Source: a virus. From it: a stretch of 43,351 nucleotides of DNA. The stretch covers positions 1-43,351 of the IMG/VR virus record IMGVR_UViG_3300042015_000035. One strand, 5' to 3'. The notes below the pieces were generated by a model. The model was not told the origin of the DNA. It was given only the letters and a program-made list of their open reading frames with translations, and ran no database searches. A program made the position numbers and the translations under genes. Below, piece by piece: positions 1 through 43,351 of this stretch (positions within the stretch are counted from its first letter, which is position 1; every line of letters starts with the position of its first letter).

Positions 1-127
1 TGGGATCACTAAGCACGTTACCAAAACGCCGGTTATTGTTGACGAAGTCTGGGAGCCTGAAAAGTGCGATGCAGAAGAGTCTGCTGCGGTTGTTACCGTA
101 CAAACCAAGCTAATCAAATGCTTTGCC
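1..127. repeat. Terminal direct repeat, left copy
   Basis: These 127 bases recur exactly at the right end of the window (43225-43351). Joining the two copies gives one uninterrupted lysozyme reading frame, so the ends are the same piece of a circular assembly. A length of 127 equals a common maximum k-mer in short-read assemblers. That suggests an assembly overlap rather than a biological terminal redundancy. Confidence 0.95.
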
Positions 128-406
128 ATTACGCCTCCGCAGCGCGTGTTTGACGCAGCCACAAGCCACGCATGGAACAATGGCGTATCAGCAACCTGTA
201 ACAGTCTTGCAATGCAATCCTGGCGCTCTGGCGACTGGGCTACTGGGTGCCGCAGGATCTATCTATCTGATACTGGCAAAGCTGTCTGGTCATACGTTAA
301 AACCGGGCGAATCATAGATGGTAAACCTGAAATGAAATTCGTCCAGGGCTTGGCTAATCGCCGCCTGGCTGAGTACAAACTTTGCGTAGGGCTTGAAGAT
401 GAATAA
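2..406 (+). CDS. Phage lysozyme (SAR endolysin), C-terminal part
   Basis: This is the continuation of the gene starting at 43079; across the circular junction the protein is 183 aa. This piece holds the helical C-terminal lobe of a T4/P22-type lysozyme (glycoside hydrolase 24), including the segment AWNNGV. Several cysteines are present in the whole protein, as is common in secreted SAR endolysins. The enzyme would cut peptidoglycan glycan strands in the periplasm at lysis. Its stop at 404-406 overlaps the start of the inner spanin (ATG 399), so lysis genes are translationally coupled. Confidence 0.85.
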   Translation, partial: GITKHVTKTPVIVDEVWEPEKCDAEESAAVVTVQTKLIKCFAITPPQRVFDAATSHAWNNGVSATCNSLAMQSWRSGDWATGCRRIYLSDTGKAVWSYVKTGRIIDGKPEMKFVQGLANRRLAEYKLCVGLEDE

Positions 407-875
407 GCTTTATCTATATGCCGGGCTTATTGCTGCAGCTGGATTAGTGTATTGGCGCTATGACTACGTTATGTCGGAGAATGAGCGTTTGGCTGATGAT
501 CTGCATAACGAGCAGGAGGCTCATAAGCAAACGGCCAAGGTACTTTCCAAAGAGCGCCAAAACGCAACTGAGGCGGCTTTACTGGCACAACAATTTTACC
601 AAGATGTGGAGAAAGACAATGCTGAACTTGAAAAGCTTCGCGCTTGTGTCGCTAATAACACTTGTGGGGTGCGCATCGCAAAAGGCGCCTGTCCAAAATT
701 GCCCAGTACCGGAACCGATGCCGGAGGAACTGAAGCAGCCGATGCCGCCGATAGAAAACAACTTGAACAAGATTATTTCCGTCTCTTCGAATCCATCAAA
801 CTAACTAAATCCCGCTACGAATGGATGCAGCGAGAGCTTATCTCCCGGTCTGATCCTGGGTATTGCAAGCCCTAA
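399..875 (+). CDS. Rz: Inner-membrane spanin (Rz-like)
   Basis: The 158-aa protein has one N-terminal transmembrane helix (about residues 5-21, LYAGLIAAAGLVYW), then a long charged coiled-coil-like periplasmic region. It lies directly after the endolysin and fully contains an outer spanin gene in another frame. This is the classic nested Rz/Rz1 layout. Spanins fuse inner and outer membranes in the last step of lysis. I chose ATG 399, which overlaps the lysozyme stop; an in-frame TTG at 393 is possible but unnecessary. Assignment rests on topology and context, not strong sequence identity. Confidence 0.85.
   Translation: MNKLYLYAGLIAAAGLVYWRYDYVMSENERLADDLHNEQEAHKQTAKVLSKERQNATEAALLAQQFYQDVEKDNAELEKLRACVANNTCGVRIAKGACPKLPSTGTDAGGTEAADAADRKQLEQDYFRLFESIKLTKSRYEWMQRELISRSDPGYCKP
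619..804 (+). CDS. Rz1: Outer-membrane spanin lipoprotein (Rz1-like), nested in Rz
   Basis: The 61-aa frame lies wholly inside the inner-spanin gene. It starts with a lipoprotein signal (MLNLKSFALVSLITLVGC): hydrophobic core, then lipobox LVGC with the lipidated cysteine at residue 18. The mature part is about 44 aa and proline-rich (PVPEPMPEELKQPMPPIE), typical of Rz1. A GGAG Shine-Dalgarno lies 7 nt before ATG 619. The same frame is open further upstream to an ATG at 460, but only the 619 start gives a signal peptide. Confidence 0.85.
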   Translation: MLNLKSFALVSLITLVGCASQKAPVQNCPVPEPMPEELKQPMPPIENNLNKIISVSSNPSN

Positions 876-899
876 TCAAGCTAGGCGCAGAGTGATATT

Positions 900-927
900 A
901 GCCCCTATGGATGGGGGCTGCTGTTTT
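900..927 (+). terminator. Intrinsic terminator ending the late operon
   Basis: A six-base-pair stem AGCCCC/GGGGCT (900-905 and 914-919) with an 8-nt loop is followed by a short gap and TTTTT at 923-927. It lies 25 nt after the spanin stop and overlaps the last codons of the convergent HAD gene. It would separate the rightward lysis transcript from the leftward early transcript. Confidence 0.65.
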
Positions 928-1384
928 TGCCAAGAAAACGACAGACCTGATAAACTGTTTTTTCAGTCAATCCAACAAAATGGTCGGTATTGAAGAAGTT
1001 TTCACGCTGCCACCAAAGCATATCACTGTCATCGTCAAGTATTACGTAAGACCTGTATTCGCTATAGCATCCAACCAATTCGCGGTGATCCTTAATCCAT
1101 TGCAGTATTTCATTGCCTCGCACACAGCAATTGCACCCGCGCCCGGTAAGCCCTATAAATTCCCCGGTAACTCCGCCAGCCTTTAGGCTATCAAAAACTG
1201 ATATGCCGTCAAGTCGCCATGTTGAGCTAACTACAATTTTTGCTCCAGTCTTGTCGGTTATTTCGTTTAGAAGCGAAATACAACGCTTACTAACAAGCCC
1301 TGATGGTGTTTCTATGTGGTCGTCCTTATCCATCCTGCTGTAATTCAAAACTCCATCTACATCCAAAAATATTATCTTTAACAC
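905..1384 (-). CDS. HAD-superfamily phosphatase-like protein
   Basis: The 159-aa protein carries HAD signatures: motif I DVDGVLN at residues 8-14 (D8 nucleophile, D10 acid/base), a motif II-like SSTW at 53-56, and acidic motif IV LDDDSD near 116-121. It resembles the small HAD domains found alone in phages and fused in RNA-repair 'Swiss army knife' proteins. The substrate may be a phosphorylated nucleic acid end or a small phosphate ester; the sequence does not decide. Start is GTG 1384 behind a GAGGTGAT Shine-Dalgarno. It is the last gene of the leftward operon and its end overlaps the convergent terminator. Confidence 0.75.
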   Translation of the reverse strand: MLKIIFLDVDGVLNYSRMDKDDHIETPSGLVSKRCISLLNEITDKTGAKIVVSSTWRLDGISVFDSLKAGGVTGEFIGLTGRGCNCCVRGNEILQWIKDHRELVGCYSEYRSYVILDDDSDMLWWQRENFFNTDHFVGLTEKTVYQVCRFLGKNSSPHP

Positions 1385-1441
1385 ACATCACCTCGAATAA
1401 AAAAGCCCCGGAGTAATCTCAACGAGGCAAGGGAGAATTAC

Positions 1442-1912
1442 TTAGTAATCCGCTGGCGGCATATTAAGTGTAGCTCTAATCCTGTCGCGCACCGATTTAA
1501 CAACTTCGTGGTCTGGGTTTGGCTCTGACATTCTAGATGCGCCGATAACCACAAAATAGCCTGATTTGTTCTTGCGTATGTTCATGCCATGGTCTGATTT
1601 CTTGGCGGTACCGCTGCGTGCCGGAAACATTCCCATTGGTGATGGGTCAAGGCGCTTATTAGCTAATGCGCCTTTCTTTCCCTTCTCCTTGCGGTCTTCG
1701 TATTCATTTGGCTTTGTCGGGTCAAACTCATTAAAGCAGGTCGGCTCGCCCTTGTTGTTCTTGGCAATACCAAGCGGTATAATTGTCATCTTGCCGCCGC
1801 ACGCAATCCAGTTGCTGACTTCCTGGCTAAGCTCTTCGCTTTCCTGATGCTTAATACGGCTAAAATTAACCGTTTCACTAGCTCTTGGTGGTATTAAGTC
1901 GCAGTAGCTCAT
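1442..1912 (-). CDS. Conserved-looking phage protein, function unknown
   Basis: The 156-aa protein is not recognised. It has a short hydrophobic stretch (MTIIPLGIA, about 42-50), a basic central region rich in K/R (EDRKEKGKKGALANKRL), and a basic tail (VRDRIRATLNMPPADY). The basic middle could contact nucleic acid, but no known fold is visible. The start lies one base from the stop of the upstream gene (1914-2132), so the two are probably translationally coupled. Confidence 0.75.
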   Translation of the reverse strand: MSYCDLIPPRASETVNFSRIKHQESEELSQEVSNWIACGGKMTIIPLGIAKNNKGEPTCFNEFDPTKPNEYEDRKEKGKKGALANKRLDPSPMGMFPARSGTAKKSDHGMNIRKNKSGYFVVIGASRMSEPNPDHEVVKSVRDRIRATLNMPPADY

Positions 1913-1913
1913 A

Positions 1914-2132
1914 TCAACCCACAGCCCCCTTGATAAAAAACGCCATCATTAATGCGCCAACTATAAACGCCACGGCTATGGTTGCGAGAAATCCAGGCGA
2001 AGGCTCAGTTGGCAGCCACTCCTTATAATCAAATTCCTTTCCTCGCTCATCGAAAGCCTTGGTTTCATCATCATTTAGAGTACCTTTTCTCTCTTCGCCG
2101 GTCTTGATGTTCTTCATGGTTACTGTGCGCAT
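1914..2132 (-). CDS. Small single-pass membrane protein
   Basis: The 72-aa protein has a polar N-terminal region and one C-terminal membrane helix (GFLATIAVAFIVGALMMAFF), leaving only a few residues beyond it. I chose ATG 2132 because an AGGTGA Shine-Dalgarno precedes it by 5 nt and it begins just after the upstream stop (2134). The longer open frame to 2270 would overlap the upstream coiled-coil gene out of frame. The function is unknown; tail-anchored proteins of this size are common in phage early regions. Confidence 0.7.
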   Translation of the reverse strand: MRTVTMKNIKTGEERKGTLNDDETKAFDERGKEFDYKEWLPTEPSPGFLATIAVAFIVGALMMAFFIKGAVG

Positions 2133-2133
2133 G

Positions 2134-2436
2134 TTATTCACCTTTTTCTGCTGATTCTGCTCGCTTCTGCCAATATGCTGCGCGCTCTTTCTGTATTTCA
2201 ACATCCTTGACCAGTACGGCTTTTTCCTCAAGCGCTGTCTGAAGCTCGCCAAATATTGAGATATACTCAAGCTGCTGCTTAGTCAAAAGCGCGGCTTGAT
2301 CCTTGATTAGCTTTACTGCCGTGAGAGCGTGATTCCGCACATACTCCAGACAGGTTAGTGCGCCCGATGCTGCGCCTTGATTTAACAGATACTCGACGCG
2401 GTCAATAGTGCGAGTTAGTTCGTTCATTTCAGTCAT
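2134..2436 (-). CDS. Hypothetical helical/coiled-coil protein
   Basis: The 100-aa protein is nearly all predicted helix, with a charged C-terminal third (LEEKAVLVKDVEIQKERAAY) that looks like a coiled coil. It has no signal or membrane segment. It overlaps the upstream gene by 8 nt, continuing the coupled leftward operon. Its function is not recognised. Confidence 0.7.
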   Translation of the reverse strand: MTEMNELTRTIDRVEYLLNQGAASGALTCLEYVRNHALTAVKLIKDQAALLTKQQLEYISIFGELQTALEEKAVLVKDVEIQKERAAYWQKRAESAEKGE

Positions 2437-2707
2437 TTTTGTTATCCTCGCGTGCGGTTATTGGAGGGATGTGCAGGTTTTGCTTTACTACCCTTGGCGC
2501 GGGAATAGAATAGCGAGAGACTGCCTCAAGAGTGTAAGCGCAAGAGCATAAATCATTGCATTCCACAAACTGCTCAGCAACCTTTGATGCGTATTTTTCA
2601 TCGTCAAATAGCGCAACTCCGTCTACGTCGCCAATTGTTTGGTACTTGTCATTTACTTTTGCAACAACCATCCAAAAGCGACGATCATTAGTATTACTTT
2701 CTGTCAT
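2429..2707 (-). CDS. Hypothetical small protein
   Basis: The 92-aa protein begins TESNTNDRRFWMVVAKVNDK. A pattern of an aromatic strand, a DDEKYASKVAEQF helix and a later strand suggests a small alpha/beta fold. It is not recognised. Its ATG overlaps the stop of the upstream 48-aa membrane gene (ATGA at 2707-2704), so expression is coupled. Confidence 0.7.
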   Translation of the reverse strand: MTESNTNDRRFWMVVAKVNDKYQTIGDVDGVALFDDEKYASKVAEQFVECNDLCSCAYTLEAVSRYSIPAPRVVKQNLHIPPITAREDNKND

Positions 2708-2850
2708 TTCCTAGGCTCCAAACATTGCCCGACTTTTGCGTTACCATATTTCAGCTTTGGCCTTGGCCAATCACAAATAAATGCAACTGCTGAAAACGTT
2801 AGTATCGCGATTAATATCCCGGCGATAACAATCCAGTGAGCTGCTGTCAT
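2704..2850 (-). CDS. Small membrane protein, 48 aa
   Basis: The 48-aa frame has an N-terminal membrane helix (HWIVIAGILIAILTFSAVAF) followed by a short basic tail. Its ATG (2850) overlaps the stop of the 45-aa gene upstream, and its own TGA overlaps the ATG of the gene downstream. Both junctions are ATGA. The uninterrupted chain of stop/start overlaps is the main support for such a short gene. Function unknown. Confidence 0.65.
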   Translation of the reverse strand: MTAAHWIVIAGILIAILTFSAVAFICDWPRPKLKYGNAKVGQCLEPRK

Positions 2851-2984
2851 TTCCGCGCACCCTTTGACACGATAGGCTCGATGTGAGTTTCTCGCGAATC
2901 AAGCCATGCTGCGAAACAATAAGCCACAAATGCAGCAACACCAATTACTCCAACAGACAAACAAGCAACAGCTAAAATTTGCAT
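2847..2984 (-). CDS. Small membrane protein, 45 aa
   Basis: The 45-aa protein has one long N-terminal hydrophobic segment (ILAVACLSVGVIGVAAFVAY) and a short charged tail. A GGAGAT Shine-Dalgarno lies just before ATG 2984. The stop overlaps the next start (ATGA), so it belongs to the same coupled series. Function unknown. Confidence 0.65.
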   Translation of the reverse strand: MQILAVACLSVGVIGVAAFVAYCFAAWLDSRETHIEPIVSKGARK

Positions 2985-2996
2985 GATAATCTCCAG

Positions 2997-3224
2997 TTAA
3001 AAATCGTGAATTGATACGCCGTGATCGGCATGAATATCGACTACAGTTTTATGCTTTGGTGTTTCAAAGGTTTCATCTCCGAGAAAAATCTCATTGAATG
3101 ATTGCTCGAAACGAGCATGATCAATCAATGGCGCCCGGCGGTTAAGCTCGGCCTTAATCTCCCGCTCTCTCTGCATCGAATTGGCTGCTTTTGTAATGTC
3201 GGCGTAGGTTTTTATTTCTTGCAT
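2997..3224 (-). CDS. Hypothetical small soluble protein
   Basis: The 75-aa protein is charged and mostly helical (MQEIKTYADITKAANSM...), ending VVDIHADHGVSIHDF. I chose ATG 3224 because GGAGGAG lies about 10 nt upstream. The longer frame from 3260 would place that ribosome site inside the coding sequence. It is not recognised. Confidence 0.65.
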   Translation of the reverse strand: MQEIKTYADITKAANSMQREREIKAELNRRAPLIDHARFEQSFNEIFLGDETFETPKHKTVVDIHADHGVSIHDF

Positions 3225-3320
3225 AAAAATTTTCTCCTCCCATTCAATATAGACCCACATTAACAGCTTGCATAATTGATAGATTTTATACTGGCTTGTG
3301 CGCTGATAGGTTTAAAGGAA

Positions 3321-3881
3321 TCAGCATACATCGCCAGCATTATGACCTCGCGAGTTAAACTCTTTCCACCAATAGCGTCCAGATGTTGGCCTAGTTTCGA
3401 TATTGCCGTTATTGTCGATAAAACCCCATACAGGAACGCGCTCAGGCTCAACGAGAAGCATCGACCATGTGCCCGGCTGGACTTCTGCTATTCGGTGAAT
3501 GTCGTGCATTCCAATGCGTCGAGTGCGGTCTGGTATCTTTCGCAGTGGGTGGTTTAACTCAGCCTTGGCGCATAGGTTAATTAGGAAATTGCGGCTTGCA
3601 TCGCCTGGGTAAATTGTCCGCTCAAGCTTTTCACCGTCCAGCAAATACTCTTCGCGGTATGAGCCACACAAAACAGATGAGCGCATGTTCATAGGGTGCC
3701 AGTGCAGATGCTCGTCGCCATCGCCAGAGAGGAATCGATGAAACCACAAATCAGTCTCGCCGATCTGATTAGCGAATTTACCGGCGTACATTCTTTGTAT
3801 GTACGGGCTATCATTAACATTAATCTGCTTACACGGCATATTGGCCGTTAATTCAAGCATGAATGCGTTATCTGGCTTCAT
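3321..3881 (-). CDS. Cupin-fold protein, putative metal-binding
   Basis: The 186-aa protein has an HxHxH cluster (EHLHWHPM, residues 57-64; H58, H60, H62) followed by GSYREEY with E78. This is the usual metal-binding first cupin motif. A second-motif-like region is near HDIHRIAEVQPGTWSMLLVE. The protein is probably a single-domain RmlC-like cupin. Whether it is an enzyme (isomerase or oxygenase) or a binding protein cannot be told. It is followed by a 4-nt-overlap partner upstream (DUF551-like gene). Confidence 0.6.
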   Translation of the reverse strand: MKPDNAFMLELTANMPCKQINVNDSPYIQRMYAGKFANQIGETDLWFHRFLSGDGDEHLHWHPMNMRSSVLCGSYREEYLLDGEKLERTIYPGDASRNFLINLCAKAELNHPLRKIPDRTRRIGMHDIHRIAEVQPGTWSMLLVEPERVPVWGFIDNNGNIETRPTSGRYWWKEFNSRGHNAGDVC

Positions 3882-4084
3882 TGTTGATCCTTAGGCGGTT
3901 GAGGCAATGGCATCCAGTGCGATGCAGGCCATGGCGCAGGCATATGATCCTCAGCCAACAGCACCCCCAAGCTGGTGATGCGACACAGCATTAATCTATG
4001 ATTTTTTATAGGAACAAAGCATAAAAACATTGTTCCATCTTTCGGTGCCGTTTCTATCGGCTGCCATTCACCCAGTGTGTTCAT
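3878..4084 (-). CDS. DUF551-like small protein
   Basis: The 68-aa protein fits the short DUF551 pattern often seen in phage early regions: an N-terminal W-QPIETAPKDG block and a C-terminal SHWMPLPQPP block. Its function is not established. Its start overlaps the upstream gene (4068-4262) by 17 nt and its stop overlaps the cupin gene start, so these three genes are tightly coupled. Confidence 0.75.
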   Translation of the reverse strand: MNTLGEWQPIETAPKDGTMFLCFVPIKNHRLMLCRITSLGVLLAEDHMPAPWPASHWMPLPQPPKDQQ

Positions 4085-4262
4085 GCTTATACCTTTCTAA
4101 TATATAAAACGCTTCGTTAATGTGATTGACGAAATCCTGCGCTGCTCTGACGTTAAAGGCATTGACGAATAACCGAAACTCACCATTGCAATATACGCCC
4201 CATCCCGGTAATGGCTCGCCGTTCAATTCCTTCTGTGCTGATTTAATTTGGTAGGGGTGCAT
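4068..4262 (-). CDS. Hypothetical small protein
   Basis: The 64-aa protein begins MHPYQIKSAQKELNGEPLPG and continues with VYCNGEFRLFVNAFNVRAAQ, suggesting a small beta-rich fold with a helical tail. It is not recognised. It starts 2 nt after the end of the upstream gene in the leftward operon. Confidence 0.65.
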   Translation of the reverse strand: MHPYQIKSAQKELNGEPLPGWGVYCNGEFRLFVNAFNVRAAQDFVNHINEAFYILERYKHEHTG

Positions 4263-4264
4263 GG

Positions 4265-4672
4265 TTAGGCTGCTATTTTTTCTGGCTTCTGAAAATCGGC
4301 AAGCTGCTCACACACTTCCGCATCAATAGAATTGAATTCGTCATCGGTTAGATTGATTTTTCTTGCTTGATCAAAGCATAGTTCCTGCAATTTACTTTCT
4401 GGCATCAGGCCAAGCTGAACAGCGCGAAGCAAAACAAGAACCTTACGAACATCTCTTCCGCATTTGTCGCTATACAAAACATAGATGCTTGATCCGTAAA
4501 TTCCATGAGTATCAAAAGCCAGTATTGGCATTATTGACGGCATCGCACTTTGCGGGTCAATTTCTGCCGACTTCTCAATAATTTTTAGCATTGCGTCAAT
4601 TGCACCAGGATTTCCTTCCGCCATTTTTATAAGCATATCCATAACGGAATCAGTAAGTTGTATTCTTGACAT
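4265..4672 (-). CDS. Conserved phage hypothetical protein (DTHGIYGS motif)
   Basis: The 135-aa protein contains a block familiar from many phage genomes: SVMDMLIKMAEGNPGA near the N-terminus, then DTHGIYGSSIYVLYSDKCG and VLVLLRAVQLGLM. The family has no known function. ATG 4672 gives a protein starting just before the conserved block. A GTG at 4750, which nearly touches the upstream stop, would add 26 residues and is a real alternative (161 aa). Confidence 0.75.
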   Translation of the reverse strand: MSRIQLTDSVMDMLIKMAEGNPGAIDAMLKIIEKSAEIDPQSAMPSIMPILAFDTHGIYGSSIYVLYSDKCGRDVRKVLVLLRAVQLGLMPESKLQELCFDQARKINLTDDEFNSIDAEVCEQLADFQKPEKIAA

Positions 4673-4751
4673 TTTGTTAATCTCTGTATTGTGACCAGCG
4701 CCAATCGCCGATCTATGACCCATTCTGTCAAATCCACTAACGCCAGTCACG

Positions 4752-4916
4752 TCAATTGAATTTATACTGATTTTGGCGGTGATTAGTTTTGGCTATTTCT
4801 CTAACCTCGAATCCGCAAAATAAGCATTGCGCAGAAACGTAAGGAGGTTTTATATCTTCCGGCTTCGGGTGATATTTCTTAAATTCGCACTCGTCGCCTA
4901 CTTGTAGTCGATTCAT
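4752..4916 (-). CDS. Small CxxC protein, 54 aa
   Basis: The 54-aa frame starts MNRLQVGDECEFKKYHPKPE and has one CLFC pair, enough for half a zinc-binding site. A GGAG Shine-Dalgarno lies 7 nt before ATG 4916. The frame fits tightly between the membrane gene upstream (ending 4925) and the next gene, which supports it despite its length. Function unknown. Confidence 0.55.
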   Translation of the reverse strand: MNRLQVGDECEFKKYHPKPEDIKPPYVSAQCLFCGFEVREIAKTNHRQNQYKFN

Positions 4917-4924
4917 GATTGCTC

Positions 4925-5053
4925 CTAGTTAATGAAAAAATGGAAGCTAACGAATGCAATAATGGCCGCAATAACTGCAATGCCAACAAAAACCTTTAGC
5001 TGCATCAATACTGCGCGCCTTGTGACTTCTCGCATAAATTCTTCATGATCCAT
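4925..5053 (-). CDS. Small single-pass membrane protein, 42 aa
   Basis: The 42-aa protein has a charged N-terminus (MDHEEFMREVTRR) and a C-terminal membrane helix (VFVGIAVIAAIIAFVSFHFF). ATG 5053 follows the upstream stop by one base. No strong Shine-Dalgarno is seen, so translation probably depends on coupling. Function unknown. Confidence 0.55.
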   Translation of the reverse strand: MDHEEFMREVTRRAVLMQLKVFVGIAVIAAIIAFVSFHFFIN

Positions 5054-5054
5054 A

Positions 5055-5192
5055 TCAATACACCATAATTACTTGATTGCCTAAACTAAGGCGACACTCC
5101 CGCAAAGCCTCTTCTGCATCTATCGCAAATGGATTTATGAAGGTGCCGCCCTTGCCTGATTTAACTCGAAAATGCCATGCTGTCTTGATCAT
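5055..5192 (-). CDS. Hypothetical small protein, 45 aa
   Basis: The 45-aa protein reads MIKTAWHFRVKSGKGGTFIN at its start, then an acidic helix (AIDAEEALRECR). ATG 5192 overlaps the HNH gene stop (ATGA), and GGAGAAGG lies upstream. The longer frame to 5255 runs inside the HNH gene and is not needed. Function unknown. Confidence 0.6.
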   Translation of the reverse strand: MIKTAWHFRVKSGKGGTFINPFAIDAEEALRECRLSLGNQVIMVY

Positions 5193-5665
5193 GATGCGTT
5201 CGCGCCTTCTCCGTTTTCTTTGTGCCATTGATGATGATGCTTGGCGCATAGCCATCTGACATTAAGAGGTTTTGCGTAATCATCATGATGCGCGCATATT
5301 TTTTCTGTTGATCCGCATACTTCGCAAGGCTCTGGCACAAGGTTTCCGTTTTTTATTTCGTATGCAACCTTGCCGTGAGCCTTGTATTTCATTGGGAACT
5401 CTTCCCTGTATCTTTTTGTGGTTTGATAAATTTTATCCGGATTCCTTTCTGCCCATCTTTTTTTTGCCAGAATTGACCTCTCTATTCCTCGCTCAGTTTT
5501 TTGATATGCCGATCTTCCTGCTACGCGCTTTTCTAGTTTGTTTCTTGACCTATCATATTCCGATTGGCAATCTTTGCATTTAGCCGAAAGACCATCTGGC
5601 GATACCTTTCTTTTGTGAAAGCAATCATCATTTTTTTCTGTGTTGCACGAATTGCACTTTTTCAT
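5189..5665 (-). CDS. HNH/zinc-ribbon protein
   Basis: The 158-aa protein has two cysteine clusters. An N-terminal one (CNSCN ... CKDC, about residues 4-34) looks like a zinc ribbon. A C-terminal one (CEVCGS ... HHDDY ... CAKHHHQWH) has the spacing of phage HNH-like domains. The middle is a basic helix. This architecture is frequent in phage genomes and is thought to bind or cut DNA; no catalytic test is possible here. ATG 5665 has a TGGAGA Shine-Dalgarno; the frame also opens at TTG 5677. It could be a free-standing mobile endonuclease, or a host-takeover protein. Confidence 0.75.
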   Translation of the reverse strand: MKKCNSCNTEKNDDCFHKRKVSPDGLSAKCKDCQSEYDRSRNKLEKRVAGRSAYQKTERGIERSILAKKRWAERNPDKIYQTTKRYREEFPMKYKAHGKVAYEIKNGNLVPEPCEVCGSTEKICAHHDDYAKPLNVRWLCAKHHHQWHKENGEGANAS

Positions 5666-5718
5666 AGATTTCTCCAATTAAAGTGCAATCCTATTGCAAA
5701 TTAAACAGAATGTCAAAT

Positions 5719-6168
5719 CTAGAACGGAATATCGTCGAAGTCCTCAAAACCTTTTGGCGGCTGATGCTGTGGCGCCGGTTGATTTTGTCTTGGTGCTGGC
5801 TGGCTTTGAGCTGCGCCCTTGTTGTAAGCCTGCTGGGCTGCATCTGGAGCGCGCCCGGTGGTTATGGCCTCCAGCTTGGCATTTTGCAACGCAAGGGTAA
5901 TCTGCAAGCCCTGCTGCCCTTGGAATTGCTTAACCAGGATCTTATCGCCTGACACGACAGCCAGCGCACCCTCAATCAGGTTTGCCCGGTAGAACTCAAT
6001 AGCCGCAGGAGTTTTTGCAAACAACACCGCCTCGTAGTTTGTCCAGTCATCCTGTTTGGTTTTTGGGTCTTGCGCCTTGACTCCGCAGCGGATTCCGAAG
6101 CCAACTGAATCGCCCACGCTAAACTCGCTGGCTGGTTTTGTTAATTTGAAAGGTACTGTGTGTGCCAT
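5719..6168 (-). CDS. ssb: Single-stranded DNA-binding protein
   Basis: The 149-aa protein has an OB-fold-like N-terminal domain (about 1-108), a Q/P/A-rich linker (NQPAPQHQPPKG), and the acidic tip DFDDIPF, the hallmark tail of bacterial-type SSB. The tail recruits replication and repair enzymes. It lies next to the Gp157-like and annealing-protein genes, forming a recombination/replication cluster. It is likely to coat single strands during phage replication and strand annealing. Confidence 0.9.
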   Translation of the reverse strand: MAHTVPFKLTKPASEFSVGDSVGFGIRCGVKAQDPKTKQDDWTNYEAVLFAKTPAAIEFYRANLIEGALAVVSGDKILVKQFQGQQGLQITLALQNAKLEAITTGRAPDAAQQAYNKGAAQSQPAPRQNQPAPQHQPPKGFEDFDDIPF

Positions 6169-6176
6169 GATTTATC

Positions 6177-6662
6177 CTACTTGATGCGAATTGATGACTG
6201 GCCGCGCTGAAGTGATGCACCAGCGACCTCTTGACCTTCTTTTAAAGCCTTTGCTATTGCTGCTTTGTCGGGAGAAATAACAGTTTTAACGTTCATAAAA
6301 TCATCAGGAATGGCGCTCTCGTCAGAAATTGCAACAGAATCACGCCCGGCCACCAGGGTTATGGTGAATAGCGGACACTGGATTTTGCTAATCCCGGTGG
6401 CTTCCATGTTATTGCGCAGGTACTCAATTAGAGATTCCTTGCGCGCTGCAATGGACTTTTTCTTTGCCTGTAGGCGCTCAATGGCAGCATCAATCTTTTC
6501 GATATTCCCATCCATATCAAGCGCCCAATCAGCCAGAGAGACGGCCTTGGATTTTATATCGCCCTCCATTGCCTCCAGTGTGTCGCGAATGGCATCGGCT
6601 GGAATATCTTCATTGTTTGCCAGCTCTAAAAACTGGCCTGTAAGCTCATGCAGTGCGGTCAT
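6177..6662 (-). CDS. Siphovirus Gp157-family protein
   Basis: The 161-aa protein matches the Gp157 pattern: a helical N-terminal half with coiled coil (KIDAAIERLQAKKKSIAARK), then LIEYLRNNMEATGISKIQCP, then a compact beta region (FTITLVAGRDSVAI) and IPDDFMNVK. Members lie beside recombinases and SSBs in many phages; the role is unknown, although a resistance role has been proposed in streptococci. Its ATG overlaps the stop of the annealing-protein gene (ATGA). Confidence 0.85.
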   Translation of the reverse strand: MTALHELTGQFLELANNEDIPADAIRDTLEAMEGDIKSKAVSLADWALDMDGNIEKIDAAIERLQAKKKSIAARKESLIEYLRNNMEATGISKIQCPLFTITLVAGRDSVAISDESAIPDDFMNVKTVISPDKAAIAKALKEGQEVAGASLQRGQSSIRIK

Positions 6663-7423
6663 TTTGCTCCAATCTCCTTAATTTTTGCCTCGGCTTCGCG
6701 GGCGATTGTGGTTATGCCTTTCTCGCAAATGTCTGCAATTGACTGTATAAGCTTCTGGCGAGAAAGATGCAGGGTAGCCATTTTTTCAATCTTCTTGATT
6801 TCGTGCTGGCTTGTTGAGGTTTTGATTGTCTCAATATGGCGCAATACATAATCGCCAGCCTCTTTTCTTTTGGCGGCTATTTCTGCGTCCTTATCTTCGG
6901 CTTTTAATATTGCCTGCTCTGTTTGCAGCTGCTCAAGATATTCGCGATCATCAAACATGCCCGTGAAAACATCAGAACAGAATCCAAGCATTGACAATGA
7001 CTTTTTGATAGCATCCATAAGTGATTTCTTTGGTGCCTCCCCGTCGTCGCTTACGCCATATTTTGATCTGTAGATAGCCTGGGTGTGGCCATACTGGGTG
7101 ATCTCGCCACGCTTGCCGTCAGCCATAAACCACAGCTTAAGCTTGATTGTATGGGTTTTTGACTGCTCAAGGCGCGTAGAGCCATCATCCTGTTTGACTG
7201 GTATCATTGCGCCATTATCCCAGCGCTCATCAATTACATCCCAGCCCCAGCCAATGCCTACCATGCCAAACTGCTCAGTGGCCTGCTTAATCATCCAATA
7301 GCCGTTAATGCTGGTCTGCTCTCGACCATCACGAGTGCTTGTTTTTGTTGCTGCCGGATCGGTCTTTGAAACCGAATCCCACAATGCAAGCTTATCCTGC
7401 ACCATCACTTCGTTATTGCTCAT
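6659..7423 (-). CDS. Putative single-strand annealing recombinase (Erf/Rad52-like)
   Basis: The 254-aa protein has a conserved-looking N-terminal domain (GYWMIKQATEQFGMVGIGWGW ... LWFMADGKRGEI) and a central block KKSLMDAIKKSLSMLGFCSD leading to VFTGMFDDREY. These are typical of phage annealing proteins in the Erf/Rad52 group. The C-terminal third is charged helix. It is encoded together with Gp157-like and SSB genes, which fits homologous recombination and concatemer repair. The exact subfamily (Erf, Sak or Sak3) is not determined. Confidence 0.65.
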   Translation of the reverse strand: MSNNEVMVQDKLALWDSVSKTDPAATKTSTRDGREQTSINGYWMIKQATEQFGMVGIGWGWDVIDERWDNGAMIPVKQDDGSTRLEQSKTHTIKLKLWFMADGKRGEITQYGHTQAIYRSKYGVSDDGEAPKKSLMDAIKKSLSMLGFCSDVFTGMFDDREYLEQLQTEQAILKAEDKDAEIAAKRKEAGDYVLRHIETIKTSTSQHEIKKIEKMATLHLSRQKLIQSIADICEKGITTIAREAEAKIKEIGAK

Positions 7424-7426
7424 ACG

Positions 7427-7777
7427 CTACCCCTTGATAGTCAGTTTATCTAAACCGGCATATGTGCCAGGGAATATTTCCGATGCGGGCATCTTTGCCT
7501 TTCCGTTCAGCCATTCAATATCAAACTGATGCGAAGCTTGCGCAGGAGTATCGCCGAACGCGCAAACTCCATCCTGAAGGTTTTCGCCGTACAGCGCACA
7601 CCATTGATTTCCATCAGGGAAAACCCTTGCCTTAAGAAGCATAAAAGGTCTATTTAATTCCCTGGCCGCAAGCTCTTGTTGCTGGAAAACGCTATATTCA
7701 ATCTCCATGTTTGTGACATGCATCTCTGCCGCCTGTTGCAAATATGCCCTTATGTTTCCGCTCTCGTCGTGTATCAT
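7427..7777 (-). CDS. Hypothetical protein next to the recombinase
   Basis: The 116-aa protein has features of a small alpha/beta fold: RPFMLLKARVFPDGNQWCAL and CAFGDTPAQASHQFDIEWLN. It is not recognised, though similar small proteins often accompany phage recombination genes. ATG 7777 is preceded by a strong AGGGGGAG site, which lies at the end of the 27-aa frame upstream. Confidence 0.65.
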   Translation of the reverse strand: MIHDESGNIRAYLQQAAEMHVTNMEIEYSVFQQQELAARELNRPFMLLKARVFPDGNQWCALYGENLQDGVCAFGDTPAQASHQFDIEWLNGKAKMPASEIFPGTYAGLDKLTIKG

Positions 7778-7778
7778 C

Positions 7779-7862
7779 TCACTCCCCCTTAGCAGCTGCG
7801 ATTGCTGCGAGATATTTGTCGCCGTTAACCAAGCATTCTTTACGCCCTGACTTTTGCATCAT
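7779..7862 (-). CDS. Possible 27-aa peptide
   Basis: The frame MMQKSGRKECLVNGDKYLAA has GGGAG before its start and a stop inside the ribosome site of the next gene. It fits the tight packing of the operon, and without it 95 nt would be empty. Very short frames arise by chance, so this is tentative. Confidence 0.4.
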   Translation of the reverse strand: MMQKSGRKECLVNGDKYLAAIAAAKGE

Positions 7863-7872
7863 CTATCTCCCG

Positions 7873-8085
7873 TTATTGGTCTAGCTGCGCAAGAAGGGCG
7901 TCAGCATAATCTACGGCGGCCACTGCTACGGTCTTTGGATCGTGCCACCATGTGCCATCTTGATTGTGCGCATTGCAAAGGCCAGTCATTGCAGCCAATG
8001 CAAAATATTCACGCTTGGTAAGTCCGCCGCTATAGCTGGTTACGCTAACCGGATGAGCCGATGTGCTGCTGTTTGTGTTTTTCAT
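7873..8085 (-). CDS. Hypothetical protein, first gene of the leftward operon
   Basis: The 70-aa protein contains LTKREYFALAAMTGLCNAHN and ends VAAVDYADALLAQLDQ, a pattern familiar from many phage early genes of unknown function. ATG 8085 has an AGGAGA Shine-Dalgarno. The longer frame to 8178 crosses the promoter and is rejected. It is the first gene after the leftward promoter. Confidence 0.75.
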   Translation of the reverse strand: MKNTNSSTSAHPVSVTSYSGGLTKREYFALAAMTGLCNAHNQDGTWWHDPKTVAVAAVDYADALLAQLDQ

Positions 8086-8119
8086 AATATTCTCCTGTAT
8101 ATCAGTTATTGGTCTAGTC

Positions 8120-8147
8120 AGTATAAGCCGAAAATAGTTTGTGTCAA
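8120..8147 (-). promoter_or_regulatory. Leftward early sigma-70 promoter
   Basis: On the minus strand, TTGACA (8147-8142) and TATACT (8125-8120) are separated by 16 nt. This is close to consensus and lies 35 nt before the first leftward ATG (8085). It would drive the whole 8085-to-905 operon. Confidence 0.75.
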
Positions 8148-8164
8148 TCATTAAAATGACATTT
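8142..8164. promoter_or_regulatory. Candidate operator repeats between divergent promoters
   Basis: TGTCA (8142-8146) is inverted as TGACA (8157-8161), and AAATG-A-CATTT (8154-8164) is an odd palindrome. They overlap the leftward -35 and lie just upstream of the rightward -35. The neighbouring Cro-like protein is the obvious candidate to bind them, but short palindromes in AT-rich DNA are common. Confidence 0.3.
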
Positions 8165-8172
8165 CTTTTATC

Positions 8173-8201
8173 TTGCAAATGTTTATTGATTTGGCTAATA
8201 T
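8173..8201 (+). promoter_or_regulatory. Rightward early sigma-70 promoter
   Basis: TTGCAA (8173-8178) and TAATAT (8196-8201) are separated by 17 nt. The pair lies 20 nt before the ATG of the Cro-like gene, giving a very short leader. It probably drives the rightward early genes. Confidence 0.65.
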
Positions 8202-8221
8202 ATCAAAAAACAGGAGGATGT

Positions 8222-8434
8222 ATGCAGAAAGACACAGCTATAAACGCTATAAAGAAAAAGATTCGCAATAAGTACGCAACCCAGGGTGAGGCAGCTTTGG
8301 CGCTTGGAATGTCAGAGGTTCATCTTAGCCGGGCACTTAACGGCAAGGCAGATCCAATACCAAAGAAGCTTCTTGAATTCGCCAAGATAAAGCTAATCAC
8401 AACACACACTTACATTCATTTAAGCAGAGAATGA
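8222..8434 (+). CDS. Cro-like helix-turn-helix regulator
   Basis: The 70-aa protein contains a helix-turn-helix: TQGEAALALGMSEVHLSRAL, with helix 2 about residues 21-28 and recognition helix about 32-40. Size and position match Cro: first rightward gene beside divergent promoters. ATG 8222 has an AGGAGG site; the frame opens at 8141 but that part crosses the promoter. No CI-like partner gene is visible. Confidence 0.7.
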   Translation: MQKDTAINAIKKKIRNKYATQGEAALALGMSEVHLSRALNGKADPIPKKLLEFAKIKLITTHTYIHLSRE

Positions 8435-8787
8435 GGCACGATATGGATTTAGAGCAAGCAATACTGCAAGCAGCAAAGAATGGTCTTTCTGATGCATTTA
8501 ATAAAGAACTTGTTGGATATAACAAACCGCTTTCATTGTTAACTCAAAAAGTAATTGAAAAACACCAAGGCGCAATATTTTCATTGATTGATGATGAGGT
8601 TGTGAAGCTAATAGGCGGAGATGATTTTAAGTTAGCACTAAAGGATGAGCTTAACCGAAAGCTTGCAAGAACACTGATTGAGCGCATGGGCGGAGAGCTT
8701 GAGTCTCGGGTTAATGAGCTAAAGCAAAACCCGGAAACCCGCGCAAAAATAACCTTAGCAATAAGCGCAATTATTCGCGACCTTTAA
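8431..8787 (+). CDS. Hypothetical helical protein
   Basis: The 118-aa protein is charged and predicted mostly helical (LEQAILQAAKNGLSDAFNKE ... IERMGGELESRVNELKQNPE). It overlaps the Cro-like gene by 4 nt (ATGA); an internal ATG at 8443 is an alternative. Not recognised. Confidence 0.65.
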   Translation: MRHDMDLEQAILQAAKNGLSDAFNKELVGYNKPLSLLTQKVIEKHQGAIFSLIDDEVVKLIGGDDFKLALKDELNRKLARTLIERMGGELESRVNELKQNPETRAKITLAISAIIRDL

Positions 8788-8815
8788 CAACTAATCACAT
8801 ATACGGGAGCAATAA

Positions 8816-9610
8816 ATGATGGATATTGAATTGCCTGATTTAGTCGGCACATTGGCTGCACTGCCAGATAGCACAAAGAAAGTAATTGCGACATATGGTA
8901 GAGCTTGCGCCGCCGTTGCAATTAAACAGCACAATGAAAAGTCAATCACAAAATATAATGGCTGGTATTGTGCGCATTGCCAAACAGGAGTAGATGGCTC
9001 GGACGTTACATTTAATGAGGCGCACACTGTTTGCGGCAGGATTATTACTGATGACGAGCCGCCAGCAAATATTATCTCATTGCTTGACGAACTCACCTCC
9101 CTGCGCCAGTACAAGGCAGAGGCGGAGAGCCAGCCTGTGTTTGCTATGGCTTTCGAGAAGCAAGGAATGCGCGCACCAGATGATTTCGAAGATTATCTGG
9201 ATATTATCGAGCTTGAAAAGGTTAACCCTGATGAGCTTGAAGCATATCAAAAGCACGACCGAGTATTTCCACTCTACGCCCGTCCAGTTCCAGCCGGTAG
9301 CTGCGCGGCGCATGAGGCTACAAAAAGTGTGCGCATGAAGCCGCACATATCTGGTGACGAATCAATTCACTTTATGGACTGCAATCGTTGCGGCAAGCCT
9401 TTTGATATGAGAAGCATTCATGAAGTTATGATTCATGAGAAACAAAACTGCGATAAGTTGAATACGCCCGGCAATAGGCATCCAGAATTCCGCTACAAAG
9501 GCTACAAGGGAGAGCCAATTAGCAAGAGTGCTAGCGATGACGAAAAGGCCGCATGGCTTGAGGGTAAAAATGCGAGCATCCCATCAAATAGCGAAGGAGA
9601 GAAGTCGTGA
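8816..9610 (+). CDS. Modular zinc-ribbon accessory protein (Ea22-like)
   Basis: The 264-aa protein looks assembled from modules. An N-terminal part has a WYCAHCQTG ribbon (about 50-73). The middle has the phage 'PLYARPV' motif seen in Ea22-like proteins. The next part has a classic zinc site, CNRCGKPFDMRSIHEVMIHE, followed by NCD. The C-terminal tail is polar. Proteins like this vary between related phages by module exchange; the role is unknown. Start is the first of two ATGs, with GGGAG upstream. Confidence 0.6.
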   Translation: MMDIELPDLVGTLAALPDSTKKVIATYGRACAAVAIKQHNEKSITKYNGWYCAHCQTGVDGSDVTFNEAHTVCGRIITDDEPPANIISLLDELTSLRQYKAEAESQPVFAMAFEKQGMRAPDDFEDYLDIIELEKVNPDELEAYQKHDRVFPLYARPVPAGSCAAHEATKSVRMKPHISGDESIHFMDCNRCGKPFDMRSIHEVMIHEKQNCDKLNTPGNRHPEFRYKGYKGEPISKSASDDEKAAWLEGKNASIPSNSEGEKS

Positions 9611-9837
9611 ATACTGAGCAAATTATGAAAAAATGCCAGATTGGATCGCACAACTTGAATGATGCAAATAACTTGCTGGCTGAATGTTACGGCACAATTG
9701 GTATGCTATCTGCTCAGCGCGACGAGCTTCTGGCGACCCTTAAGCTTGCTGAAGCATGGCTAGAGGGATGGGCTAGTGCCACTCATGAATTGTCAATTAT
9801 TCGTGTGCAAATAGCCAAGTGCGAGGCGCAGTCATGA
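9607..9837 (+). CDS. Hypothetical helical protein (GTG start)
   Basis: The 76-aa protein is helical with a coiled-coil-like core (LLAECYGTIGMLSAQRDELL). It starts at GTG 9607, which overlaps the preceding TGA; AGGAGAG lies upstream. Small helical proteins of this kind are common in lambdoid accessory regions. Function unknown. Confidence 0.6.
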   Translation: MNTEQIMKKCQIGSHNLNDANNLLAECYGTIGMLSAQRDELLATLKLAEAWLEGWASATHELSIIRVQIAKCEAQS

Positions 9838-10175
9838 ATGCAAATATTTATGGTGGATACAGAATTATTGAAAACGATCTTCTAACTATTGCAGGAACTC
9901 CTTATGAGGTTTCCAGGCCATGGAAAGAAAGGCTATTTACCATGCCATGGCGACCACTAAATAAAACAAAAACCATTGCGCCAAGGATTCCTGATCCAGA
10001 TTTTTATATCAGCGAAACCGATAGATTTATTGTTGGCCACCCGGAGACAATGAAAAAACTAAAAGGCGCAATTGAAAAGAGCAAAAATGACAACTTTAGC
10101 ATGCGTTATCCTGCCACATTTAATAGTCAAAATCCGTACAGAATGAGTGGATTATTTGGAGCATCTATAATATGA
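9834..10175 (+). CDS. Hypothetical protein
   Basis: The 113-aa protein begins NANIYGGYRIIENDLLTIAG and is rich in short hydrophobic strands and prolines (KERLFTMPWRPLNKTKTIAP). It is not recognised. ATG 9834 overlaps the previous TGA, and GAGG lies upstream. The longer frame from 9819 is less likely. Confidence 0.6.
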   Translation: MNANIYGGYRIIENDLLTIAGTPYEVSRPWKERLFTMPWRPLNKTKTIAPRIPDPDFYISETDRFIVGHPETMKKLKGAIEKSKNDNFSMRYPATFNSQNPYRMSGLFGASII

Positions 10176-10465
10176 CCCCATCCGACATAGAGAAAAGCAG
10201 AAAAGAGTTTGAGGAATTCTTAGCTGAAAACTTCAAGATGATTAATCCTGATCAAAATTACATAAAGCCAAATGGTGAGTATTACTACGCTCACGCAGAG
10301 CTTGCATTTAAAGCATGGGTTGCCAGCAGAGAGTCTCTTGTTGTTGAGCTTCCTAAGTCTCAAATTGAATTTGATGAAAACGACTATCCTTGTGAATTTT
10401 TCACCAAAAAACAAGTTACGCATATGCTGCAATCCGCAGGCATAAACTACAGAGAGAGGGAGTGA
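10172..10465 (+). CDS. Hypothetical accessory protein
   Basis: The 97-aa protein has the pattern EFEEFLAENF ... YYYAHAELAFKAWVASRESL, a helical module found at the ends of Ea22-type phage proteins, followed by LPKSQIEFDE. The family has no proven function. ATGA overlap with the upstream stop. Confidence 0.6.
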   Translation: MTPSDIEKSRKEFEEFLAENFKMINPDQNYIKPNGEYYYAHAELAFKAWVASRESLVVELPKSQIEFDENDYPCEFFTKKQVTHMLQSAGINYRERE

Positions 10466-10467
10466 GT

Positions 10468-10608
10468 ATGAAATCAGAAATTGAAGAGGTTATTCGTTTG
10501 CTTGAGAAAGCACAAGACATGATGCACAAGCAAAAATACGATGAGGCTAATACTCTAATCTATAGAGCACAAGCACAATCAATATTTATCAAGGATAAAT
10601 TATCATGA
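10468..10608 (+). CDS. Small helical protein, 46 aa
   Basis: The 46-aa protein (MKSEIEEVIRLLEKAQDMMH...) is one or two amphipathic helices. AGGGAG lies directly upstream, and its stop overlaps the next ATG. Function unknown. Confidence 0.55.
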   Translation: MKSEIEEVIRLLEKAQDMMHKQKYDEANTLIYRAQAQSIFIKDKLS

Positions 10609-10724
10609 AAAATTACTACATTCTAGGCGCAATATTTCTCGCAGCATTCCTAGCCCTAGTAGCCTACGGACTAGAGACTGACTGCCCTGATACTGCTATT
10701 TACTATTACTGTGGGGATGAGTGA
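10605..10724 (+). CDS. Small membrane or exported protein, 39 aa
   Basis: The 39-aa protein has a hydrophobic N-terminal helix (YYILGAIFLAAFLALVAYGL) and a short acidic tail with two cysteines (TDCPDTAIYYYCGDE). It may be a membrane-anchored or exported peptide. Coupled by ATGA overlap upstream and by a TGATG overlap downstream. Confidence 0.55.
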   Translation: MKNYYILGAIFLAAFLALVAYGLETDCPDTAIYYYCGDE

Positions 10725-10915
10725 TGCATATTGAATCTCCAAACTGGTACTGGTCACAAATTGGCGCAGATGTGGTGCGCAATGGACTGGTTAGAACTGT
10801 TTACATACATGGCATAGAGGTTTGCCATAAAGCTGGCTACGAAACAGAAATTGGAATATCGCGCTGGTTGTACGAAAAATTTAACCCATTTAACCAAAAC
10901 GAAACAGGCGGTTGA
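10724..10915 (+). CDS. Hypothetical small protein, 63 aa
   Basis: The 63-aa protein (MHIESPNWYWSQIGADVVRN...) is not recognised. ATG 10724 shares a base with the stop of the upstream gene; a GTG at 10721 is also in frame. Its last codons overlap the Shine-Dalgarno region of the next gene. Confidence 0.6.
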   Translation: MHIESPNWYWSQIGADVVRNGLVRTVYIHGIEVCHKAGYETEIGISRWLYEKFNPFNQNETGG

Positions 10916-10917
10916 TT

Positions 10918-11175
10918 ATGTATGTTTATGAAGATGAAAAACCAGCAATATTTACCGAGTCTGGACAGGTTATGTTTTTGTCTATCCGCGATAGGATTAA
11001 GCAAAATTTGAAGGTGTCTGGATCGATAAGAATGGCCGAGGCTATGAGCGGCCAGACTGGATCAACTTGGCAAATGATGGCATGCGTTGACCGGCTTGTT
11101 GAGCTTGGCGAGATACGAGAAATAACCAAAAACGTTGCCGGTCAAGATCGCGTATTTGTCGGCAAAAACTATTAA
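10918..11175 (+). CDS. Probable winged-helix DNA-binding protein
   Basis: The 85-aa protein reads like a small winged helix: helix 1 VMFLSIRDRIKQNLK, a helix-turn-helix region SIRMAEAMSGQTGSTWQMM, helix 3 VDRLVELGEIREI, and a wing ending QDRVFVGKNY. Such proteins often regulate phage early genes. ATG 10918 has a GGCGG site; TTG 10912 is in frame. Confidence 0.5.
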   Translation: MYVYEDEKPAIFTESGQVMFLSIRDRIKQNLKVSGSIRMAEAMSGQTGSTWQMMACVDRLVELGEIREITKNVAGQDRVFVGKNY

Positions 11176-11204
11176 CCCCCGAACCCCATGAATAGGAAAT
11201 GATT

Positions 11205-11513
11205 ATGGACGCTGAAGATTTAAAAAACAGGCTTGATGCCATTGAATCTAATGCAAAAAGTCAGCGTGGCAAGGCTATCCACGAATATTGCATGGCCAAT
11301 AATACCGTAAAAATTGGAGATATTATATCAAATCGCCAAGCATGCATTCTTGTGGAATCAATTAAAGCGTCAAAATTGTTTGGTTCCGACAGGTACGAAT
11401 GCGCTTATGCTGGTATTGATTTGACAAAGAAGCTGGAACCCAAGAAGAATGGCAGCAAGTCTCTTATTTTTCAGTCTAGCATAGAAAAGCATATTGCAAA
11501 GCCAAATAGCTAG
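11205..11513 (+). CDS. Hypothetical protein before the structured RNA
   Basis: The 102-aa protein begins MDAEDLKNRLDAIESNAKSQ (helical), and contains VKIGDIISNRQACILVESIK, a likely strand-helix unit. It is not recognised. AGGAAATG precedes both ATG 11199 and ATG 11205; spacing favours 11205. The last 20 codons contain the -35 of the next promoter. Confidence 0.6.
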   Translation: MDAEDLKNRLDAIESNAKSQRGKAIHEYCMANNTVKIGDIISNRQACILVESIKASKLFGSDRYECAYAGIDLTKKLEPKKNGSKSLIFQSSIEKHIAKPNS

Positions 11514-11521
11514 GCTATAAT
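11494..11521 (+). promoter_or_regulatory. Sigma-70 promoter for the 11.5-kb structured RNA
   Basis: TTGCAA (11494-11499) and a perfect TATAAT (11516-11521) are separated by 16 nt. The expected start, about 11528, falls exactly at the first base of a 9-bp stem. The match between the predicted start and the edge of the RNA structure supports a dedicated RNA promoter. Confidence 0.7.
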
Positions 11522-11527
11522 ACATAG

Positions 11528-11745
11528 GCCAGTCTGTTCTGTGTCATACCCGTGATGCAGGCAGACTTGGCTTTAACCCATAGCCGAAAGGTGACCTTAT
11601 GACAGAGGTCGGGGAAATGCAGGTAAGACCTGAGACGCCTTTGATAGTCGCCCCTTGTTTTACCGTAAAACAATGGCGAACCCTTTCTGCCAGTTACCTG
11701 CAACGGTATCTGTCATGCAAGGGGTGACTATCAAAGGCTTTTTTT
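11528..11745 (+). ncRNA. Pseudoknotted small RNA with terminator-like 3' end
   Basis: No credible gene fits here. Stems seen: 5' hairpin 11528-11536 with 11562-11571 (9 bp, one bulge); 11599-11606 with 11709-11716 (8 bp perfect); 11618-11626 with 11694-11702 (9 bp perfect); 11637-11657 with 11718-11738 (21 bp, one G-U), followed by seven T. The second and third helices enclose the left arm of the 21-bp helix, so together they form a pseudoknot. A small hairpin GTTTTA/TAAAAC lies inside. I do not recognise the RNA. It could be an independent sRNA, or a leader controlling the gene starting at 11746. Confidence 0.7.
11637..11745 (+). terminator. Terminator-like 21-bp helix with T run
   Basis: The arms 11637-11657 and 11718-11738 form a 21-bp helix with one G-U pair, followed directly by TTTTTTT (11739-11745). 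The loop is about 60 nt, much longer than in ordinary intrinsic terminators, and contains a nested hairpin. The right arm also contains AAAGG, a possible ribosome site for ATG 11746. The element could thus terminate, or hide a ribosome site. Confidence 0.6.
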
Positions 11746-11904
11746 ATGTCCGCAAAAAAGTATCCATACAAAACTGACGCGCAGATTAAGCGCTGCGCAG
11801 AACTCCAGTCTAAGGCCGATAGAATGGCCGACAATATCAAGCACGCAAAGAATAAACCATTGGCCGTGCATTCGTTCCTGCAATGCCTGTACCTGGCTAT
11901 TTAG
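11746..11904 (+). CDS. Small basic protein, 52 aa
   Basis: The 52-aa protein (MSAKKYPYKTDAQIKRCAEL...) is lysine-rich and helical. It starts right after the T run of the structured RNA; the only ribosome site is AAAGG inside the 21-bp helix. Its stop is 2 nt before the initiator ATG (11907), so it may serve to couple initiator translation to the RNA structure. Function unknown. Confidence 0.5.
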   Translation: MSAKKYPYKTDAQIKRCAELQSKADRMADNIKHAKNKPLAVHSFLQCLYLAI

Positions 11905-11906
11905 CT

Positions 11907-12659
11907 ATGAGCGGATGGATAAAGCTGCACCGGTCAATGCTGTCTAACGAGTTATGGGAGGCTGAGCCTTTTACCTATGCCCAGGCGTGGATAGATATTT
12001 TGCTTAATGCCAACTACCAGCCAAAAAATATCATTATTCGCGGCATTGCGCTAACCATTGATCGCGGTCAATTGGGTTGGTCAGAGGTCACTATGGGCGA
12101 CCGCTGGAAGTGGTCTAGGGACAAGGTTAGAAGGTATTTAAAGCGTCTTGAAAGTACGTCAATGATAATACAGCAGAAAACACAGGTAACAACAATCATA
12201 ACTGTTTGTAATTACTCAAGTTTTCAGTCATTAGATACATCGGACGATACACCAGACAATACACCGAGCGATACATCGGACGATACACAACATAAGAAGT
12301 TAAGAAGTAAAGAAGTAAAGAAAAGGGCTTCCGGCAAGCCGGCTATAACTTTCACTCAGTGGATTGAATCATTAAAACAACTGAACGAAAAGCCGATACC
12401 TGATGACCACTCAGTTTTTGAATATGCAGCTGATGCCGGGATAAGTACTGATTACCTTCGTTTAGCATGGGTTGAGTTCAAAGCGCGATACAGCGTTGAG
12501 GACAAGAAATACAAGGATTGGCGAGCAGTGTTCGGCAAGTGGGTCAGAGAGAATTGGCCCAAGCTTTGGTGGTCTGATGGAAACGGATACCAGCTAACGG
12601 CGAAAGGCCTGCAGGCAATGACAGCAATGATTAACCGAGATAAGCGAGAAGAACAATGA
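11907..12659 (+). CDS. Replication initiator / replisome organiser
   Basis: The 250-aa protein has an N-terminal winged-helix-like domain (GWIKLHRSMLSNELW ... IALTIDRGQLGWSEVTMGDR ... SRDKVRRYLKRLE), as in phage replisome organisers. Then comes a T/D/S-rich linker made of tetrapeptide repeats, a basic patch, and a C-terminal domain ending KDWRAVFGKWVRENWPK, a DnaD-like motif for helicase contact. It is followed with a 4-nt overlap by a DnaB helicase, the usual O/P-like pair. ATG 11907 is chosen since the protein family starts near GWIKLHR; ATG 11883 is in frame. Confidence 0.75.
   Translation: MSGWIKLHRSMLSNELWEAEPFTYAQAWIDILLNANYQPKNIIIRGIALTIDRGQLGWSEVTMGDRWKWSRDKVRRYLKRLESTSMIIQQKTQVTTIITVCNYSSFQSLDTSDDTPDNTPSDTSDDTQHKKLRSKEVKKRASGKPAITFTQWIESLKQLNEKPIPDDHSVFEYAADAGISTDYLRLAWVEFKARYSVEDKKYKDWRAVFGKWVRENWPKLWWSDGNGYQLTAKGLQAMTAMINRDKREEQ
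12234..12293 (+). repeat. Five 12-bp direct repeats (candidate iterons, origin)
   Basis: Units at 12234, 12246, 12258, 12270 and 12282 follow the pattern GATACAYCGGAC; units 1 and 4 are identical and the others differ at 2-5 positions. They encode the repeated DTSD/DTPD linker of the initiator. As in lambda O and other phages, iterons inside the initiator gene often mark the replication origin. A repeat kept only for protein reasons is the alternative. Confidence 0.6.
12294..12317 (+). repeat. Three 8-bp purine-rich repeats beside the iterons
   Basis: AAGAAGTT, AAGAAGTA and AAGAAGTA follow directly on the 12-bp repeats. Together they make an A-rich strand of the type that melts at phage origins. 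They encode a basic stretch (KLRSKEVKK). Confidence 0.45.
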
Positions 12660-14026
12660 GATTTTCAATAGAAGCTGAGCAAAGCCTAGTTGGTGGACTG
12701 CTGTTAGATCCAAATCGACTTGATGACGTTTTAGAGATTACTGGTGCCGAAGATTTTTACAGTGCTGATAACCGCTCTATCATGCGTTACATCACTGAGG
12801 TGGCTCAGGCTGGCCGAACTGCTGACGTGATTACCGTTGCTGATGCCATGAGTGACGCCGGGATGCTTGATGCAGCTGGTGGCATTGGTTACCTGGTTGA
12901 GCTGGCCAACAACACGCCTGGAGCATCCAACGTTGCAGCCTACGCTCACATCGTAGCCGAGAGGGCGATAGAGCGCCGTATCAGCGAGGCAGGGCAGCGC
13001 ATAGCCGAATTAGGCGAAGATGAGTCCATTGGTGTGGATGACAAGCTGGACACGCTACACGGCGAACTGGCGGGGCTTGAGCGCAAGGATTTAACCACGG
13101 ATTACAAAGTGTTTGACCAGATTCTTAAATCCCGGGTTCAGGTGCTTGATGACAAATTCCGGGGAATGGTTAAGCGCGGAATTGATCTTGGATTCACCGA
13201 CCTGGACAGAAGGTTTCAGGGAATAACAGAAACCGACCTGATTGTCCTGGCTGCTCGCCCGTCAATGGGGAAAAGCGCACTTGCGTTTAACATTGCGAGA
13301 AACATTGCCATGGGTGGGCGCGAGGTTATTATTTTCTCGATGGAAATGAGCCGGGAGCAGGTTGTTGACCGGATGATTTCATCACTGGCCGGCATAGAGT
13401 CAGACAAGATCAGAAGCGGGCAGCTTAAGGAACAGGATTGGCCGGCGCTATCGGCTGCTGTTCAGCGCATGAAGGGATTAAAAATTCACATCATAGATAC
13501 ACCCGGGATAGACGTTAGGCGCGCCCAGGCTATTTGCAGGAAGTTTGCGCGCAATGGCGATATAGGGTTGATCGTTGTTGATTACCTTCAACTGATGACC
13601 GACTCTCGCGAGAAGGATCGATTGCAGGTTGTTTCGAGTGTTAGCCGTGAGCTGAAGAAAATGGCAAAGATGATTAAGTCGCCGGTAATAGCATTGTCAC
13701 AGCTTAACCGCTCATGCGAGCAACGCGGAGACAAGAGGCCGCTACTTTCAGACCTTCGCGAGTCTGGCCAGATTGAGCAGGACGCCGACATAATAAGTTT
13801 TATTTATCGCGATGAGTATTACCACGAAAACAGCCCAAACAAAGGGCTTGCCGAAATCATCACAAGAAAGTTCAGGGAAGGCGAAAACGGTACGGAAATT
13901 TTAGGAACAGAATTTCAGTTTGCAAGGTTCACAAATTTAAGCCAGGTTATTTACGATCACGACTGGCAAGAAAGAGAGCGAGAAAAAGAAAGCAAAGGAG
14001 CAAAACGCAGCGGCGGATTCAGTTGA
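12656..14026 (+). CDS. dnaB: Replicative DNA helicase, DnaB family
   Basis: The 456-aa protein is a full-length DnaB: an N-terminal domain (residues 1-105, starting SIEAEQSLVGGLLLDPN), a linker, and a RecA-like motor. Walker A is ARPSMGKS (200-207), motif SMEMS near 228, Walker B GLIVVDYLQLM (304-314), and QLNRSCEQR and LRESGQIEQDADI further on. It unwinds DNA at the fork and would be loaded by the initiator. ATG overlaps the initiator stop. Past its TGA the +1 frame stays open for 26 codons (see findings). Confidence 0.95.
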   Translation: MRFSIEAEQSLVGGLLLDPNRLDDVLEITGAEDFYSADNRSIMRYITEVAQAGRTADVITVADAMSDAGMLDAAGGIGYLVELANNTPGASNVAAYAHIVAERAIERRISEAGQRIAELGEDESIGVDDKLDTLHGELAGLERKDLTTDYKVFDQILKSRVQVLDDKFRGMVKRGIDLGFTDLDRRFQGITETDLIVLAARPSMGKSALAFNIARNIAMGGREVIIFSMEMSREQVVDRMISSLAGIESDKIRSGQLKEQDWPALSAAVQRMKGLKIHIIDTPGIDVRRAQAICRKFARNGDIGLIVVDYLQLMTDSREKDRLQVVSSVSRELKKMAKMIKSPVIALSQLNRSCEQRGDKRPLLSDLRESGQIEQDADIISFIYRDEYYHENSPNKGLAEIITRKFREGENGTEILGTEFQFARFTNLSQVIYDHDWQEREREKESKGAKRSGGFS

Positions 14027-14106
14027 CGATAAGCCTACGCCAAAGCCGCTAACACCAGAAGAGATTAAAGACTTGGAAAAATTAAATAACCTAAGAGGAA
14101 AGTGAT

Positions 14107-14472
14107 ATGAGCAAGCAAGTTTGGTCTAAAGATGAAGAGAATTTTAATTGTGATAGCCTTAGCGAGCTGATTCGTGATTACGATTTAATATCTGGCAATG
14201 AGGTGTGGTTTGGAGCGGCCTACAGCCCATCACCAATAAGGTTTATTGATGCTGACTCTATTATTGAATATGCGCAAGAGCGAGCCTATGATGATTTTGG
14301 AGATTATGCAGAAGATTTTCTTAATGGCGTAACTGATGAGGAAAAGAAAAATCTCAATGATTTTCTTCGCGAATGGTTAGAAAGAAATGCTGATGTTACT
14401 TTTTACTCTGTAACCGATCAAGAAAAATATAAAATAACAAACGAAGATATAGAAAAAGCGTACGCTAAATAA
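14107..14472 (+). CDS. Acidic hypothetical protein
   Basis: The 121-aa protein is strongly acidic (DDFGDYAEDFLNGVTDEEKK) and mostly helical. It starts MSKQVWSKDEENFNCDSLSE with GAGGAAAG upstream. Such acidic proteins can mimic DNA, but nothing specific supports that here. Not recognised. Confidence 0.7.
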   Translation: MSKQVWSKDEENFNCDSLSELIRDYDLISGNEVWFGAAYSPSPIRFIDADSIIEYAQERAYDDFGDYAEDFLNGVTDEEKKNLNDFLREWLERNADVTFYSVTDQEKYKITNEDIEKAYAK

Positions 14473-14514
14473 TTAGCACATTCCAGACAACGATAGATTG
14501 AATAGGATTAGAGT

Positions 14515-14808
14515 ATGAATATATTGCATCTTACCCTAAAGAAAAAATGGTTTGATATGATTCTTTCCGGTGAAAAGAAAGAAGAGTATAGGGAAATTAA
14601 AAAGTATTGGTCAGATAGGTTTTATGGTGTTAATAATTACAGCCTTGTTTGCTTTACTAATGGCTATGGAAATCATCGACCATCGCTCACAATAGAGCTT
14701 AATGATATTTGTGTAGGTCAGGGAAATACAGAATGGGGTGCGCCAAATGATCAGGATGTTTTTATACTTGAGCTTGGCTTAATAATTTCAAAGAGAAATA
14801 TATCATGA
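14515..14808 (+). CDS. ASCH-domain protein
   Basis: The 97-aa protein fits the ASCH (PUA-like) fold: ILHLTLKKKWFDMILSGEKK, then EYREIKKYW, and later FTNGYGNHRPSLTIEL. ASCH proteins bind RNA or modified nucleotides and are frequent in phages; some members cleave RNA or act on cytidine derivatives. Here it lies just downstream of the replication genes. Activity cannot be read from the sequence. Confidence 0.8.
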   Translation: MNILHLTLKKKWFDMILSGEKKEEYREIKKYWSDRFYGVNNYSLVCFTNGYGNHRPSLTIELNDICVGQGNTEWGAPNDQDVFILELGLIISKRNIS

Positions 14809-14900
14809 ACCACATACCGCCGGAAATAGTAGTCCTGGCAATATTTGATCGTTTGCGCGTGAAGCTGCCAATGTGGCAAATAAATTACATAGGGTATTGA
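14805..14900 (+). CDS. Possible 31-aa peptide
   Basis: The frame MNHIPPEIVVLAIFDRLRVK fits exactly between the ASCH gene (ATGA overlap) and the methyltransferase. Its length makes it tentative. The central part is amphipathic. Confidence 0.45.
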   Translation: MNHIPPEIVVLAIFDRLRVKLPMWQINYIGY

Positions 14901-14901
14901 T

Positions 14902-15408
14902 ATGATAATCACAAGAGAATGGGCGATGCCAAATCATAAAACGTTTGACATAAAGCCAATAAGGAAATGTATAGACAGAAATATATTTGGAGTTAGTATT
15001 GATCCATTTGCAAACCAGTCAAGAATTGCCACGCATAACAATGACCTTGATCCACAATATGGTTGCGAGTTTAACATGGAGGCTATAGATTTTCTAAAGT
15101 CATTTGGCGATGAGTCTGTCGATTCTGTTTTATTTGACCCTCCATATAGCCCGAGGCAAATTTCAGAATGCTATAAAGCTCTAGGCCGTAGCGTTAACAT
15201 GCAGACAACACAGTCCAGCTTTTGGTCTGAGCTTAAAAACGAAATATCAAGGATAGTTAAGCCATCAGGTATTGTTATGACATTCGGATGGAACAGTGGT
15301 GGGATAGGCAAGAAAAATGGTTTTGAGATAATCGAAATATTAATGGTTGCTCATGGCGGCTGGCATAATGACACAATCACAACAGTTGAAAGAAAACTGG
15401 ATAAATAG
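14902..15408 (+). CDS. DNA adenine methyltransferase-like protein
   Basis: The 168-aa protein contains the amino-methyltransferase motif IV DPPY (SVLFDPPYSPRQISECYKAL, about 74-93), then a helix and VKPSGIVMTFGWNSGG, the usual strand after it. It lacks a clear glycine-rich SAM motif I; IFGVSIDPFAN near residue 29 may fill this place. Small versions like this are common in phages and may methylate adenine to evade restriction. ATG 14902 is used; an ATG at residue 9 is possible. Confidence 0.75.
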   Translation: MIITREWAMPNHKTFDIKPIRKCIDRNIFGVSIDPFANQSRIATHNNDLDPQYGCEFNMEAIDFLKSFGDESVDSVLFDPPYSPRQISECYKALGRSVNMQTTQSSFWSELKNEISRIVKPSGIVMTFGWNSGGIGKKNGFEIIEILMVAHGGWHNDTITTVERKLDK

Positions 15409-15416
15409 GCGTTGAT

Positions 15417-15884
15417 ATGGGCGAATCATGGACTGTAAACAGCAAGCCAACACTTGACGGATATATAGTTCAGGTCAGGAATTGGTTTGATGAGCATAAG
15501 TATTTGACATTTCCAAAGCCAAGGATTGGAGCTGATCGCTCAATAGATCAAAACAGTCTATTCCATGTTTGGTGCTCTCAGTGGATAGGCTATAAACTTG
15601 GAAAGGATTACAGGAGAGTTGAAAAGGCCGAGCTTTCCGGAATGAAGCGAACAGTTAAAAAGCTTTATCTGATTAACAATCCAGATTCAGCAGCTTGGAT
15701 GATTCAGGAAATTACCGACTACTCAACCGGCAAAAAGAAAAAAGATTATACCAGCTCATCAGACTGGAAAACCGGCGAAATGTTTATGGTATTAAACTGG
15801 ATTCAATTAGCCGCTGCAAATGATGGGCTTATCCTTGAGTCAAAAGGCGAGCACGCCAAGCTAACCAGAGAGGCGCAATCATGA
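15417..15884 (+). CDS. NinB-like recombination protein
   Basis: The 155-aa protein begins with a strand region and contains RSIDQNSLFHVWCSQWIGYK, similar to the RSLDQN block of lambda NinB (Orf). Then comes KTGEMFMVLNWIQLAAANDG, near the C-terminus. NinB/Orf helps recombinases load by interacting with SSB-coated DNA. It sits next to NinG as in lambdoid nin regions, which is the strongest support. Confidence 0.55.
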   Translation: MGESWTVNSKPTLDGYIVQVRNWFDEHKYLTFPKPRIGADRSIDQNSLFHVWCSQWIGYKLGKDYRRVEKAELSGMKRTVKKLYLINNPDSAAWMIQEITDYSTGKKKKDYTSSSDWKTGEMFMVLNWIQLAAANDGLILESKGEHAKLTREAQS

Positions 15885-16093
15885 TCTGTTCTGTGTGCAA
15901 AACCAAGCCAGTAACCATACAAGGCGCCTCAACCTGTAGCTTAAGGTGTGCTACTGAGGCGTGCGGCGATGATCCAGAGCTTGTTCAAAAGCGGCTTAGA
16001 GAGCAGGTTCAGGAAGTTAACAATATCTGCATAAGTGAGCGCGAGAGATTGCAGGCTGAGTGGCGTAGGGCGAATCCGGGGCTGATGAGATGA
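15881..16093 (+). CDS. Small zinc-binding protein
   Basis: The 70-aa protein starts MICSVCKTKPVTIQGASTCS and has two cysteine pairs (CSVC and CSLRC), a probable zinc ribbon, then a charged helix. ATG overlaps the NinB-like stop; TGA overlaps the NinG start. Function unknown. Confidence 0.65.
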   Translation: MICSVCKTKPVTIQGASTCSLRCATEACGDDPELVQKRLREQVQEVNNICISERERLQAEWRRANPGLMR

Positions 16094-16692
16094 ATCGCAC
16101 ACCAAGGCCGCGCCCGTGCCCAGTATGCCGCGAAGAGTTCACCCCAAAGCGAATACCTAACACGCTGAAAATCACGCCATGCTGCACTAACCCTGGATGT
16201 GTTCTGGATTACGCCCAGGGGCTTAGGGCGAAGGATTTCAACCGGGAAACCAAAGCCATGAAAGATAAATTTCTGGATAACGACGTATCGCACTGGAAAA
16301 AGAAGGCTCAGAAGGCGTTTAACGAGTTTATCAGGCTGAGGGATGCGCACCTACCTTGCGTATCGTGTGACAAGCCATATGACTGGCACGGGCAATGGCA
16401 CGCAGGGCACTACAAAACGACCGGTGCGCGCCCTGATTTGCGTTTTAACGAGGATAACTGCCACAAGCAGTGCTCTGTATGTAATAACCACCTATCAGGC
16501 AACCTGGCAAACTACAGGTTGGAGCTGGAAAACAGAATCGGCATGGATAGGCTGCTGGCACTTGAAGTTGTGCTCAAATCAAAACCTATTAGGCTGGCTG
16601 ACTACAAAGAAATACATGTCAATTACACGGCCAAAATAAAAGAATTAAAATATCTTCAAAATAGTGTTGACAGTGGGGCATCCACATATTAA
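16090..16692 (+). CDS. ninG: NinG/Rap recombination endonuclease
   Basis: The 200-aa protein matches NinG (Rap): an N-terminal zinc ribbon (CPVCREEF ... CCTNPGC), then KAQKAFNEFIRLRDAHLPCV, SCDKPYDWHGQWHAGHYKTT, and ARPDLRFNEDNCHKQCSVCN. In lambda, Rap is a structure-specific endonuclease acting on recombination intermediates. It closes the nin-like block. Its last codons contain the -35 of the next promoter. Confidence 0.9.
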   Translation: MNRTPRPRPCPVCREEFTPKRIPNTLKITPCCTNPGCVLDYAQGLRAKDFNRETKAMKDKFLDNDVSHWKKKAQKAFNEFIRLRDAHLPCVSCDKPYDWHGQWHAGHYKTTGARPDLRFNEDNCHKQCSVCNNHLSGNLANYRLELENRIGMDRLLALEVVLKSKPIRLADYKEIHVNYTAKIKELKYLQNSVDSGASTY

Positions 16693-16695
16693 TAT
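16667..16695 (+). promoter_or_regulatory. Strong sigma-70 promoter before the RNA-rich block
   Basis: Perfect TTGACA (16667-16672) and TAATAT (16690-16695) are separated by 17 nt. It is the closest match to consensus in the window. It overlaps the NinG gene end and lies about 34 nt before the next ATG. It is placed to drive the 16.7-20.8 kb block with its structured RNAs and tRNA, and perhaps the head genes. Confidence 0.8.
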
Positions 16696-16728
16696 GAACG
16701 CATAGACAAACAACAACGGGTGAGCGAG

Positions 16729-16920
16729 ATGAACAAGACTTCAGCCAAGGTAATTAATAATTATGCAAATAGTATTGCAATGAAAAAAATTATTAACAAA
16801 AAAGGATGGTCAAAGCAGGATGCAGTTTATGCTTTGGCAGATTATGTTACCAGCGGATCGAAAGTTTCAGTTTATGAGTTTTTAAATAACTACAAAAATA
16901 CAACAGTTTCTTTGCATTAA
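16729..16920 (+). CDS. Hypothetical small basic protein
   Basis: The 63-aa protein (MNKTSAKVINNYANSIAMKK...) is basic and helical; WSKQDAVYALADYVTSGS could be a helix-turn-helix-like unit but is weak. ATG 16729 has GGGTGA upstream; GTG 16720 is in frame. First gene after the strong promoter. Confidence 0.6.
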   Translation: MNKTSAKVINNYANSIAMKKIINKKGWSKQDAVYALADYVTSGSKVSVYEFLNNYKNTTVSLH

Positions 16921-16929
16921 CGGACAATT

Positions 16930-17169
16930 ATGAATATTGATAATTCATTTTATGAGCATTACGGATATAGGAGATGCAGAGAGCATACCTTAAGAATTAT
17001 AGCTGATAATCGACCAGAATCATTAGCGGTAGAGGCGGCGAATCAAATTAATCATTTGAAAAAGTGCTTAAGAGAAATTTGTTGTGCAGTTGAGAGTCAT
17101 AATAAATCAACTAACGATAGCATTGCTTTGATAGAATTGAAAGAATCTAAAAATGCATTAAATAAATAG
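16930..17169 (+). CDS. Hypothetical small protein
   Basis: The 79-aa protein begins MNIDNSFYEHYGYRRCREHT and continues with a helix (EAANQINHLKKCLREICCAV). It has four cysteines but no metal-site pattern. Not recognised. Confidence 0.55.
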   Translation: MNIDNSFYEHYGYRRCREHTLRIIADNRPESLAVEAANQINHLKKCLREICCAVESHNKSTNDSIALIELKESKNALNK

Positions 17170-17189
17170 GTTATATAGTTGGAGTTTTA

Positions 17190-17327
17190 ATGCCTAAACC
17201 AAGAAGCGAAATAGATTCAAACAAGCGAAAGAACTACAAGGATAAAGGGCTAACCGATGTAAGGATCTGGATAAAACCAGAAAACAAGCCAGAAGCTCGC
17301 AGGATGGAGAAAGAGTGGCGTAAGTGA
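17190..17327 (+). CDS. Small ribbon-helix-helix-like protein
   Basis: The 45-aa protein has RKNYKDKGLTDVRIWIKPEN, a strand with alternating residues like the DNA-contacting strand of small phage RHH proteins, then a short helix. GGAG lies 6 nt before ATG 17190. Assignment is tentative. Confidence 0.5.
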   Translation: MPKPRSEIDSNKRKNYKDKGLTDVRIWIKPENKPEARRMEKEWRK

Positions 17328-17536
17328 ATTTAAATAAAGGTTATAATGTGAAAATTAGTTATGTAGATTTCAAGAAAGAATTTCCGGTATTAAAAGGAGA
17401 TGGGCAGATATTCAATAAATTTTTCTACATTAAAAAATACTGGAATGGAAAGATTATTGTTATCGGATTTAAGAGTCATCAGATTACATTTGATTTTCGC
17501 GGTAATTTTTTTAATGAGATGACAGGAAAGAAGTAA
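17324..17536 (+). CDS. Hypothetical beta-rich small protein
   Basis: The 70-aa protein (FFYIKKYWNGKIIVIGFKSH...) appears mostly beta-stranded and basic. GTG 17324 overlaps the previous stop; a GTG at 17348 with AAAGG upstream is also possible. Its stop lies right at the start of the structured RNA. Confidence 0.55.
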   Translation: MNLNKGYNVKISYVDFKKEFPVLKGDGQIFNKFFYIKKYWNGKIIVIGFKSHQITFDFRGNFFNEMTGKK

Positions 17537-17858
17537 TGGCAAGCCAATTCGGCATAAAGGAATTGGCAACCTAAATAGCGCTGCGGCTTTAACTAACTCA
17601 GTCGCGTGAGGTCAGCCCGGGCTGTAGTGTTATTTAGGTTGTGTAGGCTATAGCACAACAGGGTAGCGAGCCACTGCGTTGTAGTTTTAACAGTGGCAAA
17701 CAAGCTAAACGAAAGCCGGGTTAATCGCCGGAGCAGGTGAGTAGCAGTGCGATAGCTACAGGGAGTCGCACAGTGAACTGCATAGGCCTGAAGACCCTGT
17801 AGCCACTGATCATGGGTTTAGCAATGAGCGCAGGTATTAACGCTGCGCAGTTTTAAAT
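17537..17858 (+). ncRNA. Structured RNA with H-type pseudoknot, abutting tRNA-Pro
   Basis: No open frame of note occurs on either strand. Hairpins seen: 17543-17550 with 17560-17567 (8 bp perfect); 17568-17577 with 17631-17640 (10 bp perfect), enclosing the palindrome CAGCCCGGGCTG; 17639-17643 with 17654-17658 (5 bp); 17670-17676 with 17691-17697 (7 bp perfect); 17828-17833 with 17843-17848 (6 bp). A pseudoknot is formed by 17747-17752/17766-17771 (6 bp) crossing 17755-17763/17795-17803 (9 bp), with 2-nt linkers. The tRNA follows at 17859. It is probably one transcript, later cut by RNase P. Not recognised as a known family. Confidence 0.7.
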
Positions 17859-17935
17859 CAGAGCGTAATGTCAATTGGTAGGCGGCCGCCCTTGGATGGC
17901 GGGGGTTGTAGGTTCGAGTCCTACCGCTCTGACCA
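17859..17935 (+). tRNA. tRNA-Pro(UGG)
   Basis: The 77-nt sequence folds as a cloverleaf. Acceptor CAGAGCG/CGCTCTG (C1-G72 as in proline tRNAs), D stem TGTC/GGCG with loop AATTGGTA, anticodon stem CCGCC/GGCGG with loop CTTGGAT (anticodon TGG), and T arm GTAGG-TTCGAGT-CCTAC. Then comes discriminator A and encoded CCA. It reads CCA and probably other proline codons. It directly follows a structured RNA. Confidence 0.93.
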
Positions 17936-17940
17936 TATTC

Positions 17941-17951
17941 GCCGAAATGGC
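17941..17951 (+). other. GCCGAAAtGGC hairpin after the tRNA
   Basis: Immediately 3' of the tRNA, GCC-GAAAT-GGC can form a tiny hairpin. The surrounding 13-mer ATATTCGCCGAAA (17935-17947) is repeated at 18229-18241, where the hairpin is GCC-GAAA-GGC. The two sites flank the 80-aa gene 17986-18228. The role may be in RNA processing or tertiary docking. Confidence 0.4.
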
Positions 17952-17985
17952 ACATAATTATTATTGCAATTAACAGGAATAAATC

Positions 17986-18228
17986 ATGATCGGACAAAAC
18001 ATTATATTTTACGCGCCAGATGAAAAAATAGGTAAGTCTCTGGAAGAATGCGAGGCTTTTAGAGTTAAGTTATCAGACGAAATACTGAAGCGTTATCCTG
18101 AGGCTAGCGTACATGTTTCGCCTCGCGAAGGTCATCGTCGTGTAAGCGGTTTTAGTACAGAAGAAAACGATAACGCAGACGCAGAGGTGGCTGAGTGGTT
18201 GGATAAACTTATTAAAAGGCTTGCGTGA
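17986..18228 (+). CDS. Hypothetical protein between RNA elements
   Basis: The 80-aa protein begins MIGQNIIFYAPDEKIGKSLE and contains a helix (ECEAFRVKLSDEILKRYPEA), then VHVSPREGHRRVSGF and an acidic helix ending WLDKLIKRLA. It looks like a real folded protein. AGGA lies before ATG 17986. Its position between structured RNAs may be chance. Not recognised. Confidence 0.7.
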   Translation: MIGQNIIFYAPDEKIGKSLEECEAFRVKLSDEILKRYPEASVHVSPREGHRRVSGFSTEENDNADAEVAEWLDKLIKRLA

Positions 18229-18440
18229 ATATTCGCCGAAAGGCAAAAATATAGTAGGCGAGGAAGGTCGGAGGACCATAGCCGAAAACTGGCGGACAAT
18301 GTTGATAGATCTGGCGGTGCTGCTGGCAGGCAGTCTGAAAGGGCTGCACTAATTCCGAGGAGAGAGCCGCGAGGATACAAGCTCTGGCCATGACTGATGA
18401 TTGGCTGAAACAGCGGCACTAATTCAATAACGGGTGATAT
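18229..18440 (+). other. Structured non-coding stretch, candidate RNA
   Basis: These 212 bases have no credible gene. Visible small stems: GCC-GAAA-GGC (18235-18244); GGTC-GGAG-GACC (18266-18277); GCC/GGC around GAAAACT (18281-18293); AGAGC/GCTCT (near 18363-18385). GCACTAATTC occurs twice, 70 bp apart (18346-18355 and 18416-18425), each time after a G/C-rich stem-like element. Stems are shorter than in the other RNAs, so this is a weaker candidate. Confidence 0.45.
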
Positions 18441-18656
18441 ATGAAACAGTTTGTTTTAAGTCATGACGATTACGAAAGCCTTTTGGCTGTGTTCACAATT
18501 GCATTAAGCTCCGGCGGCAATGAAAGAATGAATTCTGAAATAAAGGATCTGGAAACAAGAATTCAGCTAATTGCAAAAGATTGCAGTGATCCTTACCGCG
18601 CAGGACAAGTTGACATTATTCGCCAAATAAAAGACGTTCTTGAGATTGAATCATGA
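18441..18656 (+). CDS. Hypothetical helical protein
   Basis: The 71-aa protein (MKQFVLSHDDYESLLAVFTI...) is mainly helical and acidic. GGGTGAT lies before ATG 18441. The stop overlaps the start of the lipoprotein gene. Not recognised. Confidence 0.65.
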   Translation: MKQFVLSHDDYESLLAVFTIALSSGGNERMNSEIKDLETRIQLIAKDCSDPYRAGQVDIIRQIKDVLEIES

Positions 18657-18805
18657 AATACATATTGGCATTGTTAATAGTTGTCCTGGCTGGGTGTAAT
18701 AGTTCCGAGCCTGAGAAAATTGAAGAATCTGACCTTATAAAGGTTAACTTCAGTGATGGAAGTCTTGCGATTGCTGCGGAAAGGCAATTGTTCAGGGTGT
18801 TGTAA
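18653..18805 (+). CDS. Small lipoprotein, 50 aa
   Basis: The 50-aa protein has a clear lipoprotein signal: MKYILALLIVVLAGCNSSEP with lipobox VLAGC and the lipid cysteine at residue 15, followed by an acidic, polar mature part of 36 residues. Small phage lipoproteins made outside the lysis cassette often alter the cell surface (superinfection exclusion or receptor masking). That role is an inference. It overlaps both neighbours. Confidence 0.65.
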   Translation: MKYILALLIVVLAGCNSSEPEKIEESDLIKVNFSDGSLAIAAERQLFRVL

Positions 18806-18957
18806 TGAGCAATGGGGATTGCATAGGCAATGACTGCTACGAAGTAGTATGGCGCACTCCTTCTGCCATAAAGTATGGAAATGGCGCTGAAGCAATGTTT
18901 AAAATAATGGGAGCAAAAAAATGCCTGCGCGATTACGCAATAAAGTGCGCGGCATAA
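18805..18957 (+). CDS. Small cysteine-rich protein, 50 aa
   Basis: The 50-aa protein (MSNGDCIGNDCYEVVWRTPS...) has four cysteines and a short helix, with no clear membrane segment. ATG overlaps the lipoprotein TAA. Function unknown. Confidence 0.5.
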   Translation: MSNGDCIGNDCYEVVWRTPSAIKYGNGAEAMFKIMGAKKCLRDYAIKCAA

Positions 18958-19238
18958 ATGATGCTATGATTTATGCCGCTAACATGGAGTCTATTAGTGG
19001 TTGGCCAAAGTGTTATTTCTGGAGAGCTGTTTGGTGGAGGTTGCATTCTCGAGAAAGCATGAATAAATCAGATCCATTTAAATACTCAAGAAATCTTGTC
19101 ATGCTTTATAACGATATAAAGTTTAGAAGAAATCACTATATTGGAAAGCCAAAAGAAAAAACAGATTGGGAGTGGTCTGGTTTATTTAATCAAAAGCCAA
19201 ATGGCGGCATAACCGGAGAGCAAAATGCAATATTATAA
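18921..19238 (+). CDS. Basic hypothetical protein
   Basis: The 105-aa protein is basic and aromatic-rich (KCYFWRAVWWRLHSRESMNK). It begins inside the previous gene; GGGAG lies 7 nt before ATG 18921, with a second in-frame ATG at 18966. Not recognised. Confidence 0.55.
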   Translation: MPARLRNKVRGINDAMIYAANMESISGWPKCYFWRAVWWRLHSRESMNKSDPFKYSRNLVMLYNDIKFRRNHYIGKPKEKTDWEWSGLFNQKPNGGITGEQNAIL

Positions 19239-19374
19239 TGAGGATGATGGCAAAATCCATGCTGATTATAGCGAAGATGAAAGTCCTTGGCCGCTGTTTA
19301 TTGTCCTTGTAGTAGTATTTGGGGTGGTGGCATTTGGCGCGTATTATGTTGATGTAAGTGTGTTAAGTAACTGA
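19225..19374 (+). CDS. Small membrane protein, 49 aa
   Basis: The 49-aa protein has an acidic N-terminus (MQYYNEDDGKIHADYSEDES) and one membrane helix (PLFIVLVVVFGVVAFGAYYV). GGAGAG lies before ATG 19225. It overlaps the end of the previous gene by 14 nt. Function unknown. Confidence 0.6.
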   Translation: MQYYNEDDGKIHADYSEDESPWPLFIVLVVVFGVVAFGAYYVDVSVLSN

Positions 19375-19412
19375 TTTTGTAGTAAAATAAATTAACCTTT
19401 TGGAGAAATATT

Positions 19413-19580
19413 ATGAAGCTTAAATCTACCGGTCAAGTTGTTGAAGATCTGCCTTTTGTTGGAGTTGGTCACGCTCCATGGCCTACTGATTATCGCCGTG
19501 TGTTGATAGCCAATGACTGTAAAAACGGTAATCGTGCAGTAACTCAGATAGTTCATATTTCGAAACTGTCTGAAAAGTAA
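19413..19580 (+). CDS. Hypothetical protein just before the large RNA
   Basis: The 55-aa protein (MKLKSTGQVVEDLPFVGVGH...) looks like a small beta-rich fold. TGGAGA lies 7 nt before ATG 19413. Its stop is immediately followed by the large gene-free RNA region. Not recognised. Confidence 0.6.
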   Translation: MKLKSTGQVVEDLPFVGVGHAPWPTDYRRVLIANDCKNGNRAVTQIVHISKLSEK

Positions 19581-20366
19581 TTGATTTACGCGCAGCCTCT
19601 CTCGCGGATGTACAGAGAGGCCACCGATCTGGGTATTGGCTGACGTACGGGGCATTATTGTCTGCGTCATAAGGGAAGCTAGCTGCTCTAGCCATCCAGT
19701 ATCCAGTTCGGTGTCAAGCCAAAGTAGTTCTGGTAGGCTCAGAGCGAATAACTGGCACCGCCCATTCTCACGAGTGGGCAACCGTGTGGTAGCTCAGTGA
19801 TGTCAAGTGCCTGTTTATGTCGGCCAGTATTGAGTTATCACACGGTTGAATTTACCGACCCGCTTAACGGTATTAGGCGGCTTTGATCCGAGTATCGGGT
19901 ACCTGAAGTGTACAGTGGGGTTGATCACCACACCCGGTATTCGGTTCAAAGAATTAGCCAGGATGGCGAAAGATCGTACCATCACAATACTCCCAAGTAG
20001 TGATGCAGGCCGCAGTCTCTACGACTGAAGAAGTGATAGCACAGAAACCTTAAGTGGTCTCGTAGCTTGCCATTTTACTGCGGCTCGGTTGGCAAGGTGA
20101 GGGAGTTGGAAGCTTGGGAAGACAAGCAGATTGCGGATTCTAGTTAGTCCGCAGCCTTAAGTCCTTTGTGTAGCTCAGAATTGCTTAGAGCGGTGGACTA
20201 GTGCAGTCCGCAGGTCACTGGTTAAAGTCCGGTCACAGAGGCATTAAGGCTGATAATCAACAAGAGGTGCGGAAGGTGTATGGCGCATTATAAATGCCAG
20301 ACAGCCTGGAAAGACGGGCACAAATTCAACCGCCTGCCGTTTGGCAATGCTTGCATGTAGGTAAAT
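19581..20366 (+). ncRNA. Large ornate structured RNA (GOLLD/ROOL-type candidate)
   Basis: A 786-nt stretch with no plausible gene but many long stems. Examples: 19595-19602/19614-19621 (8 bp); 19760-19766/19773-19779 (7 bp); 19780-19796/19831-19847 (17 continuous pairs, two G-U); 19881-19900/19932-19951 (20 positions, one mismatch, two G-U); 19980-19985/20000-20005 (6 bp); 20066-20072/20090-20096 (7 bp); 20112-20116/20123-20127 (5 bp); 20132-20137/20148-20153 (6 bp). A 9-bp stem 20152-20160/20244-20252 frames a tRNA-shaped domain. Size, phage setting and tRNA association recall GOLLD and ROOL RNAs, which form RNA-only cages. Family membership is inferred, not shown. Confidence 0.8.
20164..20241 (+). 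ncRNA. tRNA-like domain inside the large RNA
   Basis: A cloverleaf is visible: acceptor CTTTGTG/CACAGAG (one G-U), linker TA, D stem GCTC/GAGC with 11-nt loop, anticodon stem GTGGA/TCCGC, variable AGGTC, and T arm ACTGG-TTAAAGT-CCGGT. Unlike a working tRNA, the anticodon loop has nine bases (or five with two extra pairs), the T loop lacks its usual C, and no CCA follows (CATT). It is enclosed by a 9-bp stem of the host RNA. It is more likely a structural mimic than a decoding tRNA. Confidence 0.75.
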
Positions 20367-20573
20367 ATGAAATTTGATATAAGCCCAGAATGGCGCGAGA
20401 AAATGGCAAAGAAGGAAAACGGCATGGAAATAGGCGCTGGTAAAAGTATATTCAACGATGTTGAGTTGTGCCCCAAGTGCCTGAATTCTCGCCCGGCAAA
20501 AGATTGGTGCGAATGCTGCGACGGCGTTGGACTTATTGATGTTGGCAAGCAAAACAGCCCGTACGGGGATTAA
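20367..20573 (+). CDS. Small zinc-binding protein
   Basis: The 68-aa protein contains CPKCLNSRPAKDWCECCDGV, a DnaJ-like zinc pattern with two CxxC units. The N-terminal part (MKFDISPEWREKMAKKENGM) is helical. It starts right after the large RNA. Function unknown. Confidence 0.65.
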   Translation: MKFDISPEWREKMAKKENGMEIGAGKSIFNDVELCPKCLNSRPAKDWCECCDGVGLIDVGKQNSPYGD

Positions 20574-20589
20574 CTAACTAGAGGTGATT

Positions 20590-20703
20590 ATGTACGAAAC
20601 TATCGGAATTATTGTGGCCGTTATAGCAGTTATTATTGTTGGGCTGCGCGCTACAGGGCTTATCAAGATCGATATAAGCATTGGCAGCGGTTCAGGAGAT
20701 TGA
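20590..20703 (+). CDS. Small membrane protein, 37 aa
   Basis: The 37-aa protein has one N-terminal membrane helix (IGIIVAVIAVIIVGL), then a short polar tail ending SIGSGSGD. GAGGTGAT precedes ATG 20590. Function unknown. Confidence 0.6.
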   Translation: MYETIGIIVAVIAVIIVGLRATGLIKIDISIGSGSGD

Positions 20704-20704
20704 T

Positions 20705-20845
20705 ATGGATGTCGAATACAAAAATGCCAGGATATTTGTATTGCGGCATGCGGCCAGCTGGATCGATGACTTAGAAGGAACTGATCTAATGCTTGATGCT
20801 AATGCTGAGTTTGTTGCCTATCTTGTTGGAATGCTAGCAAATTGA
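20705..20845 (+). CDS. Small soluble protein, 46 aa
   Basis: The 46-aa protein (MDVEYKNARIFVLRHAASWI...) is helical and acidic. AGGAGAT lies upstream, and the ATG follows the previous stop by one base. Function unknown. Confidence 0.55.
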   Translation: MDVEYKNARIFVLRHAASWIDDLEGTDLMLDANAEFVAYLVGMLAN

Positions 20846-20857
20846 CGCCAGATGCAA

Positions 20858-20888
20858 TATAATTTCCGTGTCTACACGATAATCACGG
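20858..20888 (+). promoter_or_regulatory. TATAAT box and hairpin before the terminase genes
   Basis: TATAAT (20858-20863) has no convincing -35. Just downstream, CCGTG (20866-20870) can pair with CACGG (20884-20888); the right arm overlaps the region where the ribosome site for ATG 20895 should be. It may be a weak promoter, a translation-control hairpin, or neither. Confidence 0.3.
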
Positions 20889-20894
20889 GCTTAA

Positions 20895-21329
20895 ATGACG
20901 AAATTCACATCAAGCAATCAGCCCAAGCCAGAGAATAGGTCTGGCGGACAATCAAACTTCTACAAAGCTGTTATCGTTGAGCTTCATAAGCAATTCGATG
21001 ATGGCAAGGTTGAAGGTTTTGCATCGTTTGAAAAGTGGTTAGTCCACAAGGCGCTATTTGAAGGTGGCCCATACATGGATGCCATCCTCAGAAAAGTAAT
21101 GCCAGCCAGCAAGGCAACTTACCCATCCATTGAATTCGAATATGATCCTTCATGGACTCATGTAAAAAAAGCCGACTCTATAATGACCGCCATGGCTCAG
21201 GGTGAAATACCTCCTGATGTTGGCCATATGCTGATAGACGGGCTTCAGAAGATGCTTGGCATAGAGGAGATAACTGAGCTTGCCAAGCGGCTAGAGGCGC
21301 TGGAGAAACTGCTGGAGGTGAATAATTGA
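20895..21329 (+). CDS. terS: Terminase small subunit-like protein
   Basis: The 144-aa protein begins MTKFTSSNQPKPENRSGGQS, the polar start typical of small terminases of podophages, followed by helices (AVIVELHKQFDDGKVEGFAS) and a C-terminal coiled coil (LAKRLEALEKLLEVNN). It would recognise phage DNA and activate the large subunit. The position two genes before TerL supports the call. Confidence 0.7.
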   Translation: MTKFTSSNQPKPENRSGGQSNFYKAVIVELHKQFDDGKVEGFASFEKWLVHKALFEGGPYMDAILRKVMPASKATYPSIEFEYDPSWTHVKKADSIMTAMAQGEIPPDVGHMLIDGLQKMLGIEEITELAKRLEALEKLLEVNN

Positions 21330-21535
21330 GCTTATCAAAAGAAGATATGGCATTAGAGGCGTTGATTAAGCTTGTAACTGAGCTTGAGGGATCATGCACA
21401 AGCTACTTCGTAAATGATAAAACCCTAAAATATGCCAATGAAGCATTGAACGCCAATGGATGGGAGGTTTATCTAGATAAGTCCACGCGGGCGCACCACC
21501 GAAAAATAGATGCGGTCAATGCGGAAAAGGCTTAG
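21326..21535 (+). CDS. Hypothetical protein between terminase subunits (TTG start)
   Basis: The 69-aa protein (MSLSKEDMALEALIKLVTEL...) starts at TTG 21326, overlapping the TerS stop, with a strong GGAGGTG site 7 nt upstream. The end overlaps TerL by 26 nt. Function unknown; it may couple the two terminase genes. Confidence 0.6.
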   Translation: MSLSKEDMALEALIKLVTELEGSCTSYFVNDKTLKYANEALNANGWEVYLDKSTRAHHRKIDAVNAEKA

Positions 21536-23186
21536 CGCTCCCGCAATTGTAGCTCTTGAGGAAAGGTATGCCGCTAAGTCAGGCAATGCCCACTCAACAG
21601 TATTTGGAATAGTAAGCGCTGAAGGCAAGCACCTACACTCGATTGAATGCGTAGATGGTGAATGGGTAAGAACTGATAAGCCTGTCACGATATACACAGC
21701 AGAGAAGCTTGAGCGAGCGGTAACCACAAAGAAGCGTTTCGTTATCATCTATGGTGGTCGCGGGTCGATGAAGTCGGTTGGTGCAGTAGATATATGCACA
21801 GCTGGCGTTATGGATTATGCGGATAAGGTATTCTGTCTGCGAGAGTTCCAGTCATCCATTGCAGAATCTGTACATGCGCTAATCAAGGAGGAGATAGTAA
21901 GGCTTGACCTGCCAAACTTTGAAGTGCTGGATACCACCATCCGGTATAAGTACGGCGGCGAGTTCAAGTACATGGGCCTGGCAAGAAATCCGGCCAGTAT
22001 CAAATCAGCTGCCGGGTTTAGGAGATTCCTGATTGAAGAGGCGGCCACACTAAGCGAAGACTCAATTACCAACCTGACGCCTACAGCAAGAAACAAGGCA
22101 AGGTCTGGTCTCCCGGGTGTTGTTACAGAGGACAGAAAGGACGCTATCGGCGATGTTCAGATGTATTTCATTGCCAACCTTAATTCTAGTGAGGATCCAT
22201 TTAGCAAGCGCTTTATATTGCCGTTCCTGGATGTGTTGAATAGAGATGGATTTTACGAGGACGACCTGCACCTAATCATCAAGATGAACTACACAGACAA
22301 CCCGTGGTTCGCTGATTCAGGATTAGAGGGTGAAAGGCTATTCGACCTTGAGAACAAACCAAGAGCTGTTTACGATCACATTTGGCTGGGTGCATTTTTG
22401 GATACTGTTGACAACTCAATTATAATGGCTGAATGGTTCGATGCTTGCGTAGATGCGCATATCAAACTTGGGTTTGAGCCTACTGGACAAGAGCGTTTAG
22501 CGTATGATCCTGCCGATTCAGGAGACGCCAAGGCGGTTGGGTACCAGCATGGATCTGTGGTTACAGGGGTAAGCAGCACCAATTCTGGCGATGTTAATAC
22601 GGCCACTGATTGGGCGCTTGGATTCGCTGTTAAGCTTAAGCCTGATGTATTCCTATGGGATAGTGACGGGCTAGGAATAAGCCTCCGCAGGCAGATCATG
22701 GAAGGCTTGAAGGGCAAGAAGATCAAGATAGTCCCATTTCATGGTGTAGAGACTCCGCAATATCCCAATGATGTGTATGACGGGATAGAGGGTGAGGGAT
22801 TCTTTGACATTGAAAGCGGTCGCACCAACTCGGCAATGTTCCTAAACCTACGGGCGCAGAACTACTGGCGGTTACGCGACAAGATGTTTAAAACCTATCT
22901 GGCAGTGGTGAAGGGTAAGTACTTCCCGCCAGAACAGTTGATAAGCTTCAGCTCTGGCATTAAAGAACTAGCCGGGTTAAGGGCTGAGATATGCAGAATA
23001 CCGCGCAAATTCGGTAATAATAATGGTAAAATCCAGATTTTAAGTAAGCCTGAAATGAAGCTTAAGAAAATCAAATCACCTAACATGGCAGACGTTGTAA
23101 TGATGCTACAGTCTGAAATTGACATCTACGCAGCTGAAGACGACTACGACGATTCCGATCAGCGAGCTACTGGAGAGTGGGCATGA
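21510..23186 (+). CDS. terL: Terminase large subunit
   Basis: The 558-aa protein is a packaging motor. ATPase domain: Walker A GGRGSMKS (82-89), Walker B RRFLIEEAAT (171-180), coupling motif IANLNSS (221-227). Nuclease domain: acidic sites AYDPADSG (D333), FLWDSDGLG (D384, D386). It packages DNA into the procapsid through the portal and cuts the concatemer. It resembles the P22-type/Terminase_3 group, consistent with headful packaging. ATG 21510 lacks a clear ribosome site; ATG 21519 is an alternative. Confidence 0.92.
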   Translation: MRSMRKRLSAPAIVALEERYAAKSGNAHSTVFGIVSAEGKHLHSIECVDGEWVRTDKPVTIYTAEKLERAVTTKKRFVIIYGGRGSMKSVGAVDICTAGVMDYADKVFCLREFQSSIAESVHALIKEEIVRLDLPNFEVLDTTIRYKYGGEFKYMGLARNPASIKSAAGFRRFLIEEAATLSEDSITNLTPTARNKARSGLPGVVTEDRKDAIGDVQMYFIANLNSSEDPFSKRFILPFLDVLNRDGFYEDDLHLIIKMNYTDNPWFADSGLEGERLFDLENKPRAVYDHIWLGAFLDTVDNSIIMAEWFDACVDAHIKLGFEPTGQERLAYDPADSGDAKAVGYQHGSVVTGVSSTNSGDVNTATDWALGFAVKLKPDVFLWDSDGLGISLRRQIMEGLKGKKIKIVPFHGVETPQYPNDVYDGIEGEGFFDIESGRTNSAMFLNLRAQNYWRLRDKMFKTYLAVVKGKYFPPEQLISFSSGIKELAGLRAEICRIPRKFGNNNGKIQILSKPEMKLKKIKSPNMADVVMMLQSEIDIYAAEDDYDDSDQRATGEWA

Positions 23187-23515
23187 TTACCGGAGCACAA
23201 CTACACTGCAAGGCTCTTGCTGAACTGATTTCCGGCAATATGGAGATAGTAAAGCTTGTTGGCTATGAGCAGAGCTTAGGGGTTATCACAGCGATTAACG
23301 ATGCAGGAAATCCAATACCTGAGAATATTGTCATTAATGGCAAAGGCAATAGCATTGAATCCGCTACAGATGATTTTCTAAATAAGCTGTCTGCCTATGA
23401 TATTGACAATAAAACCAAAATCTATTGGCGTGTAATGCCTGAATACCTAAAAGATAAAAACTTTTGCACTGATCAGATTGTGCATCAAATACATGCAAGA
23501 TTCTCGGTAGAGTAG
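23183..23515 (+). CDS. Hypothetical protein between TerL and portal
   Basis: The 110-aa protein (MITGAQLHCKALAELISGNM...) is alpha/beta, not recognised. ATG 23183 overlaps the TerL stop and has GGAG upstream; a GTG at 23177 is in frame. Position suggests a head or packaging role. Confidence 0.65.
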   Translation: MITGAQLHCKALAELISGNMEIVKLVGYEQSLGVITAINDAGNPIPENIVINGKGNSIESATDDFLNKLSAYDIDNKTKIYWRVMPEYLKDKNFCTDQIVHQIHARFSVE

Positions 23516-23519
23516 AGCT

Positions 23520-25823
23520 ATGAGCCTAAATAAACTAATTGATTACATCCAATCGGATAACATAGCGGCCAAGCTAAGCAATGAGCGTCTGCGCATTATC
23601 GCCCAGCAAGTAGTGGATAGGGCTGAAATTGACAGCGAGTCCATGAAGGATTGGGTTGATTCCATTAAGCAGGGGATCAAGCTTTGCAAGCCTGAATATC
23701 ATGGCAAGAGTACGCCCTGGCCAGATGCTGCTAACTTCAAGTCAACGATACTGACCGAGGCAGCTAACGCCTTTGGTAATCGTGCGTCCATTGAGATAAT
23801 GCGCGATCCTAAGCTCGTCAAGGCATCCATTATTGGTCTGGCTACCATAAAGAACGTGATAGACAAGAAAGCCTCCGACATTAGCCTGCGCAAGCAGGAA
23901 ATGGAGAAAATTGCAGATGGCATGCAGCAGCTTGAGGAAGCTGGCGAGCAAATCGACCCAGAGATGCAGGCTGTAATGCAGCAACTGCAAGAGAAAACCG
24001 CCAACGATGAGCAGGTAATCAAGCAGAAGAAAGACCAGCTGCGCAAGCGCAATGAGCGTGCCGAGCGCGTCACTGAGATGATGAACTGGCAAGTAAACGT
24101 CAAGATGCCAGAGTGGCGCAAAGACCAGAAGCGTCTTATGTACTCTCTGCCTAACGTTGGCTCACTATTCAAGAAGACTTACTTTGACCCAACTATTGGT
24201 CGTTGTGTATCAAAAACTATACAGTTCCCTAACTTCATTGTTAACCAGCAAACCGCTAGCCTAAAGTCGTGCCGCTCATTCACTGAAGTTGTGGCCTATA
24301 CCAAATCAGAGTATGACATCCGCGTACAGGCTAACTTATGGGTTGACGCTGAGATATACAAAGACGCAGAGACTAACGACGCTGGCGGAAATGAGGACGA
24401 AGAATCAAAAGAAACCGAAGACAATCCCAATAAATTCTATGAGCAATACTGCTGGATAGACATGGATGAGGACGGTATTGAAGAGCCGTATATCGTCACG
24501 CTGCATGTTTCCAGTGGCAAGATTGTTCGTATTGTTGCCCGGTATGATGAAGACTGTATCATCGTTAAGTCAGAAGGCTATGCTGCGCTACCATTGATTG
24601 ATGCACAAAAGAAAGCCGCGGCGCAAGTAGATGCTGATAACGCTGAATTCGGCACCAAGCTACCCTATGCTGATGCTGACGACCTAAGCGCATATGATCT
24701 TGTGCGAGTAGAAGCTATCGACATCCTGACCAAATACGGGATGATCCCCAGCTTTGACGGTTCATTCCTGGATGTCGGCTATTACCATTTGATCGGCTCT
24801 ATGACGATGGGGGTCAACAAGACTACCAACGATCTGTTAAACGCTGGATCGCTAGCCAATAGTCAAACCGGTATTGTTGCTAAAAACTTTCGCAAGAAGC
24901 CTGGAAACTTCGCAGTTAAGATGGGCGAGTTCACACAGACTGAAGTTTCACCTGCTGAGCTCCAAACATCTATCTTCCGCCTTCCCTATGGCGAACCAAG
25001 CCAAACTCTATTCATGCTAAATGAGAAGCTGGAGAACAGTGCCAGATCGTTCAGCTCGAACGTTGACAATGCCTCACAGCTTCAGGCAAACACTGCTCCA
25101 ACTACCGCCCTGGCCATCATCCAGCAATCACAGATCCAGCACACTGCCCATATGTCAATGATTGTTGACTCGATGACTGATGAGTTCAATATCATATTCA
25201 AGCTGAACAAAGACTACGTTGACGACACCGAGTACAAAGAGGTGGTTGGCGATGATGAGGCTGTCTTTGCTGATGACTTTAACACTGATGGCCTTGCGAT
25301 TGCGTGTAGCGCTAACCCTGAGATGTCTAGCCGCATGCAAAGAATGATGCTTGCTGAAGCTGAGATGGCACAACTGCCAATGGTTGTACAGGCTGGCGGC
25401 AATCCAATCCCAATCATCAAGAACTACTACAGCAGCATCGGCTCTGAGAACCTCGACGAGATATTCCCCAATGAGGCGGAGATGTCACCGGAAGAGAAAG
25501 CACAAATGCAGGCAATGCGCCAGCAACAAGAGCTATCGACTCAGATGCAGCAAGAGCAACTACAACTTATTAAGTTGCAGACCGACCTGCTGCAAAGCGG
25601 TGAGCGCCGTAAGGATTTCGAGGCACAGGTAGCAGCTAAAGAAACCCTGGCTAAGATTGATAAACTATTCGAGGACATGGAAGAGGTTAAGTCGCAAACA
25701 GTTCTCAACTATGAAAAGGCTGAATCTGAGCAGGTTAAGAACAACATCACTACCTACACAGCTATTAGTAGTGAGCTAAGCAAGGCTGAAGAGTCGCAAC
25801 GAGAGGAGCTAGGTGGTGAGTAA
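23520..25823 (+). CDS. Portal protein
   Basis: The 767-aa protein is the size of P22-group portals, with a portal-like start (DWVDSIKQGIKLCKPEYHGK, STPWPDAANFKSTILTEAAN). It has long charged helical insertions (QVNVKMPEWRKDQKRLMYSL), a central strand region, and a C-terminal coiled coil (EKAQMQAMRQQQELSTQMQQ) like the P22 barrel. The dodecamer forms the channel for DNA. Position after TerL and before scaffold and capsid supports this. Confidence 0.85.
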   Translation: MSLNKLIDYIQSDNIAAKLSNERLRIIAQQVVDRAEIDSESMKDWVDSIKQGIKLCKPEYHGKSTPWPDAANFKSTILTEAANAFGNRASIEIMRDPKLVKASIIGLATIKNVIDKKASDISLRKQEMEKIADGMQQLEEAGEQIDPEMQAVMQQLQEKTANDEQVIKQKKDQLRKRNERAERVTEMMNWQVNVKMPEWRKDQKRLMYSLPNVGSLFKKTYFDPTIGRCVSKTIQFPNFIVNQQTASLKSCRSFTEVVAYTKSEYDIRVQANLWVDAEIYKDAETNDAGGNEDEESKETEDNPNKFYEQYCWIDMDEDGIEEPYIVTLHVSSGKIVRIVARYDEDCIIVKSEGYAALPLIDAQKKAAAQVDADNAEFGTKLPYADADDLSAYDLVRVEAIDILTKYGMIPSFDGSFLDVGYYHLIGSMTMGVNKTTNDLLNAGSLANSQTGIVAKNFRKKPGNFAVKMGEFTQTEVSPAELQTSIFRLPYGEPSQTLFMLNEKLENSARSFSSNVDNASQLQANTAPTTALAIIQQSQIQHTAHMSMIVDSMTDEFNIIFKLNKDYVDDTEYKEVVGDDEAVFADDFNTDGLAIACSANPEMSSRMQRMMLAEAEMAQLPMVVQAGGNPIPIIKNYYSSIGSENLDEIFPNEAEMSPEEKAQMQAMRQQQELSTQMQQEQLQLIKLQTDLLQSGERRKDFEAQVAAKETLAKIDKLFEDMEEVKSQTVLNYEKAESEQVKNNITTYTAISSELSKAEESQREELGGE

Positions 25824-26079
25824 ATACACTGATCAGTTAGAAAAGCAGCTGCAAGGCATGAAGATAACGCAGGATAGTTACAGCTCATGGCTTGGTAATG
25901 AGTGCACTAAGCGCTTTATGCTTGAGCTTGAGCTTGACCTACAGAAAGCACGTGAAGATAGAGTACCGGCGCCAACTGTTGAATATGCGGGGATTTCAGC
26001 GATTGAGCGCAATTCTCATATTAACGCCATTGAATCAGTTTTAGAGTGGAAACCTTCGGAGCTAGAAGCAGATGAGTGA
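25816..26079 (+). CDS. Small helical protein after portal (GTG start)
   Basis: The 87-aa protein is helical and acidic (LEKQLQGMKITQDSYSSWLG). GTG 25816, with GGAG about 7 nt upstream, overlaps the portal stop; GTG 25813 is also open. The stop overlaps the next ATG. Likely a head-assembly accessory; not recognised. Confidence 0.6.
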   Translation: MSKYTDQLEKQLQGMKITQDSYSSWLGNECTKRFMLELELDLQKAREDRVPAPTVEYAGISAIERNSHINAIESVLEWKPSELEADE

Positions 26080-26458
26080 TTTAAACGTTAGACCGACCGG
26101 TCATTTTGTGCTTGTTGAGATGATTGAGGTAAAGAACAAGAGTGAAGGTGGAATTATTCTTGGCTCTGCCGATAAAGAACAGGCAGCAACTGAGCTTGGC
26201 ATTGTCCGTGCCATAGGCAACACGGCATTTGTTGGGGTGGCTGGGTGCAATCCAACCGATTACCCCCCAAGCCATGAGTTTTACAGCAAGGCGCCGCATC
26301 AAATATGGGGCCTTGAGGTTGGCGACACTGTTCACTATGCAAGATATGAGGGTCAGCCAGTAAAGCTGAAAGGCTATGAGCGTCATCGCTACATCCCTGA
26401 CGTAACCATTAAAGGCGTAATTACTGGCGAGATTGAACTAAGCAAAACAGATTTTTAA
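26072..26458 (+). CDS. GroES-like co-chaperonin-fold protein
   Basis: The 128-aa protein has GroES features: an N-terminal strand (RPTGHFVLVEMIEVKNKSEG), GGIIL as in the mobile loop, then ELGIVRAIG and GLEVGDTVHYARYEGQPVK in place of the GD-V-Y-G-Y core. A 20-residue insertion (GVAGCNPTDYPPSHEFYSKA) replaces the short roof. It may be a phage co-chaperonin that helps host GroEL fold capsid protein, as gp31 does in T4. It sits between portal and scaffold, right for this. A structural role of the same fold is the alternative. Confidence 0.7.
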   Translation: MSDLNVRPTGHFVLVEMIEVKNKSEGGIILGSADKEQAATELGIVRAIGNTAFVGVAGCNPTDYPPSHEFYSKAPHQIWGLEVGDTVHYARYEGQPVKLKGYERHRYIPDVTIKGVITGEIELSKTDF

Positions 26459-26476
26459 CAACAAAGGGGATTCCCT

Positions 26477-27310
26477 ATGAGTGAAGCAGCAGAAGCGCAA
26501 GAAGTTGATTTTGAGGACGCGTTCGAGATTGAAGGTGAGGTAGAGCAAGAGCAAGAAGTCGAGGCAGCGAAAGTCGTTGAGCATGATGACAAGGCCCAGG
26601 CCCCGAAGATGCACATCGACAAAGACACATGGATTGCCCAGGGGCGTGATCCTGCCAAATGGGTATCACCTGAACTGTTCGCTGAGCGTACCGAGCGAAT
26701 CAACACCACTCAGCGCCTGAAGCAGGAGCTAAAGCAGCAAGAGAAAGAGTTCGAGTCTCGCCTCAAGAACGTCAACCTATTTCAGCAAAGCCAGATTGAC
26801 CGACTACGCCGCGAGCTTGAAAGCAAGCGCGACGATGCGATCGACATTGCCGATAAGGGTGAAGTAAAGCGCCTGGATAAGGAGCTGAAAGAGCTGGATG
26901 ACATGGAAGAGTTATCGAAGCCTGTTGAAGCTGCGCCATCTAATCTTCCGCCAGAGGTTGCTGAGTGGAATGCTGAGAACCCATGGCTTACTGCTGATCA
27001 CCCTCTACGCCAGCAAATCAATGATGAGTACGTAAAGGCTATCCAGTCAGGAAAGACCATCGCCGGGGCATTGCGCGCAGTTGATAAGCTGGCCGCTCAA
27101 CTACTCAAGCAAGAGCCTGCGACAACCAAGAAGACGCCAAGAGCCATTGTTGATACTCCGCGCGGTGTGGTTGGTAAATCGCAGGACGACACATCATGGA
27201 AAAGCCTTACTCGCGAAGAGGTGGCAATCTATGATGAGATATATTCCGACCTTGGCATGACCAAGAAAGAATATTTACAAACCGTTGCTGACTCACGTAA
27301 AGGGGTTTAA
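26477..27310 (+). CDS. Scaffolding protein
   Basis: The 277-aa protein is acidic at its start (EVDFEDAFEIEGEVEQEQEV), then has a long charged coiled coil (LKQELKQQEKEFESRLKNVN and onward to about 150), and a helical C-terminus. This fits phage scaffolds, which guide capsid assembly and then leave. It lies between portal and capsid genes. No cleavage motif is evident. Confidence 0.75.
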   Translation: MSEAAEAQEVDFEDAFEIEGEVEQEQEVEAAKVVEHDDKAQAPKMHIDKDTWIAQGRDPAKWVSPELFAERTERINTTQRLKQELKQQEKEFESRLKNVNLFQQSQIDRLRRELESKRDDAIDIADKGEVKRLDKELKELDDMEELSKPVEAAPSNLPPEVAEWNAENPWLTADHPLRQQINDEYVKAIQSGKTIAGALRAVDKLAAQLLKQEPATTKKTPRAIVDTPRGVVGKSQDDTSWKSLTREEVAIYDEIYSDLGMTKKEYLQTVADSRKGV

Positions 27311-27312
27311 CC

Positions 27313-27828
27313 ATGACTGAACAGTTAGAAGTAAGCGCAGAAAAACCAAAGAAGCAAAAAGTAACCCGTCCACGCTCAACTGCTGGCGTTAATGTTGCTC
27401 AGGGTGATGTTGTTCAATCACTGACTGGCACTCGAGTGGAGTTCGGCGATAGAACTGGCGCCCGTATTGGCAGTAAAGAAGCTGAGCTGAATCTCAGTAT
27501 TCCGCCTGGTACAGTTCCTCCTGGAATGGTTCCACGTTGGTTTGAAGACTCCGGACAAGGTGAGATTGATCGTGCCTTAGCTGGATGGTGGGGTTTTGTT
27601 AAGGATCGTCATGGCGTAAACATTACTCGCACATCAGGTTCAAGGAAAGTTGTCCTTATGGCCAAAGAAGAGGCGCACTACAAAGAAGACAAAGACTTGC
27701 AAATGAAACGTTACCGCGCTAGTATAGGTGAAGATGCCGAAAAACCATTAGGTGATGGCATAGAAGCTTATACGCCAAACGGCGAGACTAACAAAATCAA
27801 AGTCACAACTGACGTTTTTTCAAGTTAG
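27313..27828 (+). CDS. Head-region hypothetical protein
   Basis: The 171-aa protein has a basic N-terminus (EKPKKQKVTRPRSTAGVNVA), then PPGMVPRWFEDSGQGEIDRA and LAGWWGFVKDRHGVNITRTS. The WF-E/G-I-RA pattern is often seen next to capsid genes in podophages, but its role is unknown. Confidence 0.65.
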   Translation: MTEQLEVSAEKPKKQKVTRPRSTAGVNVAQGDVVQSLTGTRVEFGDRTGARIGSKEAELNLSIPPGTVPPGMVPRWFEDSGQGEIDRALAGWWGFVKDRHGVNITRTSGSRKVVLMAKEEAHYKEDKDLQMKRYRASIGEDAEKPLGDGIEAYTPNGETNKIKVTTDVFSS

Positions 27829-27912
27829 CTCACATTCAGGCACCAGACCTCTGGTGGAATTTGAACGATGAGATTGTAATTATTCATTAATCAATTTTAA
27901 CGGAGGTCTACC
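27829..27912 (+). other. Spacer with short hairpin before head genes
   Basis: CACCAG-ACCT-CTGGTG (27842-27857) forms a perfect 6-bp hairpin without a T run, in a short intergenic gap. A strong GGAGG site precedes ATG 27913. The hairpin may stabilise or process the highly expressed capsid transcript. Confidence 0.4.
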
Positions 27913-28467
27913 ATGCCTGGTGGATTCAAGTACGTCGGATCTTTATTCGATGATCAAACCGGTAAGCTGCGCACCTTTGGTGTTCCTGCTGACCACGCAA
28001 GTCTAATGGCCATTGGTGACGTTGTTCGCGTTACTGCATCTGCTGATACCGCAGGTCTTCCTCAGGTTGATGTTGCAACTGCTGCTCAGTCTGTAACTGG
28101 CGTTATATCTGGCATTACCCCTAACTTCTCAACCGAAAACTTCACTGACGTTAGCCTCGCGGCTCTTGTTGCTGGATCTGTGCAGGTTATTACTGACCCT
28201 CGCGCAGAGTTTGAGGTTGATGTATCGAACGGCCCCCTTGTTGCTGCTGATGTTGGACTTAACGTTGACTTGGTTGCAACTGCTGCAACTGCTACTGGCG
28301 GACTTACGTCTTCCAATATGACTGTCAACTTCACTGGTCGGGCAACAACTGACACGCTTCCATTCCGTGTTCTTCGTCTTGTTGTGGGTAGTGATGGCGT
28401 TTTAGGCTCTCGCTGTGTTGTTCGTATAAATAACTCTACCGCCATCGCTGGCGCAACGGGGGTGTAA
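27913..28467 (+). CDS. Capsid decoration/stabilisation-type protein
   Basis: The 184-aa protein is small, Gly/Ala/Thr/Val rich and beta-stranded (GGFKYVGSLFDDQTGKLRTF ... VTASADTAGLPQVDVATAAQ), without charged helices. It lies directly before the major capsid gene behind a strong ribosome site. Such proteins usually bind the capsid surface; no family is firmly recognised. Confidence 0.6.
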   Translation: MPGGFKYVGSLFDDQTGKLRTFGVPADHASLMAIGDVVRVTASADTAGLPQVDVATAAQSVTGVISGITPNFSTENFTDVSLAALVAGSVQVITDPRAEFEVDVSNGPLVAADVGLNVDLVATAATATGGLTSSNMTVNFTGRATTDTLPFRVLRLVVGSDGVLGSRCVVRINNSTAIAGATGV

Positions 28468-28468
28468 C

Positions 28469-29383
28469 ATGACTGGCACTATCGTGACGGGTTCTACCCC
28501 GCGTTTATTGCAGGAAGGCGTAAAGAAAGTATTCTTTGCTGCTACTAAAGAACATAAGCCTATGTATTCCCAGATTTACAAAGTTGGGAAATCCACCAAG
28601 GCGTATGAAGTTGATGTACAGGTTGAAGGTATGGGATTGGCTGGCGTAAAAGCTGAGGCTGATGACATCACTATGGATTCTTTCCGCCAATCATTTGCGC
28701 CAAAATATGTGCATGTGGCTTACGGTAAAGGCTTCCAGGTTTCACGTGAAGCAAAAGACGACAACCAGTACGGCCTGTTTACCAAAGGCGCCCGTATGTT
28801 GGCACGCGCAATGAATGTGACTAAAGAGGTTCGTTCGCACGTTCTTCTGAATACCGCATTCAGCACTGCGTCTGCAATGACTGGTGGCGATGGCTTGGCA
28901 ATGTGCTCGACTGTTCACGTAAATGGCCCATCTGGTGGAACTTACTCAAACCGTTTGGCGATCGATGCTGACTTCTCCCAAGCTGCTTTGGAAGATATGC
29001 TGAAAATCATCATGCGTGCTACTGATGATCGCGGTCTGGCTATGGCGTTAATGCCTAAGAAACTGGTTGGTCACACTGACAACAAGTTTGAGTTCGAGCG
29101 TGTTCTTAATTCTACCTTGCAAAGCAACACCGCTGAAAATGCGACCAACGTAGTTAAAGGCACCTTTGACAGCATCGTGCTGTCTCCGTATCTTACTTCT
29201 GATACTGACGCATGGTTCATTATAACTGATGCTGAAGACGGCTTGCAGTATTACGACCGTGTGGCTACTGAATTTAGCGAGGATTTATCCTTCCTGAATG
29301 AAGTAACTCGCTTCAAGGCTTACATGCGTTTCGTTACTGGTTACAGCAATCCCCGTGGCATTTACGGTTCTGCTGGCGCTTAA
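28469..29383 (+). CDS. Major capsid protein
   Basis: The 304-aa protein has an HK97/Mu-type capsid pattern: a polar N-arm, an A-domain-like stretch (GTYSNRLAIDADFSQAALED), and strands ending FLNEVTRFKAYMRFVTGYSN, PRGIYGSAGA. It follows scaffold and decoration genes and is ended by a strong terminator, as expected for a very abundant protein. Confidence 0.85.
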   Translation: MTGTIVTGSTPRLLQEGVKKVFFAATKEHKPMYSQIYKVGKSTKAYEVDVQVEGMGLAGVKAEADDITMDSFRQSFAPKYVHVAYGKGFQVSREAKDDNQYGLFTKGARMLARAMNVTKEVRSHVLLNTAFSTASAMTGGDGLAMCSTVHVNGPSGGTYSNRLAIDADFSQAALEDMLKIIMRATDDRGLAMALMPKKLVGHTDNKFEFERVLNSTLQSNTAENATNVVKGTFDSIVLSPYLTSDTDAWFIITDAEDGLQYYDRVATEFSEDLSFLNEVTRFKAYMRFVTGYSNPRGIYGSAGA

Positions 29384-29389
29384 TTGATC

Positions 29390-29409
29390 GGGGCGAAAGC
29401 CCCTTTCTT
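29390..29409 (+). terminator. Intrinsic terminator after the major capsid gene
   Basis: GGGGC-GAAA-GCCCC (29390-29403) with a stable tetraloop, followed by TTTCTT. It would lower expression of the genes downstream of the capsid gene. Confidence 0.85.
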
Positions 29410-29459
29410 ACTGAGAATTATCCAATTTTGGCCGCCCTGCGGTTCTCACGGAGAAAAAA

Positions 29460-30422
29460 ATGTCTTCAAATTATCCAAACGGCTTTACAAATGGCGTCAC
29501 TATTCGCGGCGTTCCATTGCAACAAGCTCAGCCCGGCGAAGTGTTCTTCGTTAACAACTCAACCGTATTAGCTAAAGGCGGTATTGGCGGATCTAACGGA
29601 AACGCAGGAACCTATCAAGCCCCTTTCTCAACGATTGACTACGCTGTAGGTCGCTGTACTGCTGGCCGTGGCGACATTATCTTTGTAATGCCAGGGCATG
29701 CTGAGACTATTTCTACTGCGACATCATTGAATCTTGATGTTGCAGGTATTGCCATCATCGCATTGGGTTCTGGTGCATCTCGCGCAACATTAACACTTGA
29801 TACTGCAACCACTACTACTATTCCTGTATCAGCTGCCAATATCACAATGGCAAACTTTATTTTTAGTGCAAATTTTGCTGACATTGTTTCTGTGTTTACG
29901 CTAACTACGGCTGCAAATTTCTGTTTGGATCGTCCGTACATCAAAGCAACCGCGACCAACATGAACTTCCTTAATGTTGTTGATACTGATGCTACTACCG
30001 GCAATGCCGATGGCCTTACCATTCTTGATCCAGTGTGGGTTGAGCCTGACTTGGCCACGCTTGGGTTTGTTAAGTGTGATGGAACTAACGCAAATTGGAA
30101 AATTGTCAAGCCGAGACTTACTCTTGGCGTCAAGAACAACACGCCATCATTAATTGCCATTGCTACCGGCAAGATTCTGACCGGGCTGCTTGTTGATGGC
30201 TATGATATTTACCGATTAAACACCGACTCTGCAACTGGGGCGCTTCTAATCACAACTGACGGGTCAACAAACACCGGAATTATTAAAAACGGTAGTTTCC
30301 AGCATGCTGATACTGCGGCAGAAGTTTTGGTTACCGCATCATCCGGGTTTGGATTCTTCAATAACTATTCCTCTGGTGTGGCCGGTGCTTCCGGTTATTT
30401 ATTGCCTGCTGCTGATAGTTAA
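29460..30422 (+). CDS. Beta-helix virion protein (head fibre/decoration type)
   Basis: The 320-aa protein has an N-terminal attachment-like segment (NGVTIRGVPLQQAQPGEVFF), then ADYAVGR/IIFVMPGHAETI-type repeats typical of a right-handed beta-helix (TAANITMANFIFSANFADIV). It lies directly after the major capsid terminator and so is most likely a head-attached fibre or decoration, not the tailspike. Confidence 0.7.
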   Translation: MSSNYPNGFTNGVTIRGVPLQQAQPGEVFFVNNSTVLAKGGIGGSNGNAGTYQAPFSTIDYAVGRCTAGRGDIIFVMPGHAETISTATSLNLDVAGIAIIALGSGASRATLTLDTATTTTIPVSAANITMANFIFSANFADIVSVFTLTTAANFCLDRPYIKATATNMNFLNVVDTDATTGNADGLTILDPVWVEPDLATLGFVKCDGTNANWKIVKPRLTLGVKNNTPSLIAIATGKILTGLLVDGYDIYRLNTDSATGALLITTDGSTNTGIIKNGSFQHADTAAEVLVTASSGFGFFNNYSSGVAGASGYLLPAADS

Positions 30423-30428
30423 TAGTTA

Positions 30429-30450
30429 GGGGGCTAGTCCCCCTTTAATT
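30429..30450 (+). terminator. Intrinsic terminator after the beta-helix gene
   Basis: GGGGG-CTAGT-CCCCC (30429-30443) is followed by TTTAATT. It is short but very stable. Together with the one at 29390 it isolates the abundant virion genes. Confidence 0.75.
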
Positions 30451-30465
30451 TTCACAGGAGGACAC

Positions 30466-31074
30466 ATGCAATTTCATAATACCTACACACCGGCCAATGC
30501 AAGTTTGACAGGTTTTGCGTCGAATGTTACTGGCGCGGCATTTACGTTGACTGCCAGCACTTCTGGCGACTCTCTCGCGCATCAAGTTAGCATTCGCAAT
30601 GACTCCGTAACCGATCATAGTGACAAGACGGTTCTTTTGGTTGGCACTGATGCAGATGGCAAGGCAATTAGCGAATCTGTTACTGGTCCCGGCACTTCTG
30701 CAACAGTTGAGTCAACTCTGTATTTCATGACACTGACTAGCGCTACTCCTTCGGCAACGATTGGAGCTGACACCTTTGATATTGGCTGGGTCGATGAGTT
30801 TGTCACCAAGACTATTCCTTTGGATTGGAGGGGCGGGCCAAGTACATTACGAATCACTGTTGGTGGTACGATTAACTTTGATATTGAGCAGACGCTTAGC
30901 GACATCCAATTTGCCACTTCTTTCGATTGGTTTGTTGGTGATGCTGCCCAGGATGATGAAACCGCCAGCCTAACTGCGTCATGGACTGTTGCACCAAAAG
31001 CTATTCGCATCAAGGCAAACTCTTACAGTTCTGGAGCTACATTAACCGCTGACTACGTGCAATCAGATGTCTGA
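30466..31074 (+). CDS. Virion structural protein, beta-rich
   Basis: The 202-aa protein is Thr/Ser/Ala-rich with regular strands (GAAFTLTASTSGDSLAHQVS; AKAIRIKANS-like end), no helices or signal. AGGAGG precedes ATG 30466. Position between head and connector genes points to a structural role. Family unknown. Confidence 0.65.
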   Translation: MQFHNTYTPANASLTGFASNVTGAAFTLTASTSGDSLAHQVSIRNDSVTDHSDKTVLLVGTDADGKAISESVTGPGTSATVESTLYFMTLTSATPSATIGADTFDIGWVDEFVTKTIPLDWRGGPSTLRITVGGTINFDIEQTLSDIQFATSFDWFVGDAAQDDETASLTASWTVAPKAIRIKANSYSSGATLTADYVQSDV

Positions 31075-31294
31075 TTACAATGTGCAATGCGACATGACTG
31101 GTTTCATCTACAAAAGGAGCCAGTGTCGCAAAATGTGGAATGGCCTCATAGTTCGAGCTGACCTATGGGAGCCAAGACACCCTCAGGATTTCATAAAAGT
31201 GCCGGTTGATAATATCAGCGTTCCTGATGTGCGCAATGAGCAAGCAACAGGCCCGGCGCTTGATCCACCACTTACCGAAAGCCAAATGATATGA
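31067..31294 (+). CDS. Small conserved podophage protein (WEPRHPQDF)
   Basis: The 75-aa protein starts SDYNVQCDMTGFIYKRSQCR and carries the block MWNGLIVRADLWEPRHPQDF, often seen at this place in P22-type and related phages. Its role is not established; structural or completion functions are likely. Four-to-eight base overlaps with both neighbours. Confidence 0.7.
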   Translation: MSDYNVQCDMTGFIYKRSQCRKMWNGLIVRADLWEPRHPQDFIKVPVDNISVPDVRNEQATGPALDPPLTESQMI

Positions 31295-32220
31295 GCACTG
31301 GTGTTTACAACAAAACGGCTGGGGATCTTATTAATGAAGCCCTCCGCGCAGCTAACATAACCGGTACTGACATGCCGGTTGAGGCGTCTGATTTTGCTAA
31401 TGGTTTCACGTGCTTAAATGATGTTCTTTTTGCATTGCAAGCTGATCAGATCCACATCTGGACTGAGACTGAAGCATTCCTACCAATGACCACAAATACC
31501 CAAGTTTATACCTTGGGAGTATCTGGCGATCATTGCTTTACGGATTACAAGTACACGACTGTTTCGGTTATTGCATTGTCCGGAGCTACTACGATCGATG
31601 TAGGCTCAACCACCGGAATGACTGCTGGCGATAATATTGGCATTGAACTGGATGACGGCACAAGACAATGGACAACCATTGACACGGTAACCGATTCCAA
31701 TACGCTGGTACTTGATGCCGCGCTTACTGATGATATTTCCGTTGATGCCACCGTGTACACCTACACAACCGGGATTGATCAGCCTGTGCGAATCCTAAGT
31801 GCGCGCTATGCAGATTCAGCAACCACTGATGAGATGCCATCTAGTCAGATTTCACGCGATGAGTATTTTAACCAGCCATCAAAGTCCACCACTGGATCTA
31901 TGAATAGCTGGTATTACTCTCGCCAGTTATCTAGCGGTAAATTCTACGTGTGGCCAGTTGCCGGGAATGTCCGCAACTTAATCCGATTTACTTTTATTAA
32001 GCCTCAATACATCCCGGAAGATCAATCAGAAAATATACTGATTCCGCCTGAGTGGTTCTTGCCATTGAAACTCAAGGTTGCTGCTGAACTTGGGTTGATT
32101 TACCGGATTGATACTGAAGTCCAAGTAATGCTTGAGCAGAAAGCCCAGATTTACATGGACAAAGCGCTTGGAATAGATAGCGAATTCTCCAGCTTTAGCT
32201 TTCATCCATGCAACAACTAA
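31291..32220 (+). CDS. P22 gp4-like tail adaptor/accessory factor
   Basis: The 309-aa protein starts with the gp4-type helical block (AGDLINEALRAANITGTDMP, FANGFTCLNDVLFALQADQI). A beta domain is inserted at about 85-165 (GDNIGIELDDGTRQWTTIDT). The end returns to helices (PLKLKVAAELGLIYRIDTEV). P22 gp4 (166 aa) binds below the portal and opens the tail assembly. The extra length here is the insertion. Confidence 0.7.
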   Translation: MSTGVYNKTAGDLINEALRAANITGTDMPVEASDFANGFTCLNDVLFALQADQIHIWTETEAFLPMTTNTQVYTLGVSGDHCFTDYKYTTVSVIALSGATTIDVGSTTGMTAGDNIGIELDDGTRQWTTIDTVTDSNTLVLDAALTDDISVDATVYTYTTGIDQPVRILSARYADSATTDEMPSSQISRDEYFNQPSKSTTGSMNSWYYSRQLSSGKFYVWPVAGNVRNLIRFTFIKPQYIPEDQSENILIPPEWFLPLKLKVAAELGLIYRIDTEVQVMLEQKAQIYMDKALGIDSEFSSFSFHPCNN

Positions 32221-33752
32221 TTGATTTTATACGCGATTTATTTCGGAGAAGAGAATTGGCTCGGACAACGCTAAACATAGCAGGCGGTTATTACAAAGAC
32301 GAGTCTTACGCAATTTCTAACCGTGAGTGTGTTAACTTTTATCCTCATATTCCTGAAGGTCAGACTATTACTGATGGGTGTTTGATTGGCATTGGTGGGA
32401 TCGAGGCAAGATTTGAGGCTGAAGTTGATCAGCCAAATAGAGGCTCACACTTATTTGGGAATCAGCCATATTTTGTCAATGGTGAGAATCTATACCGAGT
32501 AACTGAAACATACAACGACCCACCAGGGGAATATACCGTTACTTTTGATGATGTGTCTGGAGCAGAAAGCATAACCCTGCCTGGCGCCATTAAAAGAGTA
32601 ATAATGGCGGACAATGGATCACAGCTTTGTATTACTGTTCCTGGATTTGGTGGTCAGTTTAATACATGGATTTATGATGGCTCAACGCTTACCCAGATTT
32701 CCGATTCTGATTTCGATGGACCGGCACAAAGCGTTTGTTATTCAGATGGCTATTTCATTTTTGCTAAGCAGAACTCTAATAAGTGGTTCATTAGTGATTT
32801 GCGCGACGGCACATCCTATATAGCAACAGATTTCGGAAGTGCTGAGTCTGACCCTGATGACATCGTTACTATAAAGCCGCTTAGAGGTATAGTTTTTGTA
32901 TTCGGCTCTCAAACTTTTGAGCAGTATCAAAACTTGCCTAGCAGCTCAGGATTCCCATACGAGAGAATAAACAGTGGCACATACAATATCGGATGTTCTG
33001 CTCAATTCTCTGTTGTTGAGGCTAACAATGCCCTGTACTGGATTGGATCAGCAGAAAACGAAGAGTCATCTGTATGGGCTACGAATGGCGGTCAGCCGCA
33101 GAAAATATCAACTCCGTCCATTGATTTGCTGATTAACCAGGAATCGGTTTTATTAACCACATATGCGATGAAGTGGGGTGAAGGCGGGCACACATTTATT
33201 TCCTTCACGCTCCCTGGCGTTACAACTATTGTTTACGATACCACTACCGGATTATGGCACGAGCGCCGCTCTGTTGATGCCTCGCTCGATGATATTCCAT
33301 GGCGTCCGGCGTCAATTGTATATGCAAACTCTCCTAGCCTTGGTAAGAATGTGCTTTATGTGGGCGATAGCATAGGGGAAAATATAGGCATATACGGCAA
33401 GGAATATTTTGATGAGTACGACGAAGAAATTAGGGGTTACTTTACCCTGCCATCCTTTGATAATGGTGGTCGCCCATTCAGCGTAAATGCGGTAGAATTG
33501 GTGATGCAAACTGGTGATGTGCCTATCACTGGTCAAGGCTCAGATCCGGTTATTCGGATGTCAGTTTCAAAGAGTGGCGGAAAGACTTATTCGCCAGAGA
33601 TTTCTAGAAAGATTGGGCAGATTGGCGACTACACAAAAAGAATAGCATGGTCGCCGCTAGGTAGATTTCCGCGCTCTTGCACATTGCGCTTTGATATTAG
33701 CGAGCCGATTAAGCGCGTGATAGTAAAAGCAGAGGTCGAGATTGGACGTTAA
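32208..33752 (+). CDS. P22 gp10-like packaged-DNA stabilisation protein
   Basis: The 514-aa protein follows the gp10 pattern: SNRECVNFYPHIPEGQ near the start, LIGIGGIEARFEA, GSHLFGNQPYFVNGENLYRV, then repeated beta-propeller-like strands (NNALYWIGSAENEESSVWAT). P22 gp10 forms a hexameric collar after gp4 and retains the packaged DNA. ATG 32208 overlaps the gp4-like gene by 13 nt. Confidence 0.85.
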   Translation: MQQLIDFIRDLFRRRELARTTLNIAGGYYKDESYAISNRECVNFYPHIPEGQTITDGCLIGIGGIEARFEAEVDQPNRGSHLFGNQPYFVNGENLYRVTETYNDPPGEYTVTFDDVSGAESITLPGAIKRVIMADNGSQLCITVPGFGGQFNTWIYDGSTLTQISDSDFDGPAQSVCYSDGYFIFAKQNSNKWFISDLRDGTSYIATDFGSAESDPDDIVTIKPLRGIVFVFGSQTFEQYQNLPSSSGFPYERINSGTYNIGCSAQFSVVEANNALYWIGSAENEESSVWATNGGQPQKISTPSIDLLINQESVLLTTYAMKWGEGGHTFISFTLPGVTTIVYDTTTGLWHERRSVDASLDDIPWRPASIVYANSPSLGKNVLYVGDSIGENIGIYGKEYFDEYDEEIRGYFTLPSFDNGGRPFSVNAVELVMQTGDVPITGQGSDPVIRMSVSKSGGKTYSPEISRKIGQIGDYTKRIAWSPLGRFPRSCTLRFDISEPIKRVIVKAEVEIGR

Positions 33753-33996
33753 TCCACTAAGCATGGCTGAGCCGGTAGTTGACGATAATGGCAGGCCATT
33801 GCGTAATCTTAACCTGTTCAGCGAGGGCGCCTCAAGGCTTCCAATGCTTAAAGGTGTCGGATCTCCCGAGGGAGTCGTTGCATCAAGACAGGATAGGCTT
33901 TATAGAAATACAGCTGGCACTGCCGGAAATATTCTGTACGTTAAAAACGTCGATGATGTTGCTGGTGATAAAACATTGGGCTGGATTTTGGTATGA
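33742..33996 (+). CDS. Small virion protein with GVGSPEG motif (TTG start)
   Basis: The 84-aa protein contains LPMLKGVGSPEGVVASRQDR, then NILYVKNVDDVAGDKTLGWI. Similar short proteins with 'GVGSPEG..LYRN..G' appear before tail or fibre genes in podophages. Start is TTG 33742 with GAGG upstream; ATG 33763 is an alternative. It probably joins the tail or collar. Confidence 0.65.
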   Translation: MDVNPLSMAEPVVDDNGRPLRNLNLFSEGASRLPMLKGVGSPEGVVASRQDRLYRNTAGTAGNILYVKNVDDVAGDKTLGWILV

Positions 33997-34451
33997 ATGC
34001 ACTTAAAGTATTTTCTGATTTGGTTGCGCATCCAGAAGCAGGAACTCCTGTTATTCGCGAGAGAATACTTTCATTGCAAGACAGGCTACTTGAGCTTGAG
34101 CAAGTTGATTGCCCTGTTAAGCATCACTTTTCAGGCGATAGCTATGCAAGAGAGATACTTTTACCAGCTGGCAGTTTAGTCATAGGAAAGATTCACCGTC
34201 ACTCGCACGTAAACGTGATTTCGCAAGGCGAGTGCATGGTTTTAACAGAGGATGGGGTAAGGCATTTTAAAGCCCCTCTGACATTTATATCAATGCCAGA
34301 AACAAAGCGTGTAGTTTACGCAATTACGGATGTGATATGGACAACCGTTCACGTCACTACCGAAACCGATTTAGAGAAAGTCGAGAATTACGTAATAGCT
34401 CCGACTTATAACGATCTTGATCCTGCAATATTGCTGGAGGCCATAAAATGA
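33993..34451 (+). CDS. Cupin-domain virion-associated protein
   Basis: The 152-aa protein has a helical N-terminus, then a cupin core: ILLPAGSLVIGKIHRHSHVN (H68, H70, H72), ISQGECMVLTEDGVRHFKAP (E80), and ISMPETKRVVYAITDVIW with a last helical extension. Metal-binding residues are kept. Proteins of this kind sit between collar and ejection genes in several podophages; function unknown. ATGA overlap with the previous gene. Confidence 0.7.
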   Translation: MNALKVFSDLVAHPEAGTPVIRERILSLQDRLLELEQVDCPVKHHFSGDSYAREILLPAGSLVIGKIHRHSHVNVISQGECMVLTEDGVRHFKAPLTFISMPETKRVVYAITDVIWTTVHVTTETDLEKVENYVIAPTYNDLDPAILLEAIK

Positions 34452-35113
34452 CTTGGGTAGCTGTAGCGGTAGTTGGTGCGGCTGTTATTGGCGGCGTTGC
34501 CTCAAATCAGGCAGCGGATAAACAAGCGGACGCAACCAAGAAGGGCATTAAAAGCACAAAAGAGCTTGCCGCTCAGGCGAGAAATGATGCTATCGGACTG
34601 TTTCAGCAAGGGCAGACAGCTGGCAACAAGGGCATTCAGGCCGCTATGGACTTTTACAAGAATAGTGCTAATGCCGTTTATAAGCCTTATATTCAGGGAA
34701 ATGTTGCGGCTCAGGATGTTATTGGTCAGGGCGCGCAACAAGCTAACAATGCAATCCTTGGCCTGCCTGTTGATATGGGATTCACTCAGCCAAGACAAAT
34801 AACGCCAGACCTGTCCTATTTACAGGGGGCAAAACTTCCTGCGCAAGATCAAATGATGCTTGGTGGCGGGGCGCCTACAACGCCTGCTGTTGATGCAAAT
34901 GGTCAGCCCGTAGCACCAGAGACATTTTCTCAAGACCTTGAAGACTTTGGAAATAAGACTGGATTTGGTGGTGGTAAGTTTATGGGGCTGGGTGATAAGC
35001 GTCACTTTGAGCTTGATACAATAATCAACAATCCATTGCGGCTTAACGATAAGGATAGGGATAAGCTTGATCCAATTAAAGGCACCAAAAAACTTATCAA
35101 AAAACTATTTTAG
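34448..35113 (+). CDS. DNA ejection protein, gp7-type candidate
   Basis: The 221-aa protein begins with a membrane-like segment (WVAVAVVGAAVIGGVASNQA), followed by a helical, Q/A-rich body (AAQARNDAIGLFQQGQTAGN) and a glycine-rich hinge. P22 gp7 has a similar N-terminus. It would leave the virion with the genome and help cross the envelope. First of four ejection-type genes in a row. Confidence 0.65.
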   Translation: MTWVAVAVVGAAVIGGVASNQAADKQADATKKGIKSTKELAAQARNDAIGLFQQGQTAGNKGIQAAMDFYKNSANAVYKPYIQGNVAAQDVIGQGAQQANNAILGLPVDMGFTQPRQITPDLSYLQGAKLPAQDQMMLGGGAPTTPAVDANGQPVAPETFSQDLEDFGNKTGFGGGKFMGLGDKRHFELDTIINNPLRLNDKDRDKLDPIKGTKKLIKKLF

Positions 35114-35121
35114 GTGCATCA

Positions 35122-36096
35122 ATGATAAATCAAAATTATCGAATGTTTTCTGGTGCTCCGATGCAGCTAGGGCAGCAGATGCCATATGCAACTACAAAGG
35201 CTCAGCCTCCAGTTGGTGTATCTAATCCTGCACCGGTTACTGCTGCGCCTGGCACTCCTGCTGCTCCTGTTCCTGGCGCACCTAGCGTACCTGTAACGCC
35301 ACCGCCTATTCCGCAATCGACCATTGCTACTGTAAATCCAATGCAGACAACTTCTATGCCTCTTGGTGGCGGTCAGCCAGTGCCTGCAACTGGATTGATT
35401 GGATCTGAGCAAGCAATGACAGAAGGGCTTGGGGCAATTACCTCTGGCGCTGGACAAGCTCGTGCTGATATTACTGGCGTGTTGAATGAGTTTAATGATC
35501 CGAATGCTTTCAAGAATTCTGCCGCTACTGAATACTTGCTTGGGCAGTCACAGAAGGCTATTGAGCGCTCTGCTGCTGCGCGCGGCGGGCTGCTTGGTGG
35601 TAACGTATTGCAAGAATTGCAAAGAAACGCTGTTGGATTGGCGTCGCAGGACTACAACAATCAGTTCAGTATTAAGTCAGGGCTAGCTGATCGCTTGGCC
35701 TCAATAGCCGAAAACGCAGGCATTCAAACTGCCGGACTTAAAGCAACTATTGGCTCTGGTCGTTATCAGGCTGGCCGTGACATCGCTCAAAACGCAACGC
35801 AGGCGGCATCCAGCATATCTAACCTGCTCAATCAGCAGGGCGCCAATATATCCGATATGGCAAGAAAGGATATATCTTCCATTACTGATATGATTTACCA
35901 GTCTGGCTTACAGAATAAGCTTGACAATCAACAACTGGCAACAATTCTTGCAAACATTAGTGGTGGCCAGTCTTCTCAATTAAACCAGGGCTACCAGAAT
36001 TTGGGTGCTGCTCAGGCTGCTGGAATTATGGGAACAAATGCGGCAATCCAGGGCGGGATACAGCAAGGCATATCAACGGGGGTAATTGGTGGCTGA
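35122..36096 (+). CDS. DNA ejection/transfer protein candidate
   Basis: The 324-aa protein has a long P/A/V-rich disordered N-terminus (VSNPAPVTAAPGTPAAPVPG) and a helical body (SAATEYLLGQSQKAIERSAA, ARGGLLGGNVLQELQRNAVG, GLASQDYNNQFSIKSGLADR). This block is common in podophage ejection proteins. The disordered start may thread through the portal. Confidence 0.65.
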   Translation: MINQNYRMFSGAPMQLGQQMPYATTKAQPPVGVSNPAPVTAAPGTPAAPVPGAPSVPVTPPPIPQSTIATVNPMQTTSMPLGGGQPVPATGLIGSEQAMTEGLGAITSGAGQARADITGVLNEFNDPNAFKNSAATEYLLGQSQKAIERSAAARGGLLGGNVLQELQRNAVGLASQDYNNQFSIKSGLADRLASIAENAGIQTAGLKATIGSGRYQAGRDIAQNATQAASSISNLLNQQGANISDMARKDISSITDMIYQSGLQNKLDNQQLATILANISGGQSSQLNQGYQNLGAAQAAGIMGTNAAIQGGIQQGISTGVIGG

Positions 36097-36097
36097 T

Positions 36098-37294
36098 ATG
36101 ATTTTAGGTCAAATAGCAAATCCACAAATGGCTGATATTGCAGGCGCTCTGGATATTCGACAGAAGCGAATTGATGCTGATGAAAAGAAGCGCAGAGATA
36201 TTCGTGTTCGCCAATTGGTGGCGGAAGCGCTGCCAGGACTTCGTGATGACTCTCCACTTAAGCGGCTTGCAATGGAAGATACTGAAAAGTTTGCAATGAT
36301 CACCAAGGTGCTTGGAGTTCCACTAAATTCTGGTGAAAAACTTCAGCAGCTTTCTGACGATGTTCGCATGCTTAATTCATTGGCAAAATCAGACCCGCGC
36401 CAAGCATTTTATTATGCAATGTCACTCCAGCAAGAGCGCAAAGAGCAGGGTATTGAGTCGCCAATGATTGATAAATTTGTCGATCAAATACAAACATCTG
36501 AAGACCCTAGCCAATTAATTCGCGGCTGGGATACTCTCGACAGAAGCCTTAATGGAAGCTCTCAAGATAAGCCTGCTGGACTTGTTGAGTTTGAGGGCAT
36601 GACAGAAGGATTGTCTGATGACGAAAGACAAAAAGCTCGCAGAATTAAGCTTGGCCTCGATCCTCGTGCGCAAGGTTCTGCTGACATAACCATTGCAGAA
36701 GAGGGTCTTACAGGCAAGGTTGCGGAATCTAAAGGGCAAATTGCTGGAACTGTTAAAGGCAGCGAAACAACCGCCAAGGGCAATGTTAATAGAGCGCAAG
36801 ACTTTATCAATCGCGGGGTTGCTGCTGCGGAAGGCTTGCCTAGCGTTAACCGTGGAATTCAGCTGCTTGAATTGGTTGAGACTGGCGGATTCGATAAGGC
36901 TGCCATTGCCGCCAAACAAGCTCTTGGTATTGAGAGTGCGGATGAGGGCGAGCTTACCTATAACCTGGGTAAATCAGTCTTAACTCAGTTGCGTGAAACC
37001 TTCGGAGCTGCATTTACACAAGAGGAAGGCAAGCGCCTTGCCGATCTTGAGGCTGGATTGTCAAGAAGCCCAGCAACCAACAAGAGAATCCTTGCTCAAG
37101 TTAAGGAGATCATGACAGCCAAGGCAAAAAGAGGTCGTCAAGCTGCTGTTGATCAGGGCGATGACTTTACCGCCAATGATATTGATAAATTTATGTCTAT
37201 GGATTTATCTCCAAAAGGCGGATCAGGCAAGGGCGCAATGACCCCAGGAATAACTGGCGCAACAAGCAAATATAAAATTGAGGTTATGGATTAA
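36098..37294 (+). CDS. Ejection/internal virion protein candidate
   Basis: The 398-aa protein is mostly helical and charged (ALDIRQKRIDADEKKRRDIR; LRETFGAAFTQEEGKRLADL), resembling gp16/gp20-type internal proteins. The segment FGAAFTQEEGKRLADLEAGL is frequent in such proteins. ATG 36098 is preferred (GGTGG upstream); the frame opens at TTG 36086. Confidence 0.6.
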   Translation: MILGQIANPQMADIAGALDIRQKRIDADEKKRRDIRVRQLVAEALPGLRDDSPLKRLAMEDTEKFAMITKVLGVPLNSGEKLQQLSDDVRMLNSLAKSDPRQAFYYAMSLQQERKEQGIESPMIDKFVDQIQTSEDPSQLIRGWDTLDRSLNGSSQDKPAGLVEFEGMTEGLSDDERQKARRIKLGLDPRAQGSADITIAEEGLTGKVAESKGQIAGTVKGSETTAKGNVNRAQDFINRGVAAAEGLPSVNRGIQLLELVETGGFDKAAIAAKQALGIESADEGELTYNLGKSVLTQLRETFGAAFTQEEGKRLADLEAGLSRSPATNKRILAQVKEIMTAKAKRGRQAAVDQGDDFTANDIDKFMSMDLSPKGGSGKGAMTPGITGATSKYKIEVMD

Positions 37295-39297
37295 TGCCAA
37301 CTTACGTGGTGACTGATCCCAATAGCGGGCGCAAGGTTAAGTTAACTGGCGACTCGCCACCTACTGATGCAGATCTTGATGAGATTTTTGCATCTATTCC
37401 TGCGCCTGAAGAAAAAGGCTTGCTTGGTAAGGCGGGTGATGTTGCGCTTGAGGGTATGGCTGCTGTAAATCGCGGCGCCACAAATCTTGCTGATTTTGCT
37501 GCATCTCCTGTAAATGCGGCTCTTGAGTTGTCCGGTTCAGATGCGCGAATTCCATCACTTACACAGGCTGCATCGGCGGGGACTACTGGCAATTTTATGC
37601 AGGATGGAATTACTAAGGAAATCGTCCGAAAGGGTGGCGAGGCAATTCCTGCTTCTCTGGCAGTTGGCGGGATGCTGAGAGCTGCTGCCGCCCCATTGGT
37701 TGGTCAAGCTGGCTCTGCATCTGCGCTACCAGCACTGACGGCGGCATCTGAAGGTACTGGCGCAGGCGCATTGAGACAGCTTGGATCATCCACTATTGCA
37801 CAGGATATTGGCTTTGGCGCTTTGTCAGGTGGCGGTTCGGCTGTAGGCCAAGAGGTTGGTGGTGATGCTGGTGGAATGATTGGGGCGGTTGCCGCACCTG
37901 CCGCTGTAGCTTTAATACCTCAGGCCGCAAAGTCTGCGCTGCAAGGTATTTTTGGCAACAAAAGCACCGGTCAAGCCGCAAAGATAATTGATGACTTCGC
38001 CTCTATAGGTGAAGTTCCAACTGCTGGCATGGCAAGCGGTAAGCCTGCACTACAGCAAGCTGAGACCGTTTCTTCCAGTGTTATGGGTGGCGGATCGCTG
38101 CGCACAAAGTCAGAATCAATAGCTGCCAATATGCAAAAAAGGCTGGCAACTATAGCGGATGACCTAAGCACAAAAGAAGGTGCCGAGATTGCCGGCCTTG
38201 AGATTAAAAAAGGAATTCAAGGCAAGGGAGGATTCCTTGATAGATTCAGATCAACATCCTCTGTTTTGTGGAATAAAGCCGATTCGATGATTGACCCCGC
38301 ATCACCTGTAAAGCTTGATAACACCAAGACAATGCTTGACCAGATTGTGCGCGGCGATAAGGTTGGTGAGATTCTCGACAATCCGAAGCTTGTGCAATTA
38401 AAGCAGATTGTTGATGGTGCTGATAATTTGGATTATTCGACACTTAAAAGTTTGCGCTCATCGATTGGTCAGAAAATTGGCAATAATGAGCTGGTTAGCG
38501 ATATTCCGCGAGCCGAGCTAAAGCGAGTTTATGGTGCATTAACTCAAGATATTAAGGTTGCTGCTCAGGGGGCAGGTGATGATGCCCTGAAGGCATTTGA
38601 GAGAGCAAACAGATACACCCGCACCGGGCATGATCGAATAGATGACTACCTGGAAAGAATATCGACAAAAGTTGAGCCTGAAAAGATATTCCAGGCAGTT
38701 GCTCGTGGCGGCGAAGGAACTCAAACCATAAATGCAGTAAAGCGCAGCCTTAAGCCCGAAGAGTGGGAGGTTGTTGCGTCGAATGTTGTGCGCAGGATGG
38801 GTCGCGCAAGCTCCGGGAATCAAACCGCTGAAGGTGATGCGTTTTCTGTCGATAAGTTCGTCACTGACTGGGACAAGCTTGGATCAGCAAAGAAAGCGTT
38901 ATTTTCTGGTAGTGAGAAATTAGATAGCTACGGCGATGATCTTGCAAAAATTGCTCGTGTCGCAAGTACTGTTAAACAAGCTGCGCGCCAAGGATCAAAT
39001 TACAGCGGAACAGCTCAGGCGGCCTCAAGAATTGCTGCTGGTACCGGCTTGGCAACTGGCGTACTAAGTGCCAGCCCAACAATATTAGGATTAACCGCTG
39101 GCAGCATCGCCATGAACACAGCTGGAGCCAGACTAATGGCCAATCCTGGTTTTGTTAAGTGGCTGGCTCAGAGCGCAAAAATACCTGCAAAAAATTCAGC
39201 GGCTGCAATAGGCGCATTGTCTGGTGTCGCAAACCAATCATCCGCAGACGATGCGGCAATTATCCAGCAGCTAGTAGAGGAATTAGAAAGTGACTGA
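37294..39297 (+). CDS. Large ejection/internal virion protein
   Basis: The 667-aa protein starts MPTYVVTDPNSGRKVKLTGD-SPPTDADLDEIF, a short domain found at the front of many internal virion proteins. An amphipathic, A/G-rich region follows (about 95-215), with membrane-like runs (GGMIGAVAAPAAVALIPQAA). The long helical body ends in another glycine-rich hydrophobic stretch (LATGVLSASPTILGLTAGSI). It fits P22 gp16/gp20-type protein for crossing membranes during ejection. Confidence 0.7.
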   Translation: MPTYVVTDPNSGRKVKLTGDSPPTDADLDEIFASIPAPEEKGLLGKAGDVALEGMAAVNRGATNLADFAASPVNAALELSGSDARIPSLTQAASAGTTGNFMQDGITKEIVRKGGEAIPASLAVGGMLRAAAAPLVGQAGSASALPALTAASEGTGAGALRQLGSSTIAQDIGFGALSGGGSAVGQEVGGDAGGMIGAVAAPAAVALIPQAAKSALQGIFGNKSTGQAAKIIDDFASIGEVPTAGMASGKPALQQAETVSSSVMGGGSLRTKSESIAANMQKRLATIADDLSTKEGAEIAGLEIKKGIQGKGGFLDRFRSTSSVLWNKADSMIDPASPVKLDNTKTMLDQIVRGDKVGEILDNPKLVQLKQIVDGADNLDYSTLKSLRSSIGQKIGNNELVSDIPRAELKRVYGALTQDIKVAAQGAGDDALKAFERANRYTRTGHDRIDDYLERISTKVEPEKIFQAVARGGEGTQTINAVKRSLKPEEWEVVASNVVRRMGRASSGNQTAEGDAFSVDKFVTDWDKLGSAKKALFSGSEKLDSYGDDLAKIARVASTVKQAARQGSNYSGTAQAASRIAAGTGLATGVLSASPTILGLTAGSIAMNTAGARLMANPGFVKWLAQSAKIPAKNSAAAIGALSGVANQSSADDAAIIQQLVEELESD

Positions 39298-42055
39298 AAG
39301 ATTTTATAGCCCAGTAATAAAATATACCACGAGCAACTTGACTACATTGCCGGGAGCAAAGTTATATTTTTATGAGACTGGCACCAGTACACCAAAAACA
39401 ACTTGGACAGATCCAGAAAGGGCTACGGCTAGCGCTCATCCTGTAGTGGCATTGTCTGATGGTACATTTCCGCCTATATTCATTAATGGGATATACCGTG
39501 TCGAGCTTAAAAACGCTGCTGGTGTAACTCAGCCTGGATGGCCTGTTGACGATGTAGGTTCGCCAGCTTCTGGCTTCCCATTCCAAAGCTGGTCATCTAC
39601 TTATTCATACTCTGAAGATGATTTGGTTATTTATGATGGTGAGTTTTACCAGTCCTTGGATGATGATAACGTAGGGAATACACCTTCGACATCTACTTTA
39701 TTTTGGGTAAAGAAGCTATTTCTTGATGCCCCAACAGCTGAGTCATATTTAAATGGCAATGTAGATGGAACTTATACTTGGCGTACTATTGCGCAGACTA
39801 AATCAGATCTTGCGCTCCCAACTGATACTGTTGCAGATCTTGCATTAAAGGCTCCATTGGCGTCGCCTACATTCACTGGCAATCCGCAAGGGCCAACCCC
39901 TGCGGCTGGAGACAATAGCACAAGCTTTGCCACAACTGCCTTTGTTAGCCGAGATGCAATAACCACAGTAGCCAATTTTTCTGATCTCGCAACAACTCCA
40001 GCGGTAGTTGACCAGGTAGTTTTTGTTGATGGCCTTGGTGAATTTATAGCTGTATCTGGATCGGGGAATCTCGTTGATGAATACGAGTCTGATTCCGCCA
40101 CTGGTTCAGTATATTGGCAGCGCATTAATTATGAAGATACAAATATACTTCAATATTACTTGCCTGCTCCAAAGCCATTTAAAAAATCAGCAATTCTTGA
40201 TGAGCTAAAAACTGCTTACGATGGATTGATTTTAGGTGGTGGCTATTACGGTGCTGGTGCATTGGCTAGTGATTGGGTCTACGAGACTGCATTAAATAAT
40301 TCAGGTGGAACAAACGGGACATTTAACGTCCGAGCAAGATTTGGAAGAACTATTGACGCTGGTATTAAGGCAGGCGGCAATATAATTTTCAACGTGCAAA
40401 TGGGAAGTAACGTTGCTGGAGTTTCCTGTGTTGCGTATTCTTTTGCATCCAATGATCTGCCAAGCACTGGCAGGGCAACTCGCGGAACCCTAGTCAATGG
40501 GGGTGGCGGCTTATTTTCTGTAACTGTAGCCGCATCTGGTGCGTGGTCTGACTATCTTGGCATAGAAGTAAATATGGTTCCAGTTAACACCGCTAACGAC
40601 GCCACGTTGCACCAGGAAACCTGGGTAGTAAAGCGCGTCTGGATGACTCAAGCAGCAGTAGATATTATGGATACAAATGTTGCACGGATAAGTGATGGTG
40701 CAAATCTTGCGCAGCTTGCAGTAAAGGTAAAGACAACGACCTTTTGGCCAGAGCAAATCTCTTACGATACATCAGCTTTCTTACTTAACCATTCCCGTTA
40801 CATGACTGGAGCAACTGTTGCCGCCTGCTGGGTTGCCGCTTCTGGCGGAGCTTCAACGGGATATGGGTTAATTTCTGCCCCGGTGACTCTAGCAAGAGCC
40901 GCCTCAATTTGTCTTCTTGGTGTTGCCCAAAGGTTTATATTTAAAGATGCCGGGGTGTATGCGTTTTCTGGAGTTAGACCAACTAACATCTTTCCGTTTA
41001 CGGATACATCACTCTGCCTATTAGCTCCAAATGGTGATGTAGAATTGCAGATTGGAAACCATATAAACATGGGGTCATTGACTTGGGCTTCCGGTGGTTT
41101 CGATGTGCCCTACACCTACACTAACAACTACGCGGCCACAAACATTGCAGCAGGAACTAGCACCCCTAAATTGATTAGGGAGGGGGAGGTTCCGCTCACT
41201 GAAGTTGCTCTTGAGGCTGATGTAGCGACAACTCCAAATAGTTATTTCTGGAAGCTTGCTGATAACAAATTTATTGTTAACATTCCTGACCTTACCATAC
41301 AACTTATTGTCCCTGAGTGTGACAGCATTATCTCAGCAACCAATGCTCATCAAGTAAAAGTCATCGGAGTTTACGCAGACGCAGCGGTCGGTAGTTTCAT
41401 AAAACAGCTATACGGAGATCCTTGGTGTGAGTTTTACGGTGCTGGTATCTATGGAGGAACTATCAATGAGTCAATATTCCGTCATGAAAATAGCTATGGA
41501 TTCGCTGTAGATTGCTTCGCTCACGGAGCGGGGAACGATGGGTATAACTACCATAACACCGGTGGATTCCGTTTGTTCGACTGCGTTGGCATGAAATCCC
41601 TTGGTGATGGTGTTTCGCCACACGAAGATTGCACGCTTGAGATCATCGGCGGTGAGTTCTCGGACAACGTTCGTGCAGGTGTTATTCCTGCCTATGGCGC
41701 CAACTGCATCTGTTTCAAAGTCACTGCTAACGACAATGCCGAGGGGCTTAACCAGTACGGAAACTTCATGGCATTGAGTGATAATTCTGTTAACGCTTAT
41801 GACGGTACACCACAGGAAAAAACCAAACTTACCATGATAGAATGCACTGCCGATGGTGGTGATTATGGTATCGTTTCCCGTGGAGTGAATGCGTATGTTT
41901 ACGAAATTGACTGCACGATAGATAACCAGGATATTGCGGATATTGGCTCTTATGACTCGTCACCATCATCTGGATACGGTCATTTGATTGTTAAGGATAG
42001 AGTCTATACCGGAATCGATTTCACCGAAGGCGACAAGGTTTCATTCATTAAATAG
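39290..42055 (+). CDS. Tailspike/tail fibre, receptor-binding protein
   Basis: The 921-aa protein has an N-terminal virion-anchoring domain (FYSPVIKYTTSNLTTLPGAK to about 100), then a typical phage fibre link (APLASPTFTGNPQGPTPAAG). The large middle domain is beta-rich. The C-terminal part is a right-handed beta-helix (CVGMKSLGDGVSPHEDCTLE; IIGGEFSDNVRAGVIPAYGA). It probably binds, and perhaps cuts, a surface polysaccharide. The exact activity cannot be read. Confidence 0.85.
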   Translation: MTERFYSPVIKYTTSNLTTLPGAKLYFYETGTSTPKTTWTDPERATASAHPVVALSDGTFPPIFINGIYRVELKNAAGVTQPGWPVDDVGSPASGFPFQSWSSTYSYSEDDLVIYDGEFYQSLDDDNVGNTPSTSTLFWVKKLFLDAPTAESYLNGNVDGTYTWRTIAQTKSDLALPTDTVADLALKAPLASPTFTGNPQGPTPAAGDNSTSFATTAFVSRDAITTVANFSDLATTPAVVDQVVFVDGLGEFIAVSGSGNLVDEYESDSATGSVYWQRINYEDTNILQYYLPAPKPFKKSAILDELKTAYDGLILGGGYYGAGALASDWVYETALNNSGGTNGTFNVRARFGRTIDAGIKAGGNIIFNVQMGSNVAGVSCVAYSFASNDLPSTGRATRGTLVNGGGGLFSVTVAASGAWSDYLGIEVNMVPVNTANDATLHQETWVVKRVWMTQAAVDIMDTNVARISDGANLAQLAVKVKTTTFWPEQISYDTSAFLLNHSRYMTGATVAACWVAASGGASTGYGLISAPVTLARAASICLLGVAQRFIFKDAGVYAFSGVRPTNIFPFTDTSLCLLAPNGDVELQIGNHINMGSLTWASGGFDVPYTYTNNYAATNIAAGTSTPKLIREGEVPLTEVALEADVATTPNSYFWKLADNKFIVNIPDLTIQLIVPECDSIISATNAHQVKVIGVYADAAVGSFIKQLYGDPWCEFYGAGIYGGTINESIFRHENSYGFAVDCFAHGAGNDGYNYHNTGGFRLFDCVGMKSLGDGVSPHEDCTLEIIGGEFSDNVRAGVIPAYGANCICFKVTANDNAEGLNQYGNFMALSDNSVNAYDGTPQEKTKLTMIECTADGGDYGIVSRGVNAYVYEIDCTIDNQDIADIGSYDSSPSSGYGHLIVKDRVYTGIDFTEGDKVSFIK

Positions 42056-42063
42056 AGGTTTAT

Positions 42064-42252
42064 ATGCCAAGCATTAAAATACGTGACGGTGGTGGAGGTA
42101 GTCGAATGATGACTTCCGGTCTTTCAAAAGATGCCTTTGTGCTCGCTATTGGGTCTGCTGTAGAAGCAGCTGAAAATGGCCATGATGTAGATTTAACGGT
42201 TAATTCTGATCACATCGAGGTTTTTGTAAATGCCAGCACTACTACAGAATGA
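42064..42252 (+). CDS. Small protein after the tailspike
   Basis: The 62-aa protein (MPSIKIRDGGGGSRMMTSGL...) is glycine-rich at the start, then beta-stranded and acidic (AAENGHDVDLTVNSDHIEVF). It may be a tailspike chaperone or tip, but nothing proves this. Its end overlaps the next gene by 23 nt. Confidence 0.6.
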   Translation: MPSIKIRDGGGGSRMMTSGLSKDAFVLAIGSAVEAAENGHDVDLTVNSDHIEVFVNASTTTE

Positions 42253-42727
42253 CCTGTTCGTAATATCGCTGATAACCCTATCAGCTGTGATGGTGCGGAG
42301 TTCCGAAAGGTTCTCTGCACTTATCTATTCTGTGCTTGCATGGCTTGCGTTGGCTGGTGGTTATTATTTGCAGTTGCCTGACTTAATCCTTGAAGCCTCC
42401 GTTAATCCTGAGCTAACCAGCAATGGCTTCGCGCTGATTATCTGCTCGCTGTCATCCCTGTTTGTTATTGCCCTGGTTTACGCAATCAGGCAAGTAATGG
42501 GCGGGAGACTTCCTGGCTTAATAATCTGGCTATGCCTGTTCGAAATAGGCATGCATGCTAGCGGTTATGTCATGTTATATAAAGGAATGGAATCCGCAGT
42601 GTATAATTGGGCGGTGCTGGGTAATCAGTTCGCCGCAATTGCGCTATTTGCTTCACGCTGGAGATGGAACCATGGAGCCAATACTCTTCATCCTAGGTTT
42701 TTGCGTGATCATATGGGCAGCCATTAG
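42230..42727 (+). CDS. Polytopic membrane protein before the holin
   Basis: The 165-aa protein has about five hydrophobic segments (DLFVISLITLSAVMV; LIYSVLAWLALAGGYYLQL; FALIICSLSSLFVIALVYAI; LPGLIIWLCLFEIGMHASGY; NQFAAIALFASR). It lies between tailspike and lysis genes. It could act in lysis timing or superinfection exclusion; the sequence does not tell. Confidence 0.7.
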   Translation: MPALLQNDLFVISLITLSAVMVRSSERFSALIYSVLAWLALAGGYYLQLPDLILEASVNPELTSNGFALIICSLSSLFVIALVYAIRQVMGGRLPGLIIWLCLFEIGMHASGYVMLYKGMESAVYNWAVLGNQFAAIALFASRWRWNHGANTLHPRFLRDHMGSH

Positions 42728-42809
42728 GCTAGCTGGATTATACTTCGATGATGAAATCCGTAGGCGAGCTGGCGTTAAACCTAAAAGTGGCAACGCTGAC
42801 ATTGATTAG
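42672..42809 (+). CDS. Small membrane protein overlapping holin, 45 aa
   Basis: The 45-aa frame (MEPILFILGFCVIIWAAIRL...) has one N-terminal membrane helix and a basic polar tail. ATG 42672 has GGAG upstream. It overlaps the end of the five-helix gene and the start of the holin in other frames, a compression typical of lysis regions. It may be an antiholin or pinholin-like regulator, but this is a guess. Confidence 0.55.
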   Translation: MEPILFILGFCVIIWAAIRLAGLYFDDEIRRRAGVKPKSGNADID

Positions 42810-43101
42810 CGGGTTTGGATCATTTGTCGCTACGGTTTGGTTGCACATAGAGAGCGCCATCCCTTCTATTGCCGCTGTTGTGGCGCTAATCACTGGTATA
42901 ATAATCGCTGTTGCTCATTACTGCAAAATGATTACTGATAATCGGGCTGCAAAGCAACAAGCAAGAATCAATGAATTGACCATTAAAAGCATGCGACTTG
43001 AGCACGAGTCGCGCGAGCTTGATAATGAGCAAACCAAGCTAGAAAACAAACTCCTTAAAAAACAACTGGGGATAGTCGATGGCGATAACCAAAAAGGCTA
43101 A
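42748..43101 (+). CDS. Holin (class II-like)
   Basis: The 117-aa protein has two membrane helices (about 15-33, ATLTLISGFGSFVATVWL; about 40-58, IAAVVALITGIIIAVAHY) and a charged coiled-coil tail (LEHESRELDNEQTKLENKLL). It lies directly before the endolysin gene, which starts inside its last codons. It would trigger lysis by collapsing the membrane potential and releasing the SAR endolysin. ATG 42751 is also possible. Confidence 0.8.
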   Translation: MMKSVGELALNLKVATLTLISGFGSFVATVWLHIESAIPSIAAVVALITGIIIAVAHYCKMITDNRAAKQQARINELTIKSMRLEHESRELDNEQTKLENKLLKKQLGIVDGDNQKG

Positions 43102-43351
43102 AGCTGGTGGCGCCCTGGTATTTGCATCTGCCGGTCTAATTGCATTTCTGGGGATATGGGAGGGCAATGGCCAATACAAGGTTTATGCTGATAAGCTGGC
43201 TGGTGGATTGCCTACTGTTTGCCGTGGGATCACTAAGCACGTTACCAAAACGCCGGTTATTGTTGACGAAGTCTGGGAGCCTGAAAAGTGCGATGCAGAA
43301 GAGTCTGCTGCGGTTGTTACCGTACAAACCAAGCTAATCAAATGCTTTGCC
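43079..43351 (+). CDS. Phage lysozyme (SAR endolysin), N-terminal part
   Basis: The gene continues at the left end of the window (2-406). The first 26 residues have a weakly hydrophobic Gly/Ala-rich helix after three lysines (AGGALVFASAGLIAFLGIW). This is a signal-anchor-release segment. The active site follows: E28 in WEGNG, D38 in YADKL, and T46 or T52 in PTVCRGIT. The E-to-D distance is one residue and D-to-T two residues longer than in T4 lysozyme. ATG 43079 overlaps the holin end. Confidence 0.88.
   Translation, partial: MAITKKAKAGGALVFASAGLIAFLGIWEGNGQYKVYADKLAGGLPTVCRGITKHVTKTPVIVDEVWEPEKCDAEESAAVVTVQTKLIKCFA
43225..43351. repeat. Terminal direct repeat, right copy
   Basis: Exact copy of bases 1-127. 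It shows that the contig closes into a circle of 43,224 bp through the lysozyme gene. Confidence 0.95.

Follow-up and report, generated by a model that had tools for sequence, protein, structure and literature searches.

A conserved multi-pseudoknot RNA shared by a group of tailed phages, possibly a leader of the gene block into replication

Is the folded RNA that lies ahead of the replication genes of a phage an independent molecule, or does it belong to the gene that follows it? We addressed this question with an IMG/VR virus record of 43,351 bases from an environmental phage, taken over its whole length and called the window here. It combines a head and terminase set (Terminase_3 and a P22-type stabilisation protein) with a lambda-like early region. 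For its structural and replication genes, the closest relatives among isolates come from phages of Pseudomonas, Aeromonas, Vibrio and Shewanella, together with a Leptolyngbya phage. A sequence-only reading had placed a self-contained, pseudoknotted RNA before the replication genes of this record, and genes for a helicase loader and a replicative helicase were indeed found downstream of it (Table 1). To our knowledge, phage leader RNAs as complex as this one are scarce, and no example has been described from the entry to the replication genes in lambda-like gene orders. The lambda OOP RNA is 77 nt long, runs in the opposite direction and is antisense to cII. The RNA in the window shares with OOP (reviewed in PMC12197685) the form of a small RNA gene beside replication genes in a lambda-like gene order, but it is sense-oriented and heavily folded.

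Table 1. Positions in the window of the RNA element, its predicted parts and the genes that follow.
Feature	Position	Strand	Remarks
Sigma-70-type promoter	11494..11521	+	TTGCAA 11494-11499, 16-nt spacer, TATAAT 11516-11521
RNA element		+	between a 104-aa ORF (ends 11513) and a small ORF (11746-11904)
P0, 5'-terminal hairpin	11528..11571	+	first base is the predicted transcription start; stem GCCAGTCTG (11528-11536) with CAGACTTGGC (11562-11571)
Three-way junction	11577..11613	+	P1 (CCC 11577-11579 / GGG 11611-11613) around hairpins H and G; from the MFE structure
Hairpin H, GCC-GAAA-GGU	11583..11592	+	GNRA loop in most members; GUAA in L046 and L058
Hairpin G	11593..11610	+	loop is strand A5; 4/4 core pairs covary across 9 sequences
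A5	11599..11606	+	pseudoknot strand in the loop of hairpin G; partner 11709-11716
B5	11618..11626	+	pseudoknot strand; partner 11694-11702; 0/20000 permutations
BD strand, GGUAAGAC	11622..11629	+	competing helix with GUUUUACC (11657-11664)
C5	11637..11657	+	5' strand of the 21-bp terminator helix; 15/21 pairs covary
Hairpin D	11657..11671	+	loop carries E5 (11661-11666); permutation test, chain-growth folding
Hairpin F (UGGC/GCCA)	11674..11692	+	sequence highly conserved
B3	11694..11702	+	3' strand of pseudoknot B; permutation test and window helix check
E3	11703..11708	+	pairs with the hairpin D loop, 11661-11666
A3	11709..11716	+	3' strand of pseudoknot A; permutation test and window helix check
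C3	11718..11738	+	3' strand of the terminator helix; carries Shine-Dalgarno-like AAGG 11734-11737
T7 tract, predicted RNA 3' end	11739..11745	+	T6-T8 in all members
52-aa basic ORF	11746..11904	+	opened by the ATG abutting the T tract
DnaD-like helicase loader gene	11883..12659	+	PHROG 2514, E 7e-27
DnaB-type replicative helicase gene	12656..14026	+	identified by sequence

The minimum free energy predicted for positions 11528-11745 is -97 kcal/mol (z = -8.1), and none of 200 dinucleotide shuffles was as stable. The sequence-only reading had described a good promoter ahead of the RNA, a stem that begins at its predicted start, a 21-bp helix with seven T at the 3' end and two perfect helices of 8 and 9 bp that cross this helix, and all of these elements withstood closer analysis. 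The promoter boxes agree with the consensus at 10 of 12 positions, and a TTG-like box, a spacer of exactly 16 nt and a TATAAT-like box stand in all ten copies of the family described below. From the sequence we infer the transcription start site, on the first base of hairpin P0, and the efficiency of termination at the T tract; the promoter is in addition backed by its conservation. P0 is free to vary in sequence and size within the family and is missing from one member (L057). The long helix (helix C) includes one G-U among its 21 bp, and the crossing helices are pseudoknots A (8 bp) and B (9 bp). Among 2000 dinucleotide shuffles, none contained a perfect helix of 18 bp or more, and a crossing pair of Watson-Crick helices, each 8 bp or longer, occurred in 0.4%.

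Four features go beyond the earlier description: a further loop contact (helix E), the three-way junction, a competing helix between strand B and the 5' side of hairpin D (B-D5), and an ATG that abuts the T run, with AAGG in the terminator stem. Helix E, a 6-bp contact (UACCG/CGGUA), is complementary in every copy and invariant, and is therefore supported by conservation and not by covariation. The P1 pairs of the three-way junction, CCC/GGG in the window, are TCT/AGA in L058, and the junction was not seen in L053 and L057. The 3' strands follow one another in the order B3, E3, A3 and C3, in the window without any gap except for 1 nt before C3 (G in the window, C elsewhere), and this 45-nt stretch pairs successively with four earlier segments. 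The short linkers suggest that helix C and a stack of B, E and A might lie side by side.

We found ten copies of the element, nine of them distinct in the core, each in a separate IMG/VR contig of an uncultured phage. The distinct copies are those of the window, L037/L038, L043, L044, L046, L048, L053, L057 and L058. The 52-aa ORF, used as bait in IMG/VR, led to three contigs, two with the RNA directly upstream and a third (L039) without it, and motif patterns derived from the first copies led to seven further copies. A sequence-only profile detected one sense-strand copy per contig with E values of 3e-28 to 3e-41, which are not independent tests because the profile was built from these same contigs; its weak echoes on the opposite strand come from the inverted repeat. 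The smallest member, in L057 (4911-5053, minus strand), has G, B, C, D, E, F and A only and lacks the 5' hairpin, P1 and H; this copy offers a natural minimal version for structure work.

A structure-model scan of the false hits revealed no additional copies, and a looser pattern in IMG/VR returned nothing but false hits beyond the known members. The pattern run on GTDB genome contigs, which matches 8 of the 10 known copies, gave three chance hits, none with the flanking anatomy of the element. By blastn, the window region had no match in INPHARED or in E. coli genomes, L046 and L048 had none in INPHARED, and L046 had none in plasmids. The helicase-loader protein as IMG/VR bait found no relatives, and DnaB as bait found a single distant relative, which is without the RNA. 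Leptolyngbya phage Lbo-JY16, Pseudomonas phage AH02 and ctTUS972, the closest isolates in which a related DUF1376 gene occurs, do not have the RNA either. A pattern placed on one arm of the 21-bp helix retrieved 32 contigs, which were discarded as chance matches; none of them shares anything beyond the arm. The family is nonetheless probably larger than ten copies, extending beyond the IMG/VR, INPHARED and GTDB-contig scans.

The contig found without the RNA (L039, IMGVR_UViG_3300049032_000049, 3500-4160) carries the same 52-aa ORF, which has further homologues in L037, L038 and L053, all with the RNA; in L039 it starts 3 nt past the stop codon of the upstream gene. Because the helicase of L039 is 60% identical to that of the window, compared with 57-67% for the helicases adjoining the RNA in L041, L042 and L053, the RNA is present or absent as a unit.

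To judge whether these helices are real, we compared the duplex energy that each strand reaches when paired with its own partner and when paired with the partners from other phages, over 20000 permutations. The observed mean was reached in none of the permutations for B, in 2 for C, in 27 for B-D5, in 70 for A, in 116 for G and in 251 for the hairpin D. An alignment built by hand, helix by helix and with knowledge of the structure, contains 29 column pairs in which both sides have changed without loss of pairing (15 of 21 in C, all 4 in G, 3 each in B and H, 2 each in A and P1), so that six helices covary, both crossing helices included, with a modest number of independent changes; the centre of helix C is identical in L043, L046, L048 and L058. 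As judged from these compensatory changes, the element is a conserved structured RNA whose anatomy is kept in nine relatives. An ordinary long terminator hairpin with pseudoknots arising by chance, or a short coding gene, would not account for helices that covary, and we give such explanations next to no weight, even though an ORF of 42 aa (11599-11727) is open within the element. The coding reading of this ORF was rejected; it is not conserved in the relatives and has no family match.

The RNA had not been recognised among known phage RNAs, and the Rfam and phage-genome searches now carried out agree in returning no significant match. Rfam 15, searched at gathering and at relaxed thresholds, gave nothing significant (E > 0.09), with rli48 at E 0.38, KDPG-aldolase at E 1.1 and microRNA hairpins at E 0.1-1.3, and the open-access literature yielded no description of this RNA. 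The layout has a counterpart in the HDV fold, a nested double pseudoknot of P1, P2, P3 and P1.1. In order and nesting B, C, D and E match these four elements, all members keep the order of B, C and the invariant E as an HDV-like nested double pseudoknot with a P1.1-type contact, and E joins the loop of D to the strand directly after B3. A self-cleaving ribozyme of the HDV type is nevertheless very improbable. The equivalent of P2 is 21-23 bp long, the P4 hairpin is absent, its place being taken by a pairing between A3 and the loop of G, and the catalytic motif and cleavage-site features are missing. Only 1 nt separates A3 from C3, no CNRA strand precedes C3, and the 5' end of B has no conserved G; CPEB3/HDV-like models match the L057 copy at chance level only and in a shifted position.

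The junction with the next gene bears on the question of independence. In all ten copies (L043 via L090), the long helix and the T run are followed at distance 0 by an ATG, which opens at least four kinds of gene: the 52-aa ORF in the window, L037, L038 and L053, Rha/ANT antirepressors, recognised by Pfam in L046 and L057 and from the sequence in L043 and L058, and proteins without an assignment in L044 and L048. The gene after that is a helicase loader or of the DUF1376 type in the window, L041/L037, L042/L038 (L042 by sequence), L044, L048, L053 and L058; in L043, L046 and L057, no such gene was seen immediately following the antirepressor. Because the downstream genes differ, no common regulated function is evident. 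The sole Shine-Dalgarno-like sequence, a well-spaced AAGG, is buried in C3; it precedes the ATG by 8 nt in the window and by 8-9 nt in most members. The constant position of the ATG despite changing genes is best explained by the 3' end of the RNA supplying and controlling the ribosome-binding site. The proposal of a self-contained, independent RNA is thus borne out with respect to the fold, the promoter and the terminator. On independence, the abutting ATG and the buried Shine-Dalgarno sequence point instead to a leader acting in cis, and one RNA might serve in both ways. Judged from the sequence comparisons, the element is probably a cis-acting leader that terminates transcription and masks the ribosome-binding site of the next gene.

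A small basic ORF (about 42-52 aa) before a DnaD/DUF1376-type gene occurs in the window (11746-11904), L091 (2858-2995) and L093 (2344-2472). Such ORFs before a replication gene are also present in distant phages without the RNA, and they possibly encode a conserved replication microprotein.

Like riboswitch and attenuator leaders, the family has a structured and conserved domain placed in the 5' UTR of the next gene, with a pseudoknotted core, a terminator that overlaps the ribosome-binding site and, as a candidate alternative structure, mutually exclusive helices. It departs from them in having its own conserved promoter and 5' hairpin within the unit, in being followed by at least four kinds of phage gene and in matching nothing in Rfam. 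By this likeness we regard it as a putative leader that works in the manner of an attenuator or riboswitch. Taken as a whole, the best explanation, to which we assign a probability of roughly one half, is that the RNAs form a new family of structured leaders, placed at the start of the gene block that leads to the replication genes of these tailed phages.

The most substantial competitor, which we rate as appreciably less probable, is a free-standing RNA of about 218 nt that would target, in trans, a protein of the host or the phage, or an mRNA, with the abutting ATG reflecting genome compaction. A promoter at fixed spacing, a 5' hairpin at the start site and a strong terminator in nearly all members would suit such an RNA, as would the variable downstream genes and a core whose sequence conservation far exceeds the needs of base pairing. 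However, the ATG keeps an identical position in all ten copies across at least four gene kinds, the terminator stem contains a Shine-Dalgarno-like sequence, and an antisense search within the phage found no complementarity longer than 12 nt elsewhere. A different kind of action in trans would resemble the c4 RNA (RF01695) of P1/P7-type phages, with A5 and B5 of one phage pairing with A3 and B3 of another transcript near its ribosome-binding site and thereby controlling immunity or an antirepressor. Four of the ten copies do stand directly before Rha/ANT-type antirepressor genes, with position and promoter resembling the c4 arrangement, and B differs between phages. We consider this unlikely, since A is nearly identical in all phages and would confer little specificity, the other six copies precede other genes, and the copies in the window, L046, L053 and L057 have no Rfam match to c4; the phage RNA is also larger than c4 RNA, unmatched in sequence and structure, and ends in a long terminator of its own.

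For a leader RNA, the competing helix B-D5 could provide an alternative state. The GGUAAAC end of B5 matches GUUUACC in D5 as a second partner, and the resulting helix would place C5 within its loop. The lengths of the A-run in B5 and of the U-run in D5 vary together in 9 of 9 distinct copies, and B-D5, which encloses C5 and has no bases in common with C3, is backed both by the permutations and by chain-growth folding. In the simulated growing chain, B-D5 was favoured until B3 was made in seven of the nine copies, the exceptions being L046 and L053, and once B3 emerged it gave way to B-B3 and hairpin D in most members; hairpin D, by contrast, pairs imperfectly in L037, L053 and L058. The structure does not by itself require a switch, because the bases of the final pseudoknots and those of the terminator helix are not in competition, and B-D5 could be a mere folding intermediate.

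We propose the following course of events for the leader RNA. Transcription from the dedicated sigma-70-type promoter would begin at the foot of a protective 5' hairpin, and at an early stage B would pair with D5, so that C5 is kept within a hairpin loop. Once B3 has been made, B would shift to it and hairpin D would form. The last approximately 45 nt (B3-E3-A3-C3) would then pair in turn with B5, the loop of D, the loop of G and C5, giving a nested multi-pseudoknot that closes with the 21-23-bp helix and the T run. The helices of this final state are supported by covariation, except for E, and their order of formation is what we infer from the sequence. In the final state, the polymerase would stop some 150-220 nt from the start, and an mRNA made by read-through would carry a buried Shine-Dalgarno sequence, leaving the next gene off. 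A signal that favours B-D5, or otherwise keeps C5 off C3, would let the polymerase pass and expose the ribosome-binding site; the switching step, its presumed trigger and the role of B-D5 as a regulatory state are the conjectural parts of this scheme. The RNA, which matches no Rfam family, looks like a new kind of gene switch. More tentatively still, it might be a phage switch in which an HDV-like multi-pseudoknot, locked by ordered strand exchange of its last approximately 45 nt, senses a cellular or phage signal and gates the expression of the genes that lead into replication through termination and hiding of the ribosome-binding site. If true, this would be a natural case in which both effects are achieved by a multi-pseudoknot formed in order, and a possible RNA-level control over the entry into phage DNA replication. 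With a covariance model, covariation, a promoter and a terminator, the family is defined well enough for an Rfam entry and for direct testing.

Several other features of the window were recorded. A search for tRNA and tmRNA with ARAGORN called only two genes, both away from the RNA element: tRNA-Pro (TGG) at 17859-17935 and tRNA-His (GTG) at 20164-20242, the latter called by ARAGORN only and not by Rfam. These phage tRNA genes lie in a region of about 4 kb between NinG/Rap and the packaging genes (16700-20890) that otherwise contains small ORFs only. Downstream of the helicase, positions 14902-15408 encode a DNA methyltransferase (PHROG 11619, E 1e-51). On the minus strand, a 186-aa ORF at 3321-3881 matches the cysteine dioxygenase PHROG 4786 (E 7e-17), an unusual cargo in a phage early region.

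Follow-up and report, generated by a model that had tools for sequence, protein, structure and literature searches.

The RNAs GOLLD (RF02032) and ROOL are large, ornate, phage-borne, and associated with tRNAs, which occur in some GOLLD linkers and, as tRNA islands, near both RNAs (Kretsch et al. 2025, PMC12286853). Among self-cleaving RNAs, theta ribozymes lie near phage tRNAs, have an HDV-like rather than a hammerhead fold, and cleave at a site adjacent to the tRNA (PMC10879173). Hammerheads are known from intergenic regions of phages and prophages, e.g., PaP3 and Bcep176, and the article text of Perreault et al. (2011, PMC3088659) gives ~40% as the share of hammerheads with a pseudoknot joining stems I and II; no late-leader or terminase placement was found in that text. 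The phage RNA described here is like GOLLD and ROOL in size, ornateness, phage origin, and tRNA association but differs in having no match to their covariance models, in holding a ribozyme, and in its mosaic distribution. Its ribozyme, predicted to be self-cleaving, shares the vicinity of tRNAs with theta ribozymes and the intergenic phage setting with the earlier hammerheads. However, its pseudoknots do not connect stems I and II; they link a strand of stem I and the loop of a hairpin to the 3′ flank. Some of the 19 members reported below may figure in the alignments of Perreault et al.

A structured RNA between nin-type and terminase genes

The window, i.e., the whole 43.35-kb stretch of DNA analyzed, is an IMG/VR contig from an uncultivated phage that encodes NinG (16090 to 16692; PF05766), a DnaB-type helicase, and a Terminase_3 large subunit (21510 to 23186). 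The ornate stretch, some 780 nt long, lies between the nin-type and the terminase genes, bounded by the stop of a 55-aa open reading frame (ORF; 19413 to 19580) and the ATG of a 68-aa ORF (20367 to 20573). The initial annotation, made from the letters alone, had seen no plausible gene here, and none of the ORFs tested inside or across the stretch matched Pfam or PHROG. A scan for promoters and terminators around the region gave hits at chance level, with no clear one flanking it, and BLASTN of the whole RNA against phages and plasmids returned tRNA pieces only, or nothing.

Folding of the sense strand gave a minimum free energy of −306.4 kcal/mol, compared to a shuffled mean of −256.3 kcal/mol (SD 7.45; z = −6.73), while the antisense strand reached z = −4.01. 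The earlier reading as a large structured phage RNA is borne out, on the sense strand. The long stems reported earlier were recovered as well: the longest, given as 17 unbroken pairs, in fact has 21 (19779 to 19799/19828 to 19848), and the stem of 20 positions with one mismatch lies where domain 2 is listed in the table. An 18-position helix with one mismatch was found at 19622 to 19639/19696 to 19713. Since the longest helix in 60 dinucleotide shuffles of the same length averaged 16.2 pairs with a maximum of 20, a helix of 21 pairs stands out only modestly on its own, and the weight rests on the total fold and on covariation. A helix closing the ends of the stretch (ATTTAC/GTAAAT) was set aside, as its six pairs could be chance.

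Membership in the GOLLD/ROOL class had been proposed, or else a new giant RNA class, and the covariance-model check named for this purpose matched neither family in the window at the gathering score. With all Rfam families at E ≤ 5 over a 4-kb region, neither appeared, and nothing beyond the tRNA was worth keeping. A dedicated GOLLD search (E ≤ 10) of the window and seven related records was empty, the control genomes themselves giving only signals below the cut-off. What stands of the proposal is a large structured phage RNA with a tRNA-like domain; the covariance models give no sign of GOLLD or ROOL membership. The alternative of one new giant RNA is right in that neither family is matched, but it missed the hammerhead, and the RNA is a mosaic whose modules are distributed separately.

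Table: Coordinates of the RNA features (positions in the window unless a locus is named)
Feature	Position	Strand	Evidence
Whole intergenic ornate RNA region	19581..20366	+	fold z −6.73; no protein family for internal ORFs
Hairpin h1, directly before M5	19595..19621	+	fold; L085 and L007 have an h1-like hairpin in the corresponding position, differing in sequence
5′ module M5, outer helix closing a three-way junction, conserved linker ATAAGGGAA	19622..19713	+	
Hairpin h2, GCCCATTC-TCAC-GAGTGGGC	19760..19779	+	fold; L003 has nearly the same hairpin, L085 a weaker counterpart
Long helix P_L, 20 unbroken pairs next to h2 (21 counting 19779-19848)	19780..19847	+	
Domain 2, 20-position helix with one mismatch (19881-19900/19932-19951)	19881..19951	+	helix/shuffle analysis
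M3, double-pseudoknotted hammerhead ribozyme module	19972..20106	+	HMM, CM 120.4 bits, covariation
Hairpin d (19980-19985/20000-20005), loop with conserved AAGTAG	19980..20005	+	97.6% of cells paired, 4/6 pairs with two-sided change
Pseudoknot helix f (19989-19993/20102-20106)	19989..20106	+	6/6 counted pairs with two-sided change
Helix a (20009-20016/20077-20084), outer part of stem I	20009..20084	+	7/8 pairs with two-sided change
Stem I (20019-20024/20060-20065)	20019..20065	+	100% of cells paired, 2 pairs with two-sided change
Catalytic core strand CTGAAGA (C3-A9, N7=A)	20025..20031	+	sequence
Stem II GTG/CAC below A-A mismatch	20033..20042	+	
GAAA (G12-A15.1), stem III CC/GG, U16.1 at 20058, C17 at 20059	20044..20059	+	
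Pseudoknot helix c (20066-20072/20090-20096)	20066..20096	+	5/6 counted pairs with two-sided change
Small hairpin GCTTG/CAAGC after M3	20112..20127	+	sequence; counterparts in L056 and L084 by eye
9-pair stem (about 20152-20160/20244-20252) extending the tRNA-like acceptor stem	20152..20252	+	fold
Degenerate tRNA-like domain (ARAGORN: tRNA-His GTG)	20164..20242	+	
GGTGAATGCGCAGGCTGATGCGC-type RNA	L026:1234-1760, L029:960-1330, L038:890-1490, L086:2180-2560, L087:2380-2590		

The 3′ hammerhead module and its relatives

The 3′ module M3 has the hammerhead layout in type I order: CTGA(N)GA, stem II, GAAA, stem III, UH, and closing stem I. The CUGANGA...GAAA core and the U16.1-H17 site are present in the window as CTGAAGA, GAAA, and UC, with three stems at the core, of which stem I and the 15.1-16.1 pair show covariation and stems II and III were checked in each sequence and as literal strands. 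The predicted cut falls between C20059 and U20060. Beyond the six-pair stem I, the module continues through an internal loop into helix a; the 3′ side of that internal loop pairs beyond helix a (helix c), and the loop of the upstream hairpin d pairs with the 3′ end (helix f). Helices a, I, and f thus span the predicted cut, while c lies wholly on its 3′ side. By its core, its helices, and their covariation, M3 is a hammerhead of a distinct subfamily, in which helix a continues stem I and c and f form pseudoknots.

A literal check of the strands found every ribozyme helix kept in the window copy. The nested part of the module has −26.5 kcal/mol, compared to a pseudoknot-free minimum of −37.1 kcal/mol (ViennaRNA prefers another fold), and c and f as free duplexes contribute −9.3 and −5.4 kcal/mol, so that the knot is roughly competitive. 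In place of the G-C pair found under stem II in consensus hammerheads, the window copy has an A-A mismatch; it also has A at N7, and these departures, common to several relatives, make the rate of this ribozyme uncertain.

Relatives were sought by fetching terminase neighbors and then searching them. One locus, L056, shared the 3′ module with the window (E = 6e-6), and pattern scans added L084, again with the 3′ module. A strict hammerhead pattern scan of the loci assembled by then recovered the window, L056, and L084 only. BLASTN of L084 led to Klebsiella Taipeivirus phages, later to 15 isolate records with most of the module, and to two Escherichia coli genomes, with the prophage copy of E. 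coli JNQH497 scoring 76 bits. A refined pattern yielded seven more members and a last pattern five more, for a total of 19 distinct members (the window, L056, L084, L092, L097, L098, L100, L105, L106, L107, L110 to L112, L114, and L116 to L120). An HMM built without the window sequence recovers the window M3 at E = 3.3e-13. Pattern matches in L089 and L090, from one-per-species genomes, were chance matches inside genes, and those in L091, L108, L109, L113, and L115 were also judged chance. A covariance-model search of 369 genomes of the class of a gammaproteobacterial MAG, a set holding no positive control, gave no match.

On the members scanned, no Rfam 15 family reached its curated threshold, the best being Hammerhead_HH9 (RF02275) at 26 bits; at the gathering score, no hammerhead was found in the window or in ten member loci. 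In a 151-base search, L084 aligned end to end with the HH9 model at 26.4 bits (E = 6.1e-5), half the curated cut-off of 52 bits; the listed HH9 matches did not include the window. The module and HH9 have in common the catalytic core, the three stems, the type I order, and a stem I continued beyond an internal loop, but the module adds hairpin d and pseudoknots c and f and frequently has an A-A or C-A mismatch under stem II.

Covariation among relatives, named as a check in the initial annotation, proved real. The core, the NUH site, and the three stems are kept in 14 of 14 aligned members, all with a CTGANGA core strand; in one of them, the E. coli prophage, G replaces A15.1. An alignment of six sequences already has 91.7% of cells paired and two-sided changes at 17 of the 33 pairs (0 of 500 shuffles). 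With 14 sequences, 96.1% of cells pair and 24 of 33 pairs show two-sided change (105 such cells), with covariation in each of helices a, c, d, and f. The window row is one base shorter in one strand of f, which shifts its register there. No shuffle out of 500 reached the observed score, paired cells, or two-sided pairs, and 42 did so for further pair types; this control is inflated by related sequences, whereas structures slid along the same alignment, a control that keeps relatedness, paired only 32 to 52% of cells. On this comparative evidence, the statement best supported by the study is that M3 is a hammerhead whose pairing is under strong selection.

Members recur in a few genomic settings (gene identities in unannotated contigs were read from protein sequences). 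The module ends ~20 nt before a small-terminase-like ORF in L107 and ~37 nt before a terminase-large-like ORF in L110, and it lies shortly before terminase-small-like ORFs in L114 and L056. It follows Q-like genes in L105, L106, L118, and L100 and stands behind antitermination protein Q in the E. coli JNQH497 prophage. In the Klebsiella phages DP01 and KlebP_265, it ends 12 to 13 nt before a tRNA-Ser (12 nt in DP01), and in Taipeivirus it precedes a tRNA array, within a 3.2-kb stretch that has no annotated gene in phage MDA2066 and small annotated ORFs in other records. In the window, ~790 nt separate M3 from the downstream terminase small gene, and this interval holds a further small ORF. What unites these settings is a leader position ahead of late genes or a tRNA array. 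A few kilobases downstream of the terminase-linked hammerhead, three related phages carry the Rfam DUF2815 RNA motif (L107:9988-10047, L112:2676-2735, and L114:5374-5433).

Other modules of the RNA and of related phages

The 5′ half is a separate module common to three related phage contigs and has compensatory changes, in a comparison of three or four sequences. M5 is 87% identical over 107 nt to L007 and was aligned with L007 and L085, the latter added by pattern scans for its M5 and similar 5′ architecture. In separate foldings, the window and L085 each adopt h1, the M5 three-way junction, h2, and the long helix, so that the M5 fold was recovered independently. L003, whose terminase is 87% identical to that of the window phage, has h2 and the long helix and no recognizable M5. 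Counterparts of P_L have the same place and length with different sequence in L085 (14 of 21 pairs differ on both sides) and L003 (14 of 19). No hammerhead was found in L003, L007, or L085, which share parts of the 5′ half, and the RNA is therefore a mosaic. By eye, the arms of domain 2 (GATCCGAGTATCGG/CCGGTATTCGGTTC) look as if they had diverged from a copy of the M5 outer helix (GATCTGGGTATTGG/CCAGTATCCAGTTC), the differences being compensatory. The noncoding RNA region of the close relative L003 (514 to 1620) is 1.1 kb long and has a terminator-like end.

The tRNA-like domain noted earlier inside the stretch was found by ARAGORN and, in a small Rfam search, by the tRNA model at 39.3 bits (cut-off, 29), although it was absent from the whole-window gathering run. 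Its anticodon arm has seven pairs and a 5-nt loop, compared to the canonical five pairs and 7-nt loop with U33, and the elbow features G18G19 and C56 are changed (D-loop GC, T-loop TTAAAGT). In the L003 counterpart (1351 to 1462; 46 bits), a long structured insert replaces the anticodon arm; those in L007 and L085 encode CCA. All four domains appear to be structural tRNA mimics rather than decoding tRNAs. The separate upstream tRNA, earlier placed about 1.7 kb away, is a tRNA-Pro (17859 to 17935) ~1.6 kb from the stretch.

Further RNA elements were observed in these phages. In MDA2066, 3.2 kb before the tRNA array (L092:1690-4903) hold tmRNA-tag-like, STnc100-like, and hammerhead elements, along with an Rfam STnc100 match at L092:4093-4306 (48.7 bits; cut-off, 47). 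The array itself (L092:4904-5854) is placed by the MDA2066 record on the strand opposite to that given by ARAGORN and by the annotation of the related phage Zahir. The tmRNA-tag-like short frame (L092:2707-2739, L094:1542, L095:1544, L096:1510, L097:3656, L098:1729, and L099:1965) reads ANDNTFLAVA, ANEEMYLAVA, or ANDNVFLAVA and then a stop; the E. coli tmRNA tag ends ANDENYALAA. The element occurs in hundreds of phages, including the late leader of lambdoid HK633 and the tRNA arrays of Felixounavirus. ARAGORN found no tmRNA in it and the Rfam tmRNA models gave weak partial scores only; it is possibly a phage tmRNA mimic. Another conserved noncoding RNA, of the GGTGAATGCGCAGGCTGATGCGC...GCCGGAGATCAGC.CCGGCC type, resembles STnc100/PasD. 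It occurs in Pseudomonas phage AH02, Leptolyngbya phages, and metagenomic phages in the vicinity of terminase or NinG, and tRNA-like domains often accompany it. The group B RNAs (L026, L029, and L038), conserved noncoding RNAs at a similar place, were rejected as hammerheads.

Proposed role and rival readings

We consider it probable that the RNA is a mosaic, self-processing structured late-leader RNA. Upon transcription, it would be cut within M3, leaving a 5′ product (an ornate fragment with M5, h2, P_L, and domain 2) that would end in a cyclic phosphate and a 3′ product whose 5′-hydroxyl end would be folded into the knot. Because helices a, I, and f join them, the two fragments may stay together after the cut. 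As relatives stand directly before terminase genes or behind antiterminator Q, the usual job of the module would be to mature the late mRNA leader, giving it a defined, RNase-resistant 5′ end. Cutting, joined fragments, and late-mRNA maturation are what we infer from core, topology, and position. The module would in this phage have gained two additions, the ornate 5′ domain and the non-decoding tRNA-like domain; as a guess, the 5′ domain could be a protein- or ribosome-binding scaffold released by the cut.

The order of hammerhead and then tRNA in the window, DP01, and KlebP_265 would also suit a tRNA-processing cassette, in which the hammerhead would aid the release of the tRNA behind it, a role proposed for theta ribozymes, which adjoin phage tRNAs (PMC10879173). 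We regard this as unlikely, since the cut site in the window lies ~100 nt upstream of the start of a tRNA that looks non-decoding and no tRNA directly follows the module in the terminase- or Q-linked members. It is also quite improbable that the hammerhead is incidental to a GOLLD- or ROOL-like giant RNA that forms a multimeric cage, where the tRNA-like domain would serve as linker or cargo. Comparable size, phage origin, the internal tRNA-like domain, and the tRNA associations of GOLLD and ROOL speak for such a cage, but the searches for both families were empty, and the halves of the window RNA are distributed separately, unlike the universally conserved 3′ region of GOLLD.

An equally low probability attaches to a decaying mosaic, in which a tRNA gene, a hammerhead, and further RNA elements would survive as remnants and no longer have a function. 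Decay could explain the degenerate tRNA-like domain, the core-adjacent departures of the ribozyme, and the shuffling of modules between phages, but not that all ribozyme helices are kept in the window or that the 5′ half keeps its fold through compensatory changes. Very unlikely is a regulatory sRNA region of the prophage type, similar to STnc100/PasD, with host mRNAs as pairing targets. In its favor, prophages are the source of the sRNAs STnc100 and PasD (PMC13192938), and STnc100-like elements lie beside the same hammerhead in Klebsiella phages, but the window has no match to STnc100 (RF02076) at the gathering score or at E ≤ 5.

Beyond the self-processing late leader proposed for this phage, we tentatively suggest that ornate, self-processing phage RNAs form a class not catalogued before. 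In it, a hammerhead subfamily with two pseudoknots would mature late-gene leaders across many phages; in some of these it would have become the part responsible for processing within giant modular RNAs that also include tRNA-like, STnc100-like, and tmRNA-tag-like modules. Phage hammerheads have, to our knowledge, been scattered and without an agreed role, and the recurring place of this one (before terminase, behind Q, and before tRNAs) points to a testable role in maturing late phage transcripts. Experiments are possible now, as the module is available in isolate phages and in an E. coli prophage. A double pseudoknot that could hold both cut ends is an unusual design that merits structural and kinetic study, and the large ornate RNA around the ribozyme adds to the very few giant RNAs known from bacteria and phages.
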